Shown in pieces: positions 1 to 49,282 of a stretch of DNA of 49,282 nucleotides. The notes beneath the pieces are model-generated. The model ran no database searches and was not told the origin of the DNA. It was given only the letters and a program-made list of their open reading frames with translations. This stretch comes from an uncultured Clostridia bacterium (GTDB lineage Bacteria > Bacillota > Clostridia > Oscillospirales > Oscillospiraceae): assembly GCA_946184165.1 (NCBI GenBank), contig CAMHEN010000005.1, positions 1 to 49,282 of the forward strand, written 5' to 3'. The first letter of the stretch is position 1. Each line of letters starts with the position of its first letter. Both the position numbers and the translations under genes were made by a program.

Positions 1-312
1 GTTGCGGCAGATGCGGCCGATGCCGTCGGTCTTCTTCCAGTAGATGAGATCGGTGTTCACGCCGCCCTGCTCGATGAAATCGCGCATCAGCTTGCCGACC
101 TCGTTGTCCGCGAAGGCGGTGATAACGGCGGTGTCCATGCCGAAGCACTTGTGCAGGCCGCGGATGACGTTATACTCGCCGCCGCCTTCCCAGGCACGGA
201 AGGAGCGGGCGGTGCGGATGCGGCCCTCGCCCGGGTCCAGACGGAGCATGACTTCGCCGAGAGATACGGCGTCAAAACGGCATTCCTCTTTGGGACGCAG
301 ATTCAGTTCCAT
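1..312 (-). CDS. kdgK: 2-keto-3-deoxygluconate kinase (PfkB family), C-terminal part outside window
   Basis: This is a sugar kinase expected to phosphorylate 2-keto-3-deoxygluconate (KDG) to KDPG in the cytoplasm. About 104 N-terminal residues are visible and the reading frame runs off the left edge. The opening FDAVSLGEVMLRLDPGEG and the following GGGEYNVIRGL and FADNEVGKLMRDFIEQGGV are typical of the N-terminal lobe of PfkB/ribokinase-type KDG kinases; the catalytic GAGD motif would lie outside. The ATG at 312 has AGGAGG about 9 nt upstream. It is the last visible gene of an operon running kduI, kduD, esterase, KDPG aldolase, kinase. The KDG specificity is inferred from that context; the family call alone would be sugar kinase. 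Confidence 0.85.
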   Translation of the reverse strand, partial: MELNLRPKEECRFDAVSLGEVMLRLDPGEGRIRTARSFRAWEGGGEYNVIRGLHKCFGMDTAVITAFADNEVGKLMRDFIEQGGVNTDLIYWKKTDGIGRICRN

Positions 313-359
313 GTTAATCAGTCCTCCTAAAATAGTGAAACAGTTGTGTTATAAAACGA

Positions 360-1001
360 TTAGCCTCTGGCTTCTTCGACGATCTCTCTGGACTTCTTGC
401 AGAGCTCGGTGATCTCATCCCACTTGTTGTTGTCAATGAGATCGGCAGTGACCATGTAGCTGCCGCCGCAGGCCGCGATCACGGGCGCGGAGATGTAGTC
501 CTTGAGGTTCTTCAGGCTGATGCCGCCGGTGGGCATGACCTTGAACTGGGGGAAGGGCGCGGACAGGGCCTTGATCTTGGCAAGGCCGCCGGACTGTTCG
601 GCCGGGAAGAATTTGATCAGCTCAAGCCCGAATTTGAGCGCCTGGTGATACTCGCTTGCCGTGGTGCAGCCGGGGAAGATGGGGATGTTCTTCTCCTGGG
701 CGTAGGCGACGAGCTCGGGATCAAAGCCCGGGGTGACGATGAAATCGCCGCCGGCCTCGATGACCTTGTCGATCTGCTCCGTATTCGTGACGGTGCCGGC
801 GCCGACCAGCATGTCGGGGCAGGCTTCCTTCATGAGCTTGATAGCCTTGTCGGCCCCGGCAGCGCGGAAGGTAACCTCCGCCACGGGCACGCCGCCCGCA
901 CAGAGCGCCTTGCCGAGATTTGCAGCGTCGCGTTCGGGGTGATTGAGCTTGATGACCGGCACCACACCGATGGCGCTGATCTTTTCGTTCATGGCATTCA
1001 T
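360..1001 (-). CDS. eda: KDPG/KHG aldolase
   Basis: Class I aldolase of 213 residues that cleaves 2-keto-3-deoxy-6-phosphogluconate to pyruvate and glyceraldehyde 3-phosphate; the family also acts on 4-hydroxy-2-oxoglutarate. Family motifs seen in order are VAEVTFRA (catalytic Glu), GAGTV, VTPGF, PGCTTASE, the Schiff-base lysine in LIKFFPAE, MPTGGI and ACGGSYM. The frame is open further upstream, but the ATG at 1001 follows GGGAGG with good spacing and gives the usual family length, so the longer version is rejected. The binding site overlaps the stop codon of the upstream esterase, which suggests translational coupling. The kinase that makes its substrate lies 47 nt downstream. Confidence 0.95.
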   Translation of the reverse strand: MNAMNEKISAIGVVPVIKLNHPERDAANLGKALCAGGVPVAEVTFRAAGADKAIKLMKEACPDMLVGAGTVTNTEQIDKVIEAGGDFIVTPGFDPELVAYAQEKNIPIFPGCTTASEYHQALKFGLELIKFFPAEQSGGLAKIKALSAPFPQFKVMPTGGISLKNLKDYISAPVIAACGGSYMVTADLIDNNKWDEITELCKKSREIVEEARG

Positions 1002-1017
1002 TTTGTATTCCTCCCTG

Positions 1018-1797
1018 TTAAGGTATATAGTTAAACTGATTGTTGAGCCAGGTCTTGCACAGCCCGACCCACTCCGCCGCAGCGGGATACGGGGTTTCGA
1101 CCTCCTGGTTGCACATGGAGATCCCGTGTGCGCCGCCCGCGAAGAGATGGCATTCATAGGGGACCTTCGCGCGCTGCATCGCAGCCGTGAGGAGCATCGT
1201 GTTTTCAACCGGGACGCTCTCATCCCCGGTGCAGTGCCAGATGAAGGTGGGCGGCATATGCTCTGTGACCTGGTTTTCAAGGCTTAAAAGCTCTCTGAGC
1301 TTCTCATCGCCGCCGGTCACCCAGTCGATGGACTCGGGGTGCTTAAACTTCCCTGCCGTGATGACGGGGTAACAGAGCACAGCAGCGTCCGGCCGGCAGT
1401 TCTCCCCCAACCCGAGCTCCGGTCTGTGCCAGAGCGCGGCGAGACTCGCCGCGAGATGGCCGCCTGCGGAAAAGCCCAGGACCGCGATATGCTCCGGCTC
1501 CACGTGCCAGTCCGCGGCATGTTCCCTTACGATGCGGACCGTCTCCGCAAGCTCCCGCAGGGGGCGCAGGCCCGCCGCGTTTTCCTTCACGGAATACTCC
1601 GGCAGGAACGTGTGATAGCCGAGGGCCGCAAAGCTCAGGGCCACCGGGTCCTTCTCCCGCGGAGAGAGCCAGCGGTATGCACCGCCCGCGCAGATCACGA
1701 CGGCCGGGCGCTTCCGATGCGCGACGAGCCGATCATGGTCGTCCTGGAGGTAACCTATGACCGGCGCGTCATGCGCAGTAAAACTGCAGATTTTCAC
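1018..1797 (-). CDS. alpha/beta-hydrolase esterase (acetyl-esterase-like)
   Basis: Alpha/beta-hydrolase of 259 residues, related to the BD-FAE/acetylxylan-esterase-like group. The oxyanion-type motif is CAGGAY (about residues 36-41), the nucleophile elbow is GFSAGGH (Ser about 110), the acid is probably the Asp in CTGDESVP and the His is in GGAHGI near residue 225. There is no signal peptide, so it is cytoplasmic. The start is a GTG directly abutting the TAA of kduD (TAAGTG) with no clear ribosome binding site, so it is probably translated by coupling. In a pectin operon a plausible role is removing acetyl or similar esters from imported galacturonides; this is inference, and the natural ester is not shown by the sequence. 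Confidence 0.85.
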   Translation of the reverse strand: MKICSFTAHDAPVIGYLQDDHDRLVAHRKRPAVVICAGGAYRWLSPREKDPVALSFAALGYHTFLPEYSVKENAAGLRPLRELAETVRIVREHAADWHVEPEHIAVLGFSAGGHLAASLAALWHRPELGLGENCRPDAAVLCYPVITAGKFKHPESIDWVTGGDEKLRELLSLENQVTEHMPPTFIWHCTGDESVPVENTMLLTAAMQRAKVPYECHLFAGGAHGISMCNQEVETPYPAAAEWVGLCKTWLNNQFNYIP

Positions 1798-2598
1798 TTA
1801 AGGCTGTTTGCCGATGTAGGCGAGGATGCCGCCGTCGACATAGAGGATATGGCCGTTGACGAAGTTGGAAGCGTCAGAGGCGAGGAAGACCGCGGGGCCC
1901 ATCAGATCCTCAACCTCGCCCCAGCGGGCTGCGGGGGTCTTGGCGACGATGAACTGGTCGAAGGGGTGGCGGCTGCCGTCGGGCTGGCGCTCACGCAGGG
2001 GCGCGGTCTGGCTGGTGGCGATGTAGCCGGGGCCGATGCCGTTGCACTGGATGTTGTACTCGCCGTACTCGGAGCAGATGTTGCGCGTCAGCATCTTCAG
2101 GCCGCCCTTGGCGGCGGCGTAGGCGGATACGGTCTCGCGGCCCAGCTCGCTCATCATGGAGCAGATGTTGATGATCTTGCCGTGGCCCTTCTCGATCATG
2201 CCGGGGATAACGGCCTTGGAGACGATGAAGGGGGCGTTCAGGTCGACGTCAATGACCTGGCGGAAATCCGCCGCGCTCATCTCGAGCATGGGGATGCGCT
2301 TGATGATACCGGCATTGTTGACGAGGATGTCGATGATGCCGACTTCTTCCTTGATCTGCGCCACAAGAGCCTTGACAGCCTCCTCGTCGCAGACGTCGCA
2401 GACATAGCCGTGGGCATCAACGCCGTTGGCCTTGTAGGCCTCCAGCGCCCGGGTCCTGGAGCCTTCACTGGAGCAGTTGAAGCAGATCGTCGCGCCGGCA
2501 GCGGCAAAAGCGTTGGCGATCGCCATGCCGATGCCATGGGACGCACCGGTGATGAGAGCGACCTTACCCTCCAGAGAGAATTTGTTCATCATGTCCAT
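1798..2598 (-). CDS. kduD: 2-keto-3-deoxygluconate 5-dehydrogenase (SDR family)
   Basis: Classical short-chain dehydrogenase of 266 residues. Motifs are the cofactor loop TGASHGIG (about residues 18-25), NNAG (about 93-96), the catalytic Ser in NICSMM and the YxxxK motif in SAYAAAKGG, with a C-terminal VNGHILYVDGG typical of the gluconate 5-dehydrogenase/KduD branch. The expected reaction is NAD(P)H-dependent reduction of 2,5-diketo-3-deoxygluconate to KDG. It lies directly downstream of kduI, which makes that substrate, so KduD is preferred over gluconate 5-dehydrogenase (Gno/IdnO), which cannot be told apart by sequence alone. The ATG at 2598 has GAGGAGG about 9 nt upstream. Confidence 0.9.
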   Translation of the reverse strand: MDMMNKFSLEGKVALITGASHGIGMAIANAFAAAGATICFNCSSEGSRTRALEAYKANGVDAHGYVCDVCDEEAVKALVAQIKEEVGIIDILVNNAGIIKRIPMLEMSAADFRQVIDVDLNAPFIVSKAVIPGMIEKGHGKIINICSMMSELGRETVSAYAAAKGGLKMLTRNICSEYGEYNIQCNGIGPGYIATSQTAPLRERQPDGSRHPFDQFIVAKTPAARWGEVEDLMGPAVFLASDASNFVNGHILYVDGGILAYIGKQP

Positions 2599-2627
2599 TT
2601 TGGTGTTCCTCCTCGATAAATCTTTTC

Positions 2628-3470
2628 TTATTTCAGCTCGTTCGTGGGGATGGTGTCCATATCGTCGAACTCCTGATTCTCGCCGCCCATGGCCCAGATA
2701 AAGGTATAGGCGCAGGTGCCGGCGCCGGCATGGATCGACCAGGAGGGAGAGATGACCGCCTGCTCATTGGTCATGACAATGTGGCGGGTCTCCTGACCCT
2801 GGCCCATCATGTGGAAGACGACCTGATCCTCAGGCAGTTCAAAGTACATATAGACCTCCATGCGGCGCTCGTGGGTGTGGGCAGGCATGGTGTTCCAGAC
2901 GCTGCCCGGCTCCAGGACGGTCATGCCCATGGAGAGCTGGCAGGTCTTGAGGACGGCAGGATGGATGAATTGGTTGATGACTCGCTTGTTGGAGGTGGTC
3001 ATATCGCCGAGGGGCTTCTTGTTCGCGTCGGCGATCTTGAGCAGGCGCGTCTCATAGCTTCTGTGGGCGGGGGCGGAGACCATGTAGAACTTGGCGGGCT
3101 TGGCCTTATCATCGCTGGAGAAGAGGACCTCCTTCGCGCCCATAGTGATGTACAGGCAGTCCTTGTAGCCGAGCTCATAGACGGTGCCGTCTACGGTGAT
3201 TTTGCCGGAGCCGCCGATGTTGAAGATGCCGATCTCGCGGCGCTCGAGGAAATAGTGGGTGCCGAAGTTTGCCCAGATGTCGATACCCTTGTCGATGGAG
3301 ACGGTCTCCTCGACCGGCATGCAGCCCAGCGTGACCATGCGGTCCACGTGGCTGTAGACGGCGACGACGGTGTCGGGAACGTAGAGGTTTTCGATCAGGA
3401 ACTCTTTGCGGAGCTCTTCGGTGGTGTAATGCTTTGCATCATTGGGGTTTGCGGCGTAGCGAATATCCAT
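2628..3470 (-). CDS. kduI: 5-dehydro-4-deoxy-D-glucuronate isomerase
   Basis: Cupin-type metal-dependent isomerase of 280 residues, close to the usual KduI length. It converts 5-keto-4-deoxyuronate (from unsaturated galacturonate) to 2,5-diketo-3-deoxygluconate. The zinc-site region MPAHTHERRMEVYMYF (about residues 197-212) has both His residues and the Glu expected, and a further metal His is in PSWSIHAGAGT; the end ENQEFDDMD is typical of KduI. The ATG follows AAGGAGG. It lies 11 nt downstream of the ABC ATPase gene and 29 nt upstream of kduD. Its presence shows that the pathway feeds on unsaturated uronates, matching the GH105 hydrolase encoded at 5502-6632. Confidence 0.97.
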   Translation of the reverse strand: MDIRYAANPNDAKHYTTEELRKEFLIENLYVPDTVVAVYSHVDRMVTLGCMPVEETVSIDKGIDIWANFGTHYFLERREIGIFNIGGSGKITVDGTVYELGYKDCLYITMGAKEVLFSSDDKAKPAKFYMVSAPAHRSYETRLLKIADANKKPLGDMTTSNKRVINQFIHPAVLKTCQLSMGMTVLEPGSVWNTMPAHTHERRMEVYMYFELPEDQVVFHMMGQGQETRHIVMTNEQAVISPSWSIHAGAGTCAYTFIWAMGGENQEFDDMDTIPTNELK

Positions 3471-3481
3471 GGTTTTCCTCC

Positions 3482-4558
3482 TTATTCAATGACCTTCTCG
3501 GTCTCGCCGTCAAAGAGGTAGACGCTCTCACAGGGGATCGAGAAGAGAATATTACTGTCCACCTCAGGCGTGTCGTGCGGGTCGACCTTGAGGATGGCGT
3601 GCACATCGCCCATGGTGATGTAGACGTTGGTGTTGTCGCCCAGCATCTCGGTCAGCTCCACGGAAGCCGGCATGCAGTAGGCGTCCTTCTGCTCGCCGAG
3701 ACGGATAGCCTCGGGGCGGAAGCCGAAGACGATCTCCTTGCCCTCGTACGCGCCGAGCTTTTTGCCGAGCTTTGTGAGATCGAGCTTTTTGCCCGCGATC
3801 TCGATGCTGCCGCCGGAGAGGCGGGTGCGGATAAAGTTCATGGGAGGCTCGCCGATGAAGCCCGCGACAAAGACGTTGACGGGATTGAAGTAGAGCTCCC
3901 GCGGTGTACCCACCTGCTGGACATAACCGTCTTTCATGACGACGATCCTGTCGGCCATGGTCATGGCCTCCGTCTGGTCGTGGGTGACGTAAATGGTGGT
4001 GGCGCCGGTCTCCCGGTGGATCTGGGTGATCTCGGAGCGCATCGTGACGCGCTGCTTGGCGTCGAGGTTGGAGAGCGGCTCGTCCATGAGGAAGATGCCG
4101 ACCTTGCGGATCAGCGCGCGTCCGATGGCGACACGCTGGCGCTGGCCGCCGGAGAGCGCCCTCGGAAGGCGGTCGAGATAATCGGTAAGGCCGAGGATAC
4201 GCGCCGTGTTGCGGACCTTTTCGTCGATATAATCATCGTCCGCGCCCTGGAGCTCCAGACCGAAGGCGATGTTGTCATAGACGCTCATCTGGGGGTAGAG
4301 CGCATAGCTCTGGAAAACCATGGCAACACCGCGCTCACGCGGTCCCTGTTCGTTGGCACGCTTGCCGTCGATCAAAAACTCGCCGTTGGAGATGTCCTCG
4401 AGTCCTGCGATCATGCGCAGCGTTGTGGACTTTCCGCAGCCGGAGGGTCCGACGAATACGATAAACTCGCCCTTTTCCATGTCGAGATTGAAATTATGGA
4501 CGGCGTGGTATCCGTTCGGGTAGATCTTGTTGATGTTTTTCAGCGTTAAGTAAGCCAT
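3482..4558 (-). CDS. sugar ABC transporter ATPase (UgpC/MsmK/MsmX family)
   Basis: Cytoplasmic ATPase of 358 residues for carbohydrate importers. Walker A is GPSGCGKST (about residues 38-46), the Q-loop is in MVFQSYALYP, the signature is LSGGQRQRVAIGRAL, Walker B is IFLMDEPLSNLDAK and the switch His is in YVTHDQTEAM. The C-terminal third is a TOBE/MOP-like regulatory region, as in MalK and MsmX. It opens the pectin catabolic operon, divergent from an AraC regulator. LplB/LplC-type importers of Firmicutes often share one distant MsmX; here this copy and another at 9481-10557 are both linked to the pectin genes. Which importer it energises cannot be decided from sequence. Confidence 0.93.
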   Translation of the reverse strand: MAYLTLKNINKIYPNGYHAVHNFNLDMEKGEFIVFVGPSGCGKSTTLRMIAGLEDISNGEFLIDGKRANEQGPRERGVAMVFQSYALYPQMSVYDNIAFGLELQGADDDYIDEKVRNTARILGLTDYLDRLPRALSGGQRQRVAIGRALIRKVGIFLMDEPLSNLDAKQRVTMRSEITQIHRETGATTIYVTHDQTEAMTMADRIVVMKDGYVQQVGTPRELYFNPVNVFVAGFIGEPPMNFIRTRLSGGSIEIAGKKLDLTKLGKKLGAYEGKEIVFGFRPEAIRLGEQKDAYCMPASVELTEMLGDNTNVYITMGDVHAILKVDPHDTPEVDSNILFSIPCESVYLFDGETEKVIE

Positions 4559-4596
4559 TCCTGTATCCCCCTTGATCGTCTGAAATTACATTTATA

Positions 4597-4625
4597 TGGA
4601 CAAAACGGATATACTTTGTTACAAT
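4597..4625 (+). promoter_or_regulatory. sigma-A-type promoter for the AraC regulator
   Basis: The -35 is TGGACA (4597-4602), 17 nt from TACAAT (4620-4625), which is preceded by TG in the extended -10 position. Transcription would start near 4632 and leave a leader of about 97 nt before the ATG at 4730. For the divergent minus-strand operon no comparable -35/-10 pair was found, which would fit activator dependence. Confidence 0.65.
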
Positions 4626-4641
4626 ATTGCAGCCGGCCGCG

Positions 4642-4703
4642 GTACGCTTATCGTACACAGTGAAGCAGTCAGTCTGGCATTTTAACATCTCACGGTCTGA
4701 GAT
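4642..4703. promoter_or_regulatory. two operator-like inverted repeats in the araC leader
   Basis: Two perfect dyads, each with a 5-nt spacer: GTACG-N5-CGTAC (4642-4656) and ATCTCA-N5-TGAGAT (4687-4703). They sit between the promoter at 4597-4625 and the regulator start, inside the intergenic space shared with the divergent kdu operon. Binding by the neighbouring AraC protein, or by a LacI or GntR protein, is possible; nothing in the sequence decides which. The second could also act as an mRNA hairpin. Confidence 0.4.
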
Positions 4704-4729
4704 CGTTCTGCGTAATGAGGAGTGAACAA

Positions 4730-5524
4730 ATGAATGATATCATCTATGTCGGAAAGCATCTGATCACTTTTTCCGTATCCACCCACGCGCACAGCAGCTG
4801 GGAATTCATCTACTGTACGAGCGGTGAGGGGCAGCTCACCTGGCGGGAGGGCTGTCTCCCCTACAGGACGGGCGACATGCTCATCATCCCGCCGATGGTG
4901 TACCACCGGAACGAGAGCGGCACCGGTTTTACCAACATCCACCTGAACATGCTCGATCCCGTAATCAACCTTTCGGCTCCGACCGTGATCCATGACGACG
5001 GCAATCACTTTCTTCTGGACGCCGTCACCGCGATCTTCTATTACTTCAGCAGCGAGCCCGGCAAGCAGACCCTTCTGCTCTCCGCCTATGCAAATCTGCT
5101 TCTGACCCTGATCAGCAACTGCCTCCAGACCCCGGTTCAAAACCCCGTTGTGGAGGAGATCGCAAGCTACATCATCCGCAACTATCCGGACGAGAACCTG
5201 GAGCTGGATCAGTATCTGCGCTCTCTGCCTTTTAACTATGACTATCTGCGCAAGCTCTTCAAACAGCACGCCGGCGTTACCCCGCACCGCTTTCTCAGCG
5301 ATACGCGCCTGCAGGCGGCGGCGGAACGCCTCAGCCGCTGTGAAAAAAGCGGAACCAATATCACGGAGATCAGCCATCTGTGCGGCTTCCGCGAACCGCT
5401 CTATTTCTCGAAAACCTTCCGGAAGAAGTTCGGCCTCTCCCCTTCCCAGTATCAGGAGAAGATGCGCCTGGAACGCGCGGCCGTCCCGGACGATCAAAGC
5501 GTCAAGATCCGGCCAGACGCTTGA
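4730..5524 (+). CDS. AraC-family transcriptional regulator of the pectin locus
   Basis: Cytoplasmic regulator of 264 residues with an N-terminal cupin-like sensing region (HAHSSWEFIYCTSGEG, then GDMLIIPPMVYHRN) and a C-terminal pair of helix-turn-helix motifs: FNYDYLRKLFKQHAGVTPHR, then ITEISHLCGFREPLYFSKTF with KKFGLSPSQY. An ATG at 4715 is in frame, but the ATG at 4730 has GAGGAG with a 7-nt gap, so the shorter start is chosen. It is divergent from the ATPase-kduI-kduD operon and convergent with the GH105 gene, whose end it overlaps by 23 nt. That setting makes it the probable activator of pectin genes, with a galacturonide-derived effector as inference. Confidence 0.9.
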   Translation: MNDIIYVGKHLITFSVSTHAHSSWEFIYCTSGEGQLTWREGCLPYRTGDMLIIPPMVYHRNESGTGFTNIHLNMLDPVINLSAPTVIHDDGNHFLLDAVTAIFYYFSSEPGKQTLLLSAYANLLLTLISNCLQTPVQNPVVEEIASYIIRNYPDENLELDQYLRSLPFNYDYLRKLFKQHAGVTPHRFLSDTRLQAAAERLSRCEKSGTNITEISHLCGFREPLYFSKTFRKKFGLSPSQYQEKMRLERAAVPDDQSVKIRPDA

Positions 5525-6632
5525 TCTCGGTATAGCAGAGTACAAAGGGCGCGACGCCCTTCGCGTCGTTTTTCACAACAGGCTCGGAGATATAATACTG
5601 GTAGCTGCCGTCCCGGCGGCGGTTATTCTCGGGACCGAGACCTGCCACCAGGCAGATGCCGCCGAGGTTCAGCTCCCCATCCTGAAAAGACAGATATTTT
5701 TCCACAATGCCGCGGAAGGTCTTCTCGCCTTGCGCGGCGTATTCTTTGTCCAGAATGCCGAGCCGTGCGCCCTTGAGCATGGCGTAGGCCAGCATGCTGC
5801 TGCCGCTGGTCTCGAGGTAGTTGCCCTCGCGTCCGCCCTGGTCGGGGACCTGCCAGTACATGCCGGTCTCCCCGTCTGCATAAGCGGCGGCGCCCTCCAT
5901 AATCTCCCGGAAGATCACGCTGAGGCGCTCGTTCGCCTCGCCCGCGGGGATGATTTCGCAGAGGTCCGCGAGGGCCACGGCAAACCAGCCGATGCTCCTG
6001 AGCCAGAAGTTTTGGGACAGACCCGTATCCTTGTCGGCCCAGAAGGCGCTGCGGCTCGCGTCGTAGCCGTGGTAGCAGAGCTTTTTGTTCTCATCAAACA
6101 TGCGGCGGCGCACGTTCTCGATCTGGGAGAGCGTGTCGCTGTAATCGCCCGTGCCGAAATTCTTTTCATACAGGGCGTAGAAGGGCTGGGCCATATAGAG
6201 ACCGTCAAGCCAGACCTGGTTGGGATAGATGGCCTTGTGCCAGAAGTTCCCCTCAAAGGTGCGGGGCTGCTCTTTGATCTGCCGGAAGAGCGTATCCGCG
6301 GCTTTTTTATACTTCTCCTTGCCGTTCCTGTCATAGAGCGTGAAGAGGACGCGGCCCTCGTTGATATCGTCCAGGTTATACTTTGTGCGCTCGTAGCTGC
6401 GGATGGAGCCGTCCTCCTGTACGAACCAGTCGATAAAGCTCTCGGCAAAGTCGAAGTAGCGCTGATCGCCGGTGATCTCACTCATGGCGAGCAGAGCCGT
6501 GATCATGCAGCCGTCGATATAGTTCCAGGTCGCAGGCTTTCCCAGCCGCACACTTTCGATGTTCCAGGCGGTACGCTCGGGTGTGGACCTCTCGATCAGG
6601 CTCAGCACATAGGCGTCAATTTTTTCGTACAT
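5502..6632 (-). CDS. GH105 unsaturated galacturonyl/rhamnogalacturonyl hydrolase
   Basis: Glycoside hydrolase of about 376 residues with the alpha6/alpha6 fold of the YesR/YteR family, which releases the unsaturated 4,5-galacturonate from the non-reducing end of pectin lyase products. Family features include TWNYIDGCM, the Asp-containing NQVWLDGLYMAQPFYALYE (catalytic Asp expected here), WADKDTGLSQNFWLRSIGWF and YLETSGSSMLAYAM. There is no signal peptide, so it is cytoplasmic. The frame is open to 6674, but the ATG at 6632 follows GAGGG and lies 4 nt after the GH28 stop, so it is chosen. It is the last gene of the long transporter operon. Its product feeds KduI after spontaneous opening to 5-keto-4-deoxyuronate. 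Confidence 0.92.
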   Translation of the reverse strand: MYEKIDAYVLSLIERSTPERTAWNIESVRLGKPATWNYIDGCMITALLAMSEITGDQRYFDFAESFIDWFVQEDGSIRSYERTKYNLDDINEGRVLFTLYDRNGKEKYKKAADTLFRQIKEQPRTFEGNFWHKAIYPNQVWLDGLYMAQPFYALYEKNFGTGDYSDTLSQIENVRRRMFDENKKLCYHGYDASRSAFWADKDTGLSQNFWLRSIGWFAVALADLCEIIPAGEANERLSVIFREIMEGAAAYADGETGMYWQVPDQGGREGNYLETSGSSMLAYAMLKGARLGILDKEYAAQGEKTFRGIVEKYLSFQDGELNLGGICLVAGLGPENNRRRDGSYQYYISEPVVKNDAKGVAPFVLCYTEIKRLAGS

Positions 6633-6636
6633 CAAA

Positions 6637-8202
6637 TCAGCCCTCGTCGAATTGATTTGTTTCCAGCGTCTCATAATGATCCGCGATCAGCTTTTCGCCG
6701 TCTACGCCCGCAAGGCGCACCCTGTCGATCCGGATGTGCCGCACATTGTCAAGATACAGGCCCAGGCGGCAGCGCTCCTTCGCGAAGTTCTCCATGGCGG
6801 GGATGCCGGGCTTTGCGTCCGGAGAGAAGCTGACAGAGACATCCTCAAAGCAGACCTCCCGGATCGGAGCCTCGGGCAGGCCGTCGATATAGCAGGCGGC
6901 CACCTCGGCATCCGTGCAGGTGAGTCTGCTGAAGCGGAAAGCGCCCATATACGGGGTCCTGTCGTCCACTGGCAGATGCTCACGCGACCAGACGTATTCG
7001 CTCTCCCGATCGGGATCGCAGCAGTTATACCAGAGGTTGATGACCACGGGGGTCAGGACGCCCTCCATGCGGATGTTGTCAAAGCGCACACCGTCGATGC
7101 GGCAGTTCTCTCCGCGGCCGCGGCGGCTCTTGATACGCAGTCCCCTGTCGGTGCCGCGGAACCAGCACTGGGACACAGTCAGATCCCGCACCCCCGCGCC
7201 GATCTCGCTGCCGAGAGTGATCGCGCCGTGACCGTATTCCATGAGACAGTTGCGGATCGTGTGAAATGCGGCCGGCCGGTTGAATTTTCGTCCCAGCTCG
7301 ATCTTGCCGGACTTGATGGCGATGCAGTCATCCCCTACCGTGAAGCGGCAGCCGATGATTTCCACGTTCCTGCAGGACTCGGGATCCAGGGCGTCGGTAT
7401 TCGGACTGTTCTTCGGGGCGGAGATCAACACGTCGTAGAAGCTGAGGTCTTCCGAGAAGTAGGGGTGAAGCTGCCAGGAGGGTGAGTTGCAGGCGTGTAC
7501 GCCGTGCACCGTGATATTCCTGCAGCGGTTGAAGAACATGAGTCTCGGCCGCGCCGTGGGGAAGTTGTGGAAATTGGTCCAGAAGTCCGTATGCTGGGCG
7601 TTGCCGTCTACCCTGCCGGGGCCGATGATCGTGATATCCTCCGCATACTGGGCGGTGAGCAGGGACTGATACATGGGGACGGCATTCCCCTCGAAGCCGC
7701 CGAAGTGCAGCTCCTCCCCATCCAGCGCCGTGACCGTGCCGGGAACGATGGGATAGTCCTCCCGGTTTGTCCAGCCGAGAAGGACCGCGCCCTCGGAGAA
7801 CTGCAGGGTGATATGGCTCTTGAGGATCAGGGGGCGGGTGAGGTAGGTGCCCGCCGGGAAGACAAGCCGCCCGTTATCGGGCAGATAGCTGACGGCTGTC
7901 TGGATGGCCGTGGTGTCGTCGTGGACCCCGTCGCCGACGGCACCGAAAGCGTGCACGTCAAAGGCGCAGCGCTCGTCCGGGGTCCGGAATACCAGCGTGC
8001 CCTCCGCGCTCTCCCCTTTTACCGTGAGACGGTACTCCGTATCCGGCTTCAGGTTGTAGAGGGAGAAAACATTGTGGTCACATTCATATTGCTCCACATC
8101 ATTGAGGAGCACCTTAAACTTCTCCGGCGCGTAGTAAGGATCGGTGTTTTCAAGTTCAAAACAGGCCGAGCACGCGCTGGTGAAGAGTAGCTTCACATTC
8201 AT
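6637..8202 (-). CDS. GH28 polygalacturonase / exo-galacturonosidase, cytoplasmic
   Basis: Glycoside hydrolase family 28 enzyme of 521 residues that hydrolyses alpha-1,4 galacturonosyl bonds by inversion. The four GH28 signatures are all present: NTD (about 268), GDDCIAIKSG (Asp pair about 291), GHGAITLGSEIG (His about 325) and RGLRIKSRRGRG (about 357). A beta-sandwich-like N-terminal domain of about 85 residues precedes the pectate-lyase-like helix, as in many bacterial exo-acting members. No signal peptide is seen, so it should act on imported oligomers. The ATG at 8202, 5 nt after the upstream stop, is preferred over 8223. Endo versus exo action is not certain. Confidence 0.93.
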   Translation of the reverse strand: MNVKLLFTSACSACFELENTDPYYAPEKFKVLLNDVEQYECDHNVFSLYNLKPDTEYRLTVKGESAEGTLVFRTPDERCAFDVHAFGAVGDGVHDDTTAIQTAVSYLPDNGRLVFPAGTYLTRPLILKSHITLQFSEGAVLLGWTNREDYPIVPGTVTALDGEELHFGGFEGNAVPMYQSLLTAQYAEDITIIGPGRVDGNAQHTDFWTNFHNFPTARPRLMFFNRCRNITVHGVHACNSPSWQLHPYFSEDLSFYDVLISAPKNSPNTDALDPESCRNVEIIGCRFTVGDDCIAIKSGKIELGRKFNRPAAFHTIRNCLMEYGHGAITLGSEIGAGVRDLTVSQCWFRGTDRGLRIKSRRGRGENCRIDGVRFDNIRMEGVLTPVVINLWYNCCDPDRESEYVWSREHLPVDDRTPYMGAFRFSRLTCTDAEVAACYIDGLPEAPIREVCFEDVSVSFSPDAKPGIPAMENFAKERCRLGLYLDNVRHIRIDRVRLAGVDGEKLIADHYETLETNQFDEG

Positions 8203-8206
8203 AGTG

Positions 8207-8845
8207 TCACTGCCCTTTCGCATTCTTCATCGCATCCCGGACGATCTGCCCGAGTGTGCGCTTGATGGTGATAAACAGGAGGTCAAAGGCGGTGTATACA
8301 ATACCGAAAAGAATCGGCCCGACGCCGAGCATATGACCGCTGCCGCCCGAGGCGGCGGAAAGGGTGAGGTTCAAAAGCGTATAGAACATATCCACGCACA
8401 TAAGCAGAACGCCCGCGTAGATGATATTAAAGATAAAAGTGATGTAGCGCTTTTGCGGGAACATCATCCAGCGGTCATTGCCGCCGATGGTCTTGGCATA
8501 ATAGCGCAGGATATTGTTGGTGAGAATGTCGGTCACCACGCCGAGGGCGACGGCGAACACAAACAGTAGATCGAGCCGCGCCGTGATATAGGCACTCAAG
8601 CCCCAGAAGATAAAGAAGCAGACCGACCCCGCAAACCACATCTTGATCAGGATCGCCTTGACCCAGTCCGAGAGTCTGAGCTTCGGACCGGAACGGTATT
8701 TGTCGAGCTCCTCCCGGGAGACCACGGGAGAATTGCTCTCATCCGCGTTGACAAGATCGCTGACCGCCTGGGTATGCAGCTTGTAGTAATCGGCGGTTGT
8801 CCGGTTTTCTTCCGGCGTGACGCGCCGTTTTTTCCTGTCTGCCAT
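8207..8845 (-). CDS. conserved membrane protein of the pectin importer operon (212 aa)
   Basis: I do not recognise a named family. The protein has a charged cytoplasmic N-terminus of about 60 residues (MADRKKRRVTPEENRTTADY) followed by about four hydrophobic segments (roughly 62-84, 88-108, 126-150 and 168-188) and a basic C-terminus. The ATG at 8845 has AAGGA 7 nt upstream; an earlier in-frame start at 8875 lacks support. It lies 60 nt downstream of another small membrane gene and 4 nt upstream of the polygalacturonase, so it is co-transcribed with both. A role as an accessory subunit or membrane scaffold of the importer is inference from position only. Confidence 0.8.
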   Translation of the reverse strand: MADRKKRRVTPEENRTTADYYKLHTQAVSDLVNADESNSPVVSREELDKYRSGPKLRLSDWVKAILIKMWFAGSVCFFIFWGLSAYITARLDLLFVFAVALGVVTDILTNNILRYYAKTIGGNDRWMMFPQKRYITFIFNIIYAGVLLMCVDMFYTLLNLTLSAASGGSGHMLGVGPILFGIVYTAFDLLFITIKRTLGQIVRDAMKNAKGQ

Positions 8846-8905
8846 AGATATTCCTTTTCCCCCCACCGGAAGCATTGCCCCCGGTGGGGTAAGTCATGCA
8901 AAGGA

Positions 8906-9484
8906 TCAGTCCTCGCCGGAGATGTCGATGACGTCGAGCTTGCCGTTGTCTTCCACCGTGATGGAGGTGTTGATCTTGCGCAGCAGCTTTGTATAGAGCG
9001 GCATCAGCACGACCAGCACTGCGCCGACAGCTTCGATCAACATATGATTTTGCAGGACGTTGTAGGCCTGCGCAATGTAGATCGTGGACTTGTCGATCAC
9101 GATGGGATTGATCTCGCGGAAGCGCGCGTTGTCGATCAGGCTGCAGTAATGATAGTCGCAGAAGATGATGAGCGCGAACATGGCAAACATCAGGATGACC
9201 ATGGGGATCACCGGCTTCTTGCGCTTCGGGAAGGCGTTGAGGAAACACACCAGCGAAAGCATGGAGAAGAGCATCGTGGCAAAACCGCACAGCCCCATGC
9301 CGGGACCCTGGATCTTCGCCGTGGTGTCGGAGATGTGCGTGAGGTTCAGGGAGTACTGGAAGAAAGCAATGGCCAGGACGATCAGCGCGATGATGGAGGG
9401 CTTGCGCTTCAGGCCGACAAAGAGTTTGCGCAGAAACTCCGGCATATGGGACCCGGATTTTACGGCTTTGGTATCCTTGCTCAT
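8906..9484 (-). CDS. conserved membrane protein of the pectin importer operon (192 aa)
   Basis: Unrecognised integral membrane protein. After a basic N-terminus of about 28 residues come four hydrophobic segments (about 30-50, 66-86, 94-112 and 148-170). An exposed loop between the third and fourth contains YCSLIDNARFREINPIVIDK, and the tail is hydrophilic and acidic. Its ATG overlaps the TGA of the ATPase gene (ATGA), a strong sign of coupled translation. In layout it resembles the 196-residue product at 11056-11646 (four segments with a long loop before the last), so the two may be distant paralogues. No enzymatic motif is seen. Confidence 0.8.
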   Translation of the reverse strand: MSKDTKAVKSGSHMPEFLRKLFVGLKRKPSIIALIVLAIAFFQYSLNLTHISDTTAKIQGPGMGLCGFATMLFSMLSLVCFLNAFPKRKKPVIPMVILMFAMFALIIFCDYHYCSLIDNARFREINPIVIDKSTIYIAQAYNVLQNHMLIEAVGAVLVVLMPLYTKLLRKINTSITVEDNGKLDVIDISGED

Positions 9485-10557
9485 GCGCTCTCCCCCTTTC
9501 TGATGGCGACGCCGTTCTCCTTATCGAAGAAGTGCTTGCGGGCAAAGGCAATGTTGACGTTGTCGCCGTTCTTGAAATCGTACCAGCCGCGCAGCTTTGC
9601 GGAGACCTTTTCCCCGCCGCCGAGATGGCCGTGGACCAGCGTGTTCATGCCGAGGTTCTCGTTCGAGAAGACGTTCATGGCCACGTCGTCGCCCTGGATG
9701 ACATCCTCGGGGCGGACGCCGAGTTCGATCTCCTTGCCGGCATAGGGAAGGAGGATGCCCTTCTCTTCCTCGTTCAAAGCGGCGCGAAAGCCCTTGCCTT
9801 CCAGGTAGCCGTCACGGACGGTGGCCTCAAAGAAATTCATGGGAGGCAGGCCGATGAAGCTCGCGACAAAGCGGTTTGCGGGAGCGTCATAGAGCTCCAG
9901 TGGGGTGCCCACCTGCTGCACATGGCCCATGGACATGCAGACGATGCGGTCCGCGAGGGTCAGCGCCTCGGTCTGGTCGTGGGTGACGTAGAGCATGGTG
10001 GCCTGCAGTCTCTTGTGGAGAAGCAGGATCTCGCGTCTCGTGGCGCCGCGGAGCTTTGCGTCCAGGTTCGACAGCGGCTCGTCAAAGAGGAAGACCTTGG
10101 GGTTTCTGACGATGGAGCGCCCCATGGCCACGCGCTGGCGCTGGCCGCCGGAGAGCTGGGAGGGCTTCTTGTTGAGCTGGCTCGTGAGGCCCAGGATCTC
10201 AGCCGCCGCGAGAACCTTCTTGTGGATGACATTCGGGTTCTCCTTGCGCAGCGTGAGAGAAAAGGCCATGTTTTCATAGATGGTCATGTGGCCGTAGAGC
10301 GCGTAGCTCTGGAAGACCATGGCCATGTCACGGTCCTTCGCCGGGGTCTGGGTGATGTCCTTCCCGTCGAGGAGGAGATGGCCGGCGGAGATATCCTCAA
10401 GCCCCGCGATCATACGCAGGGTGGTGGACTTGCCGCAGCCGGAGGGGCCGACCAGGACGATCAGCTCGCCGTCCTTGACATCCAGGTTGAAGTCGAAGAC
10501 CGCCTGCACGTTGTTGTCATAGATCTTGTCTACATGCTGAACATTCAGTTGTGCCAT
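9481..10557 (-). CDS. sugar ABC transporter ATPase within the importer operon (UgpC/MsmX family)
   Basis: ATPase of 358 residues with Walker A GPSGCGKST, signature LSGGQRQRVAMGRS, Walker B VFLFDEPLSNLDAK, switch YVTHDQTEAL and a C-terminal TOBE-type region. The ATG at 10557 has AAGGAGG upstream; the open frame to 10695 is rejected. It is embedded between small membrane protein genes in the same operon as the permeases and the lipoprotein, so it is probably the dedicated motor of this importer. It is clearly related to, but distinct from, the ATPase at 3482-4558. LplABC-type importers of Firmicutes often have no ATPase gene of their own, which makes the dedicated copy notable. Confidence 0.93.
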   Translation of the reverse strand: MAQLNVQHVDKIYDNNVQAVFDFNLDVKDGELIVLVGPSGCGKSTTLRMIAGLEDISAGHLLLDGKDITQTPAKDRDMAMVFQSYALYGHMTIYENMAFSLTLRKENPNVIHKKVLAAAEILGLTSQLNKKPSQLSGGQRQRVAMGRSIVRNPKVFLFDEPLSNLDAKLRGATRREILLLHKRLQATMLYVTHDQTEALTLADRIVCMSMGHVQQVGTPLELYDAPANRFVASFIGLPPMNFFEATVRDGYLEGKGFRAALNEEEKGILLPYAGKEIELGVRPEDVIQGDDVAMNVFSNENLGMNTLVHGHLGGGEKVSAKLRGWYDFKNGDNVNIAFARKHFFDKENGVAIRKGESA

Positions 10558-10573
10558 ACGTTCTTCCCCTCCT

Positions 10574-11059
10574 TTATGCAGCGAGGCCCAGGGATTTGAG
10601 ATGCGCGCTGAGCTGTCTGCTGCGTGTGATGCCGACATAGGCGCCCGCGAAGAGGCAGGCGGCGGAGATTGCGAGATACAAGACGCAGCGGACAAACTGC
10701 CCGGACTCCATGACCGTGACAGCCTGTTCCTGAATGGTGACCGCGGCAGTGTGGGCCTTCATCGGGTAGATGAAGATGCGCACGATCTGAATGACGCCGA
10801 GGATGACCATGACATAGGCGTAGGCCTGCTTGTAATTTTTGATGCCCTCGGAACAGAGGAAAGCGGCAAGCAGGAAAATCAGATTGTAGAGGATGGAGGC
10901 GCCGATGGTGATATTGTAATACCAGGAGCCCACATTGGATTCGTAAATGCTGATGAAGAAGAATACGTCAAAGAAGATGGCCAGCAGCGCAAGGCCAGAG
11001 GCCAGCGTATTCTTCGTATAGCGCATTCTGTCGAGCCGAATGCTCTTCTCGTCGTTCAT
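10574..11059 (-). CDS. conserved membrane protein of the pectin importer operon (161 aa)
   Basis: Unrecognised membrane protein of 161 residues with about four hydrophobic segments (17-38, 50-70, 78-98 and 122-143). The first is aromatic-rich (AIFFDVFFFISIYESNVGSW), and the loop ahead of the last segment is hydrophilic. The ATG at 11059 overlaps the TGA of the preceding gene, so translation is coupled; the ATPase gene begins 16 nt downstream. It has no signal peptide cleavage site and no known motif. Its place between another membrane gene and the ATPase suggests it works with the importer, but the function is unknown. Confidence 0.8.
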   Translation of the reverse strand: MNDEKSIRLDRMRYTKNTLASGLALLAIFFDVFFFISIYESNVGSWYYNITIGASILYNLIFLLAAFLCSEGIKNYKQAYAYVMVILGVIQIVRIFIYPMKAHTAAVTIQEQAVTVMESGQFVRCVLYLAISAACLFAGAYVGITRSRQLSAHLKSLGLAA

Positions 11060-11646
11060 GCCGCTGCCCCCTTTCCGGCCGCGATCAGGGCCGCCTCTTC
11101 CTTCATGAGACGTATTTTCCAGACGGTGCAGGCCACAAGGCCGATGCAGACCAGCACGGAGAAGGCAAATACCGCATAGTGGATGTCAAACCAGAAGGTC
11201 GATTCCGAATAGGCGGTCTTCCAGAGATTGGCGTGTTTTCTCAGCGCCTCGAAGTCAACGCGCAAAAAGCGCTCCTTGTAAGCCTCAATATAACCGTGCG
11301 CTTCAAAGGCGACATAGAGATTCATCACCGTAAAAGCGCAGACGGAAAGATAGTTGCCGATGTAATACTTTCTGCGGATATGGGTGTTGGTGATAAACAG
11401 CAGGCACGCAAGCAGGAGCAGGATAATGGAATAGCGGAGCAGCAGCCCGTTAAACGCCTGCATGTTGTAATAGACAATGGAACCGGGGACGTCCGTCTGG
11501 GTGAGATCCGCGGGGTTTCGCATCGTCGAATACAGCGTGTCATACAAATCGGTCATGATGCCGAGCGAGTACAGGAAAATGACCACGCTCGAAGCGAGTG
11601 CCAGAAAGCAAAGGATCTTTTGCAGTGTCAACTGTTTCTTATACAT
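11056..11646 (-). CDS. conserved membrane protein of the pectin importer operon (196 aa)
   Basis: Unrecognised membrane protein with four hydrophobic segments (about 10-31, 67-88, 97-116 and 158-178). Two loops probably face outward: about 32-66 (with MRNPADLTQTDVPG) and about 117-156 (with YKERFLRVDFEALRKHANLW). The basic residues after segment four suit a cytoplasmic C-terminus. It is the first gene after the lipoprotein, separated by a 95-nt spacer with a strong hairpin, and it overlaps the next gene by ATGA. The pair of outward loops could contact the substrate-binding lipoprotein; that is speculation from topology and order. Confidence 0.8.
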   Translation of the reverse strand: MYKKQLTLQKILCFLALASSVVIFLYSLGIMTDLYDTLYSTMRNPADLTQTDVPGSIVYYNMQAFNGLLLRYSIILLLLACLLFITNTHIRRKYYIGNYLSVCAFTVMNLYVAFEAHGYIEAYKERFLRVDFEALRKHANLWKTAYSESTFWFDIHYAVFAFSVLVCIGLVACTVWKIRLMKEEAALIAAGKGAAA

Positions 11647-11662
11647 GTTAGCCTCCCTGCCC

Positions 11663-11702
11663 GGAACGCGGGCACACAGGATATGCCTGCGTGCCGCGTT
11701 CC
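11663..11702 (-). promoter_or_regulatory. intercistronic stem-loop after the substrate-binding protein gene
   Basis: On the minus strand GGAACGCGG pairs perfectly with CCGCGTTCC, and the stem continues with CACGCAGG against CCTGTGTG (one G-U pair and a bulge) around a 5-nt loop. There is no T-run after it, so it is not a normal terminator. Such stems between a binding-protein gene and downstream transporter genes commonly protect the upstream mRNA from 3' decay and raise binding-protein levels, as known for malE-malF. That role here is inferred. Confidence 0.6.
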
Positions 11703-11741
11703 TGCGAATCTGCGTTCACGCCGTCACTGACGGAGTTTTGA

Positions 11742-13937
11742 TCAGCTCAGAGCGTTGTAGTAGCCAAGCAGACGGCCCCAGGCATCCTGCTTGAGCGTGA
11801 GGTACTGCGCACCGCCCCACTCGTCGGCGACCTTCGCGGCGGAGGCGTCAGCATTGCCCATGCCCTCCTCGGCATAGCCGGAGACGATCTGGTTGACGAA
11901 GAGGTTCTCGCCGCCCTTGTTCTGGGAGAATCTGCCGCTCGCGGTGAGCTGGGTGTAGGTGTTGATCATGTCGTTCTCAGCCTTGGTGTTGGGGAGAACG
12001 GTGGGCACAGACATGTACCAGGGGTTCTCGGTCACGGCGAGCTCGGGGTGCTTGAGGACGCCGAGGGCGATGGCGTTGGAGATTCTGCCGGCGCCTTCAC
12101 GGCCGACATCGGTGGTGCACTGGAATTCGAAGGCCTGGCTCTTCGCGAAGCTCAGCGTGGAGCCGAGGAACTGACGGGCGTAGTTGGTGTAGTTGCCGCT
12201 GGCCTTTTCCCACAGCTCTGCGCGGGTGGCGTCGGCGATCTCAGGCATCTCCTGCCCGTTGAACATGAAGGTTACATAGCTGCCGTCGGCATTGGTCTTG
12301 ATGAAGGCGTCGGGGCCGTAGCTCATGAGGATCATGCCCTTGGGAGAGTAAGCGAAGTCGATGAGCTTGAGAGCTGCGTTGAGCTTGTCGGGGTTGTCCT
12401 TCACGCCGGCAGCGGAGATGCCCCAGCCGTCGGTCTTGACGGAACGCCAGGACTCGGTGAAGCGCATGTAGTGGCCGCCCTCGGTGCCGTCCTGCCAGCA
12501 GGCGACAGGAACCATGACTGCCATGTACTTCTCGCCTTCATCGAAGACGTTCTGGGAGGGATCGTTGTACAGGGTCTGGGTCTGGTTGTAGTCGTAGTGC
12601 ATGAAGCCGGAGTCGTTCTCCAGGTACTGCTTGGTCTTGCCGTCGGCGGTGTTCATGAAGTTGACGGAGATGAGGCCTTCCTTGGCGATGGCGTTCATGC
12701 GCTCCATGGCCTTGTAGGACTCGGGATTCTGACGGGCGTCCTTCAGGCTGCCGTCCACATCGAAGTAGAGGTAATCCTGGCGGGACTCGAGGCCGCGGAT
12801 ACCGAAGAGGTGACCGGCAAAACGCATCATGTCGACGCGGCGCTGGTTGTTGTCGTCCTCACGGGAGAACAGGCCCTGGATGGTGTCGGTGCCGTTGAGA
12901 GTCTGGGGGTTCGCGACGACGCAGCGGAGGAGGGCGACGAGCTCGTCGGCATCCCACGCGGCGTTCTGGCCGATGAAGAGCTTGGAGCGCTCGGTGCCGT
13001 AGTAGCCGTTGTAAGCCTTGTCGATATACTCGCGCAGCATGTTGACAGCGGTCACGCCGTCGATGCTGCCCGCCTCGTTCATCTTGGCGATGATGTTGCC
13101 GGCGGCGTCATAGTCCTTGGTGACCTTCTCGACCGCGGAGCCGTCAGCCTTGACGACGTCGATCTCGATCTTGCCGGAGGTGGGCATATAGGGCTCGTAC
13201 ACGGGAGCAGCGGTCATGTTGCTCTTCTCGGCCTCGAAAGCGCCCTCGCCGTCGAGGAGCTTCTGAACCATGTCGGTGCGCATGAGGGGCATACGCTCGA
13301 TATCGTTCACGCCGTCAAAGTACGGGGAGAAGTAGATGGCGCCGGTGGTGGTGTTGCCTGTGATGGAGAGGCGGACGATGGGGTTGGACTCGAGATAAGC
13401 CTTGAAGTTCGGCATCTGGTCGAGGTAAGCGCCGATGTTCACGACGACGCCCTGCTCGCCGTACTCGGTGAGCTTGGCAGCGGTGCCGGAGACCATGTCC
13501 ACGTCACCCATGCGCTCTTTCCAGTAGTCGAATTCGTTGGCGGCGCTGTTGCCCTGATACTTGTCCTCGATCTTGATGCCGAGAACGTTCTCAACCTCGA
13601 CCCAGGTGGGCTTGAGGTCGCCGGCGTGGTAGGTCTTGCCGTCGGCGAGGGTGATGCCTTCGCCCGCAACTTCGGCGTCGAGGCTCAGGCCGGTCTTGGT
13701 GGAGTTGTAGCCGGTGGCCATGCGCAGCACGGTGCCGGGGGCATAGCTCAGCTCAGCGGGAGCGGCCTCTGCGGGAGCGGCTTCAGCGGGAGCGGCCTCT
13801 GCGGGAGCGGCGGGCGCCTCGGTGGCGGCCGGAGCCTGATACTGGTCAACGTCGATCTTCTTGCCGCAGCCGGAGAGCAGGCCCGCAAACAGAGCCAGCG
13901 TCAGAAGGACTGCGATCACAGTCTTGAAGTTTTTCAT
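11742..13937 (-). CDS. large lipoprotein substrate-binding protein of the pectin importer
   Basis: Extracellular solute-binding protein of 731 residues, far longer than the usual 400-550 of sugar-binding proteins. It has a lipoprotein signal with the lipobox LLSGC (Cys24), then an Ala/Pro/Glu linker with repeated APAEA units (about residues 35-62) and a long binding domain of the LplA-like type that goes with LplB/LplC permeases. The ATG at 13937 follows AAGGAGG. It is flanked by two hairpins (11663-11702 and 13975-13990) and lies between the permease genes and the accessory membrane genes. The likely ligand is an oligogalacturonide, judging from GH28, GH105 and CE8 in the locus; the size suggests a long ligand or an extra domain. 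Confidence 0.9.
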   Translation of the reverse strand: MKNFKTVIAVLLTLALFAGLLSGCGKKIDVDQYQAPAATEAPAAPAEAAPAEAAPAEAAPAELSYAPGTVLRMATGYNSTKTGLSLDAEVAGEGITLADGKTYHAGDLKPTWVEVENVLGIKIEDKYQGNSAANEFDYWKERMGDVDMVSGTAAKLTEYGEQGVVVNIGAYLDQMPNFKAYLESNPIVRLSITGNTTTGAIYFSPYFDGVNDIERMPLMRTDMVQKLLDGEGAFEAEKSNMTAAPVYEPYMPTSGKIEIDVVKADGSAVEKVTKDYDAAGNIIAKMNEAGSIDGVTAVNMLREYIDKAYNGYYGTERSKLFIGQNAAWDADELVALLRCVVANPQTLNGTDTIQGLFSREDDNNQRRVDMMRFAGHLFGIRGLESRQDYLYFDVDGSLKDARQNPESYKAMERMNAIAKEGLISVNFMNTADGKTKQYLENDSGFMHYDYNQTQTLYNDPSQNVFDEGEKYMAVMVPVACWQDGTEGGHYMRFTESWRSVKTDGWGISAAGVKDNPDKLNAALKLIDFAYSPKGMILMSYGPDAFIKTNADGSYVTFMFNGQEMPEIADATRAELWEKASGNYTNYARQFLGSTLSFAKSQAFEFQCTTDVGREGAGRISNAIALGVLKHPELAVTENPWYMSVPTVLPNTKAENDMINTYTQLTASGRFSQNKGGENLFVNQIVSGYAEEGMGNADASAAKVADEWGGAQYLTLKQDAWGRLLGYYNALS

Positions 13938-13974
13938 GGGTTTCCTCCTTAATAAATATTACAGGTTTATTTTT

Positions 13975-13990
13975 ACCGGTCCATACCGGT
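13975..13990 (-). promoter_or_regulatory. small stem-loop between permease and binding-protein genes
   Basis: ACCGGT-CCAT-ACCGGT forms a 6-bp stem with a 4-nt loop, in the 65-nt gap between the LplC-type permease stop and the lipoprotein start. On the minus strand it is followed by AAAAATAAAC rather than T residues, so it is not a terminator. It may be a processing or 5'-stabilising element that sets the binding-protein mRNA apart. Confidence 0.4.
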
Positions 13991-14002
13991 CAGGTACTGA
14001 TT

Positions 14003-14893
14003 TTACTCCTTCACGCCGCCGACATTGGTGCCCTTGGCGAAGTATTTCTGGATGAAGGGGTAGATGATGAGGATGGGGACGATGGAGCAGACGATCAGCG
14101 CGTAGATGACGGAGTCGGAAGCGTAGGGCTGGTTCCAGCCGGCCATGGCCTCGGCGTCGGTGAACTCCTCGAGACGCAGACGGATGAAGACCTGCAGCGG
14201 ATGCTCGTTGGAGTTGGAGATCATCTGGCGCGCCCAGAAGTAGCCGTTCCAGCGGGAGATGCCGAAGAACAGGGCAACGGTCGCGATGGTGGATTTGCAC
14301 ATGGGGAGATAGACCTTTGTGAGCACCTGGAACTCACTCGCCCCGTCGACGATGGCCGCTTCCTCGATTTCACTCGGTACGCCCTCGAAGGCGTTTCTGA
14401 GGAGGATGATGTTCATGGCGGCCATGCCCATGGCGATGACGACGAGCCATTTGTCATCCGTGATGCCGATGGCGTTGAAGACCTTCTGCGTATCCAGATA
14501 ATTCAGATACTGCGGAACGATGCCGGCAGCAAACCACATGGTGAAGACGAGGAAGAAGTTGAAGAACTTGCGGAACAGCAGCCGCTTCTTGGACAGGGCG
14601 TAGGCGCCGAGGATGGAGTAGAACAGCGCCCAGACCGTGCCGTAGAAGGTGATGAAGAGGGTGTTCGAGTATGCGTTCCAGAACATGTTGTCGTTGAACA
14701 TGCGGCGGAAAGCGTCGAACTGGATATTCTTCGGGAAGAGGACGATCTCACCGTATTCCACGGCGGCACGGCCGCTGATGGCGGCGGAGATCGCGTAGAC
14801 GAAGGGATAGAGGCAGGCCAGCGCGAAGACCGTGAGCAGCGTGTAGCTGATGATCTTAAAGATCAGCTCGGAGACTTCAAGTTTTCTTTTCAT
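14003..14893 (-). CDS. sugar ABC permease, LplC/YtcP type
   Basis: Inner-membrane permease of 296 residues of the carbohydrate-uptake (CUT1-like) family. It has about six transmembrane segments and the EAA loop EEAAIVDGASEFQVLTKVYLP near residues 187-207 (21 residues, with the Gly at the expected place), which contacts the ATPase. The C-terminus YFAKGTNVGGVKE matches the LplC/YtcP type, whose members usually end in GxxxGxxKG-like tails. The ATG at 14893 has AAAGGAGGG upstream. It lies 15 nt downstream of its partner permease gene and directly upstream of the lipoprotein gene, so the three form the core importer. Confidence 0.93.
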   Translation of the reverse strand: MKRKLEVSELIFKIISYTLLTVFALACLYPFVYAISAAISGRAAVEYGEIVLFPKNIQFDAFRRMFNDNMFWNAYSNTLFITFYGTVWALFYSILGAYALSKKRLLFRKFFNFFLVFTMWFAAGIVPQYLNYLDTQKVFNAIGITDDKWLVVIAMGMAAMNIILLRNAFEGVPSEIEEAAIVDGASEFQVLTKVYLPMCKSTIATVALFFGISRWNGYFWARQMISNSNEHPLQVFIRLRLEEFTDAEAMAGWNQPYASDSVIYALIVCSIVPILIIYPFIQKYFAKGTNVGGVKE

Positions 14894-14908
14894 CGCCGTC
14901 TCCCTCCT

Positions 14909-15961
14909 TTAGTAGAGCGAAACATCCGACGCCTTGCGCGCAATGGTGTTGGCGCCGATGACCAGCAGCATGCCGACCACGTTGTTCATCATTTCAGCCG
15001 CGGAGGCGATGCCCTTGGCAGCGCCGGCGAGACCGTAGCGCTGGGCAAAGGTGGACACCACGTCGGCCGTCACGTAAGTGTTGGTGTTATAAAGAAGAAG
15101 GACCTTCTCATAGCCGATGTTCAGCAGAGAACCGATACGGGTGATGAGCATGATGACGATGGTGGACAGGATGCTCGGCAGGACGACATAGCGCATCTGG
15201 GCCCACTTGCCGGCGCCGTCGATCTGGGCGGCTTCATAGCTTGTCGGGGAGATGGCGATGATCGCCGCGAAAAAGACGATGCTGTCATAGCCCGCGCTCT
15301 CCCAGATGCCGCTGATGATATAGATCGGACGGAAGAAGGCCGGGTTATTGAGCATGCCGGATTTCGCCACATCCTGGGAGATCCAGCCTATGTTCGCGAG
15401 GGCTTGCGCGAGAACGCCGTTTCCGGAGGTCGTGGAGCCCTGCTTGACCAGCATGACCACGAGAGAGGTCATAACGACAGTGGACATGAACTTCGGCAGG
15501 TAGGTCAGGACCTGGTAGACGCTTCTGGCGATGTTCGACTTGATCTCGTTGAAGAACAGGGCCAGGATGATGGGCATGGGAAAGCCGAAGCACAGGCCGT
15601 AGAAGCTGAGAATAAAGGTGTTGCGCATGGCGCGCCAGAACTCGGCGGACAGATCGTCCCCGCCGACGAGCAGACGCTTGAAGTACGAGAAGCCGGAGAA
15701 GAGCTGTTCGGAAACCGGCAGGACTTCGTCAGACACCTTGAAGCAGCCCAGCAGTTCGTACATGGGGAAGTAACGCCAGAACAGAAATACCAGGAGCATG
15801 GGGATCAACATGAGGTAGAGCCGCCAATCCTTGAGGATCGAACGTCCGACGTGCAGCCAATAGTGTTTTTCGACGTCGTCACGGACGGCCTGCTCCGGAC
15901 TCTCCCGATAGGAGCCCGAGGCTTCGTCGTAGATGAGAAAATCTGCTGCTTTTGATTTCAT
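14909..15961 (-). CDS. sugar ABC permease, LplB type
   Basis: Inner-membrane permease of 350 residues with a cytoplasmic N-terminus of about 45 residues, roughly six transmembrane segments and an EAA motif YEAAQIDGAGKWAQMRYVVL near residue 247. The LplB-type start RLYLMLIPMLLVFLFWRYFPMY is present, and the end ARKASDVSLY is typical (LplB proteins usually end near SLF or SLW). AGGAGG lies 6 nt or so before the ATG at 15961; a TTG one codon earlier is also open but less likely. The start codon overlaps the stop of the preceding gene as TGATG. It should pair with the permease at 14003-14893. Confidence 0.93.
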   Translation of the reverse strand: MKSKAADFLIYDEASGSYRESPEQAVRDDVEKHYWLHVGRSILKDWRLYLMLIPMLLVFLFWRYFPMYELLGCFKVSDEVLPVSEQLFSGFSYFKRLLVGGDDLSAEFWRAMRNTFILSFYGLCFGFPMPIILALFFNEIKSNIARSVYQVLTYLPKFMSTVVMTSLVVMLVKQGSTTSGNGVLAQALANIGWISQDVAKSGMLNNPAFFRPIYIISGIWESAGYDSIVFFAAIIAISPTSYEAAQIDGAGKWAQMRYVVLPSILSTIVIMLITRIGSLLNIGYEKVLLLYNTNTYVTADVVSTFAQRYGLAGAAKGIASAAEMMNNVVGMLLVIGANTIARKASDVSLY

Positions 15962-16542
15962 CAAAATCCTCCTTTTTCCTCTTCCGTCTTGTGAATGCGC
16001 AGAAGATAATGCTTTTGATTCTCAAAGATTCCGTCCAGCCTCCGGGCGATCCAGAGGATCAGACCCGTAAACAGGAGGGAAAGTGCATCCGTTGTAAAAA
16101 AGCCGAGGGCGTTTCGAAAGCTGCTGCCCAGCGCCACCGCCAGAAGGGCGCGGCCGAGCTGCATCAGAAGCAGGGTACCGAGACCGAAGCACACGGTCAA
16201 AAAACTGTCGAGGCGTATCCGCTCCCCACCCAGCCTGTTCAGGGGGAGAAGCATCGCGAGACTGAGGAGATTGCCCGCGCAGTATATGAGAAGCTGCCGG
16301 GCGCTGCCGCGGGAGGCGAGGCAGAACACCGCGCCGCCGAGACATGCATGGATTGCAGCCCAGGGGCCCCAGCGCATGAGCACAATGGCCGTGAGTGCCG
16401 CCGTGACCGACACGGTATAGAGCTGATCCGGATACCAGCGTGTGGCGGAGCGGACCAGCAGAAATTCCGACACGCACAGGATGACCGCGAACAGCGAAAG
16501 ATCAATGCCGCGATACTGCTGAAAACTGAGCTGTCGCTTCAT
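15961..16542 (-). CDS. operon-leading membrane protein (193 aa), ECF-S-component-like topology
   Basis: First gene of the importer operon. The protein is almost all hydrophobic, with about five or six segments (roughly 14-32, 40-57, 62-80, 84-102, 115-138 and 150-170) and basic ends, and contains VMRWGPWAAIHACLGG-type small-residue helices (sequence VLMRWGPWAAIHACLGGA). The size and compact helices recall substrate-specific S components of ECF transporters, but no family motif is certain, so the function is unknown. Its stop codon shares a base with the permease start (TGATG). It stands 59 nt after a good promoter. Confidence 0.75.
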   Translation of the reverse strand: MKRQLSFQQYRGIDLSLFAVILCVSEFLLVRSATRWYPDQLYTVSVTAALTAIVLMRWGPWAAIHACLGGAVFCLASRGSARQLLIYCAGNLLSLAMLLPLNRLGGERIRLDSFLTVCFGLGTLLLMQLGRALLAVALGSSFRNALGFFTTDALSLLFTGLILWIARRLDGIFENQKHYLLRIHKTEEEKGGF

Positions 16543-16600
16543 GGTGTTCCTTTTCTTGTTTGTTTTTTTCGTATTATTTCCGTAACATTTTCTTCTTGAT

Positions 16601-16630
16601 GATATAATAACAGTTTTACCACACAGTCAA
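16601..16630 (-). promoter_or_regulatory. promoter of the pectin importer operon
   Basis: On the minus strand the -35 is TTGACT (16630-16625, 5 of 6 consensus), then an 18-nt spacer and TATATC (16606-16601). The predicted leader is about 50-60 nt before the ATG at 16542. An operator-like dyad sits right next to the -35. Confidence 0.65.
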
Positions 16631-16652
16631 CATGTTCAAATCGGAGAACATG
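16631..16652. promoter_or_regulatory. operator-like dyad in the divergent importer/pectinesterase region
   Basis: CATGTTC-N8-GAACATG is a perfect 7-bp inverted repeat that abuts the -35 box of the importer promoter. It overlaps a second palindrome, ACATGCATGT (16648-16657), towards the pectinesterase side. The position suits an activator or repressor that controls one or both divergent transcripts. It does not resemble the dyads at 4642-4703. Confidence 0.5.
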
Positions 16653-16706
16653 CATGTCAAAAACGGTGGCATCTGCGGAAACCCTTTGCCCTGCCGTTTT
16701 GCCCTA

Positions 16707-16715
16707 TGTTATAAT
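16707..16715 (+). promoter_or_regulatory. extended -10 promoter of the pectinesterase gene
   Basis: TGTTATAAT is a perfect extended -10 element; no good -35 lies upstream, which fits activator-dependent or extended -10 transcription. The leader would be about 80 nt to the ATG at 16804. Confidence 0.55.
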
Positions 16716-16803
16716 TTCAGCCGAGACAAAATCCGACCGCGGCGCTCCTTGTTCGGCCGATCCTGTACATGGCAAAAACGGAGCCGCGAGAAAGAGGAAA
16801 ATC

Positions 16804-17661
16804 ATGCGGGAAATCCATGTCAGGCCGGGAGAGGATCTGCAGGCCGTCTTTGACCGGGCGGAGCCCGGCAGCGTCGTCCGTCTTGCGGCGGGCGTCTACC
16901 GCCAGAAGCTCATGCTGCAAACGCCGAAGCTCACGATCACCGGCGATGGGGCAGACAGGACCGTCCTCATCAACGGCGACTATGCCAGGAAGCTGGATGA
17001 ACAGGGCCGGGAGTACAACACCTTCAGGACCTGGACGCTCGCCGTCTGTGCGGACGATGTGACCATGCGCGGCCTGTCGGTTGTGAACGACGCCCTCGAG
17101 CCCGCCGAGAAGGGGCAGGAGGTAGCGCTGAGCGTGTACGGAGACCGGTTTTCCATGGAGGACTGCGTACTCCGTTCAACCCAGGACACGCTCTTTCTCG
17201 GCCCCCTGCCGGACGATCTGATCGTCCGCTATGACGGATTCCTGCCCGATGCGCTGCGTCAGGCCCGGCGCCTCACCCAGCGCTTCGAGCGCTGCCGGAT
17301 CGAGGGCTCGGTCGATTTCATTTTCGGCTGCGGAGAGGCTGCTTTTACCGACTGCGAGATCGTCTCCGTCTTTGACGGGAGAGGGATCGGCTTCGCGGCG
17401 GCGCCCGCCCATGAGCTGCGGCAGGAGGAGGGTTTTCTTTTCCGCGGCTGCCGCTTCACCGCCGGAGAGGGCGTTGCGGACGGGACCGTCTTTCTTGCGC
17501 GCCCCTGGCGGGACTACGGTCTCTGCCGCTTTGAACACTGCAGCTACGGCGCGCACATCAAAGCGGCAGGCTTTGATCCCTGGCGAGATTCCGGCAGGGA
17601 CCGCACAGCCAGGTTTTATGAGACCCCGGCCGTTCCCGGCAGAGTCGCCTGGGTGCGTTAA
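16804..17661 (+). CDS. pectin methylesterase (CE8), cytoplasmic
   Basis: Pectinesterase of 285 residues that removes methyl esters from homogalacturonan. Motifs in order are STQDTLFLG (oxyanion Gln), GSVDFIFGCGEAAFTDCEI (second catalytic Asp with FIFG) and LARPWRDYG (substrate-binding Arg and Trp). It is close to the minimal catalytic-domain length and has no signal peptide, so it should work on imported methylated oligomers. The frame is open from 16654, but the ATG at 16804 follows AGAGGA at proper distance and begins right at the beta-helix (MREIHVRPGEDLQAVFD), so it is chosen. It is divergent from the importer operon and ends 4 nt inside the convergent isomerase gene. Confidence 0.92.
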   Translation: MREIHVRPGEDLQAVFDRAEPGSVVRLAAGVYRQKLMLQTPKLTITGDGADRTVLINGDYARKLDEQGREYNTFRTWTLAVCADDVTMRGLSVVNDALEPAEKGQEVALSVYGDRFSMEDCVLRSTQDTLFLGPLPDDLIVRYDGFLPDALRQARRLTQRFERCRIEGSVDFIFGCGEAAFTDCEIVSVFDGRGIGFAAAPAHELRQEEGFLFRGCRFTAGEGVADGTVFLARPWRDYGLCRFEHCSYGAHIKAAGFDPWRDSGRDRTARFYETPAVPGRVAWVR

Positions 17662-18512
17662 ATCTTCTGATACAGGTTTTCGAGAAACTCGCGGGACCGG
17701 ACGGCGTTTTCGTTTGTGGTGTTCTCCAGGCTCGCCTGGATGAACGGCTTTCTGGCTTTGAGGAAACGGAGTATCCCGGTATAGTCCATCTCTCCCGTTC
17801 CCGCCGCGACACTTACGAGCCTGCCGTCCGTACGCACAAAGTCCTTGAGATGGACCATGGCGATATAGTCGCAGAGCTTTTCCATGGCGTCGCCGAACAC
17901 GCGCTCCCGATCGTCCGCATTCTCCATGCAGAGGAGGTTCACAGGGTCGAAGATGATGCGCAGGCTGGGACTCTCCATCCCACGGATCACCTCGAGGGCG
18001 CGGTCGGCATTATAAACGATATGGTTCCACACAGGCTCGATGGCGAGGGTTGTGCCGCAGCGTTCCGCACATTCCAGCACCGGCTCCAGATTCCACATGA
18101 AGGTTCTGAGCGCCTCGCTGCCATGGGTGTTCGCATCGAGCTTATAGGCGGCGTTCGGCGCGCCGGTCTCGGTGCCGACCATGCCGATGCCCGCGAGAGA
18201 GGCCACGCGAAGACTCCCGAAATATCGGCTTTGAAACGCGTTGAGTTTCTCCCTGTCGGGATGGGCCAGATTCAGATAACAGCCGAGAACGGCCACGTCC
18301 AGCTCCTGCTCGTGAAAGACGCGGCGGATATAGGCTGCCAGTCCCTCCGTCAGTGCGGCATAGTCAAAGTCCACGCCTTTGATGCACTTGGAGAGGGCCA
18401 GGTGTACGCAGGTAAATCCCTCCGCATGTGCTTTGGCCGCCCGCGCTTCCAGGGTCTGCTCACTCTCCGCTTCGTTTGCGTTGACATCGTGAAGGCGAAT
18501 TCCCAGCTGCAT
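17658..18512 (-). CDS. sugar phosphate isomerase/epimerase-like TIM-barrel protein
   Basis: Xylose-isomerase-like TIM-barrel protein of 284 residues (AP endonuclease 2-like fold). Expected metal ligands are the Glu in LAIEPVWNHIV, the Asp in IIFDPVNLLC and the His in VHLKDFV, with a final Glu in QASLENTTNE. The ATG at 18512 has AAAGGAG upstream; the open frame to 18692 is rejected. Family members isomerise or epimerise sugars or act on inositol-type compounds; the substrate cannot be assigned here. It may belong to uronate metabolism because it neighbours the pectin genes. Its stop overlaps that of the pectinesterase through a shared TTAA, each strand reading TAA. Confidence 0.85.
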   Translation of the reverse strand: MQLGIRLHDVNANEAESEQTLEARAAKAHAEGFTCVHLALSKCIKGVDFDYAALTEGLAAYIRRVFHEQELDVAVLGCYLNLAHPDREKLNAFQSRYFGSLRVASLAGIGMVGTETGAPNAAYKLDANTHGSEALRTFMWNLEPVLECAERCGTTLAIEPVWNHIVYNADRALEVIRGMESPSLRIIFDPVNLLCMENADDRERVFGDAMEKLCDYIAMVHLKDFVRTDGRLVSVAAGTGEMDYTGILRFLKARKPFIQASLENTTNENAVRSREFLENLYQKI

Positions 18513-18590
18513 TTTGTACTCCTTTACCAATTTTTTCAGGTATTTTTGTCTTCTTTGCACAAATACAGAATCTGTTTTCCAAATACATTT

Positions 18591-18618
18591 ATTATATTTT
18601 ACATGATTTGTCTCTTCA
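18591..18618 (-). promoter_or_regulatory. possible promoter of the isomerase-like gene
   Basis: A perfect TATAAT lies on the minus strand at 18596-18591, with only a weak -35 (CTGAAG) 17 nt upstream. The leader would be about 75 nt. The surrounding 18513-18685 space is AT-rich and holds nothing else visible. Confidence 0.4.
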
Positions 18619-18685
18619 GTAATACCGAAAAGGCAAGATAATCTGCTGCACTTTACTGTTTTTTCAACACCCCGGAGGTGGAAAC

Positions 18686-19522
18686 ATGACAAACGAGAAA
18701 AGAACCAGCACCGGAGAAATCAGCAGGGTCTATGTAGATCGACGGACGAGAGAACCGGGCTACGGGATGCCCTCCCACCACTGCCACCCGTACTTTGAGC
18801 TGTCCTATATCGAACACGGCTCCTGCCGTTTTTTCATTGAAGACGCCATGTACGATCTGCATGACGGCGATTTCCTGCTCATCCCGCCGGAGCTTCTGCA
18901 CACGACGCGCTATCTGTTCGGGACCTGTCTGCGCACGGGGATCTATTTCTGCAGAACGGATCTCGGGGATGAGCTTTTTCCCTTTCTCCCCGGTGGAGAG
19001 GAGTTCCTTGGGGAGGTGCGGATCTTTCAGGCGAGTCCCTCTTCCCGCCGTCAGATCGGACAGCTCATGGAGCGCATGGCCGCCGAGGAACAGAGTTTTG
19101 ATGAACGCTCCCCTCTCCTGCTTTGCTCGCAGCTCCACGAACTGCTTCTGCTGTGCAGCCGTGTCTGCACCGTCCTGACGGACAGCCCCGCCAACATCCA
19201 CACCACCGACCGGCAGGTCCTCCAGGCGGCTCGCTATATCAACGAGCATTTCCGCCAGCAGATCAGCGCCGCGGACATTGCCACCGCCTCCGGCTTCAGC
19301 CCGAACTATCTCAGCCGAAAATTCCGCGAGGCCGCCGGGATCGGCGTCCACGACTATCTGGTGTTCATCCGGCTGCGCAACGCCGCCTTCGAACTGATCA
19401 CCACCGACGACAGCGTGACAGATATCGCCCTGCGAAGCGGCTTTTCCGACAGCAATTATTTTAAGGATGTTTTCAAGAAGAAGTACGGCATCACGCCGCG
19501 GGAATACCGCAAGAACCGCTGA
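18686..19522 (+). CDS. AraC-family transcriptional regulator
   Basis: Regulator of 278 residues with an N-terminal cupin (PSHHCHPYFELSYIEHGSCR, then DGDFLLIPPELLHTT) and a C-terminal AraC domain with both helix-turn-helix units: ISAADIATASGFSPNYLSRK and VTDIALRSGFSDSNYFKDVF, followed by KKYGITPREYRKN. The ATG at 18686 follows CCGGAGG with good spacing. It is divergent from the isomerase-like gene (start 18512) and is followed 23 nt later by a MATE exporter gene, which it may regulate. The N-terminal histidines suit a small sugar or acid ligand; the effector is not identifiable. Confidence 0.92.
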   Translation: MTNEKRTSTGEISRVYVDRRTREPGYGMPSHHCHPYFELSYIEHGSCRFFIEDAMYDLHDGDFLLIPPELLHTTRYLFGTCLRTGIYFCRTDLGDELFPFLPGGEEFLGEVRIFQASPSSRRQIGQLMERMAAEEQSFDERSPLLLCSQLHELLLLCSRVCTVLTDSPANIHTTDRQVLQAARYINEHFRQQISAADIATASGFSPNYLSRKFREAAGIGVHDYLVFIRLRNAAFELITTDDSVTDIALRSGFSDSNYFKDVFKKKYGITPREYRKNR

Positions 19523-19545
19523 AGCGGAAGAATCGAGGCGATAAC

Positions 19546-20931
19546 ATGGCACTTCAAGCAGAGCTGAGCAGCCGTGACCGGCGTTTTCTGGAGATGAGCC
19601 TTCACGCGCCCATGTGGAAGGTCGTGCTCTATGTCGGGACACCTCTTGCGCTGTATCAGGGCCTTGCCATTTTCTTCACCATACTTGATACCATGATGGC
19701 CTCCCATATCAGCAAGGAGTCCGTCTCGGCTGTGGCATATCTTGCGCAGATCAATCTGCTGCTGTCCTCTGCGGGCGGCGGCCTTGCGGTCGGCGCCGGG
19801 ATTCAGATCAGCCGTGCCTACGGAGAGAGGGACTTTCTTCTCGTGCGCAGGCGGGTAAGCAGTCTTTATGCCATCAGCCTCACGACAGGGCTCCTTCTGC
19901 TTGCGCTCATTCTTCCCTTTGCCGGCGGCTTTCTGCGCCTCGCCGGGACGCCGGAAGAGCTCATCACCGTAGGTGAGGCGTATTTCCGTGTACAGCTTTT
20001 CGTGATGGTCGTAAACTTTCTCAACAGCGTCTATATCGCGGTGGAGCGCGCCCGCGGAAACGCAAGGCGCATCTTCCTGCTGAACATTGCGGCCATCCTG
20101 GTAAAGCTCTCGCTGACAGCTTATTTTGTCTATGTGCTGAAAAGCGGACTCGACATGATCGCCGTGGCGTCCCTTCTGTCCGAGCTTGTGCTGTTCGCCT
20201 TTGCGGTGCGCTTCAGTCTCGCGGGGGAAAACGCCTTCAGCTTCTCCTTCCGGGCTATCTCCCTTGACCGCAGAGTCACGCTGCCCATGATCCGCCAGTC
20301 GCTGCCGGTGATCGCGGAGAAAGCCCTTTTTGCATTCGGCAAGACCATCGTCAATTCCATGTGCGCCCTTTACGGCCCGCTGATGGTCGGGGCCATGGGC
20401 GTGTCCAACAACCTGGGCGGCATCACCACAAACCCCCAGAACGGGTATCAGCAGGGCAGCTCCGCCATCATCAGCCAGAACTTTGGGGCCGGCAGCTACC
20501 GCCGCGTCCTCGAGGCCTTCTATGTCACAGCGGCGGTCAACATGCTGCTCGGCGCGCTTATCTCTGGTCTGGAGCTCTGGCAGCTCCGGTTTTTGTCCAG
20601 CCTCTTCGACGGCGGCAGCGAGAGCTTTCGAAATATGATCGCCCTGGTCTATCGCTATGAGGCGCTGGGCGCGGTCCCGCTGGGCTTCAACGCGGCAGTG
20701 ATGGCACTGCTGTACGGGCTCGGCAAGACGCAGCTCACCCTGATTTTGAATTTCTCCCGCGTCTTCGTCTTTCGCATTCCCGTTTTCTGGCTTCTCCAGC
20801 ACTGCACAAATTTCGGCGAGGCCAGCGTCGGAATCGTGATGATGGTCAGCAACATCTCCGTCGCCCTTGCCGCAGGAGCGGCCGCCTTCGCGGTGATCCG
20901 CCGCTTCAAGCGGGAGCATCAGGTCATGTAG
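19546..20931 (+). CDS. MATE family efflux transporter
   Basis: Polytopic exporter of 461 residues with about twelve transmembrane segments in two similar halves, driven by Na+ or H+ in this family. Typical MATE features are PMWKVVLYVGTPLALYQGLA at the start, GAGIQISRAYGERD in the first half and the corresponding GSSAIISQNFGAGSYRR in the second half. GAGG lies about 8 nt before the ATG. It follows the AraC regulator gene closely, so the two are probably one transcript. The substrate is unknown; export of a drug-like compound or metabolite is the family rule. Confidence 0.92.
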   Translation: MALQAELSSRDRRFLEMSLHAPMWKVVLYVGTPLALYQGLAIFFTILDTMMASHISKESVSAVAYLAQINLLLSSAGGGLAVGAGIQISRAYGERDFLLVRRRVSSLYAISLTTGLLLLALILPFAGGFLRLAGTPEELITVGEAYFRVQLFVMVVNFLNSVYIAVERARGNARRIFLLNIAAILVKLSLTAYFVYVLKSGLDMIAVASLLSELVLFAFAVRFSLAGENAFSFSFRAISLDRRVTLPMIRQSLPVIAEKALFAFGKTIVNSMCALYGPLMVGAMGVSNNLGGITTNPQNGYQQGSSAIISQNFGAGSYRRVLEAFYVTAAVNMLLGALISGLELWQLRFLSSLFDGGSESFRNMIALVYRYEALGAVPLGFNAAVMALLYGLGKTQLTLILNFSRVFVFRIPVFWLLQHCTNFGEASVGIVMMVSNISVALAAGAAAFAVIRRFKREHQVM

Positions 20932-20963
20932 TATCCCCGGCGAACCCCTTTCCGAAGAACAAT

Positions 20964-21145
20964 TCATACTAGAACCTCATAAAAACCTTTAATTTCTTAA
21001 AGGTTTTTATAGCACCGTAAGGTGCGTAGAGGTTCTGTATGAGACGCATTTTCAGCGCCTTTGCGCTGAAAATGCCGCGGGAACCGCGGCTTATCTGATT
21101 AAATCTTTTAATCAGATAATAGTATCAGCTTCTGATCAGAAAGTA
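20964..21145. repeat. cluster of nested hairpins between MATE and ugd genes
   Basis: A 14-bp outer stem (TCATAC, one bulge, AGAACCTC at 20964-20978; GAGGTTCT then GTATGA at 21029-21042) encloses a perfect 14-bp hairpin (20979-21010, loop TTTC) and a 5-bp hairpin (21012-21025, loop GTAA), making a three-way junction. Next come a perfect 13-bp hairpin (21046-21075, loop CTTT), CCGCGG-GAA-CCGCGG (21075-21089), another 13-bp stem (21091-21119) and a 12-bp palindrome TTCTGATCAGAA (about 21130-21141). There is no ORF. It lies between convergent genes. It could be a mobile palindromic element or a structured RNA. Confidence 0.7.
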
Positions 21146-21154
21146 TAAAGATAT

Positions 21155-21192
21155 AAAAACGGCGAAATCGTATGTAATTGCGATTTCGCCGT
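21155..21192 (-). terminator. intrinsic terminator of the ugd operon
   Basis: ACGGCGAAATCG (21159-21170) pairs perfectly with CGATTTCGCCGT (21181-21192); on the minus strand the stem is followed by a run of T residues, so it ends the transcript coming from ugd, which stops about 100 nt upstream. It may work in the other direction too. Confidence 0.7.
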
Positions 21193-21292
21193 ACTTTTAT
21201 GTCATATTGTGCCGCCGTATATCAGTTTGCTCTTTCTGTGCGCTGTCGGCTCTGCTCTGTGTTTGTGATTTCTGTTTCCTGCGGCCTCGCAT

Positions 21293-22531
21293 TTAATCCC
21301 TGCGGAAGAGGTCGCGGGTGTATACCTTGTCCTCACTGTCGCGGAGGACGTCGTCGAAGCGATTGGCCAGGATGACGTCCGAGCGCGATTTGAAGGTATC
21401 CAGATCGTTCACGATCTCGGAGCCGAAAAAGGTCTCTCCATCGGCGAGACTGGGCTCATAGATGATGACCCTTGCGCCCTTCGCCTTGATGCGCTTCATG
21501 ACCCCCTGGATGGAGGACTGGCGGAAATTGTCGCTGTTGGCCTTCATCGTGAGTCTGTAGACGCCCACGGTGATATTCTTTTCCCGGCTCGCGTCCCAGC
21601 TGCTGTTGGCCGTGTAATATCCGGCCTTCTCCAGCACTCTGTCGGCTATAAAGTCCTTGCGGGTGCGATTGCTCTCCACAATGGCCTGGATGAGATTCTC
21701 GGGCACATCCTCATAATTTGCGAGGAGCTGCTTGGTATCCTTTGGCAGGCAGTAGCCGCCGTAGCCGAAGGACGGATTGTTGTAATGGCTGCCGATACGC
21801 GGATCAAGGCACACGCCGTCGATGATCTCGCCGGTGTTCAGGTTTTTGATCTCGGCGTAGGTATCGAGTTCATTGAAAAAGGAGACGCGCAGGGCAAGAT
21901 AGGTATTGGCAAAGAGCTTGACTGCCTCCGCCTCCGTAAAGCCCATGTAGCGTACCGGTACATCAGGCTTCTCCGCCCCCTCCAGGAGGAGGCCTGCAAA
22001 CTTCTCAGCCGCCGGTCGCGAGTTCTCGTCGCAGCCCACGATGATGCGGCTCGGGTAGAGATTGTCGTACAGCGCCCGGGATTCCCGCAGAAATTCAGGG
22101 CTGAACAGGATCCGGTCGGTCCCGAATTGTTCCCGGACAGCTCTGGTATAGCCAACCGGGATCGTGCTCTTGATGACCATATACACATCGGGATTGGCCT
22201 TTCTCGTTTCGAGGATGGCGTCCTCCACGGCGCTTGTGTCGAAATAGTTTTTGCGGCTGTCATAATTTGTCGGCGTTGCGATGATGACGAGCTCCGCAGA
22301 AGCATAAGCCGCGGCCTTGTCGGTGGTGACGTGCAGATTCAGCTTCCGCTCCCCTTCCCTGGCCTCACGGAAGAAGCGCTCGATCTCGCTGTCCTGAATG
22401 GGGCTTTCAAAGCGGTTCAGCTTCTCCGCCTTGGACTCCGTGGTGGTGATTGCCGTGACCTCATGGCGCTGGGAGAGCAGCACTGCAAGGCTCAGTCCCA
22501 CATAGCCAACGCCCGCGACCGTAATCTTCAT
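21293..22531 (-). CDS. ugd: UDP-glucose 6-dehydrogenase
   Basis: Nucleotide-sugar dehydrogenase of 412 residues that oxidises UDP-glucose to UDP-glucuronate with two NAD+. It has the N-terminal Rossmann motif [15 protein letters not shown], the central dimer domain and the catalytic Cys in [15 protein letters not shown], matching the short bacterial type (HasB/Ugd-like, about 390-410 residues). The ATG at 22531 follows AAAGGA; a start at 22555 is open but less likely. It lies 50 nt downstream of the epimerase gene, so the pair turns UDP-glucose into UDP-glucuronate and then UDP-galacturonate for surface polysaccharide. Confidence 0.95.
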
Positions 22532-22581
22532 GACTCTGTATCCTTTCTCCGGCATGCCGCCGGGAGCACGCCGCTTTCTCT

Positions 22582-23649
22582 TCAGCGCTGATAATATGCC
22601 TTATACCATTCGGCGAAGGCCCGCAGGCCCTCGCGTATGCCGATCTTCGGCGTGAAGCCGTAATCCCGCTCCAGAGCCTCGGAATCGGCATAGGTGACGG
22701 GCACGTCCCCCGGCTGCATGCCGACAAGCTCCCGGTGCCCTTCAAAGTCATAGTCCGCGGGCAGGATGCCCGCGCGCACCAGCTCCTCCTGCAGCACGGC
22801 AACATAGTCCAGAAGGTTCACGGGCTGACCGCCGCCGATATTATAGACCGCATAGGGCGGAAGCGGCAGGCCGTCCGGCCCCTTCCCTCTCGGCGGCGCG
22901 CCGCGCATCACGCGGACGATCCCCTCGACGATATCGTCGATATAGGTAAAGTCCCGCTTCATGTCGCCGTAGTTGAAGATCCGGATCGTCTCCCCGGCGG
23001 CGAGCTTTTTGGCGGCGCTGTAATAGAACATGTCCGGCCGCCCCGCGGGGCCGTATACCGTGAAAAAGCGGAGGCCTGTGCACGGGATCTCATAGAGTTT
23101 GGCATAGGCGTGGGCAAGCAGCTCATCGCTTTTCTTGGTCGCGGCATAGAGGGAGACGGGGTTATCGACCTTGTCGTCTGTGGAAAAGGGAACCTTTTTG
23201 TTCCCGCCGTAGACGGAAGAGCTCGAGGCATATACCAGATGCTCCACCGGGTAATGGCGGCACGCCTCGAGGAGATTATAGAAGCCGATGATATTCGACT
23301 CGATATAGGCGTCCGGATGGTCGATGCTGTAGCGGACGCCGGCCTGGGCCGCGAGGTTCACCGCAAGGTCAAAGCGATATTCCTCGAAAAGACGGCCGAT
23401 CAGCGCCTTGTCCCCGATGGAACCGCGAACGAAAATGTGCCTGACATGCGACCCGGCCGCAGTCTTTTCGATCTCCCGCAGGCGCCACTCCTTCAGGCTG
23501 ACCTCATAATAGTCGTTCATATTGTCCAGGGAGACGATGGTCCCCCCGTCCATTTCGCGCAGCAAACGGATCACCAGATAAGCGCCGATAAAGCCCGGCG
23601 CCCCGGTGACGAGGATCGTCTTGCCGTTAAGTTCAACGGGTGTTTTCAT
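22582..23649 (-). CDS. UDP-glucuronate 4-epimerase (NAD-dependent epimerase/dehydratase)
   Basis: Extended short-chain dehydrogenase of 355 residues. Motifs are [13 protein letters not shown] (cofactor loop, with Pro in place of the more usual Ala), [21 protein letters not shown], the catalytic YAATKK, and the C-terminal region [28 protein letters not shown] and DNMNDYY are hallmarks of UDP-glucuronate 4-epimerases of the CapI/LpsL type, rather than GalE. AAAAGGAG precedes the ATG. It is upstream of ugd in the same orientation, which supports synthesis of UDP-galacturonate. Product use is unknown, as no glycosyltransferase is in the same operon. Confidence 0.92.
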
Positions 23650-23677
23650 TGGCTGCTCCTTTTCCGTCTGTTTACGT

Positions 23678-23727
23678 CCGATTGCGAAACGCTCTCATGT
23701 CCCGCCAGGCCGGATCTTCGCAATCGG
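23678..23727. promoter_or_regulatory. long-loop inverted repeat upstream of the epimerase gene
   Basis: CCGATTGCGAA (23678-23688) and TTCGCAATCGG (23717-23727) are perfect 11-bp inverted repeats with a 28-nt loop, in the 89-nt space between the transglutaminase-like gene and the epimerase gene. There is no T-run, so terminator function is doubtful. A related dyad with the same CGATTGCGAA core lies upstream of the XRE gene near 40991-41018. Confidence 0.4.
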
Positions 23728-23738
23728 CAAGGTCTGTT

Positions 23739-25598
23739 TCAGGCGACCGCCGTAAAGTCGAAGCCGCGCTCAAGGGCATAGCTCTGGGCATAGCTCTCTT
23801 CCGCGCCGAAGATCATCAGTTTCGTCCTGTCGCCAAAGGCGTCCTGCGCAATCTCCGTTGTACCCGCCGGGATATAGATGCAGGCGAGATTCGGGCAATC
23901 CGCAAAGGCGCACGCCCCGATCACCGCCGTGCTCTCCGACAGCTTCACGCCCGCGAACGCGCCGCCGGAGAAGGCCTCCTCGCCGATCTCCGTAAGGCCG
24001 GAGGGCAGGACAAGGTCGTACCAGTACACCGTCAGTACAGCTTCCTCGGAATAGACTGCGCCCGCGAGGTTTGAAACCTCGCAGCGGTAGAGACGGCCGG
24101 TATCGGCCTGCGTCGGGGTAAGCGTCAACGTACTCGTGTCAGCGTCGGGAACACTCTCCCACTCGTCCGCTTCGCCCGTGCGGGTCTGCCATGAAAACTG
24201 CAGGTCGCCGCCGCTCGCTTCCGCCGTGAAGCGCGCTTCTTCGCCGGCGAAGACGGAAGTGTCCGTCGGATGCGCGGCGATTTCAGGAGCGTAATCGAAG
24301 GTCGGCAGGGCATAGGCCGCGGCAAAGCTCGGATCATTGGCATATCGGTCCCCCAGCTCGGATACATTGCCGACCTTGTGCTCACTAAGCCAGGTCTCGC
24401 TCCCCTTGAGGAAATAGCGATAGTTCTCCGGCGGGGAATAATCATGGTCCCAGGTCGCGTCCAGGCAATAATACCGGCTTCCCATCTTCACGATGTTCCA
24501 GGCGTGGTGCATCGCAGAGGAGGTGATGATACGGGTGTCGATGCCGGAGGCGAGACAGAGGCGATAGAATGCGGCGGAGTACCCCTGGCAGACCGCCGCG
24601 TTCCGGACCAGCGCTCCATAGGCGGTATAGGAAATATCCGTGCCGCCCGTATATACGACATGTTCGCACAGATAGCGGTAGATCGAGAGGACCTTTTCAT
24701 AGTCGCTCTTTCCCTCGAGCGAGAGGCTCGTCAGGATATCGGCCGCGACCTCGTCAAGCTCCGCCTCCTGATCGGCATTGACGTAATGGTTCAGCGTAAA
24801 AATGAATTTGCAGTAGTTCTTGTCGTCTGTGGCGCCGATGGCGCCCTTCGCATTGTATCCGCCGAATTCATAGCGGAGATAGTCTCCCTCCGTGGGGTTG
24901 CCGGTATGGGCAAAGGCAATGCTGACGAGCTCGCTGCACAGTGCTTTCCACATGGCCTCACCCGGCTCTTCTTCGGTGACGAGATAGATGATCGCCTGGT
25001 CCTCATACTCCTTGATCTGTGCCCGGAGTTCCAGGCCGGCTGCCTCCGTTGTGGTATTGAATATGCCGCTTTCTCTCCGGAATTTGGCGTCTGAGTCATC
25101 AGCGCCGCCCTCCATCATCTCGATCAGATCCCGGATATCCGCCGCAAGCTCCTCTTCGCTCTCGGACGGCGTCGGGAGATCCGCCTCGGTGATGACGTCC
25201 TCATAGATGGGATCGATGTAGGAATAGCTGAAGGTATACACCTCGTACCGCAGTTTCGGCTGCAGCGTCAGAAACTGTTCTGTGTTTCCCTCTTCTGCGC
25301 TGAAGTGTTCCTCCAGATCCGCGTAATGCCCGCTCTCATCATGAAAGCGGTAGGTATATTCTCCGGGCCGGAGGAGATAGACGCCGGGCTGTGCCGTGCC
25401 GCTGTCCGGGTCCGAAGCGATTGGCAGCGCGGCGCCGTGGCTGTCGAGAATCGTGAGACAGGCAAGAAGCTCCTCCCTGTCCGTCAGGAAGCGGACCGTG
25501 ACCGTGTCCCCCTCCTCCGCATGCGCCGCCGGGGCCAGGAGCAGGCACAGCAGCGCACACAGCAGCGCACACAGCGTCCCGCAGGTTTTTGTTGTCAT
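23739..25598 (-). CDS. secreted transglutaminase-like protein with Ig-like and LRR C-terminal modules
   Basis: Exported protein of 619 residues. The signal peptide covers about residues 1-27 (cleavage near AAHA-EEG). The N-terminal 200 residues are not recognised. A transglutaminase/protease-like core follows, with catalytic Cys337 (AAVCQGYS), His365 (MHHAWN) and Asp380 (CLDATWD), as in the bacterial surface proteases of this superfamily. An Ig-like domain is at about 435-525 (AEASGGDLQFSWQ, then GRLYRCEVSNLAG). The last 90 residues form a BspA-type leucine-rich segment that matches the end of the large protein at 42199-46629. The ATG at 25598 follows AGGAG. No sortase or anchoring motif was seen, so retention on the cell is unclear. 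Confidence 0.88.
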   Translation of the reverse strand: MTTKTCGTLCALLCALLCLLLAPAAHAEEGDTVTVRFLTDREELLACLTILDSHGAALPIASDPDSGTAQPGVYLLRPGEYTYRFHDESGHYADLEEHFSAEEGNTEQFLTLQPKLRYEVYTFSYSYIDPIYEDVITEADLPTPSESEEELAADIRDLIEMMEGGADDSDAKFRRESGIFNTTTEAAGLELRAQIKEYEDQAIIYLVTEEEPGEAMWKALCSELVSIAFAHTGNPTEGDYLRYEFGGYNAKGAIGATDDKNYCKFIFTLNHYVNADQEAELDEVAADILTSLSLEGKSDYEKVLSIYRYLCEHVVYTGGTDISYTAYGALVRNAAVCQGYSAAFYRLCLASGIDTRIITSSAMHHAWNIVKMGSRYYCLDATWDHDYSPPENYRYFLKGSETWLSEHKVGNVSELGDRYANDPSFAAAYALPTFDYAPEIAAHPTDTSVFAGEEARFTAEASGGDLQFSWQTRTGEADEWESVPDADTSTLTLTPTQADTGRLYRCEVSNLAGAVYSEEAVLTVYWYDLVLPSGLTEIGEEAFSGGAFAGVKLSESTAVIGACAFADCPNLACIYIPAGTTEIAQDAFGDRTKLMIFGAEESYAQSYALERGFDFTAVA

Positions 25599-25654
25599 GC
25601 TCTTTCTCCTCTCCCTGTCCCGGGTTTTTGATCTTTCTTTTGGTGTGATTCCGA

Positions 25655-25683
25655 ATGGTAACACAAAAATATGAACAATACAA
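25655..25683 (-). promoter_or_regulatory. possible promoter of the transglutaminase-like gene
   Basis: On the minus strand TTGTAT (25683-25678) stands 17 nt before TACCAT (25660-25655), with TG in the extended -10 position. Both boxes are imperfect. The leader would be about 50 nt. Confidence 0.4.
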
Positions 25684-25701
25684 GCGCGCCGGATATTTCC
25701 G

Positions 25702-26265
25702 TCACGTTTCGCCGTCCGGGTCCCAGGGGAGCGTCACGAAGGTCGCCTCATGGCCCATGGCCGGCAGCAGCTTCTCCAGCAGATCCTCCGTCCTGATCCG
25801 GAGCGAGGAGGTATTGATGCAGGGGTGCATGCCGATAAAGGGTTTTGCGAGCAGGTCCCGGTCGATGAGAAGGCGGGCTTTCTTCTCCCTGTCGTTCATA
25901 AGCCCCAGCACGCTCACGGAGCCGGGCGTGATGTCGAGGACCTGCAGCATCTGCTCCGCGCTCGCAAAGGAAAGCCTCGCAGAGCCGATCTGTTTGGACA
26001 GGAGCTTCGTCTTGAAGGGCTTCTCCCCGGGCATGAGCAGCAGCCACAGCTCCGTCATCTGCCGGTTTGTGAGGAAGAGGTTTTTGCAGATCTCGCAGCC
26101 GAGAAGCTGTTCGATCGCATGGCAGGCCTCGATGGTGTCCGCATGCTCGTGATCGGCGCGGGCGTATTCCACCCCGAGAGAATCGAGCAGGTCATAGCAG
26201 CGCTCCTCCTTGGGGATGCGCTTGTCGTCGGGTCTTCCGACATGGAGGACAGGGTCAATGTTCAT
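25702..26265 (-). CDS. YbaK/ProX-type aminoacyl-tRNA deacylase
   Basis: Protein of 187 residues of the prolyl-tRNA-synthetase-associated (YbaK/ProX/PrdX) family, which hydrolyses mischarged tRNA such as Ala-tRNA(Pro). Visible family features are CKNLFLTNR near residue 73, KTKLLSKQIGSARLSFAS, TPGSVSVLGLMND and HPCINTSSLRI near the end. It is cytoplasmic. The start at 26265 follows GAGGGAAG; an open frame to 26433 overlaps the dipeptidase gene and is rejected. It is the last gene of the glycosyltransferase-dipeptidase operon, 26 nt after the previous stop. The exact tRNA substrate is inferred from the family. Confidence 0.92.
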   Translation of the reverse strand: MNIDPVLHVGRPDDKRIPKEERCYDLLDSLGVEYARADHEHADTIEACHAIEQLLGCEICKNLFLTNRQMTELWLLLMPGEKPFKTKLLSKQIGSARLSFASAEQMLQVLDITPGSVSVLGLMNDREKKARLLIDRDLLAKPFIGMHPCINTSSLRIRTEDLLEKLLPAMGHEATFVTLPWDPDGET

Positions 26266-26291
26266 GTCTCTTCCCTCTGTTTCAATCAGGT

Positions 26292-27263
26292 TTATGCTTC
26301 CCGCATCACGTCGGAGAAGAAGCGCAGGGCGTTGCCCCGGCAGATTTTCTCCGCATTCCCCGTTCCGAAGCGGTCGGCGATCTGATCCCGCAGGCGGACA
26401 AGGCCGCAGTAATCTCCCATCTCCAGGGTGCACTCGATCCCGTCAAAGTCGGAGCCGAGCGCAACGCTCTCGATCCCCGCCCGATCCGCGATATAGGCCA
26501 TATGGCGGAGGATATCCTCATTTGCGGTATGCGTATCGCCATTGAGAAAGCGCGAATAAAAGTTTACGCCGCACACGCCGCCCGCGTCACCCAGGGCGCG
26601 GAACTGCCGGTCCGTGAGATTGCGGCTGTGGTCGCAGAGCGCACGGGCGCAGGAGTGGGAAGCCAGAAACGGTTTTCTGCTCTCGCGTACCACGTCCCAG
26701 AAGCCCCCCTCCGACAGGTGGGACACATCGACCGCCATGCCGAGGCGCTCCATCTCCGCCAGCACCTCAAACCCGAAGGACTTGAGGCCGAGGCTGTGGA
26801 GAGCCGGGTCCCCGGAATTGGGATAGCCGATGCAGTTTTCATAGTTCCAGGTGAGGGTGATGAGACGTACGCCGAGCGTATACATCTGCTGCAGGCGCTC
26901 GATCTTGCCGTCGATGCAGGCGCCGTCCTCCACCGTGAGCAGCGCCGAGACCACGCCCGCCTCCCGGTTTTCCCGGATCTGCGACATGGTCCGTGCCGGG
27001 GCGAGGCGGCCGGGATATGCCTTCGTCTCCCGGTCAAAGATCGAAGCCAGCCGGAGAAAAAACTCCCAGGGCGTCTCGAGCACGTGAAACTGCCGGGCAC
27101 AGTCATGAGACGGAATGAACGCCGCGAAGCACTGGAGCATCGCCTCTCCCCGCCCGAGCTTGTCAAGGCTGATGTGTCCCGGCGCGTTTTCCAGCGTACA
27201 CGCCGCCTGCTGCAGGGTCAGAAGCGTATCACAGTGCAGATCCACAAAACAGGGTTTATTCAT
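26292..27263 (-). CDS. membrane dipeptidase-like metallopeptidase (family M19)
   Basis: Renal-dipeptidase-type zinc peptidase of 323 residues. The metal ligands appear as HCD in FVDLHCDTLL (about residues 8-17), the bridging Glu in LLTVEDGA, the His in VDVSHLSEGG and the His in LASHSCARAL, followed by GSDFDGIE with the final Asp. There is no signal peptide, so it is cytoplasmic, where such enzymes cut dipeptides, including D-amino-acid-containing ones. GGAGG precedes the ATG at 27263, which lies inside the end of the upstream gene (8-nt overlap). A role in recycling wall or dietary peptides is inferred. Confidence 0.94.
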   Translation of the reverse strand: MNKPCFVDLHCDTLLTLQQAACTLENAPGHISLDKLGRGEAMLQCFAAFIPSHDCARQFHVLETPWEFFLRLASIFDRETKAYPGRLAPARTMSQIRENREAGVVSALLTVEDGACIDGKIERLQQMYTLGVRLITLTWNYENCIGYPNSGDPALHSLGLKSFGFEVLAEMERLGMAVDVSHLSEGGFWDVVRESRKPFLASHSCARALCDHSRNLTDRQFRALGDAGGVCGVNFYSRFLNGDTHTANEDILRHMAYIADRAGIESVALGSDFDGIECTLEMGDYCGLVRLRDQIADRFGTGNAEKICRGNALRFFSDVMREA

Positions 27264-27849
27264 GCGGCTCCTCCGTTTTTCCGATTTCCGCCGGCATGGG
27301 CTGCCCCGCATCCAGAAGCGGCAGATACCAGCTCTCGTAATACCAGGGTCTTTCATCCTCGCCGCCCGGCCAGCGATCCCCCCAGGGGCGCAGATAGATC
27401 ACATAGTGAAAACCGCCTTTTCCGACAGCCTTGTACTGTCCCTCGATCGAGACGAGCGTGCCGCATTCGTCCCCGCTCTCCATGAGCGTCCAGTCGGATT
27501 TCGCGAGCTCGCGGTCGAGAAAGCTGCCTGACAGGCAGCGAAGCTCTCCCTCGTCCTCCGCAAGGACCGCCTCAGCCAGGCGCGTCTCCTTCGGCAGATC
27601 CTCATCCCACAGGATAAGGCGCAGTCCGCCCTCGCCGTCCCGGTCGATCTCCGCGCAGCAGTCCCAAAAATACCCATACATCTTGGACCAGTCTCCGCTG
27701 CAGCGATCCATTTTCCACCAGCCGTACCAGTCCCGCGGGAGCTCCCCGTCCTGAGCGGGGAGCGCAGCGGCGCAGGCGCTTCCCGCTGTGAGCAGAATGA
27801 GCGCGAGGAGAGAAAGCAAACAGGCGGCAGTTTTTTTGACGCGGCGCAT
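27256..27849 (-). CDS. secreted hypothetical protein
   Basis: Exported protein of 197 residues. The signal peptide covers about residues 1-29 (LLSLLALILLTAGSACA-AAL). The mature part is rich in Trp, Cys and acidic residues and begins with DWYGWWKMDRCSGDWSKM and YFWDCCAEI; it reads like a small beta-barrel secreted protein found in Clostridia, but I cannot name a family. A GTG three codons earlier is open, but GGGAGG stands at correct distance from the ATG at 27849. It overlaps the dipeptidase gene by 8 nt and follows the glycosyltransferase gene by 21 nt, so it is co-transcribed. The function is unknown. Confidence 0.8.
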   Translation of the reverse strand: MRRVKKTAACLLSLLALILLTAGSACAAALPAQDGELPRDWYGWWKMDRCSGDWSKMYGYFWDCCAEIDRDGEGGLRLILWDEDLPKETRLAEAVLAEDEGELRCLSGSFLDRELAKSDWTLMESGDECGTLVSIEGQYKAVGKGGFHYVIYLRPWGDRWPGGEDERPWYYESWYLPLLDAGQPMPAEIGKTEEPHE

Positions 27850-27870
27850 CTGAAACACCTCCCCGGCAGT

Positions 27871-29379
27871 TCAGCCCAGTCTGACTACGATCATATCGTC
27901 GATCCTTCGAATGGAGCCGTCATAGGGATACTCCGCCATGGCAAGGACCCGTGGGTCCTCCTCCAGCGCTTGCGTTGTCTCCTCGTCCGCGAAGGGGATA
28001 TCCAGGCCGAGGTAGAAACGGATCAGATTTTCGCGGGAATAGATGTTGACAAGATCCCGGTTCACGCCCATGAAGAGCTCCGTGTCCATCTCGGGGAAGC
28101 TATGCAGGAGATTTTCCTGCCGTCCCACGAGGGCCAGGGAGGTATTTTCGTCAAAGCCCTCCGTGTTCATGACACGGGTCGTGAGCACGGTATAAAAGGC
28201 GAGGGCGTTTTCGGTCTGGAGCTGCATTTTCAGATAGCACATATTGGCAAAATATACATTGCCGACCGTGACGAGCGCGAGGGCCAACGCCAGCAGCCCC
28301 TCGGCCATATGCGCAGGCTTCCTGATCCGCTGCGCCGCCATGCCCATGAGCAGGTACACGCACACGAAGCTGTACAGAACCAGCGTGTGGATAGATTCCC
28401 GGGACATGATGAGAAACATGCAGCAGATGCTCAGCGGCAGAAGGAGTATCAGTACCAATGTAAGGGCCGTATGCAGCGGGCTCTTCTTCCGGAAGGAAAT
28501 CCAGAGAAGCGACGCGAGTGTCAGAACCCCCAGGGCAATATGGAGCCAGCGCAGAGGTTCCGATGTGATAAGATAGAAATTGCGGAATGAAAAGATGTAC
28601 CAAAAGGCGTCGTAGGCCATGCGGATCCTGCGCGGAAGGGTCACGGCGCCGTTTACATTCTGCACCACATAGTCGTTGAATTCGGCGCCCGTCAGGCGAA
28701 AGACAAGCTGCGTCACGCCGTAATAGAGCGCCACCGACAGAAGCAGCGCCCCCAGCGCTTTCACCCCGAAGCGGATGATCCCGGAGACAGAGCGCTCCGC
28801 GTCGAGGGCATCCCGGATCATCACCAGCACAAGCAGACTTGCCGCGAGTGCAATATACGCCTGATAGATTCCCAGCGCCAGCACGAGCAGCGCAATGCTC
28901 AGGCAGAAGCGCACTGTGCCTCCCCTGTGCAGCAAAAACACCGCGAACGTGGCGAGGAAGAAAGACCAGGCATAGGGCGCGGCTGTGAACATGAAGCAGA
29001 AATTCCCTGTGAGTGACGGGAAGCTCACGACCACGGCGGGCAGCAGGATGCGTAGGGCCCCGCCGCGGATATCCAGCGTTTCCAGCATCAGGCAGGCCGC
29101 CGCCGCGATCAGCACGAGACTCACGATCCCGTAGATCCAGGGCATGGACCAGTCCGGGAACAGGACCTTCACGAGCTCCAGGCCCCAGCGGCCCGAGGTC
29201 ACCGTCGCCCCCTTTCCGAAGAGCGACTCGATCTCATCGTGGTTGAGGAGCTTGTTTGTGAAGGCATATCCGTGGGCGCAGAGCCCCGCGATCAGCGCCG
29301 CGAAAAAGGGCGCGCGGTATTTCCGCCCCAGGACGGCGGCCCCGGCGCGGAGATTCCGATATGCGTCGTCAGCTGTCAT
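27871..29379 (-). CDS. polytopic glucosyltransferase-like protein (GtrII family)
   Basis: Integral membrane protein of 502 residues with about ten to twelve hydrophobic segments and a final soluble region of about 120 residues. The N-terminal part contains NKLLNHDEIESLF and TSGRWGLELVK, the pattern of GtrII-type proteins, with the catalytic-type Asp-Glu pair after the first membrane segment. GtrII enzymes move glucose from a lipid carrier to surface glycans on the outer face. The ATG shares a base with the stop of the upstream glycosyltransferase gene (TAATG), so both are translated together. The acceptor is unknown. Confidence 0.85.
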   Translation of the reverse strand: MTADDAYRNLRAGAAVLGRKYRAPFFAALIAGLCAHGYAFTNKLLNHDEIESLFGKGATVTSGRWGLELVKVLFPDWSMPWIYGIVSLVLIAAAACLMLETLDIRGGALRILLPAVVVSFPSLTGNFCFMFTAAPYAWSFFLATFAVFLLHRGGTVRFCLSIALLVLALGIYQAYIALAASLLVLVMIRDALDAERSVSGIIRFGVKALGALLLSVALYYGVTQLVFRLTGAEFNDYVVQNVNGAVTLPRRIRMAYDAFWYIFSFRNFYLITSEPLRWLHIALGVLTLASLLWISFRKKSPLHTALTLVLILLLPLSICCMFLIMSRESIHTLVLYSFVCVYLLMGMAAQRIRKPAHMAEGLLALALALVTVGNVYFANMCYLKMQLQTENALAFYTVLTTRVMNTEGFDENTSLALVGRQENLLHSFPEMDTELFMGVNRDLVNIYSRENLIRFYLGLDIPFADEETTQALEEDPRVLAMAEYPYDGSIRRIDDMIVVRLG

Positions 29380-30929
29380 TATCGAAGCTCAACCTTTCGA
29401 AAGAATGTAAAAAGTCCGTAGGCCGCGATGGGCAGGGCCAGCACGAGATAGGGCAGCGCGTACTGACTCTTGGCTTCAAAGAGCAGATGGTACAGCAGGC
29501 CCCCGAGCAGAATCAGCGGGAGCAGGCAGCGCAGCAGATCTTTTTTTCGCCACAGGCGGAGGATCCCGAACAGAAGCCCCAGGAAAGCAAACTGCTGGTA
29601 CTGGTTCATCAGGGCGAGGGTCCGCTTTGCCCCGCTGCCGCAGAGGAGATTATACAGGGCGCCCTTGCTGCTGTAGCTCGGAAAGACCTGGTTGATCCAG
29701 AGGGAGCCGCAGCTCGGTTCATTCCACTGGCTGCGGAGCTTTCCGGAGAAGAAGCTCAGGGTATATGCGCGGTGCGCCCGGAAATATCCGAGGCGCTCCG
29801 AGAGAAACTGCTTTGCGCTCTCCGCGGTCGCTTCCGCGTCATGCCCGCTGGATTCAAAGGCCGTGACCGTATGCTCCTCCCGGTACCAGCCGGGGGCGGC
29901 GTATCCATCGTCAAAGCCCATGGCCATCCAGGCGATCATGGGGATCCCATCGCCGTAGCGCACGCCGAGGCGGAGCTCATAAATCCTCTGCGGCAGGGAC
30001 GGAAGCGTGAGCACACAGGCCGCCGCGAGCAGAAAGCACAGCAGCGATTCACGTGAGGGCTGCCGCAGCAGCATCACGAGCCACACGCCGCCCACCGCCA
30101 CGCACACAATCAGAAGGTTCAGCTTCAGCGTGACGGCAAGCGTAAGAAAGGCGGCGCAGAGAAAGGCGTGCCTTCTCGCGCCCTTTTTCATATAAAGCAG
30201 GAACATCCAGACCGCCGCGGCGCCGCAGGCAAACGCGGGCACACTGCCGTAGAGATAGGGCAGCGTCAGGATCGGCGGAAGGCAGCAAAACAGGAGCAGG
30301 ATCAAAAGCTTCCGGATACGCTCGTTTTTAAAAAGCAGACCCGTGATCTCGATGAGCGCGTGGTACTCCAGCAGCAGCCACAGCAGATTGACCTCCTGCA
30401 GGGCGATCACCGCATAGCCCTCGGGCTCTCCCCGCAGGGCGATCCCGAACAGGCGGAAGAGTATCTCGGAATAGAGCACATAGCCGAGCTGGAAGGGAAA
30501 GCGGTAAAAATAACTTTCACTCAGAACGGCATAGTCCCCCAGCGCCGCACGCTGGGCGCCGTAGGTCACGAGGAAGGAATCGCTGTAGGTCGGGGCGCGC
30601 AGCTTGGTCGTTGCGATATAGGCGGTGCCGAAGAGGAAGGTCCAGATCAGAAGAGCGCGTTCCATGCGCGGGATGCGGATGCCGTCCCCGTGGAGGTAGA
30701 AAAGATAGCCCGCGGACAGCAGGATCGCGAGCACAATGATATTGACGAAGACATTATCTGCGTAAAAGTCTATATTCTCTCCGGAGACATTCTCCGTATT
30801 CAAAACGCTTGTCTCCCGGAAGGCCGCATATGTAAGCGCCAGGACAAAGGCGAACACGAGTATCAGCACGAGCGCCGCAGCCGTCTTTGAGACAAAGCCG
30901 GAGAATCTGTCCAATCGTCCGTTCTTCAC
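29379..30929 (-). CDS. polytopic glycosyltransferase (GT39/PMT-like, C-class)
   Basis: Integral membrane protein of 516 residues with about ten or more hydrophobic segments. After the first segment comes a loop with NIDFYADN, and after the third a loop with APTYSDSFLV, which may carry the acidic residues of GT-C glycosyltransferases. The frame starts at an ATG at 30950, but GGGAGG lies 6 nt before a GTG at 30929, and the ATG has no binding site, so the GTG start is preferred. It is the first gene of a five-gene operon and its end overlaps the GtrII-like gene. A lipid-linked sugar donor is expected from the family; the glycan is unknown. Confidence 0.8.
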   Translation of the reverse strand: MKNGRLDRFSGFVSKTAAALVLILVFAFVLALTYAAFRETSVLNTENVSGENIDFYADNVFVNIIVLAILLSAGYLFYLHGDGIRIPRMERALLIWTFLFGTAYIATTKLRAPTYSDSFLVTYGAQRAALGDYAVLSESYFYRFPFQLGYVLYSEILFRLFGIALRGEPEGYAVIALQEVNLLWLLLEYHALIEITGLLFKNERIRKLLILLLFCCLPPILTLPYLYGSVPAFACGAAAVWMFLLYMKKGARRHAFLCAAFLTLAVTLKLNLLIVCVAVGGVWLVMLLRQPSRESLLCFLLAAACVLTLPSLPQRIYELRLGVRYGDGIPMIAWMAMGFDDGYAAPGWYREEHTVTAFESSGHDAEATAESAKQFLSERLGYFRAHRAYTLSFFSGKLRSQWNEPSCGSLWINQVFPSYSSKGALYNLLCGSGAKRTLALMNQYQQFAFLGLLFGILRLWRKKDLLRCLLPLILLGGLLYHLLFEAKSQYALPYLVLALPIAAYGLFTFFRKVELR

Positions 30930-30972
30930 AGTCCGCCTCCCGCACCCCATAGGTATGATTTATGTAAAACTG

Positions 30973-31001
30973 ATTATATCGCATCTTTGGTCTTTTGTGA
31001 A
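30973..31001 (-). promoter_or_regulatory. promoter of the glycosyltransferase operon
   Basis: On the minus strand TTCACA (31001-30996, 5 of 6 consensus) is 17 nt from a perfect TATAAT (30978-30973). The leader is about 38 nt to the GTG at 30929. Confidence 0.75.
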
Positions 31002-31024
31002 TGGTTTTTTCGTCTTTTTACAAA

Positions 31025-31071
31025 ATGATCCCCCCGTCGTATGTGACAGGGGGGGGGAGTGAAAGGATCAT
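31025..31071 (-). terminator. terminator of the rsmI-GltS-like operon
   Basis: A run of six C (31030-31035) pairs with part of a run of nine G (31049-31057), extended by ATGATC/GATCAT arms, followed on the minus strand by a T-containing tail. The outer arm includes the TGA stop of the GltS-like gene, so folding may compete with translation of the last codons. Confidence 0.55.
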
Positions 31072-32450
31072 TTTTCCGATTTCCTTTTTCCGAAGCTGAT
31101 TTTCCGCAGCAGCAGCAACAGCACCGCAAGATAAGCGGCCGCGACGCCGCAGACCACGACGGCCATAAGGTCGGAGCGGGCGGCGAGACTCACCAGCACC
31201 AGTACCGGCGCGCCGAGGACGATTCCGACGCTGCTGCCGCTGACAAGGTTGTTGGCGGCGGGGGTCTTGAAGTCGTTGTCAATCTCGCGCAGCAGGAGGA
31301 TACCCGAGGAGATGGTGCCGGTCATCATGCCGTACATGGAGATAAGGCCCTCATAGTAGTAATCGGGATAGGCCCATCTGCATACGCGCTTGAGATGAAA
31401 CCAGGTGAACACGCCCCCGCAGACGGACATAAGAATAAAGTAAAACCAGAGTCCGCTCAAATCCTCGATATTGATGGAGGCGATACCCGCGACGATCATG
31501 ATGTCGAAGAAGAAACCGGAGATGCGGTTTAAGAGATAGTTGTTCTGATACTGCCGCTCGATCAGCCCGCTCTTTCTTCCCTTCTCGAGAAGGGCGCGCA
31601 GAAGGATCGCGACGGCGGAGCCGATGATAAAGTTAAAGCCCCAGAGGAGGGTATTGAGGGTTTTGGCGAGCCCCTCGGAGACGGCGGCAAGGCCGGAGGT
31701 GAGCCCCCGGGTGACAAGATAGGTGATGAGGTAGGTCATAAGGACCATGGCAAGCTGTACGGAGAGGCGGTCGACGGAGTCCGCCACAGGCAGCTCGTTC
31801 TTATCCTGGAAGAAACCTACGGAGAGGTCGTCATCCGAAAAGTGCTTCAATGGCTTCACGCTGCCGCGCTTTGCCAGCACGTTCAGCAAAATGACGCCCA
31901 CGATGCAGGCACAGAGATAGCCCGCCGCCGCAATGGCGAGACCGAAGCTGCGTCCGCCCGCAAAGCCGAGATTCTGATAGCTGGTGCCCACGTTGTTGGC
32001 CTGACCGGGTCCCTGGCCGAAGCCCATCGGCAGCAGCAGGCCGGAGGCCTTGAAAAGGCCCGGCATCAGGGTATAGCCGAGGGTGATGCTGATGAGAAGG
32101 CCGATCACGCCCTGGACCATATAGGTGCTCACGATGATGACGCCGGACTTTAGGGCCGCATAGTCGCTGTGGTTTGCCTCCCGGTTCGTCACGCGAAGGC
32201 TCATGGCGATAAAGCCCAGCGCAATGCCATGATAGACGAGGACCTCCATGATCTCCCCGTCAATGCGGATAAGGCCCGTATACTTGAGAATGAGCAGCAG
32301 AAAGCCGGCCATGACAGCCACAGGCATCATGGCGCTGCGGATCAATCTGACCTTGTTGCGCAGTATGTTGCTCACAAGGATTGCCCCGGCGATCAGGCCG
32401 AGCTGGATGACGATGTTCCATAGCGAGGCGTTCGCAGCTGAATAATCCAT
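31068..32450 (-). CDS. sodium/glutamate symporter-like carrier (GltS family)
   Basis: Polytopic carrier of 460 residues with about twelve hydrophobic segments. It has the architecture of GltS: two repeats each with a glycine-rich re-entrant loop, here PMGFGQGPGQANNVGTSYQN (about residues 141-160) and GMMTGTISSGILLLRE in the second half. The first loop has GQGPGQA where Gram-negative GltS has GHGTAAA, so substrate choice may differ from glutamate. It is the last gene of the rsmI operon, with GAGGAG at its start overlapping the stop of the acyltransferase gene. Na+ coupling is a family inference. Confidence 0.85.
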   Translation of the reverse strand: MDYSAANASLWNIVIQLGLIAGAILVSNILRNKVRLIRSAMMPVAVMAGFLLLILKYTGLIRIDGEIMEVLVYHGIALGFIAMSLRVTNREANHSDYAALKSGVIIVSTYMVQGVIGLLISITLGYTLMPGLFKASGLLLPMGFGQGPGQANNVGTSYQNLGFAGGRSFGLAIAAAGYLCACIVGVILLNVLAKRGSVKPLKHFSDDDLSVGFFQDKNELPVADSVDRLSVQLAMVLMTYLITYLVTRGLTSGLAAVSEGLAKTLNTLLWGFNFIIGSAVAILLRALLEKGRKSGLIERQYQNNYLLNRISGFFFDIMIVAGIASINIEDLSGLWFYFILMSVCGGVFTWFHLKRVCRWAYPDYYYEGLISMYGMMTGTISSGILLLREIDNDFKTPAANNLVSGSSVGIVLGAPVLVLVSLAARSDLMAVVVCGVAAAYLAVLLLLLRKISFGKRKSEK

Positions 32451-32461
32451 TGGTTTTCTCC

Positions 32462-33586
32462 TCAGTCCCTGCAGTTTTGCCAGACCAGCAGATATTTTCG
32501 CAGGCAGCAGTTCTCCCCTGCCCGAATTTCATAATAGCGCTCTCCCACCGTAAAGAGCAGGATTTTGGTCTTGACCATGGCCATGCTGTCGATCTCGGAC
32601 AGTTCAAAGCGCCGGCCCAGGATCTCGATCGCGTCCGGTCTCTGGACAAGGGTCCCGACCCCGAGCGGGGTCTCCCGATGGCCGTTCCCGATCTCCCGCA
32701 GACTCAGACCCTCATCGGAAAAAAGAACGTCTTTTCCGCTTCGGCAATAGTCGGCCAGCATCCTGTCCTGCAGGCTCTCCCACTCTCTGATCGTCGCGAC
32801 AGGCTCCGGCGGGTCAAAGAAGCCCTCCTCGGTATAGAGGAGATCCAGCCCGCAGGTACAGGTCACCCGGTCGCCGCGGCCGCGGATGTGCCCCGGCTCC
32901 CCACAGCGCGGGCAGAAGAAAAAACCCTGCTCGATCCCCTCGGCCCGGTTTTTGCCCCGGAAGCGCACATGCTCCGTCTCCTGGCGGGCAAAAGCGTCCT
33001 CCGAAAGATCCCGGTCGATGAGGGCGGTGATCTCGGGGCCTTTCATTTTTTTAAGCGCTTCCGGCGGGTAGATCCCGACAGGACCGCCGTGAACGCTCCC
33101 CTTCCGCCGGTTCTTTGCCCAGCGCGGGAAGCTGAGATATCCGCCCTCCAGCCGGTAGGTCACGAGCGGTACCCCCGCCATGAGGGCGAGCTTCCCGGTG
33201 GCCGGAAAAACCGGGTGCGTAAGCCCGTCCCAGGTCGCGTCCCCCTCCGCGAAGATACATACGCTGTCCCCGTCCTTCAGTGCGCGCAGAACGCTCATCA
33301 CGGTATCCGCGCCCGAGGCGCCCTTTTTGCGGGGGATCGGCGCAACCAGCCACTCCAGCAGGCGGGAGATCCAGCCATGGCGAAAGATATGCTCGCTCGC
33401 CACGAAGCGGATGGGCATCTCAGGGAAGCTCATGCTGAGCAGCAGGGGGTCCCAGTTGGTGACGTGATTGGCGATGATGAGGCAGGGCCCCTCCGCCGTG
33501 CAGCGCACACTCTCGAGTGCAAAGCGGCGCACAAGAAAGCCGTGGGCCAGTTTGTATAAAAGCATCCATCTCTTTCTTCTCTTCAC
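32462..33586 (-). CDS. PlsC-like acyltransferase with C-terminal zinc-ribbon and PH-like extension
   Basis: Protein of 374 residues. The N-terminal 200 residues are a lysophosphatidate-acyltransferase-like domain with block I NHVTNWDP (HX4D), block III-type IFAEGDATWDG and block IV-type VPLVTYRLEGG. The middle holds a probable zinc ribbon with CPRCG and a CTCGL knuckle (about residues 224-250), and the last 100 residues contain a PH-like beta-rich segment. Acyl transfer to a lipid at the inner membrane face is expected. The GTG at 33586 with AAAGGGG 8-9 nt upstream is preferred; the GTG at 33595 is too near the binding site. A zinc ribbon fused to PlsC is unusual. Confidence 0.82.
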   Translation of the reverse strand: MKRRKRWMLLYKLAHGFLVRRFALESVRCTAEGPCLIIANHVTNWDPLLLSMSFPEMPIRFVASEHIFRHGWISRLLEWLVAPIPRKKGASGADTVMSVLRALKDGDSVCIFAEGDATWDGLTHPVFPATGKLALMAGVPLVTYRLEGGYLSFPRWAKNRRKGSVHGGPVGIYPPEALKKMKGPEITALIDRDLSEDAFARQETEHVRFRGKNRAEGIEQGFFFCPRCGEPGHIRGRGDRVTCTCGLDLLYTEEGFFDPPEPVATIREWESLQDRMLADYCRSGKDVLFSDEGLSLREIGNGHRETPLGVGTLVQRPDAIEILGRRFELSEIDSMAMVKTKILLFTVGERYYEIRAGENCCLRKYLLVWQNCRD

Positions 33587-33602
33587 GCTTTGCACCCCCT
33601 TT

Positions 33603-34748
33603 CTATTTCTCCGGGATCAGATCCAGAAGGCTCTGCCGAAAGCCGTACTGTCTGCGCAGGGCCTCCGCCTTCTCGCGGCTCCCGCTCCGACGTCTGCCGG
33701 TATAATGCGCCCGGAGCATCAGGTTTTTGGGGGAATGTTCAAAGTCCACGAACTCGATCACATCCGCCTCATAGCCCGCGCCCTCCAGAACCGCCGCACG
33801 GACGGCGTCCGTCAGGAGGGCGGAGATCCGCTCTTTGATGATGCCGTGCTCCAAAAGCAGATCCAGCTCTCCCCCCTTTTGGATGGAGAGGTTCACCTCA
33901 TGCTGGCAGCAGGGCACGGAGAAAATGTGCCGCACGCCATGCGCCACGGCATAGGCGAGGGCGTAGTCCGTCGCCGTATCGCAGGCGTGGAGCGTCACGA
34001 CCATGTCGATCCTGGTCTCGGCCAGGCGGTCACGGGTCACATCGGCCACCTCAAAACGGAGGCCCTCATATCCGTAGCGCCCCGCGATCTCATTGCAGCG
34101 CGCCACCACATCCGCCTTCAGATCATAGCCGATGATCTCGGTTTTGAGTCCGCGGCGGACAGCGAAATAGTAGTACAGGATAAAGGTGAGATACGACTTG
34201 CCGCAGCCGAAGTCGAGGATGCGGATCGTGTCCCCGTCCTCCTTTACTTCCTGGGCCACGAGCTCCACGAAGCGGTTGATCTGGCGGAATTTGTCATAGC
34301 GGGCCTTTACGATCTGAAAGTCCTTTGTGAAGACGCCGAGATCCACAAGGGCCGGGATCTCCTCCCCCTCGCGGAGGATGTAGTCCTTTTCCCGGTTGTG
34401 GCTCTGCGCCCCGGCGGGGCGTGGGAGGGCGGCGCCGCTGCCGGTCTTTTTATAGCTGCCGTCACGCTTGAGGATGTATTGGCGGCTCTCCGTCTCCGTG
34501 ATGAGCAGGACCTGGCGGAAGCGGCCCTCCAGTTTTTCCTCCGCCCAGGCGATGAGCGCGGATTCCGTGAAGTTTTCATGGAAGGCCTTGGTCCCCTCAA
34601 AGCGCTCGGCCTGATAGCGCCGCTCCCCCTTCAAAAGCAGGGGGCGCAGCTCGATCTTCTTTGCCCCGTTTGCATCCGTCGGCTGAGAGAAGACAGCCTT
34701 GATGAGCCCCGGCAGGCAGAGCGCGAGCTCCTGAGTGATCCGCGCCAT
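33603..34748 (-). CDS. class I SAM-dependent methyltransferase (Methyltransf_32-like)
   Basis: Methyltransferase of 381 residues. The N-terminal 150 residues are a variable domain; the Rossmann domain starts near residue 175 with the SAM motif ILDFGCGKSYLTFIL, then the acidic IIGYDLKADVV and VVTLHACDTATDYAL. The later SVPCCQHEVN is the PCCQHE signature of the Methyltransf_32 group, whose members include RNA methyltransferases. No DNA-binding domain is evident. The ATG at 34748 begins one nt after the rsmI stop (TGATATG). Being next to rsmI, an RNA substrate is plausible but inferred. Confidence 0.85.
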   Translation of the reverse strand: MARITQELALCLPGLIKAVFSQPTDANGAKKIELRPLLLKGERRYQAERFEGTKAFHENFTESALIAWAEEKLEGRFRQVLLITETESRQYILKRDGSYKKTGSGAALPRPAGAQSHNREKDYILREGEEIPALVDLGVFTKDFQIVKARYDKFRQINRFVELVAQEVKEDGDTIRILDFGCGKSYLTFILYYYFAVRRGLKTEIIGYDLKADVVARCNEIAGRYGYEGLRFEVADVTRDRLAETRIDMVVTLHACDTATDYALAYAVAHGVRHIFSVPCCQHEVNLSIQKGGELDLLLEHGIIKERISALLTDAVRAAVLEGAGYEADVIEFVDFEHSPKNLMLRAHYTGRRRSGSREKAEALRRQYGFRQSLLDLIPEK

Positions 34749-34749
34749 A

Positions 34750-35631
34750 TCAGCCACCGAAGAGGCGCTTGAGATTGAGCGCCGCGGCCTTGAGCTCGTT
34801 CTTGCTGTAGGAGTTGTTCTCATCCGCGAGGACCGCCGTGACCGCGTCCTTCGGTGTGAGCGCTCCGGCGACCATGGCGTCCACCAGCATGGCCTCGGCC
34901 GAGACGGTGTGCTCGGTCTTGTTGAAAATATACGCGTCGTCGATCTCCACGACGACGGCGTACTCCCCCTTGTCGTAGTTTCCCTTGGCGAGAAGCTGCT
35001 CCTTCACCTCGCTTGGCGTTCCGCGAAAGCTCATCTCGTGGAGCTTTGTGAGGTCGTTGCAGAGGCACATGCGGCAGAGGGCGCCGCTCTCGATAAAGAA
35101 ATCCACAAGCTCCATGATGCGCTTCGGCGATTCATAGAGAGCAAAGGTTCTGGTGTCGCCGCGGCGCATCTTCTCCAGGAGCTTTCTCCGCTCCGCGTTT
35201 TCCCGGGGAAAGAAGCCGTAGAACAGAAAGCTCGAAAGGTCAAAGCCCGACACGGACAGCGCCGTCACCGCGGCACAGCAGCCTGGCACGCCGATGACCG
35301 GGATCCCCGCTTCCACGGCGGCCTTGATGAGCTCGTTCCCCGGGTCGGAGATGCAGGGCGTTCCCGCGTCGGTGATGACGGCGACGCTTTTGCCCTCGAG
35401 CATTTCGCTGATAAAATACTTCGCCTTGCCGTACTCGTTGAATTTATGGTTGGAGACCAGCTTGTTGCGGATCTCGAGTTTTCCGAGCAGCACCATGGAG
35501 CGGCGCGTATCCTCCGCCGCGATGATGTCGACGTCCGTGAGGATCTGCCTCCCGCGGGGCGACATGTCCCGGGAGTTTCCGATGGGCGTGGCGACAATAT
35601 AGAGCTTTCCGCAGGGCGTATTCTCGTTCAT
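34750..35631 (-). CDS. rsmI: 16S rRNA (cytidine-1402-2'-O)-methyltransferase
   Basis: RsmI of 293 residues, the usual length, which 2'-O-methylates C1402 in the 16S rRNA decoding site using SAM. Motifs seen are LYIVATPIGNSRDMSPR near the N-terminus (the family usually has GNLxD; here the residue after GN is Ser), AAEDTRRSMVLL, VSNHKFNE, VITDAGTPCISDPG and the GVPGCCAAVTALSVSGF loop (canonical GPSA is replaced by GCCA). AAGGA lies 7 nt before the ATG. It is the first gene of an operon with a strong promoter at 35669-35697. Confidence 0.96.
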   Translation of the reverse strand: MNENTPCGKLYIVATPIGNSRDMSPRGRQILTDVDIIAAEDTRRSMVLLGKLEIRNKLVSNHKFNEYGKAKYFISEMLEGKSVAVITDAGTPCISDPGNELIKAAVEAGIPVIGVPGCCAAVTALSVSGFDLSSFLFYGFFPRENAERRKLLEKMRRGDTRTFALYESPKRIMELVDFFIESGALCRMCLCNDLTKLHEMSFRGTPSEVKEQLLAKGNYDKGEYAVVVEIDDAYIFNKTEHTVSAEAMLVDAMVAGALTPKDAVTAVLADENNSYSKNELKAAALNLKRLFGG

Positions 35632-35668
35632 GACGGTTTCCTTGATCCTTTAATTTTTTTACTGTTTG

Positions 35669-35697
35669 ATTATAGCAAAAGGTCAGGGTTATGGCAA
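35669..35697 (-). promoter_or_regulatory. strong promoter of the rsmI operon
   Basis: On the minus strand TTGCCA (35697-35692, 5 of 6 consensus) is 17 nt from a perfect TATAAT (35674-35669) with an extended TG. The -35 box begins directly after the T-run of the hpf terminator, so the two transcripts are separated with almost no spare bases. Confidence 0.85.
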
Positions 35698-35698
35698 G

Positions 35699-35728
35699 AA
35701 AAAACACCGGGGATTACTCCCCGGTGTT
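35699..35728 (-). terminator. intrinsic terminator of hpf
   Basis: AACACCGGGG (35703-35712) pairs with CCCCGGTGTT (35719-35728), a 10-bp stem with a 6-nt loop, followed on the minus strand by a run of six T (35704-35699). It lies 13 nt after the hpf stop codon. Confidence 0.9.
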
Positions 35729-35740
35729 GAAAGCATGTAT

Positions 35741-36289
35741 TCAGTCAAGATTCAATCCGTCGTCGCAGATCAGGCCGTAGCCGCCCTGTTTGCGCTTATA
35801 GACCACAGAGAAGGCTTCCTCCGCGTCCATGTTCTTGAACACAAAGAACTCATGCCCCAGCAGATTCATCTGCAGGATCGCCTCTTCCGGCGACATGGGC
35901 TTGATGGAGAAGCGCTTGCTGCGCACGATCCGGAAATCCTCCGCCTCTTCCTCAACAGGCTCGTAGGCGGGGAGGATCTCTTTCTCCACCGCGCCCTCCC
36001 GGAGCTTCTTCTCAAGGCGGGTCTTGTTCCGGCGGATCTGCCTCTCGATCGCGGCGACGCCGGAGTCGATGGAGGCGTACATATCATTTGTCAGTTCGCT
36101 TGCACGGTAGTAGATACCGTTGTTGTGGATGGTGATCTCAGCCTTGTGTCTGCCGCGCTCGATGCTGAAGGTGACAAAGGCCTCGCCCTCGTTCCGGAAG
36201 AATCTGTCGAGCTTGCCGATCTTTTTGATCGAATAGGCGCGCAGTTCCTCGGAGGAGTCCATCTTCTTCTCGGTGAAAGTGAACTTCAT
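35741..36289 (-). CDS. hpf: ribosome hibernation promoting factor, long form
   Basis: Long-form HPF of 182 residues that binds the 30S subunit and dimerises 70S ribosomes into inactive 100S particles. The N-terminal RaiA/YfiA-like domain starts MKFTFTEKKMDSSEELRAY with basic IERQIRRNKTRLEKKLR, and the C-terminal dimerisation domain has the typical FSIKPMSPEEAILQMNLLGH and FFVFKNMDAEEAFSVVYKRK. AAAGGAG precedes the ATG at 36289; the open frame to 36436 runs into the palindromic leader and is rejected. The gene stands alone with its own terminator and a long, structured leader. Confidence 0.96.
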   Translation of the reverse strand: MKFTFTEKKMDSSEELRAYSIKKIGKLDRFFRNEGEAFVTFSIERGRHKAEITIHNNGIYYRASELTNDMYASIDSGVAAIERQIRRNKTRLEKKLREGAVEKEILPAYEPVEEEAEDFRIVRSKRFSIKPMSPEEAILQMNLLGHEFFVFKNMDAEEAFSVVYKRKQGGYGLICDDGLNLD

Positions 36290-36310
36290 TTGTGACAACT
36301 CCTTTCCTTT

Positions 36311-36535
36311 AGGCATTGCCGCACAATCCGCCATCGGCGCCTCCTGGAAATAATGTGCCCTGACTTCGTCGCTTTTTTGAAATACACAATACGACTCACT
36401 TCGTCCGCTTGTATAAGTTCGCGTTAGCCAAATCAAAGATTTGGACGCTCACTTAAGTATTCCCGAAAAAAACTGTCATCGTCAGAACCCAATTATTCTC
36501 AGAATTCGCTCTCGCCGAATTCTGCGGTGTTGCCT
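36311..36535 (-). promoter_or_regulatory. palindromic leader region of hpf
   Basis: The outer arms AGGCATTGCCGCA (36311-36323) and TGCGGTGTTGCCT (36523-36535) are imperfect inverted repeats (about 11 of 13 bases). Inside are CCAAATC-AAA-GATTTGG (36428-36444), enclosed by AAGT..GCGT and ACGC..ACTT arms (about 36415-36454), and CAGAATTCG-N7-CGAATTCTG (36500-36524). The element ends about 20 nt upstream of the hpf start and starts downstream of the candidate promoter near 36580, so it would form a leader of about 280 nt. It could be a regulatory RNA or a mobile palindromic element. Confidence 0.55.
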
Positions 36536-36576
36536 TTATGCTATCAAAAAACGAAAGTCCGTCTTTTGCTGCTGTA

Positions 36577-36585
36577 ATTATAACA
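36577..36585 (-). promoter_or_regulatory. extended -10 promoter candidate for hpf
   Basis: On the minus strand TGTTATAAT (36585-36577) is a perfect extended -10; the -35 is weak (TTCTTT, 17 nt upstream). It implies a leader of about 280 nt before hpf. Confidence 0.5.
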
Positions 36586-36675
36586 CAAGCGCGAAAAAAA
36601 AAGAAGAAGGATTTGGCAGGTGCGGAACAATCGGTGTTTTTACTGATTTTGGGATTGCCGTTTTGTACAGGTTAC

Positions 36676-36699
36676 CAAAAAAACGGGGCGCGCGGCCCC
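36676..36699 (-). terminator. terminator downstream of the TPR-LRR gene
   Basis: On the minus strand GGGGC-N5-GCCCC (36699-36685) is followed after one G by a run of seven T (36683-36677). It lies about 95 nt after the stop of the LRR gene at 36794. Confidence 0.75.
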
Positions 36700-36793
36700 T
36701 CCTGCAAAAAAGGCCACTCTGTCCGCAGGCGAAGAAAACCCCGGCCAGGTGCGGCTGAAAGGGCTTCGCCTGCGGTGCAGAATGACAGTTGTC

Positions 36794-38572
36794 TCAAAAG
36801 ATCACGTTGCACTCCGGCAGCGCCATGCATAAGTTGTTGATATCTTCAAGCGAGAGGGGATTGCCCGAGATGCGCAGGGTTCGCAGCGAGGTCAGTCCCA
36901 TGAGCGGCTGGAGCGAGCTGATCTGGTTATAGGAAAGATCCAGGTTTTCGATATTCGTCAGCATCGAGAGCGGCGTCACATCCGACAGAGTATTATAGCT
37001 CAGATTCAGACTTGTGACCGAATAGCGGCAGTCGGCAAAAACCAGCGGGTAGATATTGCTGATCTGATTGACGCTCAGGTCGATCTCCCGCAGATTGCCC
37101 AGCATCTGGATGCTGCTGATATCCGTGATCCCCTGCCCGATGATGCGCAGGGTGGTTGCGTCGTTCGGCACGAGGCGCCCGTCAAAATAGATGTCCACGC
37201 TGAAGGGAGCGTGGGAGACCTGACAGGCGGGCAGGCTCCTCTTCAGCGTCTCCACCGACGCCCCGGTGAGCCCGGGATTATCCAGAATGTTCAGGGTGCC
37301 GAGCGTCTGCAGGCCGTAGAGATAGGGAAGATCGCCGTCCTGCAGCCCCGTACCGTTCAGGCCGAGGGTCGAGATGCTCCTGAGTTTTCTGAGGCCGGAG
37401 AAGTCGTGGATGGGATTGCCGTCCAGATACAGGGTGCTGAGCCCCGTCATCATGGTCAGCGCCGTGGTGGAGCCGATGGCGTTATTGGACGCGTTGAGAA
37501 AATACAGCGCCGAGATACCCATGAGCGGCTTTAAGTCCACCACGTTGTTGGAGGAGATGTCCAGCCACTGGAGATAGGGCAGATTCATGAGCGGGCTCAG
37601 ATCGCTGATCATGTTCCCGCTGAGATTGAGCCTTGTGATGTACTGGCAGCCTGCGAGAGCGGATATGTCCCAGATGCCCATGTCGCTGAGATCCAGATCC
37701 GTCACGTCGGAGGAGAAGGTGACCCCGCCGAAGCTGATGTCCTGCATCTCCTGCTGCGCCTTTTCACTGTGGATGGCACAGTTGGGCAGGGCCCGCGACA
37801 GATCGGAGAGCTGCGATTCGGTGATCTCAATGCCCTTGATGCTCAGGCTCTTGAGATTGTCAAGGCCATAGAGGGGGCTGAAATCGCGGATGGGATTGTT
37901 GTCAAGGTAGAGATTCCGGAGTCCCGTCAGCGCCGCGAGCGGCGCAATGTCCATGATCTCGTTGTCGCTGAGGTTCAGATTGACAAGGCCCCCCAGCGTG
38001 GCAAGCTGCGAAATGTTGCGCAGGGTGTTGCCCGCCACGGAGAGACTGTCAAGCCCGTAGAGCTGGGCGATCTCCATGAGAGTCGAATCGCCCAGATCCA
38101 TGTTGTCCAGGACAAGGCGCGTGGTACTGACCGCGTATTCCCGCCCCGCCACAAATATCGTCTCATTCGCCTCGAGGCTTCTGCGCAGATTCTCCACCTG
38201 CTGTATGCGCGAGGCGATCGCAGGCTTGTTCAGATCCATCATACGCAGCACTTCGAGAGCTTTTGGATAGTTTTCCTGCGTCTGATAGCAGTCGGCCATG
38301 AGCAGCAGGCACTCCTCCGTCTTCTCCACCGAGGACGCCTTGCGCAGGGCGGCCAGCGCCCCGTCGTAGTCCTTGTTGTAGAAAAGCCGCTGGGCCTGGT
38401 TCATATAGTCGTTGTACCGGCGGTTGTCCACGATGCCCATGAGCACGACTGCCATGGCCACCACGAACACGGACGCCAGAAGCGTACAGAGCAGGATCGC
38501 ACGTTTTTTGTTCGGCTTTCGCCTGACGGCCCTGCCGCCGGAGGCATAGGCCGCGCGCTTCGGCTCACTCAT
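36794..38572 (-). CDS. membrane-anchored TPR and leucine-rich-repeat protein
   Basis: Protein of 592 residues with a basic cytoplasmic tail (about 1-23), one transmembrane segment (about 24-47, LLCTLLASVFVVAMAVVLMG) and an extracytoplasmic part. A TPR-like stretch (about 52-130, with YMNQAQRLFYNKDYDGALAA) is followed by internalin-type LRRs of about 21-22 residues (LVNLNLSDNEIMDIAPLAAL and similar) in three blocks (about 165-265, 290-430 and 475-590), separated by non-repeat spacers. It ends in a repeat without a sorting signal. Type II topology is expected. The start overlaps the upstream gene by 8 nt. A protein-protein interaction role at the cell surface is inferred. Confidence 0.88.
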   Translation of the reverse strand: MSEPKRAAYASGGRAVRRKPNKKRAILLCTLLASVFVVAMAVVLMGIVDNRRYNDYMNQAQRLFYNKDYDGALAALRKASSVEKTEECLLLMADCYQTQENYPKALEVLRMMDLNKPAIASRIQQVENLRRSLEANETIFVAGREYAVSTTRLVLDNMDLGDSTLMEIAQLYGLDSLSVAGNTLRNISQLATLGGLVNLNLSDNEIMDIAPLAALTGLRNLYLDNNPIRDFSPLYGLDNLKSLSIKGIEITESQLSDLSRALPNCAIHSEKAQQEMQDISFGGVTFSSDVTDLDLSDMGIWDISALAGCQYITRLNLSGNMISDLSPLMNLPYLQWLDISSNNVVDLKPLMGISALYFLNASNNAIGSTTALTMMTGLSTLYLDGNPIHDFSGLRKLRSISTLGLNGTGLQDGDLPYLYGLQTLGTLNILDNPGLTGASVETLKRSLPACQVSHAPFSVDIYFDGRLVPNDATTLRIIGQGITDISSIQMLGNLREIDLSVNQISNIYPLVFADCRYSVTSLNLSYNTLSDVTPLSMLTNIENLDLSYNQISSLQPLMGLTSLRTLRISGNPLSLEDINNLCMALPECNVIF

Positions 38573-39368
38573 GCTTGTTCCCGTCGGCGCTCTCCCCGTC
38601 GGCCGGGTCCCAGGGTTCGGGCTCCAGTGTCAGAGAGGGCGAATAGCTCTCGTCCCAGTAGGCGCTGTCCGCCTCCTTCGCTTCGGGCGCGGGCGCGGGC
38701 GCAGGCGCCGGAGCCGGGGCGGGCGCCGGTACAGGCGCGGGCGCGGGAACAGGCGCAGGCGCAGGCGTCGGAGCAGGCTGGGGCGCGGGCGTCGGAGTCG
38801 GAACAGGCTGGGGCGCGGGCGTACGTTTTTTAAGCCCCATCCCGACGCAGAAAAGCGCCGCCATCATGCCGAGGACGCTGATTTCCTGCATGCCTTCCAG
38901 GAAGGTCACGGGATTGACCGTATCGCTGAGGCGTGGGAGATCCTCCACGAAGAGGTGGTAGAGAAACGGCAGGCCGAACAGGGGCGGCAGCAGCCATTTG
39001 GTGCGGATCCAGCCAAACACCGTCGCCGTGTAGACAACCGCGACCGTGAGATAGAGCAGGATGCAGAGCACCGTGTGGGTCCAGCTTGTAAAGCTGAAGG
39101 CCTTGTAAACAAAAAACACGACGCCCAGAAGCACGGGGATCACGGAGAGGAAGAAGCCCTTCTTCCCCAGCAGCAGAATGCAGAGCCCCAGCATCAGGCA
39201 GCAGCACACCGGCAGCAGCACCAGCATGATGAAGTTGACCCTGTCAGTCCAGAGTCCCCAGCAGCCGATGATACGAAACACAATGGTCTGCATGAGCAGG
39301 AGCATGGCGCTCTCTGCGAAGAAGCCGGTTTTGTCCAGATAAAATTTCACTCTTGCGCTGTCCTTCAT
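38565..39368 (-). CDS. membrane protein with long Ala/Pro linker
   Basis: Unrecognised membrane protein of 267 residues with about six hydrophobic segments in the first 175 residues (about 20-40, 45-68, 72-92, 95-116, 122-142 and 158-175). These are followed by a linker of about 55 residues made mostly of Pro-Ala and Pro-Thr pairs (PAPAPVPAPAPVPAPAPAPA) and an acidic, Trp-containing tail (AYWDESYSPSLTLEPEPWD). The linker is coded by GC-rich repeated triplet pairs, so its length may vary between strains. It overlaps the TPR-LRR gene by 8 nt, so the products are probably made together. No function can be named. Confidence 0.8.
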   Translation of the reverse strand: MKDSARVKFYLDKTGFFAESAMLLLMQTIVFRIIGCWGLWTDRVNFIMLVLLPVCCCLMLGLCILLLGKKGFFLSVIPVLLGVVFFVYKAFSFTSWTHTVLCILLYLTVAVVYTATVFGWIRTKWLLPPLFGLPFLYHLFVEDLPRLSDTVNPVTFLEGMQEISVLGMMAALFCVGMGLKKRTPAPQPVPTPTPAPQPAPTPAPAPVPAPAPVPAPAPAPAPAPAPAPEAKEADSAYWDESYSPSLTLEPEPWDPADGESADGNKHE

Positions 39369-39428
39369 TCGCTTTGCCGCCTTTCCCCAGATGCCGCAGC
39401 AAATGGGCAGAAATAAATGCAGTATGGA

Positions 39429-39457
39429 ATTATATCATAATGTTCTCAGTTTCGCAA
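39429..39457 (-). promoter_or_regulatory. promoter of the membrane protein/TPR-LRR operon
   Basis: On the minus strand TTGCGA (39457-39452) is 17 nt from a perfect TATAAT (39434-39429). The leader is about 55 nt. Two 23-bp direct repeats lie directly upstream of the -35. Confidence 0.7.
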
Positions 39458-39461
39458 GTGC

Positions 39462-39508
39462 GGGGGAGCCCGTAGACGCGCCGCAGGGGGAACCCGTAGA
39501 CGCGCCGC
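39462..39508. repeat. two 23-bp direct repeats upstream of a promoter
   Basis: GGGGGAGCCCGTAGACGCGC (and three further bases, 39462-39484) is repeated with a single change at 39486-39508, giving a period of 24 bp. The pair starts 5 nt upstream of the -35 of the membrane protein/LRR operon. It could bind a regulator or be a chance tandem duplication. Confidence 0.6.
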
Positions 39509-39542
39509 CGCGCTTCTGTTTTTGCCGACGCCCGGGAAGCGC

Positions 39543-39571
39543 TTGCATTCAGCGCAGCTTTTGACTATAAT
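39543..39571 (+). promoter_or_regulatory. promoter candidate for the Nif11-like gene
   Basis: TTGCAT (39543-39548) is 17 nt from a perfect TATAAT (39566-39571). Transcription from here would include the whole hairpin cluster at 39583-39775 before the ATG at 39816. Confidence 0.5.
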
Positions 39572-39582
39572 GACTATATGAT

Positions 39583-39775
39583 GGCGAAACGCCGCAAGGC
39601 GTTCCGCCGAGCCGCCTTGCGGCTCAGCGCCGCAGATTGGCTGCGGCGCCCTATATTCATTGCAATGAGCATCGCGCGAATGATTATGAAATCATTCGCT
39701 GCCAAACTTGTCGTTTGGCGGCGAAATCAATCGAATCCTCGATTGATTTCACCGTGCGATGATCATTATAATGAA
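39583..39775 (+). promoter_or_regulatory. multi-hairpin leader element before the Nif11-like gene
   Basis: Three hairpins stand in a row: 39583-39608 (loop GCAA), 39609-39625 (7-bp stem, loop CTT) and 39627-39649 (9-bp stem, loop ATTGG). Then a 20-bp outer stem with 17 matching pairs (39656-39675 with 39756-39775) encloses three perfect hairpins: 39676-39699 (10 bp, loop ATGA), 39701-39719 (7 bp) and 39723-39750 (12 bp, loop ATCC). This is a four-way junction. It lies between a promoter candidate and the gene at 39816. It resembles the clusters at 20964-21145 and 36311-36535 in design, not in sequence. Confidence 0.65.
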
Positions 39776-39815
39776 CTTGATGAACACATAACGAAACGGA
39801 AAGCGAGTGCGGAAA

Positions 39816-40142
39816 ATGGCAGATCATGTGAGCAGCTTTTTTGAACGCTATGACGCCGACAGCGCCCTGAGAAAGCGGGTGGAGGACGCCGTCGCCTGTT
39901 ACCCCGGGAGTCTTGAGATCCGCGAATCGCTGGTGGAGGCGGTGCTGCTGCCCGTCGCGGCGGAGCTCGGCCTGCCCTTTACGGTGGAGGAGCTGCGCGC
40001 CTATGAGACGCGAAAGAAGCTCAGCCGCGTCAAACCCGATACGCCCATCGAAGAGGGCGAGGAGGATGAGGACGCGGATTTTGAGGGCTACTGGCTGCTC
40101 GACCGCGGATGGGAGAACGACGCCTCCGTATTCAAACGCTGA
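39816..40142 (+). CDS. small Nif11-like domain protein, acidic C-terminus
   Basis: Small protein of 108 residues. The N-terminal part (HVSSFFERYDADSALRKRVE, then LLPVAAELGLPFTVEELRAY) follows the helix pattern of Nif11-type domains, which occur in leader peptides of some ribosomal natural products and in other small proteins. The region between the two helices has an insertion of about 20 residues. The C-terminus is acidic (EEGEEDEDADFEGYW) and has no Cys or Ser/Thr-rich core, so a modified-peptide role is unlikely. A GTG at 39807 is an alternative start; neither has a strong binding site. No lanthipeptide or other tailoring enzyme is nearby. The function is unknown. Confidence 0.7.
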   Translation: MADHVSSFFERYDADSALRKRVEDAVACYPGSLEIRESLVEAVLLPVAAELGLPFTVEELRAYETRKKLSRVKPDTPIEEGEEDEDADFEGYWLLDRGWENDASVFKR

Positions 40143-40155
40143 GCGCCGCCCGGTC

Positions 40156-40887
40156 TCATCCCCAGAAGCCGAAGCGGTAGTCCCGGATATAGCTGTCGTT
40201 TGCCGAAACGTGCCTGACCAGGCGGTAGGCCGTGATGAACATCACGACGACGAAGGCGAAAAAGGCCAGGGTCATGAAGCCGCCCCCGCTGCTCGCGGTA
40301 AAGTCATAGAAGCCGTGCAGGAGCGCCGGGATCAAAAGCGCGCGCGTGCGCATCCGTTTGGATCCGGGCAGATCCCCCGCAGCCTCGCGCCGCTTGGCCA
40401 TGCCGTACCAGGTGCCCATAAAGACGCCGAAACAGGCGTGGCCCGGGATGGCCGTCACCGCGCGGATGAGGGCCGTGGACATGCCGTAGGCTGCGACATA
40501 GCCGATATTCTCCCAGAGGGCAAAGCCCAGGGACACAAACACGCCGTACACCACGCCGTCAAACTGGCAGTTGAATTCCGGATTCCGCCAGGTGCGCTTT
40601 TTGAGCAGGACGTATTTTGCGCCCTCCTCCGAAAAGGCGACCACGATGAAATACAGCAGGAAATCATAGAGCCTGGTCTCTTCCGCGAACACCGCGTTCA
40701 AAACCGCGATGCCGATCCGCTCCCCCAGGGAGGCGACAATGGTAGACAGGATACCAAAGAGGACCAGCGAGAGGAGCAGTCCCCTGCTCTCCTTCTCCAG
40801 ACGGTCCGCCCGCTCGACCCGGACCAGCAGAATAATGGCCGGGATGACCGCCGCCGCGATCAGGACGGGGTTTAGTGTGATATACAT
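40156..40887 (-). CDS. PrsW family intramembrane metalloprotease
   Basis: Membrane protease of 243 residues with about seven hydrophobic segments. The conserved PrsW motifs are SEEGAKY (EExxK, about residues 86-92), FALWENIGY, PGHACFGVFMG and ALLHGFYDF, which together supply the metal-binding residues. In Bacillus subtilis PrsW makes the first cut in an anti-sigma factor; here no anti-sigma gene is adjacent, so the target is unknown. The ATG at 40887 follows GGGGGAAGAG. It is convergent with the Nif11-like gene (13 nt between stops) and has its own promoter. Confidence 0.92.
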   Translation of the reverse strand: MYITLNPVLIAAAVIPAIILLVRVERADRLEKESRGLLLSLVLFGILSTIVASLGERIGIAVLNAVFAEETRLYDFLLYFIVVAFSEEGAKYVLLKKRTWRNPEFNCQFDGVVYGVFVSLGFALWENIGYVAAYGMSTALIRAVTAIPGHACFGVFMGTWYGMAKRREAAGDLPGSKRMRTRALLIPALLHGFYDFTASSGGGFMTLAFFAFVVVMFITAYRLVRHVSANDSYIRDYRFGFWG

Positions 40888-40918
40888 TTTCTCTTCCCCC
40901 TGTGTTTATCTTGGGAAC

Positions 40919-40947
40919 AGGATAGCATTTTATGCGCCGTAAATCAA
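40919..40947 (-). promoter_or_regulatory. promoter of the prsW-like gene
   Basis: On the minus strand TTGATT (40947-40942) is 17 nt from TATCCT (40924-40919), with TG in the extended -10 position. The leader is about 25 nt. Confidence 0.6.
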
Positions 40948-41050
40948 GAAGGCCGCAAAACAAACAGGAAACACTCGGCGAAAAAGAGCCGATTGCGAAA
41001 CCGTAATCTCACAATCGACCGGGCGAAAAAAGATAAAGGAGGACATCGTT

Positions 41051-41596
41051 ATGGCAAACACCGTCGGACCGCTGCTCAAAGAGGCGCGCAGCAAGGCAAA
41101 GCTCAGCCAGGAGGCGCTCGCCTCCCAGATCGAAGGGCTCAGCGCCGCGGATCTCAGCAAGGCCGAGCGCGGAGAAAAGGAGCTCTCCCAGTCCGTGCTG
41201 CGGCAAATCGCGAAGATCACCGGGGTTACGCAGAGCTCTCTCGTGAACGCCGCAAAGGAGAGCACCTACGGCAGCACCCCCGCGGCAAAAAAGACAAGCG
41301 CTGCGTCGACCAAAAAGACAGACGCCTCTTCCTCTTCCGCGAAGAAAACAGGCAGCGCTTCCAGCACGAAGAAGACAAGCTCATCCTCGAGCGCGAAGAA
41401 AACGAGTTCTTCCACGGCCAAAAAGGCGGAGCTTGAGCTGACGGCCGCCGAAAAGAAGCTCGTGGAGCTCTACCGCGCGGCAGACTCCGAGACGAAGAAA
41501 AGGGCCGTCGCCGTCCTCAAGGGCGAAGAGACCGACGCCGGGGACATCCTCACCACCCTCCTCGGCAGCGCGATGGACATGTTCGGGAAGAAATAA
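41051..41596 (+). CDS. XRE-family HTH protein with histone-H1-like Ser/Lys linker
   Basis: Protein of 181 residues in three parts: an N-terminal Cro/C1-type helix-turn-helix (LLKEARSKAKLSQEALASQI and GLSAADLSKAERGEKELSQS, residues 8-66), a low-complexity basic linker (about 75-128) made of Ala, Lys, Ser and Thr with repeated AKKTSS and TKKT units, and a helical C-terminal region (ELTAAEKKLVELYRAADSET to the end). AAAGGAGG precedes the ATG. The linker looks like bacterial histone-H1-type tails and should bind nucleic acid without sequence preference. A dyad (CGATTG-N16-CAATCG, about 40991-41018) lies upstream and might be its own operator. No partner gene is close by. Confidence 0.88.
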   Translation: MANTVGPLLKEARSKAKLSQEALASQIEGLSAADLSKAERGEKELSQSVLRQIAKITGVTQSSLVNAAKESTYGSTPAAKKTSAASTKKTDASSSSAKKTGSASSTKKTSSSSSAKKTSSSTAKKAELELTAAEKKLVELYRAADSETKKRAVAVLKGEETDAGDILTTLLGSAMDMFGKK

Positions 41597-41622
41597 GCGC
41601 CAGTATCCGCTAATATATTGAA

Positions 41623-41648
41623 GACCGCCGGGGCGTCGCCCGGCGGTC
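41623..41648. repeat. GC-rich hairpin repeat, copy 1
   Basis: GACCGCCGGG-N6-CCCGGCGGTC, a 10-bp stem, 26 nt after the XRE stop. The same 26 bases recur at 41829-41854, and the 18-base core GCCGGGGCGTCGCCCGGC recurs at 46913-46930. No T-run follows this copy. Confidence 0.8.
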
Positions 41649-41654
41649 CCAATG

Positions 41655-41822
41655 TGTAGACAAACCTCCACTCTCGTCATTCCGAGCCAGTGTCGCAACA
41701 CTGGCGTGGGAATCCGTTCCTCGGTAGAATGTCTGATTTGATGCGGCTTTCGGGGAATACGGATTGCCACACCAGTGACGTCGGTCACTGGTTCGCAATG
41801 ACATAAACGGACTTTGTCTACA
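41655..41822. repeat. 168-bp palindromic (MITE-like) element
   Basis: Terminal inverted repeats TGTAGACAAA (41655-41664) and TTTGTCTACA (41813-41822) are perfect. The arms continue as imperfect inverted repeats: GTCATTCCGAGCCAGTG on the left corresponds to GTCATTGCGAACCAGTG read from the right, and each arm has its own hairpin (CCAGTG-N6-CACTGG and CCAGTGAC-GTCG-GTCACTGG). There is no ORF. It is flanked by direct copies of the 26-base GC-rich hairpin. This is the layout of a non-autonomous mobile palindrome, resembling intergenic repeats known in gut Clostridia. Confidence 0.75.
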
Positions 41823-41828
41823 GTCTGA

Positions 41829-41860
41829 GACCGCCGGGGCGTCGCCCGGCGGTCCTTTTT
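41829..41860 (+). terminator. GC-rich hairpin copy 2 with T-run (terminator for the XRE gene)
   Basis: The same 26-base hairpin as at 41623-41648 is followed by TTTTT (41856-41860), a good intrinsic terminator on the plus strand. Transcription from the XRE gene would have passed through the palindromic element before ending here. Confidence 0.75.
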
Positions 41861-41899
41861 ATTAGATCATCACAAAACTGTATGGAACGAAGGTGCACA

Positions 41900-42151
41900 C
41901 AGCGCCTGAGGGACAGGCTCCCCTGAAAGGAGATTGTGTGCCGCCGCTGCCTGTGGCAGAGAAAGGCGGTACGGAATCTCCGCAGCCGCGCCTTTGGCGG
42001 GCCGTCGCGAAGCAGGCCCGGGAAAGGCATTGCGGCAAGGCGAAAAAGGCTGGCGCGGCGATTTATCGCCGTGACTGAGGGGTCAACCCCTCCGTCATCC
42101 GCCTTGCGTGAGACGGCGGATGCCACCTCCCCTTTCAGGGGAGGCTTTTTT
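41900..42151. repeat. intergenic repeat of nested hairpins, ending in a terminator
   Basis: Left AGGCTCCCCTGAAAGGAGA (about 41914-41932) and right CTCCCCTTTCAGGGGAGGC (42127-42145) are inverted relatives. Between them are GGCGAT-TT-ATCGCC, GAGGGGT-CA-ACCCCTC and CATCCGCC-N11-GGCGGATG hairpins. The right end CCTCCCC-N5-GGGGAGG with TTTTTT (42126-42151) is a plus-strand terminator. Read from the minus strand, AGGGGAGGTGGC..GACGGAGGGGTT is a pattern common in Firmicutes intergenic repeats. There is no credible ORF; the short in-frame stretches at 41893-42241 have no binding site. Confidence 0.6.
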
Positions 42152-42198
42152 ACTCCAGCGGAGCATGTCCTTTGCCAGCCGCCGAAGCCGGGCCGCTC

Positions 42199-45100
42199 TC
42201 ACGCGATCGGAAGGAAGCCGAAGCCGTTTCTTTCGGCGTAAGACTCCGCGGTGCTGCCGGGGACGCCGAGGATGATGAGGCCGTCCACCCTGTCAAAGGC
42301 GTCGGCGGCAATCTTAGCTGCGGCTGCCGGGATGGAAATATACCTGAGATGCGGGCAGTTCGCAAACGCGCGGGAGCCGATCGTCGCGGTCATGTCCGAG
42401 AGCTTCACAAAGGTGAACGCGCCGCCCGCGAAGGCTTCCCCGTCGATTTCCGTCAATGCCGCGGGGAGAATGAAGTCGGGCTGTCCCCAGATGGCGAAGA
42501 GCGTCACATTTTTCTCGGGCATATAATACCCGGTCTCACCGTAATCCGCGCCCGTGCTATTAGCCCAGCCGAGGAAGGTATAGCCCTCGCGTGTCGGCGT
42601 CGGGAGCGAAGCCGGGGCGTCTTCCGTGTCGGCCTCCCACTGGGCATAGAGCGTCACGCTCTCTTCCGCCGTGTAGCTGCCGCCGGGGGCATAGGCCGTG
42701 CCGCTGCCGTCAGCCTTCGTGTTCCAGCCGCTGAAGCTGTAGTCTGTGTAGCGTGTCGCATTCACGCGGCTGGGCGTAACGCTGCCGCCGTTCGCGTTCA
42801 GGATGATGCGGAAGTTTTCCAGTTTCTCCTCACGCTCGGGCTCCGTGTCGGAGAGGGCAAGGTCCCTCCCGGCATATTTTGTCTGACTGTCCGGCGCGCC
42901 TGTGCCGCCGTTTGCGTCGTAGGTGACGGTATATGTGATCTCCTTAAACGTAGCCGTCACGGTCACGTCGCCCGCGGGCATGGTGAAAGCGTTATCCGTC
43001 ACGAGGATCTCCGTCTCGCCCTGCTTGACCGTCAGGGTATCCAGGAGATATCCGGCGTCGGGCGTGACCGTCAAGGTGACAGTTTTGGTGTCGAAGCAAA
43101 CGCTGGATTCTTCTCCGTCAACAACAGCCGTAACAATTCCATTTGCGGTCTCGGGTATCGTGATGGTATGGCGGAAGCGCACAACATTTGTAAGCGCTTC
43201 ATTGTTCGCTGCAATCGTGATGTCCGCCCACTGTGCCTCCGTTCCGGGATAAAACGCATCCTCCAGCCCGCTGCAGCCGTAGAAGGCACTGTAATCAATA
43301 CTGGTCACGCTCGAAGGGATCGTCACGCTCGTCAGCCAGCTGCAGTAGGCGAAGGTAGCGTTGCCTATGCTCGTCACGCCCTCAGGGATCGTCACGCTCG
43401 TCAACCCGGTGCAGAACTCGAAGGCATAGTCGCCGATGCTCGTCACGCCCTCAGGGATCGTCACGCTCGTCAGGCCGCGGCATTCGGAGAAGGCATAGTC
43501 GCCGATGCTCGTCACGCCATTCCCGATCGTCACGCTCGTCAGTCCGCTGCAGTTCTGGAAGGCATAGCTGCCGATGCTCGTCACGCTCGCCGGGATCGTC
43601 ACGCTCGTCAGTCCGCTGCAGTTATAAAAGGCACGTTCGCCGATGCCGGTGACGCCGGGCTGGATAACGACAGATTGAATATCCTCTTTGTTTCCGCGCC
43701 ATGCGTCAGTGGAATTATAGGTAAAACCGTTCATATCTCCCTCACCGGAGATTGTGAGTGTTCCCGTCTCGTCCAGCACCCATGTCAGGTCTCCCCAGGT
43801 GCCGGAGGCAAGGGTCTCCACAAATGTCGCGGTCACGGTCACATTGCCCGCGGGCATGGTGAAAGCGTTATCCGTCACGGGGATCTCCGTCTCGCCCTGC
43901 TTGACCGTCAGGGTATCCAGGAGATATCCGGCGTCGGGCGTGATCGTCAGCATGACAGTGTCGCCCTCCGGCGCTCCTATCTTTTCCGTGGAGACGGTAC
44001 CATTGGCACTCTCGGGTATCGTGATAGCATAGTGGCGGAAGCGCACAACATTTGTAAGCGCATTATTGTACCCTCTAATTGTGATGTCCGCCCACTGTGC
44101 CTCCGTTCCGGGATAAAAAGCATCCTCCAGACTGTTGCAGCCATAGAAGGCATAGATGCCGATGCCGGTCACGCCCTCAGGGATCGTCACGCTTGTCAGA
44201 CGGGTGCATAAATAGAAGGCACCGTTGCTGATGCTCGTCACGCTGTCCGGGATCGTCACGCTCGTCAGTCCGCTGCAGCCATCGAAGGCAGAGCTGCTGA
44301 TGCTGGTCACGCCATTCCCGATCGTCACGCTCGTCAGTCCGCTGCAGCCGGAGAAGGCCTCCTCGCCGATGTAGGTCACGCTCGAAGGGATCGTCACGCT
44401 CGTGAGTCCGCTGCAGCCGGAGAAGGCATCCATGCCGATGCCGGTCACGCTCGAAGGGATCGTCACGCTCGTCAGTCCGCTGCAGCCGGAGAAGGTGAAC
44501 ATGCCGATGCTCGTCACACCCTCCGGGATCGTCACGCTCGTAAGCCCGCTGCAGCCATTAAAGGCATAGTCGCCAATGCTGGTCACGCTGTCCGGGATCG
44601 TCACGCTCGTCAGGCTGCTGCAGCCAGAGAAGGCAGAGGTGCAGATGCTGGTGACACCCTCCGGGATCGTCAAGCTCGTCAATCCGCTGCAGCCAAAGAA
44701 CGCATTATTGCCGATGCTGGTCACGCTCCCCGGGATCGTCAAGCTCGTCAATCCGCTGCAGCGGTTGAAAGCACCGTTGCCGATGCTGGTCACGCTTGCC
44801 GGGATCGTCACGCTCGTCAGCCCTCTGCAGTTTTCGAAGGCCCAGCTGTAGATGCTGGTGACACCGTCAGGAATAACATATTCTCCCTGCAGCCCTTCCG
44901 GTGCACGAATTATCGTATTTCCAGAAAAAAGTACACCATACGCATCGCTGTAATATACTGTATTATTCTCATCGACCCAGATTCCATTTAAGCTGCTGCA
45001 GCCATCGAAGGCAGAGCTGCTGATGCTGGTCACGCCATTCCCGATCGTCACGCTCGTCAGTCCGCTGCAGCCGTAGAAGGCATCGTCGCCGATGCTCGTC

Positions 45101-46629
45101 ACGCTGTCCGGGATCGTCACGCTCGTCAGTCCGCTGCAGCCTTGGAAAGCATAGCTGCCGATACTCGTCACGCCCTCCGGAATTGTGACGCTCGTCAGTC
45201 CGTAACAGCTATTGAAGGCATAGTCGCTTATGCTCGTCACGCTTGAAGGGATCGTGAGATCTGTTATCTGACTATCATTGATATATAGATTATGTGCAAT
45301 AATTAACGGGTTTGATTTGTAATTGGAAAACTGAATCTGGCACCAGGCTTCCAAGCTGCTGATATTGACAGCGGTCAGTCCGCTGCGGTCGTAGAAGGCA
45401 TAGTCGCCGATTCTCGTCACGCTGCCAGGGATTGTCACGCTCGTCAGTCCGTAGCAGTAATAGAAGGCATAGTCGCCGATGCTCGTCACGCCGGGCTGGA
45501 TAACGACCGCTTGAATATTCTCTACGTTTTCGATCCATGGAGAAACTCGTTCATTTTCTATACCTTCATAATATAAATCATAATAATAATCATACATTGC
45601 TCCTGTGCCGGATATGGTGAGTGTTCCCGCGTCATCCAGTACCCAGGTCAGATTATAGCCGCAGGTGCCGGAGGCAAGGGTCTCCACAAATGTCGCGGTC
45701 ACGGTCACGTCGCCCGCGGGCATGGTGAAAGCGTTATCCGTCACGGGGATCTCCGTCTCGCCCTGCTTGACCGTCAGGGTATCCAGGAGATATCCGGCGT
45801 CGGGCGTGATCGTCAGCATGACAGTGTCGCCCTCCGGCGCTCCTATCTTTTCCGTGGAGACGGTACCATTGGCACTCTCGGGTATCGTGATAGCATAGTG
45901 GCGGAAGCGCACAACATTTGTAAGCGCTTCATTGTCCGCTCCAATTGCGATGTCCGCCCACTGTGCCTCCGTTCCGGGATAAAAAGCATCCTCCAGACTG
46001 CTGCAGTAATTGAAGGCATAGTCGCCGATGAAGGTCACGCTCGAAGGGATCGTCACGCTCGTCAGTCCGCTGCAGCCGTAGAAGGCACTGTAATCAATGC
46101 CGGTCACGCTGGCAGGGATCGTCACGCTCGTCAGTCCGTAGCAGTCACAGAAGGCATAGTCGCCGATGCTGGTCACACCCTCCGGGATCGTCACGCTCGT
46201 CAGTCCGCGGCAGTATTCGAAGGCACCGCCGCCGATGCTGGTCACGCTCGAAGGGATCGTCACGCTTGTAAGTCCGCTGCAGCCAGAGAACACATTATTG
46301 CCGATGCCGGTCACGCTCGAAGGGATCGTCACGCTCGTCAGACTGGTGCAACCGCGGAAGGCATATTCGCCGATGCCGGTCACGCCGGGCTGGATAACGA
46401 CAGATTGAATATCCTCTTTGTTTCCGCGCCATGCGTCAGTGGAATTATAGGTAAAACCGTTCATATCTCCCTCACCGGAGATTGTGAGTGTTCCCGTCTC
46501 GTCCAGCACCCATGTCAGGTCTCCCCAGGTGCCGGAGGCGACGGTTTCCGCATAGGCGGCCGAATGGATCCCCGCCAGCAGGACCAGGCAGAGCAGCAGG
46601 GCCGGGATCAAACGCTTCGCAGTTTTCAT
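42199..46629 (-). CDS. giant BspA-like leucine-rich-repeat surface protein
   Basis: Secreted protein of 1476 residues. The signal peptide covers about 1-27 (LLLCLVLLAGIHSAAYA). Three similar blocks follow (about 30-316, 317-940 and 941-1230), each with a GTWGDLTWVLDETGTLTISG start, BspA-type LRRs of about 23 residues (CSGLTSVTIPSSVTSIGDYA), a YPGTEAQWADI unit and, at the end, a PDAGYLLDTLTVKQGETEIP domain. About 1235-1380 holds Listeria-Bacteroides (Flg_new) repeats with GWNTKADGSGTAY and REGYTFLGW, and the last 90 residues are a LRR cap ending NGFGFLPIA. AAAGGAG precedes the ATG. No LPXTG or membrane anchor is seen. Adhesion is the usual inferred role. Confidence 0.93.
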   Translation of the reverse strand: MKTAKRLIPALLLCLVLLAGIHSAAYAETVASGTWGDLTWVLDETGTLTISGEGDMNGFTYNSTDAWRGNKEDIQSVVIQPGVTGIGEYAFRGCTSLTSVTIPSSVTGIGNNVFSGCSGLTSVTIPSSVTSIGGGAFEYCRGLTSVTIPEGVTSIGDYAFCDCYGLTSVTIPASVTGIDYSAFYGCSGLTSVTIPSSVTFIGDYAFNYCSSLEDAFYPGTEAQWADIAIGADNEALTNVVRFRHYAITIPESANGTVSTEKIGAPEGDTVMLTITPDAGYLLDTLTVKQGETEIPVTDNAFTMPAGDVTVTATFVETLASGTCGYNLTWVLDDAGTLTISGTGAMYDYYYDLYYEGIENERVSPWIENVENIQAVVIQPGVTSIGDYAFYYCYGLTSVTIPGSVTRIGDYAFYDRSGLTAVNISSLEAWCQIQFSNYKSNPLIIAHNLYINDSQITDLTIPSSVTSISDYAFNSCYGLTSVTIPEGVTSIGSYAFQGCSGLTSVTIPDSVTSIGDDAFYGCSGLTSVTIGNGVTSISSSAFDGCSSLNGIWVDENNTVYYSDAYGVLFSGNTIIRAPEGLQGEYVIPDGVTSIYSWAFENCRGLTSVTIPASVTSIGNGAFNRCSGLTSLTIPGSVTSIGNNAFFGCSGLTSLTIPEGVTSICTSAFSGCSSLTSVTIPDSVTSIGDYAFNGCSGLTSVTIPEGVTSIGMFTFSGCSGLTSVTIPSSVTGIGMDAFSGCSGLTSVTIPSSVTYIGEEAFSGCSGLTSVTIGNGVTSISSSAFDGCSGLTSVTIPDSVTSISNGAFYLCTRLTSVTIPEGVTGIGIYAFYGCNSLEDAFYPGTEAQWADITIRGYNNALTNVVRFRHYAITIPESANGTVSTEKIGAPEGDTVMLTITPDAGYLLDTLTVKQGETEIPVTDNAFTMPAGNVTVTATFVETLASGTWGDLTWVLDETGTLTISGEGDMNGFTYNSTDAWRGNKEDIQSVVIQPGVTGIGERAFYNCSGLTSVTIPASVTSIGSYAFQNCSGLTSVTIGNGVTSIGDYAFSECRGLTSVTIPEGVTSIGDYAFEFCTGLTSVTIPEGVTSIGNATFAYCSWLTSVTIPSSVTSIDYSAFYGCSGLEDAFYPGTEAQWADITIAANNEALTNVVRFRHTITIPETANGIVTAVVDGEESSVCFDTKTVTLTVTPDAGYLLDTLTVKQGETEILVTDNAFTMPAGDVTVTATFKEITYTVTYDANGGTGAPDSQTKYAGRDLALSDTEPEREEKLENFRIILNANGGSVTPSRVNATRYTDYSFSGWNTKADGSGTAYAPGGSYTAEESVTLYAQWEADTEDAPASLPTPTREGYTFLGWANSTGADYGETGYYMPEKNVTLFAIWGQPDFILPAALTEIDGEAFAGGAFTFVKLSDMTATIGSRAFANCPHLRYISIPAAAAKIAADAFDRVDGLIILGVPGSTAESYAERNGFGFLPIA
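43652..43809. repeat. 158-bp direct repeat within the BspA-like gene, copy 1
   Basis: This stretch is essentially identical to 46382-46539 (a difference at the codon just outside the left edge was seen). It codes for the block-start segment in the third and the first protein blocks. The low divergence beside strongly diverged LRRs indicates recent duplication or gene conversion. Confidence 0.8.
43797..44061. repeat. 265-bp direct repeat within the BspA-like gene, copy 1 (copy 2 at 45663-45927)
   Basis: The 265-base stretch matches 45663-45927 with only two or so differences noticed (ACATTGCCCG against ACGTCGCCCG). It codes for the beta-rich PDAGYLL domain and the start of the next block. A third, clearly more diverged, copy lies at about 42944-43195. 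The exact repeats give substrate for recombination that would remove or add a block. Confidence 0.8.
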
Positions 46630-46732
46630 GTTCTTCTCCTTTATCCGAAAAATCTCCTATACCAATTTGCTTAGTGGTCATGCGATACCGCGCGCGATAC
46701 AATGCAGAATATGATTTGCCATTATCAGGATT

Positions 46733-46761
46733 ATCATACCATAACTATCCAGCATCCGCAA
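46733..46761 (-). promoter_or_regulatory. promoter candidate for the BspA-like gene
   Basis: On the minus strand TTGCGG (46761-46756) is 17 nt from TATGAT (46738-46733), which has an extended TG. The leader is about 100 nt. The weak -35 and the iterons just upstream suggest activator control. Confidence 0.5.
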
Positions 46762-46769
46762 TCCCCAAT

Positions 46770-46832
46770 TTGATAATCTATGGGACATTTTTGATAATCT
46801 ATGGGACATTTTTGATAATCTATGGAACATTT
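46770..46832. repeat. three 21-bp iterons upstream of the BspA-like promoter
   Basis: The unit TTGATAATCTATGGGACATT plus one T is present at 46770-46790 and 46791-46811 (identical) and at 46812-46832 (one change, GGG to GGA). A 21-bp period places the copies on the same face of the helix. They begin 8 nt upstream of the -35 of the candidate promoter. Regulator binding by a dimer or row of proteins is the plain reading. Confidence 0.8.
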
Positions 46833-46912
46833 TTTATCGTAAATATGCTGAAGACGCCCCGGCGAAATCGCAGAAGTACCGCAAATTCGTCAGGGCGCTC
46901 TTCGTGTACGCT

Positions 46913-46930
46913 GCCGGGGCGTCGCCCGGC
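46913..46930. repeat. GC-rich hairpin repeat, copy 3
   Basis: GCCGGG-N6-CCCGGC, the 18-base core of the hairpins at 41623 and 41829. A TCTTTT stretch follows on the plus strand. It sits just after the SprT-like stop codon (minus strand), and no plus-strand gene needs it. Confidence 0.7.
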
Positions 46931-46936
46931 GGTCTT

Positions 46937-47461
46937 TTATTGTGTTTTGTCGGCCACAAGCAGCGTGAAGCGGTTTCCCCCGCAGCGGCGGCAGCGGAGA
47001 CTTTTTCCCCGGCCGCGCAGCATGAGCTCCACCGCCCGCCCCCGGCGGACGTAGCGGCTCTCCGCCCCGCAGGTCTCGCAGCGGATCAGGTACTTTGCCT
47101 GCTGCCGCCGAAGCTGGGCCGCCCTCCCCTGCTCCGGTGCGAGCCGCTTGGGATTGCAGCCGACAAGGCGGCACATGTCGCGCCAGACGCGGTCATGCCC
47201 GTGCTTCTCCCCGGGATGCAGCAGATAGACCGCGGCGTGGGCGTACTCATGGCGCACGGTGTCCCAGAACTGCTCGTCGTCCTCCAGGATGAGGGCCGAG
47301 AGCGTGATGCGCAGGGGCCCCACTCCCCGCGCCGGGGAGCGGAAGGAGCCGAGCTGCCGCACGGCACGGCGGGAAATCTTCAGTTCGATGCGGGAGGTAT
47401 CCACCCCGACCAGACGGTCAAGGCGATCATATTCCCGGCGCACCTCCTCCAGGGTATGCAC
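46937..47461 (-). CDS. SprT-like zinc metalloprotein
   Basis: Protein of 174 residues of the SprT-like group (zincin-type). The metal motif HEYAH (His71, Glu72, His75) is followed by GHDRVWRDM, with a third His, and the C-terminus carries a zinc ribbon with CETCGAES and CRRCGGN (about residues 127-165). Its relatives include eukaryotic Spartan, which cuts DNA-bound proteins; the bacterial role is unclear. The start is a GTG at 47461 with GGAGG 6 nt upstream; the open frame to 47533 overlaps the thiamine pyrophosphokinase gene and is rejected. The gene lies one nt after that stop, so the two are a transcription unit. Confidence 0.88.
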   Translation of the reverse strand: MHTLEEVRREYDRLDRLVGVDTSRIELKISRRAVRQLGSFRSPARGVGPLRITLSALILEDDEQFWDTVRHEYAHAAVYLLHPGEKHGHDRVWRDMCRLVGCNPKRLAPEQGRAAQLRRQQAKYLIRCETCGAESRYVRRGRAVELMLRGRGKSLRCRRCGGNRFTLLVADKTQ

Positions 47462-47462
47462 G

Positions 47463-48077
47463 TCACGCCTCCAGTCTGCAGGAGACGAGAGCCAGCGTCC
47501 CGCTCCGGAAGGATATCTCCACATCCGTGACAAAGGCGTTGCTCTGCCCCAGAGTGGTGGGACGGCGCAGCGTCACGTTCTCCGCCTCGTATTTGGCCCC
47601 GCGGATGGTGAGGCCCTCGACTGTCTCCGTCAGCGCGAGCAGCGAGAGGCTGCGGTCGGCCTGATACGGCAGGCGGTACAGGCCGGGGCGCAGGATACGG
47701 AGGAGGGTATCCTCATCCTCCGCCTCCGCCTCCATGCCGAGCCCGGCCGCGTACTCCAGCGTCTGCACATTGGAGAGCAGGTGGTCGAGCCGCCCGCCGA
47801 AGGCGCAGGCAAGGCGCACCGCCTCAAAGCCCTGTTCGGCCGCCCAGCGCACGGCGAGCATGGTGTCCGTGTCGTCCTTCTCCACGGGGTAGCGCAGCAC
47901 CGGCACGTTCTCCGGAAGCGGCCCCGCAAAGGAGTCGAAGTCCCCGAGGATAAGGTCCGGGGTGATCCCCTCCCGCAGGGCGTAGGCAAAGCCCCGGTCG
48001 CAGGCGAGGACGAAGTCCCCCGCCGCCGGGCCGATGGGGGCGTAATCCCCGCCCGCAATGATCACACAGCGTTTCAT
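47463..48077 (-). CDS. thiN: thiamine pyrophosphokinase
   Basis: Enzyme of 204 residues that transfers pyrophosphate from ATP to thiamine, giving thiamine diphosphate. Motifs are LACDRGFAYAL, ILGDFDSF, EKDDTDTMLAV and the AFGGRLDHLLSN thiamine/ATP site, all in the usual order; the length is normal. GGAGGAG precedes the ATG at 48077. Its promoter appears to be partly made by the inverted-repeat element at 48101-48295. No thiamine riboswitch was recognised upstream. Confidence 0.96.
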   Translation of the reverse strand: MKRCVIIAGGDYAPIGPAAGDFVLACDRGFAYALREGITPDLILGDFDSFAGPLPENVPVLRYPVEKDDTDTMLAVRWAAEQGFEAVRLACAFGGRLDHLLSNVQTLEYAAGLGMEAEAEDEDTLLRILRPGLYRLPYQADRSLSLLALTETVEGLTIRGAKYEAENVTLRRPTTLGQSNAFVTDVEISFRSGTLALVSCRLEA

Positions 48078-48097
48078 GGTCTCCTCCGAAGCTGATT

Positions 48098-48126
48098 TTT
48101 ATATGCGTATCGGGTTTAATCAGCAA
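48098..48126 (-). promoter_or_regulatory. thiN promoter candidate, partly within the repeat element
   Basis: On the minus strand TTGCTG (48126-48121) is 17 nt from TATAAA (48103-48098). The -35 and part of the -10 lie inside the inverted-repeat element, so the element supplies most of this promoter. The leader is about 15 nt. Confidence 0.5.
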
Positions 48127-48295
48127 ACCGGCAAACTATTTCGTAGGGGTCGATCCCCGGATCGACCCGAGCCCCTGTTCACTGTACAGGCCATAAGGTT
48201 TCGGGCCGATGAGGGCATCGGCCCCTACGGAGCTAATTTTTTACCGTGCCGCCGTTGATTGAACATACGTTGTTGAGTCAAGCCGATACGCATAT
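48101..48295. repeat. 195-bp palindromic element with 13-bp terminal inverted repeats
   Basis: ATATGCGTATCGG (48101-48113) and CCGATACGCATAT (48283-48295) are perfect inverted repeats, and the following bases continue as an imperfect palindrome. The centre holds CGTAGGGG/CCCCTACG arms around two hairpins, GGTCGAT-N6-ATCGACC and GGGCCGAT-N6-ATCGGCCC. There is no ORF. This layout is that of a MITE-like element, and the central CGTAGGGG..GATCGACC pattern is common in gut Firmicutes. Confidence 0.75.
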
Positions 48296-48400
48296 CGTTT
48301 TATAAACCCTATCACAGCGGCGCCGGTTTTGCAAGGGCCTGGCTTTTGTTCTTGTCTCGCGGACACCTGTTCTTTGTGCAATTTAACAGATTAAAGATTT

Positions 48401-48415
48401 GAAGCAACTTGCTTC
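48401..48415. repeat. small hairpin upstream of the AGCS promoter
   Basis: GAAGC-AACTT-GCTTC, a 5-bp stem, lies about 30 nt upstream of the -35 at 48447. It may mark the end of an adjoining repeat or a regulator site. The region 48296-48446 otherwise holds nothing recognisable. Confidence 0.4.
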
Positions 48416-48446
48416 TTCATCACTTCGCCGATTCTTACAAAAAAAC

Positions 48447-48475
48447 TTGCGTTGGTTTTTTTCGGGTGCTATATT
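48447..48475 (+). promoter_or_regulatory. promoter of the riboswitch/AGCS transcript
   Basis: TTGCGT (48447-48452) is 17 nt from TATATT (48470-48475), with an extended TG. Transcription would begin near 48482, about 55 nt before the riboswitch. Confidence 0.6.
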
Positions 48476-48536
48476 ACCAATATCAGAAGAATACCTCTGA
48501 CGCCATCAGGATCACAACAGGAAACCGACGGCCGAG

Positions 48537-48643
48537 GAACTCTGGAGAAGCTCCGCGCACCGGCGCCCGTTCCGGTCACGCTGCAGGAGTGCCGAAGGTG
48601 CAAGGCCGAAGGGCCGAATCTCTCAGGCAAAAGGACAGAGCGT
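48537..48643 (+). ncRNA. glycine riboswitch (single aptamer visible)
   Basis: The conserved glycine aptamer pattern is clear: a P1 arm ACTCTG (about 48539-48544) pairs with CAGAG near 48636-48641, and the core carries GTGCCGAAGGTGCAAGGCC and GAATCTCTCAGGCAAAAGG, the hallmark of the gcvT motif. Only one complete aptamer is recognised; a tandem second aptamer was not found. A terminator-like hairpin follows at 48673-48696 and the gene after it is a Na+/alanine-glycine symporter, which suits glycine control. Whether glycine turns expression on or off is not decided by the sequence alone. Confidence 0.92.
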
Positions 48644-48672
48644 TCAATCTTTTTGAGGTTGGACGGTTTATC

Positions 48673-48703
48673 CGGCGCCGCTGAGAATGCAGCGCCTTTT
48701 CTA
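48673..48703 (+). terminator. riboswitch-linked terminator hairpin
   Basis: CGCTG-N6-CAGCG with flanking GGC/CC arms forms a short stem, followed by TTTT and CTATTT. It lies 30 nt after the aptamer and 45 nt before the symporter start, a position suited to transcription attenuation. An anti-terminator was not worked out. Confidence 0.6.
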
Positions 48704-48747
48704 TTTAGGGGGATAACGGGCACGCATCACATAAGGGAGGAATACAC

Positions 48748-49282
48748 ATGAGTCTCAGTCAGTTTATCTCAACGATCGACGACATTGCATGGGGTCCCGT
48801 TATGCTGCTTCTGCTCGTCGGCACCGGCTTCTATCTCAGTTTCCGGATGGGCTTCCTGCAGTTCAGCCGCATCCCCTACTGGTGGAAGAATACCGCCGGC
48901 AAGCTCTTTGACAAACACCAGGCGGGCGCGGGCGAAGTCACGCCCTTCCAGGCCCTGACCACGGCGCTCGCCGCCACCGTCGGCACCGGCAACATCGCCG
49001 GCGTCACCGGCGCCATCTTTATCGGCGGTCCCGGCGCGGTTTTCTGGATGTGGGTCGCGGCCCTCGTGGGCATGATGACCAAGTACTCCGAGGTGCTGCT
49101 CGCCGTCCGCTACCGTGAGCGCAACGCCAAGGGCGACTGGGTCGGCGGCCCGATGTACTACATCAAGAACGGCCTCGGGAAGAACTGGGCCTGGCTCGGC
49201 AGCGTGTTCGCCGCCCTGGCGGCTCTCGCCGCCTTCGGCATCGGCAACGCCACCCAGGTGCAGTCCATCGCCGACGCCATCA
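48748..49282 (+). CDS. sodium:alanine/glycine symporter (AGCS family), C-terminal part outside window
   Basis: About 178 N-terminal residues of an AGCS carrier, which imports alanine or glycine with Na+; the full family length is about 450-500. Seen are the first membrane segment (AWGPVMLLLLVGTGFYLS), the family signature ALAATVGTGNIAGVTGAIFI, GGPGAVFWMWVAALVGMMTK and WVGGPMYYIKNGLG. AAGGGAGG lies 7 nt before the ATG. The frame is open to the right edge. Expression should be controlled by the glycine riboswitch upstream, so glycine is a likely substrate. Confidence 0.95.
   Translation, partial: MSLSQFISTIDDIAWGPVMLLLLVGTGFYLSFRMGFLQFSRIPYWWKNTAGKLFDKHQAGAGEVTPFQALTTALAATVGTGNIAGVTGAIFIGGPGAVFWMWVAALVGMMTKYSEVLLAVRYRERNAKGDWVGGPMYYIKNGLGKNWAWLGSVFAALAALAAFGIGNATQVQSIADAI

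Follow-up and report, generated by a model that had tools for sequence, protein, structure and literature searches.

The locus studied here raises the question of which promoter reads thiN, the start of which lies beside a small inverted-repeat element in the window, i.e., the whole stretch of 49,282 nucleotides that was analysed from an uncultured Clostridia bacterium of the Oscillospiraceae. The thiN gene (47463..48077, minus strand) is preceded by a Shine-Dalgarno sequence, GGAGGAG, at 48087-48081, and its product, which scored above the cut-off for PF04263, PF04265 and TIGR01378, is a genuine thiamine pyrophosphokinase. A sodium:alanine symporter gene (from 48748; Pfam PF01235) runs divergently from it, with a glycine riboswitch at 48532..48648 on the plus strand (Rfam RF00504, 56 bits). 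A riboswitch in the thiN leader was considered as well and rejected, because Rfam showed only this divergent glycine riboswitch.

An IS1595-family MITE and its autonomous partner

The inverted-repeat element with perfect 13-bp ends that the earlier note had described is present, with ATATGCGTATCGG at 48101-48113 and 48283-48295. Over 26 nt the arms have a complementarity of 85%, and the whole 49-kb window contains only two perfect 13-nt pairs whose starts are 100-300 nt from each other. As single-stranded DNA the element folds with z = -6.6 against dinucleotide shuffles. Judged by the target duplications found across the family, the element proper measures 193 bp (48102-48294). The last A/T at the outside of each 13-bp end is therefore flanking DNA, and the terminal inverted repeats (TIRs) are perfect over 12 bp and imperfect over about 25 bp. 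The left TIR (48102..48126, plus strand) is on the thiN side and reads outward on the minus strand as TTGCTG, 17 nt and TA, about 25 bp of it being conserved in 112 family ends; the right TIR is at 48270..48294 on the minus strand. The flanking target duplication, GATTTTTA at 48094..48101 and TCGTTTTA at 48295..48302 (both plus strand), matches at 5/8 positions in AT-rich DNA, and would be either decayed or doubtful at this copy.

This element belongs to a non-autonomous IS1595-family MITE family that is dispersed in rumen and gut Oscillospiraceae. Several family copies are present in the genome of the window (a 165-contig, 67%-complete assembly), and dozens in related genomes. A scan of named genomes located the TIR in MAGs of Oscillospiraceae/Ruminococcaceae from rumen and gut (RUG13571, RUG14036, RUG12517 and RUI069 among them), and a few TIR-bearing records carried the label Clostridia or Lachnospiraceae. 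When the TIR is taken as starting at TATGGG, the 8-bp target duplication is exact in 34 of the 59 distinct two-ended copies and agrees in at least 6 of its 8 positions in 51 of them; some copies are neighbours, parted by exactly one 8-bp duplication (e.g., within L055 and within L197).

The same TIRs, each time with an exact target duplication, bound full-length insertion sequences at L170:1084-2076 (RUI069; AAAGGTAT), at L192:3643-4635 (a roe deer omasum MAG; TATTATAA) and at L255:4642-5645 (1004 bp, an IMG/VR contig; TAATAAAA). AT-rich targets, TIRs and the 8-bp duplication are thus common to the MITEs and to these ISs of 993-1004 bp. Transposase typing covers L170 and L255, the ORFs of which match PF12762 (DDE_Tnp_IS1595) and PF12760 (Zn_ribbon_IS1595), and L170 matches the IS1595 transposase model NF033547 in addition; L192 is assigned as a partner by its TIRs and exact duplication. 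Because these TIRs surround IS1595 transposase genes with exact duplications, the element was classed as an IS1595-family MITE, and the MITE-like insertion suspected in the earlier note has in this way obtained a family, a duplication length and an autonomous partner. Matches to the partner transposase were found in 3 of 102 genomes of the genus (G064, G102 and G048), and the autonomous partner was absent from the 67%-complete assembly of the window's genome. The L255 IS is intact and lies, in a viral contig, where a sigma-factor-like ORF ends; the transposase of the MITE may therefore be transferred between hosts by a phage or prophage.

The family shares TIRs, 8-bp duplication and AT-rich targets with the ISs of the IS1595 family, which have an ISXO2-like transposase (PF12762, PF12760, NF033547), but the MITE lacks the transposase and the interior of the window copy is not IS-derived. 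A MITE of the same family, ISHwa6 of Haloquadratum walsbyi, is listed in Table 4 of PMC3852290 with 165 bp, IR 25 and DR 8. Compared by lengths only, it agrees with the family described here in size class and in the lengths of TIR and duplication; it differs in its archaeal host, and its entry in that paper mentions no palindromic core. In view of this listed element with IR 25 and DR 8 the kind of element is already known, while the family itself has seemingly not been described so far. A well-delimited IS1595 MITE family together with its autonomous partner can be used to annotate uncultured rumen Oscillospiraceae MAGs.

The promoter of thiN in relatives and in the window

Fourteen relatives, with ThiN proteins 55-91% identical to that of the window, came from a search of the full genus; the 21 relatives looked at first had no syntenic thiN neighbourhood and so supplied no empty sites. 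In 12 of the 14, thiN is divergent from the symporter gene, and a glycine-riboswitch-like sequence, read by eye, lies between the two genes in 11 of those 12; of the remaining two relatives, G102 has a contig that stops short of the symporter gene and G077 has a different neighbour. None of the 14 carries the MITE between thiN and its promoter. All 15 thiN loci, the window included, contain TTGnnn-17-TAnnnT with a TG extension (TGn) on the thiN strand, a motif present in 0.1-0.75% of 200-nt shuffles, with one match per locus except for a second, distant match in G077. From the end of the -10 to the thiN start there are 29-42 nt in 12 relatives; the distance is 77 nt in G102, 179 nt in G060 and 228 nt in the window. 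The -35, the spacing and the TG are kept although thiN itself, in a comparison with four relatives, has an identity of only 54-76% at its fourfold sites.

In the window this conserved native motif is located at 48306..48334 on the minus strand, with TTGCAA at 48334-48329, 17 nt ending in TGA, and TAGGGT at 48311-48306. When the window flanks are rejoined without the element and one duplication, the leader aligns with those of the empty relatives. The -10 reads TAGCTT in most relatives and TAGGGT in the window and in G060, the closest relative; as these two share it, TAGGGT predates the insertion and is not decay caused by the MITE. The empty-site comparison, which the earlier note had itself named as a check, therefore speaks against its suggestion that the element became the thiN promoter: the motif conserved in 14/14 relatives is intact in the window on the far side of the element, and a loss of the ancestral promoter was not borne out. 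With the native promoter retained there, the MITE sits inside the thiN 5' leader. Seen in a single genome, a promoter-like motif at the end of a transposon tempts one to read too much into it, and it loses its weight when relatives with empty sites reveal that the gene has kept its own promoter.

The MITE thus landed, with high probability, between the ancestral thiN promoter and the ribosome-binding site, and thiN is most likely still read from 48306-48334 through the element. An IS1595 transposase would have moved it in trans into the AT-rich 5' leader, with an 8-bp target duplication created at insertion and decayed since. Transcription would start near 48299 and read through the element, which would lengthen the leader from about 21 nt to about 220 nt. 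The predicted leader of about 222 nt (48078..48299, minus strand) contains the whole element as a hairpin and its RNA folds with z = -5.3, far better than shuffles; the long stem stops short of the Shine-Dalgarno sequence, on its upstream side, and little effect on thiN translation would be expected. Transcription through such a strong leader hairpin could be attenuated; the thiN strand showed no terminator-like site.

Insertion into a leader is not exceptional here. G060 has another hairpin repeat of about 155 nt, unlike the MITE, in the same thiN leader (L111:2123-2305), and in G098 the glycine riboswitch and the start codon of the symporter gene are separated by a 118-bp copy of the MITE family with the exact target duplication TTTATTTA (L112:2539-2656), at a place where G101 has an empty site; the G098 copy could alter riboswitch output. 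These two cases show that leader insertions recur in the group.

The promoter-like end of the element and other roles

The minus-strand -35 and partial -10 that the earlier note had placed in the left end, with a leader of about 15 nt, exist as described. The candidate TTGCTG-17-TATAAA occupies 48098..48126 (TTGCTG at 48126-48121, TATAAA at 48103-48098) without a TG extension, and a start from it would fall near 48091, giving a leader of 14-15 nt. By hexamer count it is slightly better than the native promoter (8/12 against 7/12 consensus matches), which counts against the retained promoter, although the latter has the TG extension and the conservation. A sigma-70 promoter scan at 9/12, a threshold that the element candidate also falls below, found none on either strand, and both candidates were accordingly judged by conservation and not by score.

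Both promoters might be active: besides initiation at the native promoter upstream, there would be a weak additional start in the element end, and the short, hairpin-free thiN transcript from the latter would bypass the hairpin. Both motifs are intact, and putative promoters borne on MITEs have been described elsewhere, e.g., in Correia elements (PMC2229807); the element candidate lacks a TG extension, however, and occurs in no other thiN locus, and we regard this arrangement as possible but on the doubtful side. Read outward, the TIR has the consensus TTGCTGAGTTAAAGCCGATACCCATA and is followed by AT-rich target; TTGCTG is found at 65 of 112 family ends, and the promoter-like end is a property of the TIR common to most of them. 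In a further reading, the TIR of this IS1595 lineage would carry a built-in outward half-promoter, in which TTGCTG stands exactly 17 nt from the terminal TA and the preferred AT-rich target completes the -10, so that the copies would act as portable weak promoters and thiN would gain a second, hairpin-free start. We consider this idea unlikely; should outward promoter activity of the TIR be demonstrated, its dozens of copies would offer a natural test set for the rewiring of leaders by mobile elements.

A regulatory role of the element at thiN, post-transcriptional or by attenuation, is decidedly improbable; in this reading the leader hairpin would serve as a processing site or as a pause or termination structure. 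The strong leader fold and the different hairpin repeat in the same leader of the sister genome are consistent with such a role, and for Neisseria and Yersinia, cleavage of MITE hairpins or an effect of them on mRNA stability has been proposed (PMC2229807). However, no terminator was called on the thiN strand, and the insertion is common to no relative, which gives no sign of selection for it. The Correia/NEMIS elements of Neisseria resemble the present one as small intergenic TIR elements that are transcribed as long stem-loops and have putative outward promoters (the leader transcript is a predicted one here), and differ in their TIRs and in the RNase III processing proposed for them (PMC2229807).

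Least of all is it probable that the left end is now the main thiN promoter, with TTGCTG supplied by the TIR, TATAAA by the TIR end plus target and a leader of about 15 nt: the motif is present at 17-nt spacing and sigma-70-like hexamers score higher at family ends than in nearby DNA (8/12 or more at 30% of ends and at 3.6% of flank positions), yet the conserved promoter is retained upstream, the high scores stem from the TIR itself, and family ends within 60 nt face gene starts no oftener than gene ends (18 vs 20, by rough ORF calls). Within TTGCTG, the CTG is 96-98% conserved though off the promoter consensus, while conservation is lowest, at 62%, for the second T of TTG, which is critical for a promoter, a pattern as expected for a transposase site and not for a promoter.

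The palindromic core and other repeats of the window

The inner core of the element (48142..48231, no strand assigned) consists of two facing REP-like palindromic units, CGTAGGGGTCGATC.. and ..GGCCCCTACG. It is missing from other copies of the element's own MITE family, and it also occurs without TIRs and inside another MITE type with the TIR GGCTGTCTCAAAA (L011, L012, L060, L061 and L064), as if a single palindromic repeat were riding on two unrelated mini-transposons.

REP/BIME palindromes are the class with which the core is compared. The two facing units of about 28 nt each, palindromic and dispersed through the genome, are like them; the difference is that no convincing RAYT/Y1 transposase was found in the seven genomes searched. 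A REP/RAYT origin of the core was rejected, the PF01797 search having given one weak match, in G060, and none in the window's genome.

The hairpin repeat of about 155 nt seen in the thiN leader of G060 begins with ACTGTGAAAGC..GCTTCCACAGTAAA and has a second stem further along (L260 and L265 of the window's genome, G000). It has 24 matching places in that genome and 10 in G060. The other perfect 13-nt inverted pair of the window, at 41918-42143, has CCTCCCCTTTCAGGGGAGG-like ends with starts 213 nt apart and is probably a further dispersed repeat. It lies close to the 3' end of a large repeat-protein gene, an ORF of 1476 aa (42199-46629, minus strand) with repeated GCSGLTSVTIPxSVTSIG motifs, resembling, by these motifs, the bacterial leucine-rich-repeat (BspA-like) surface proteins.
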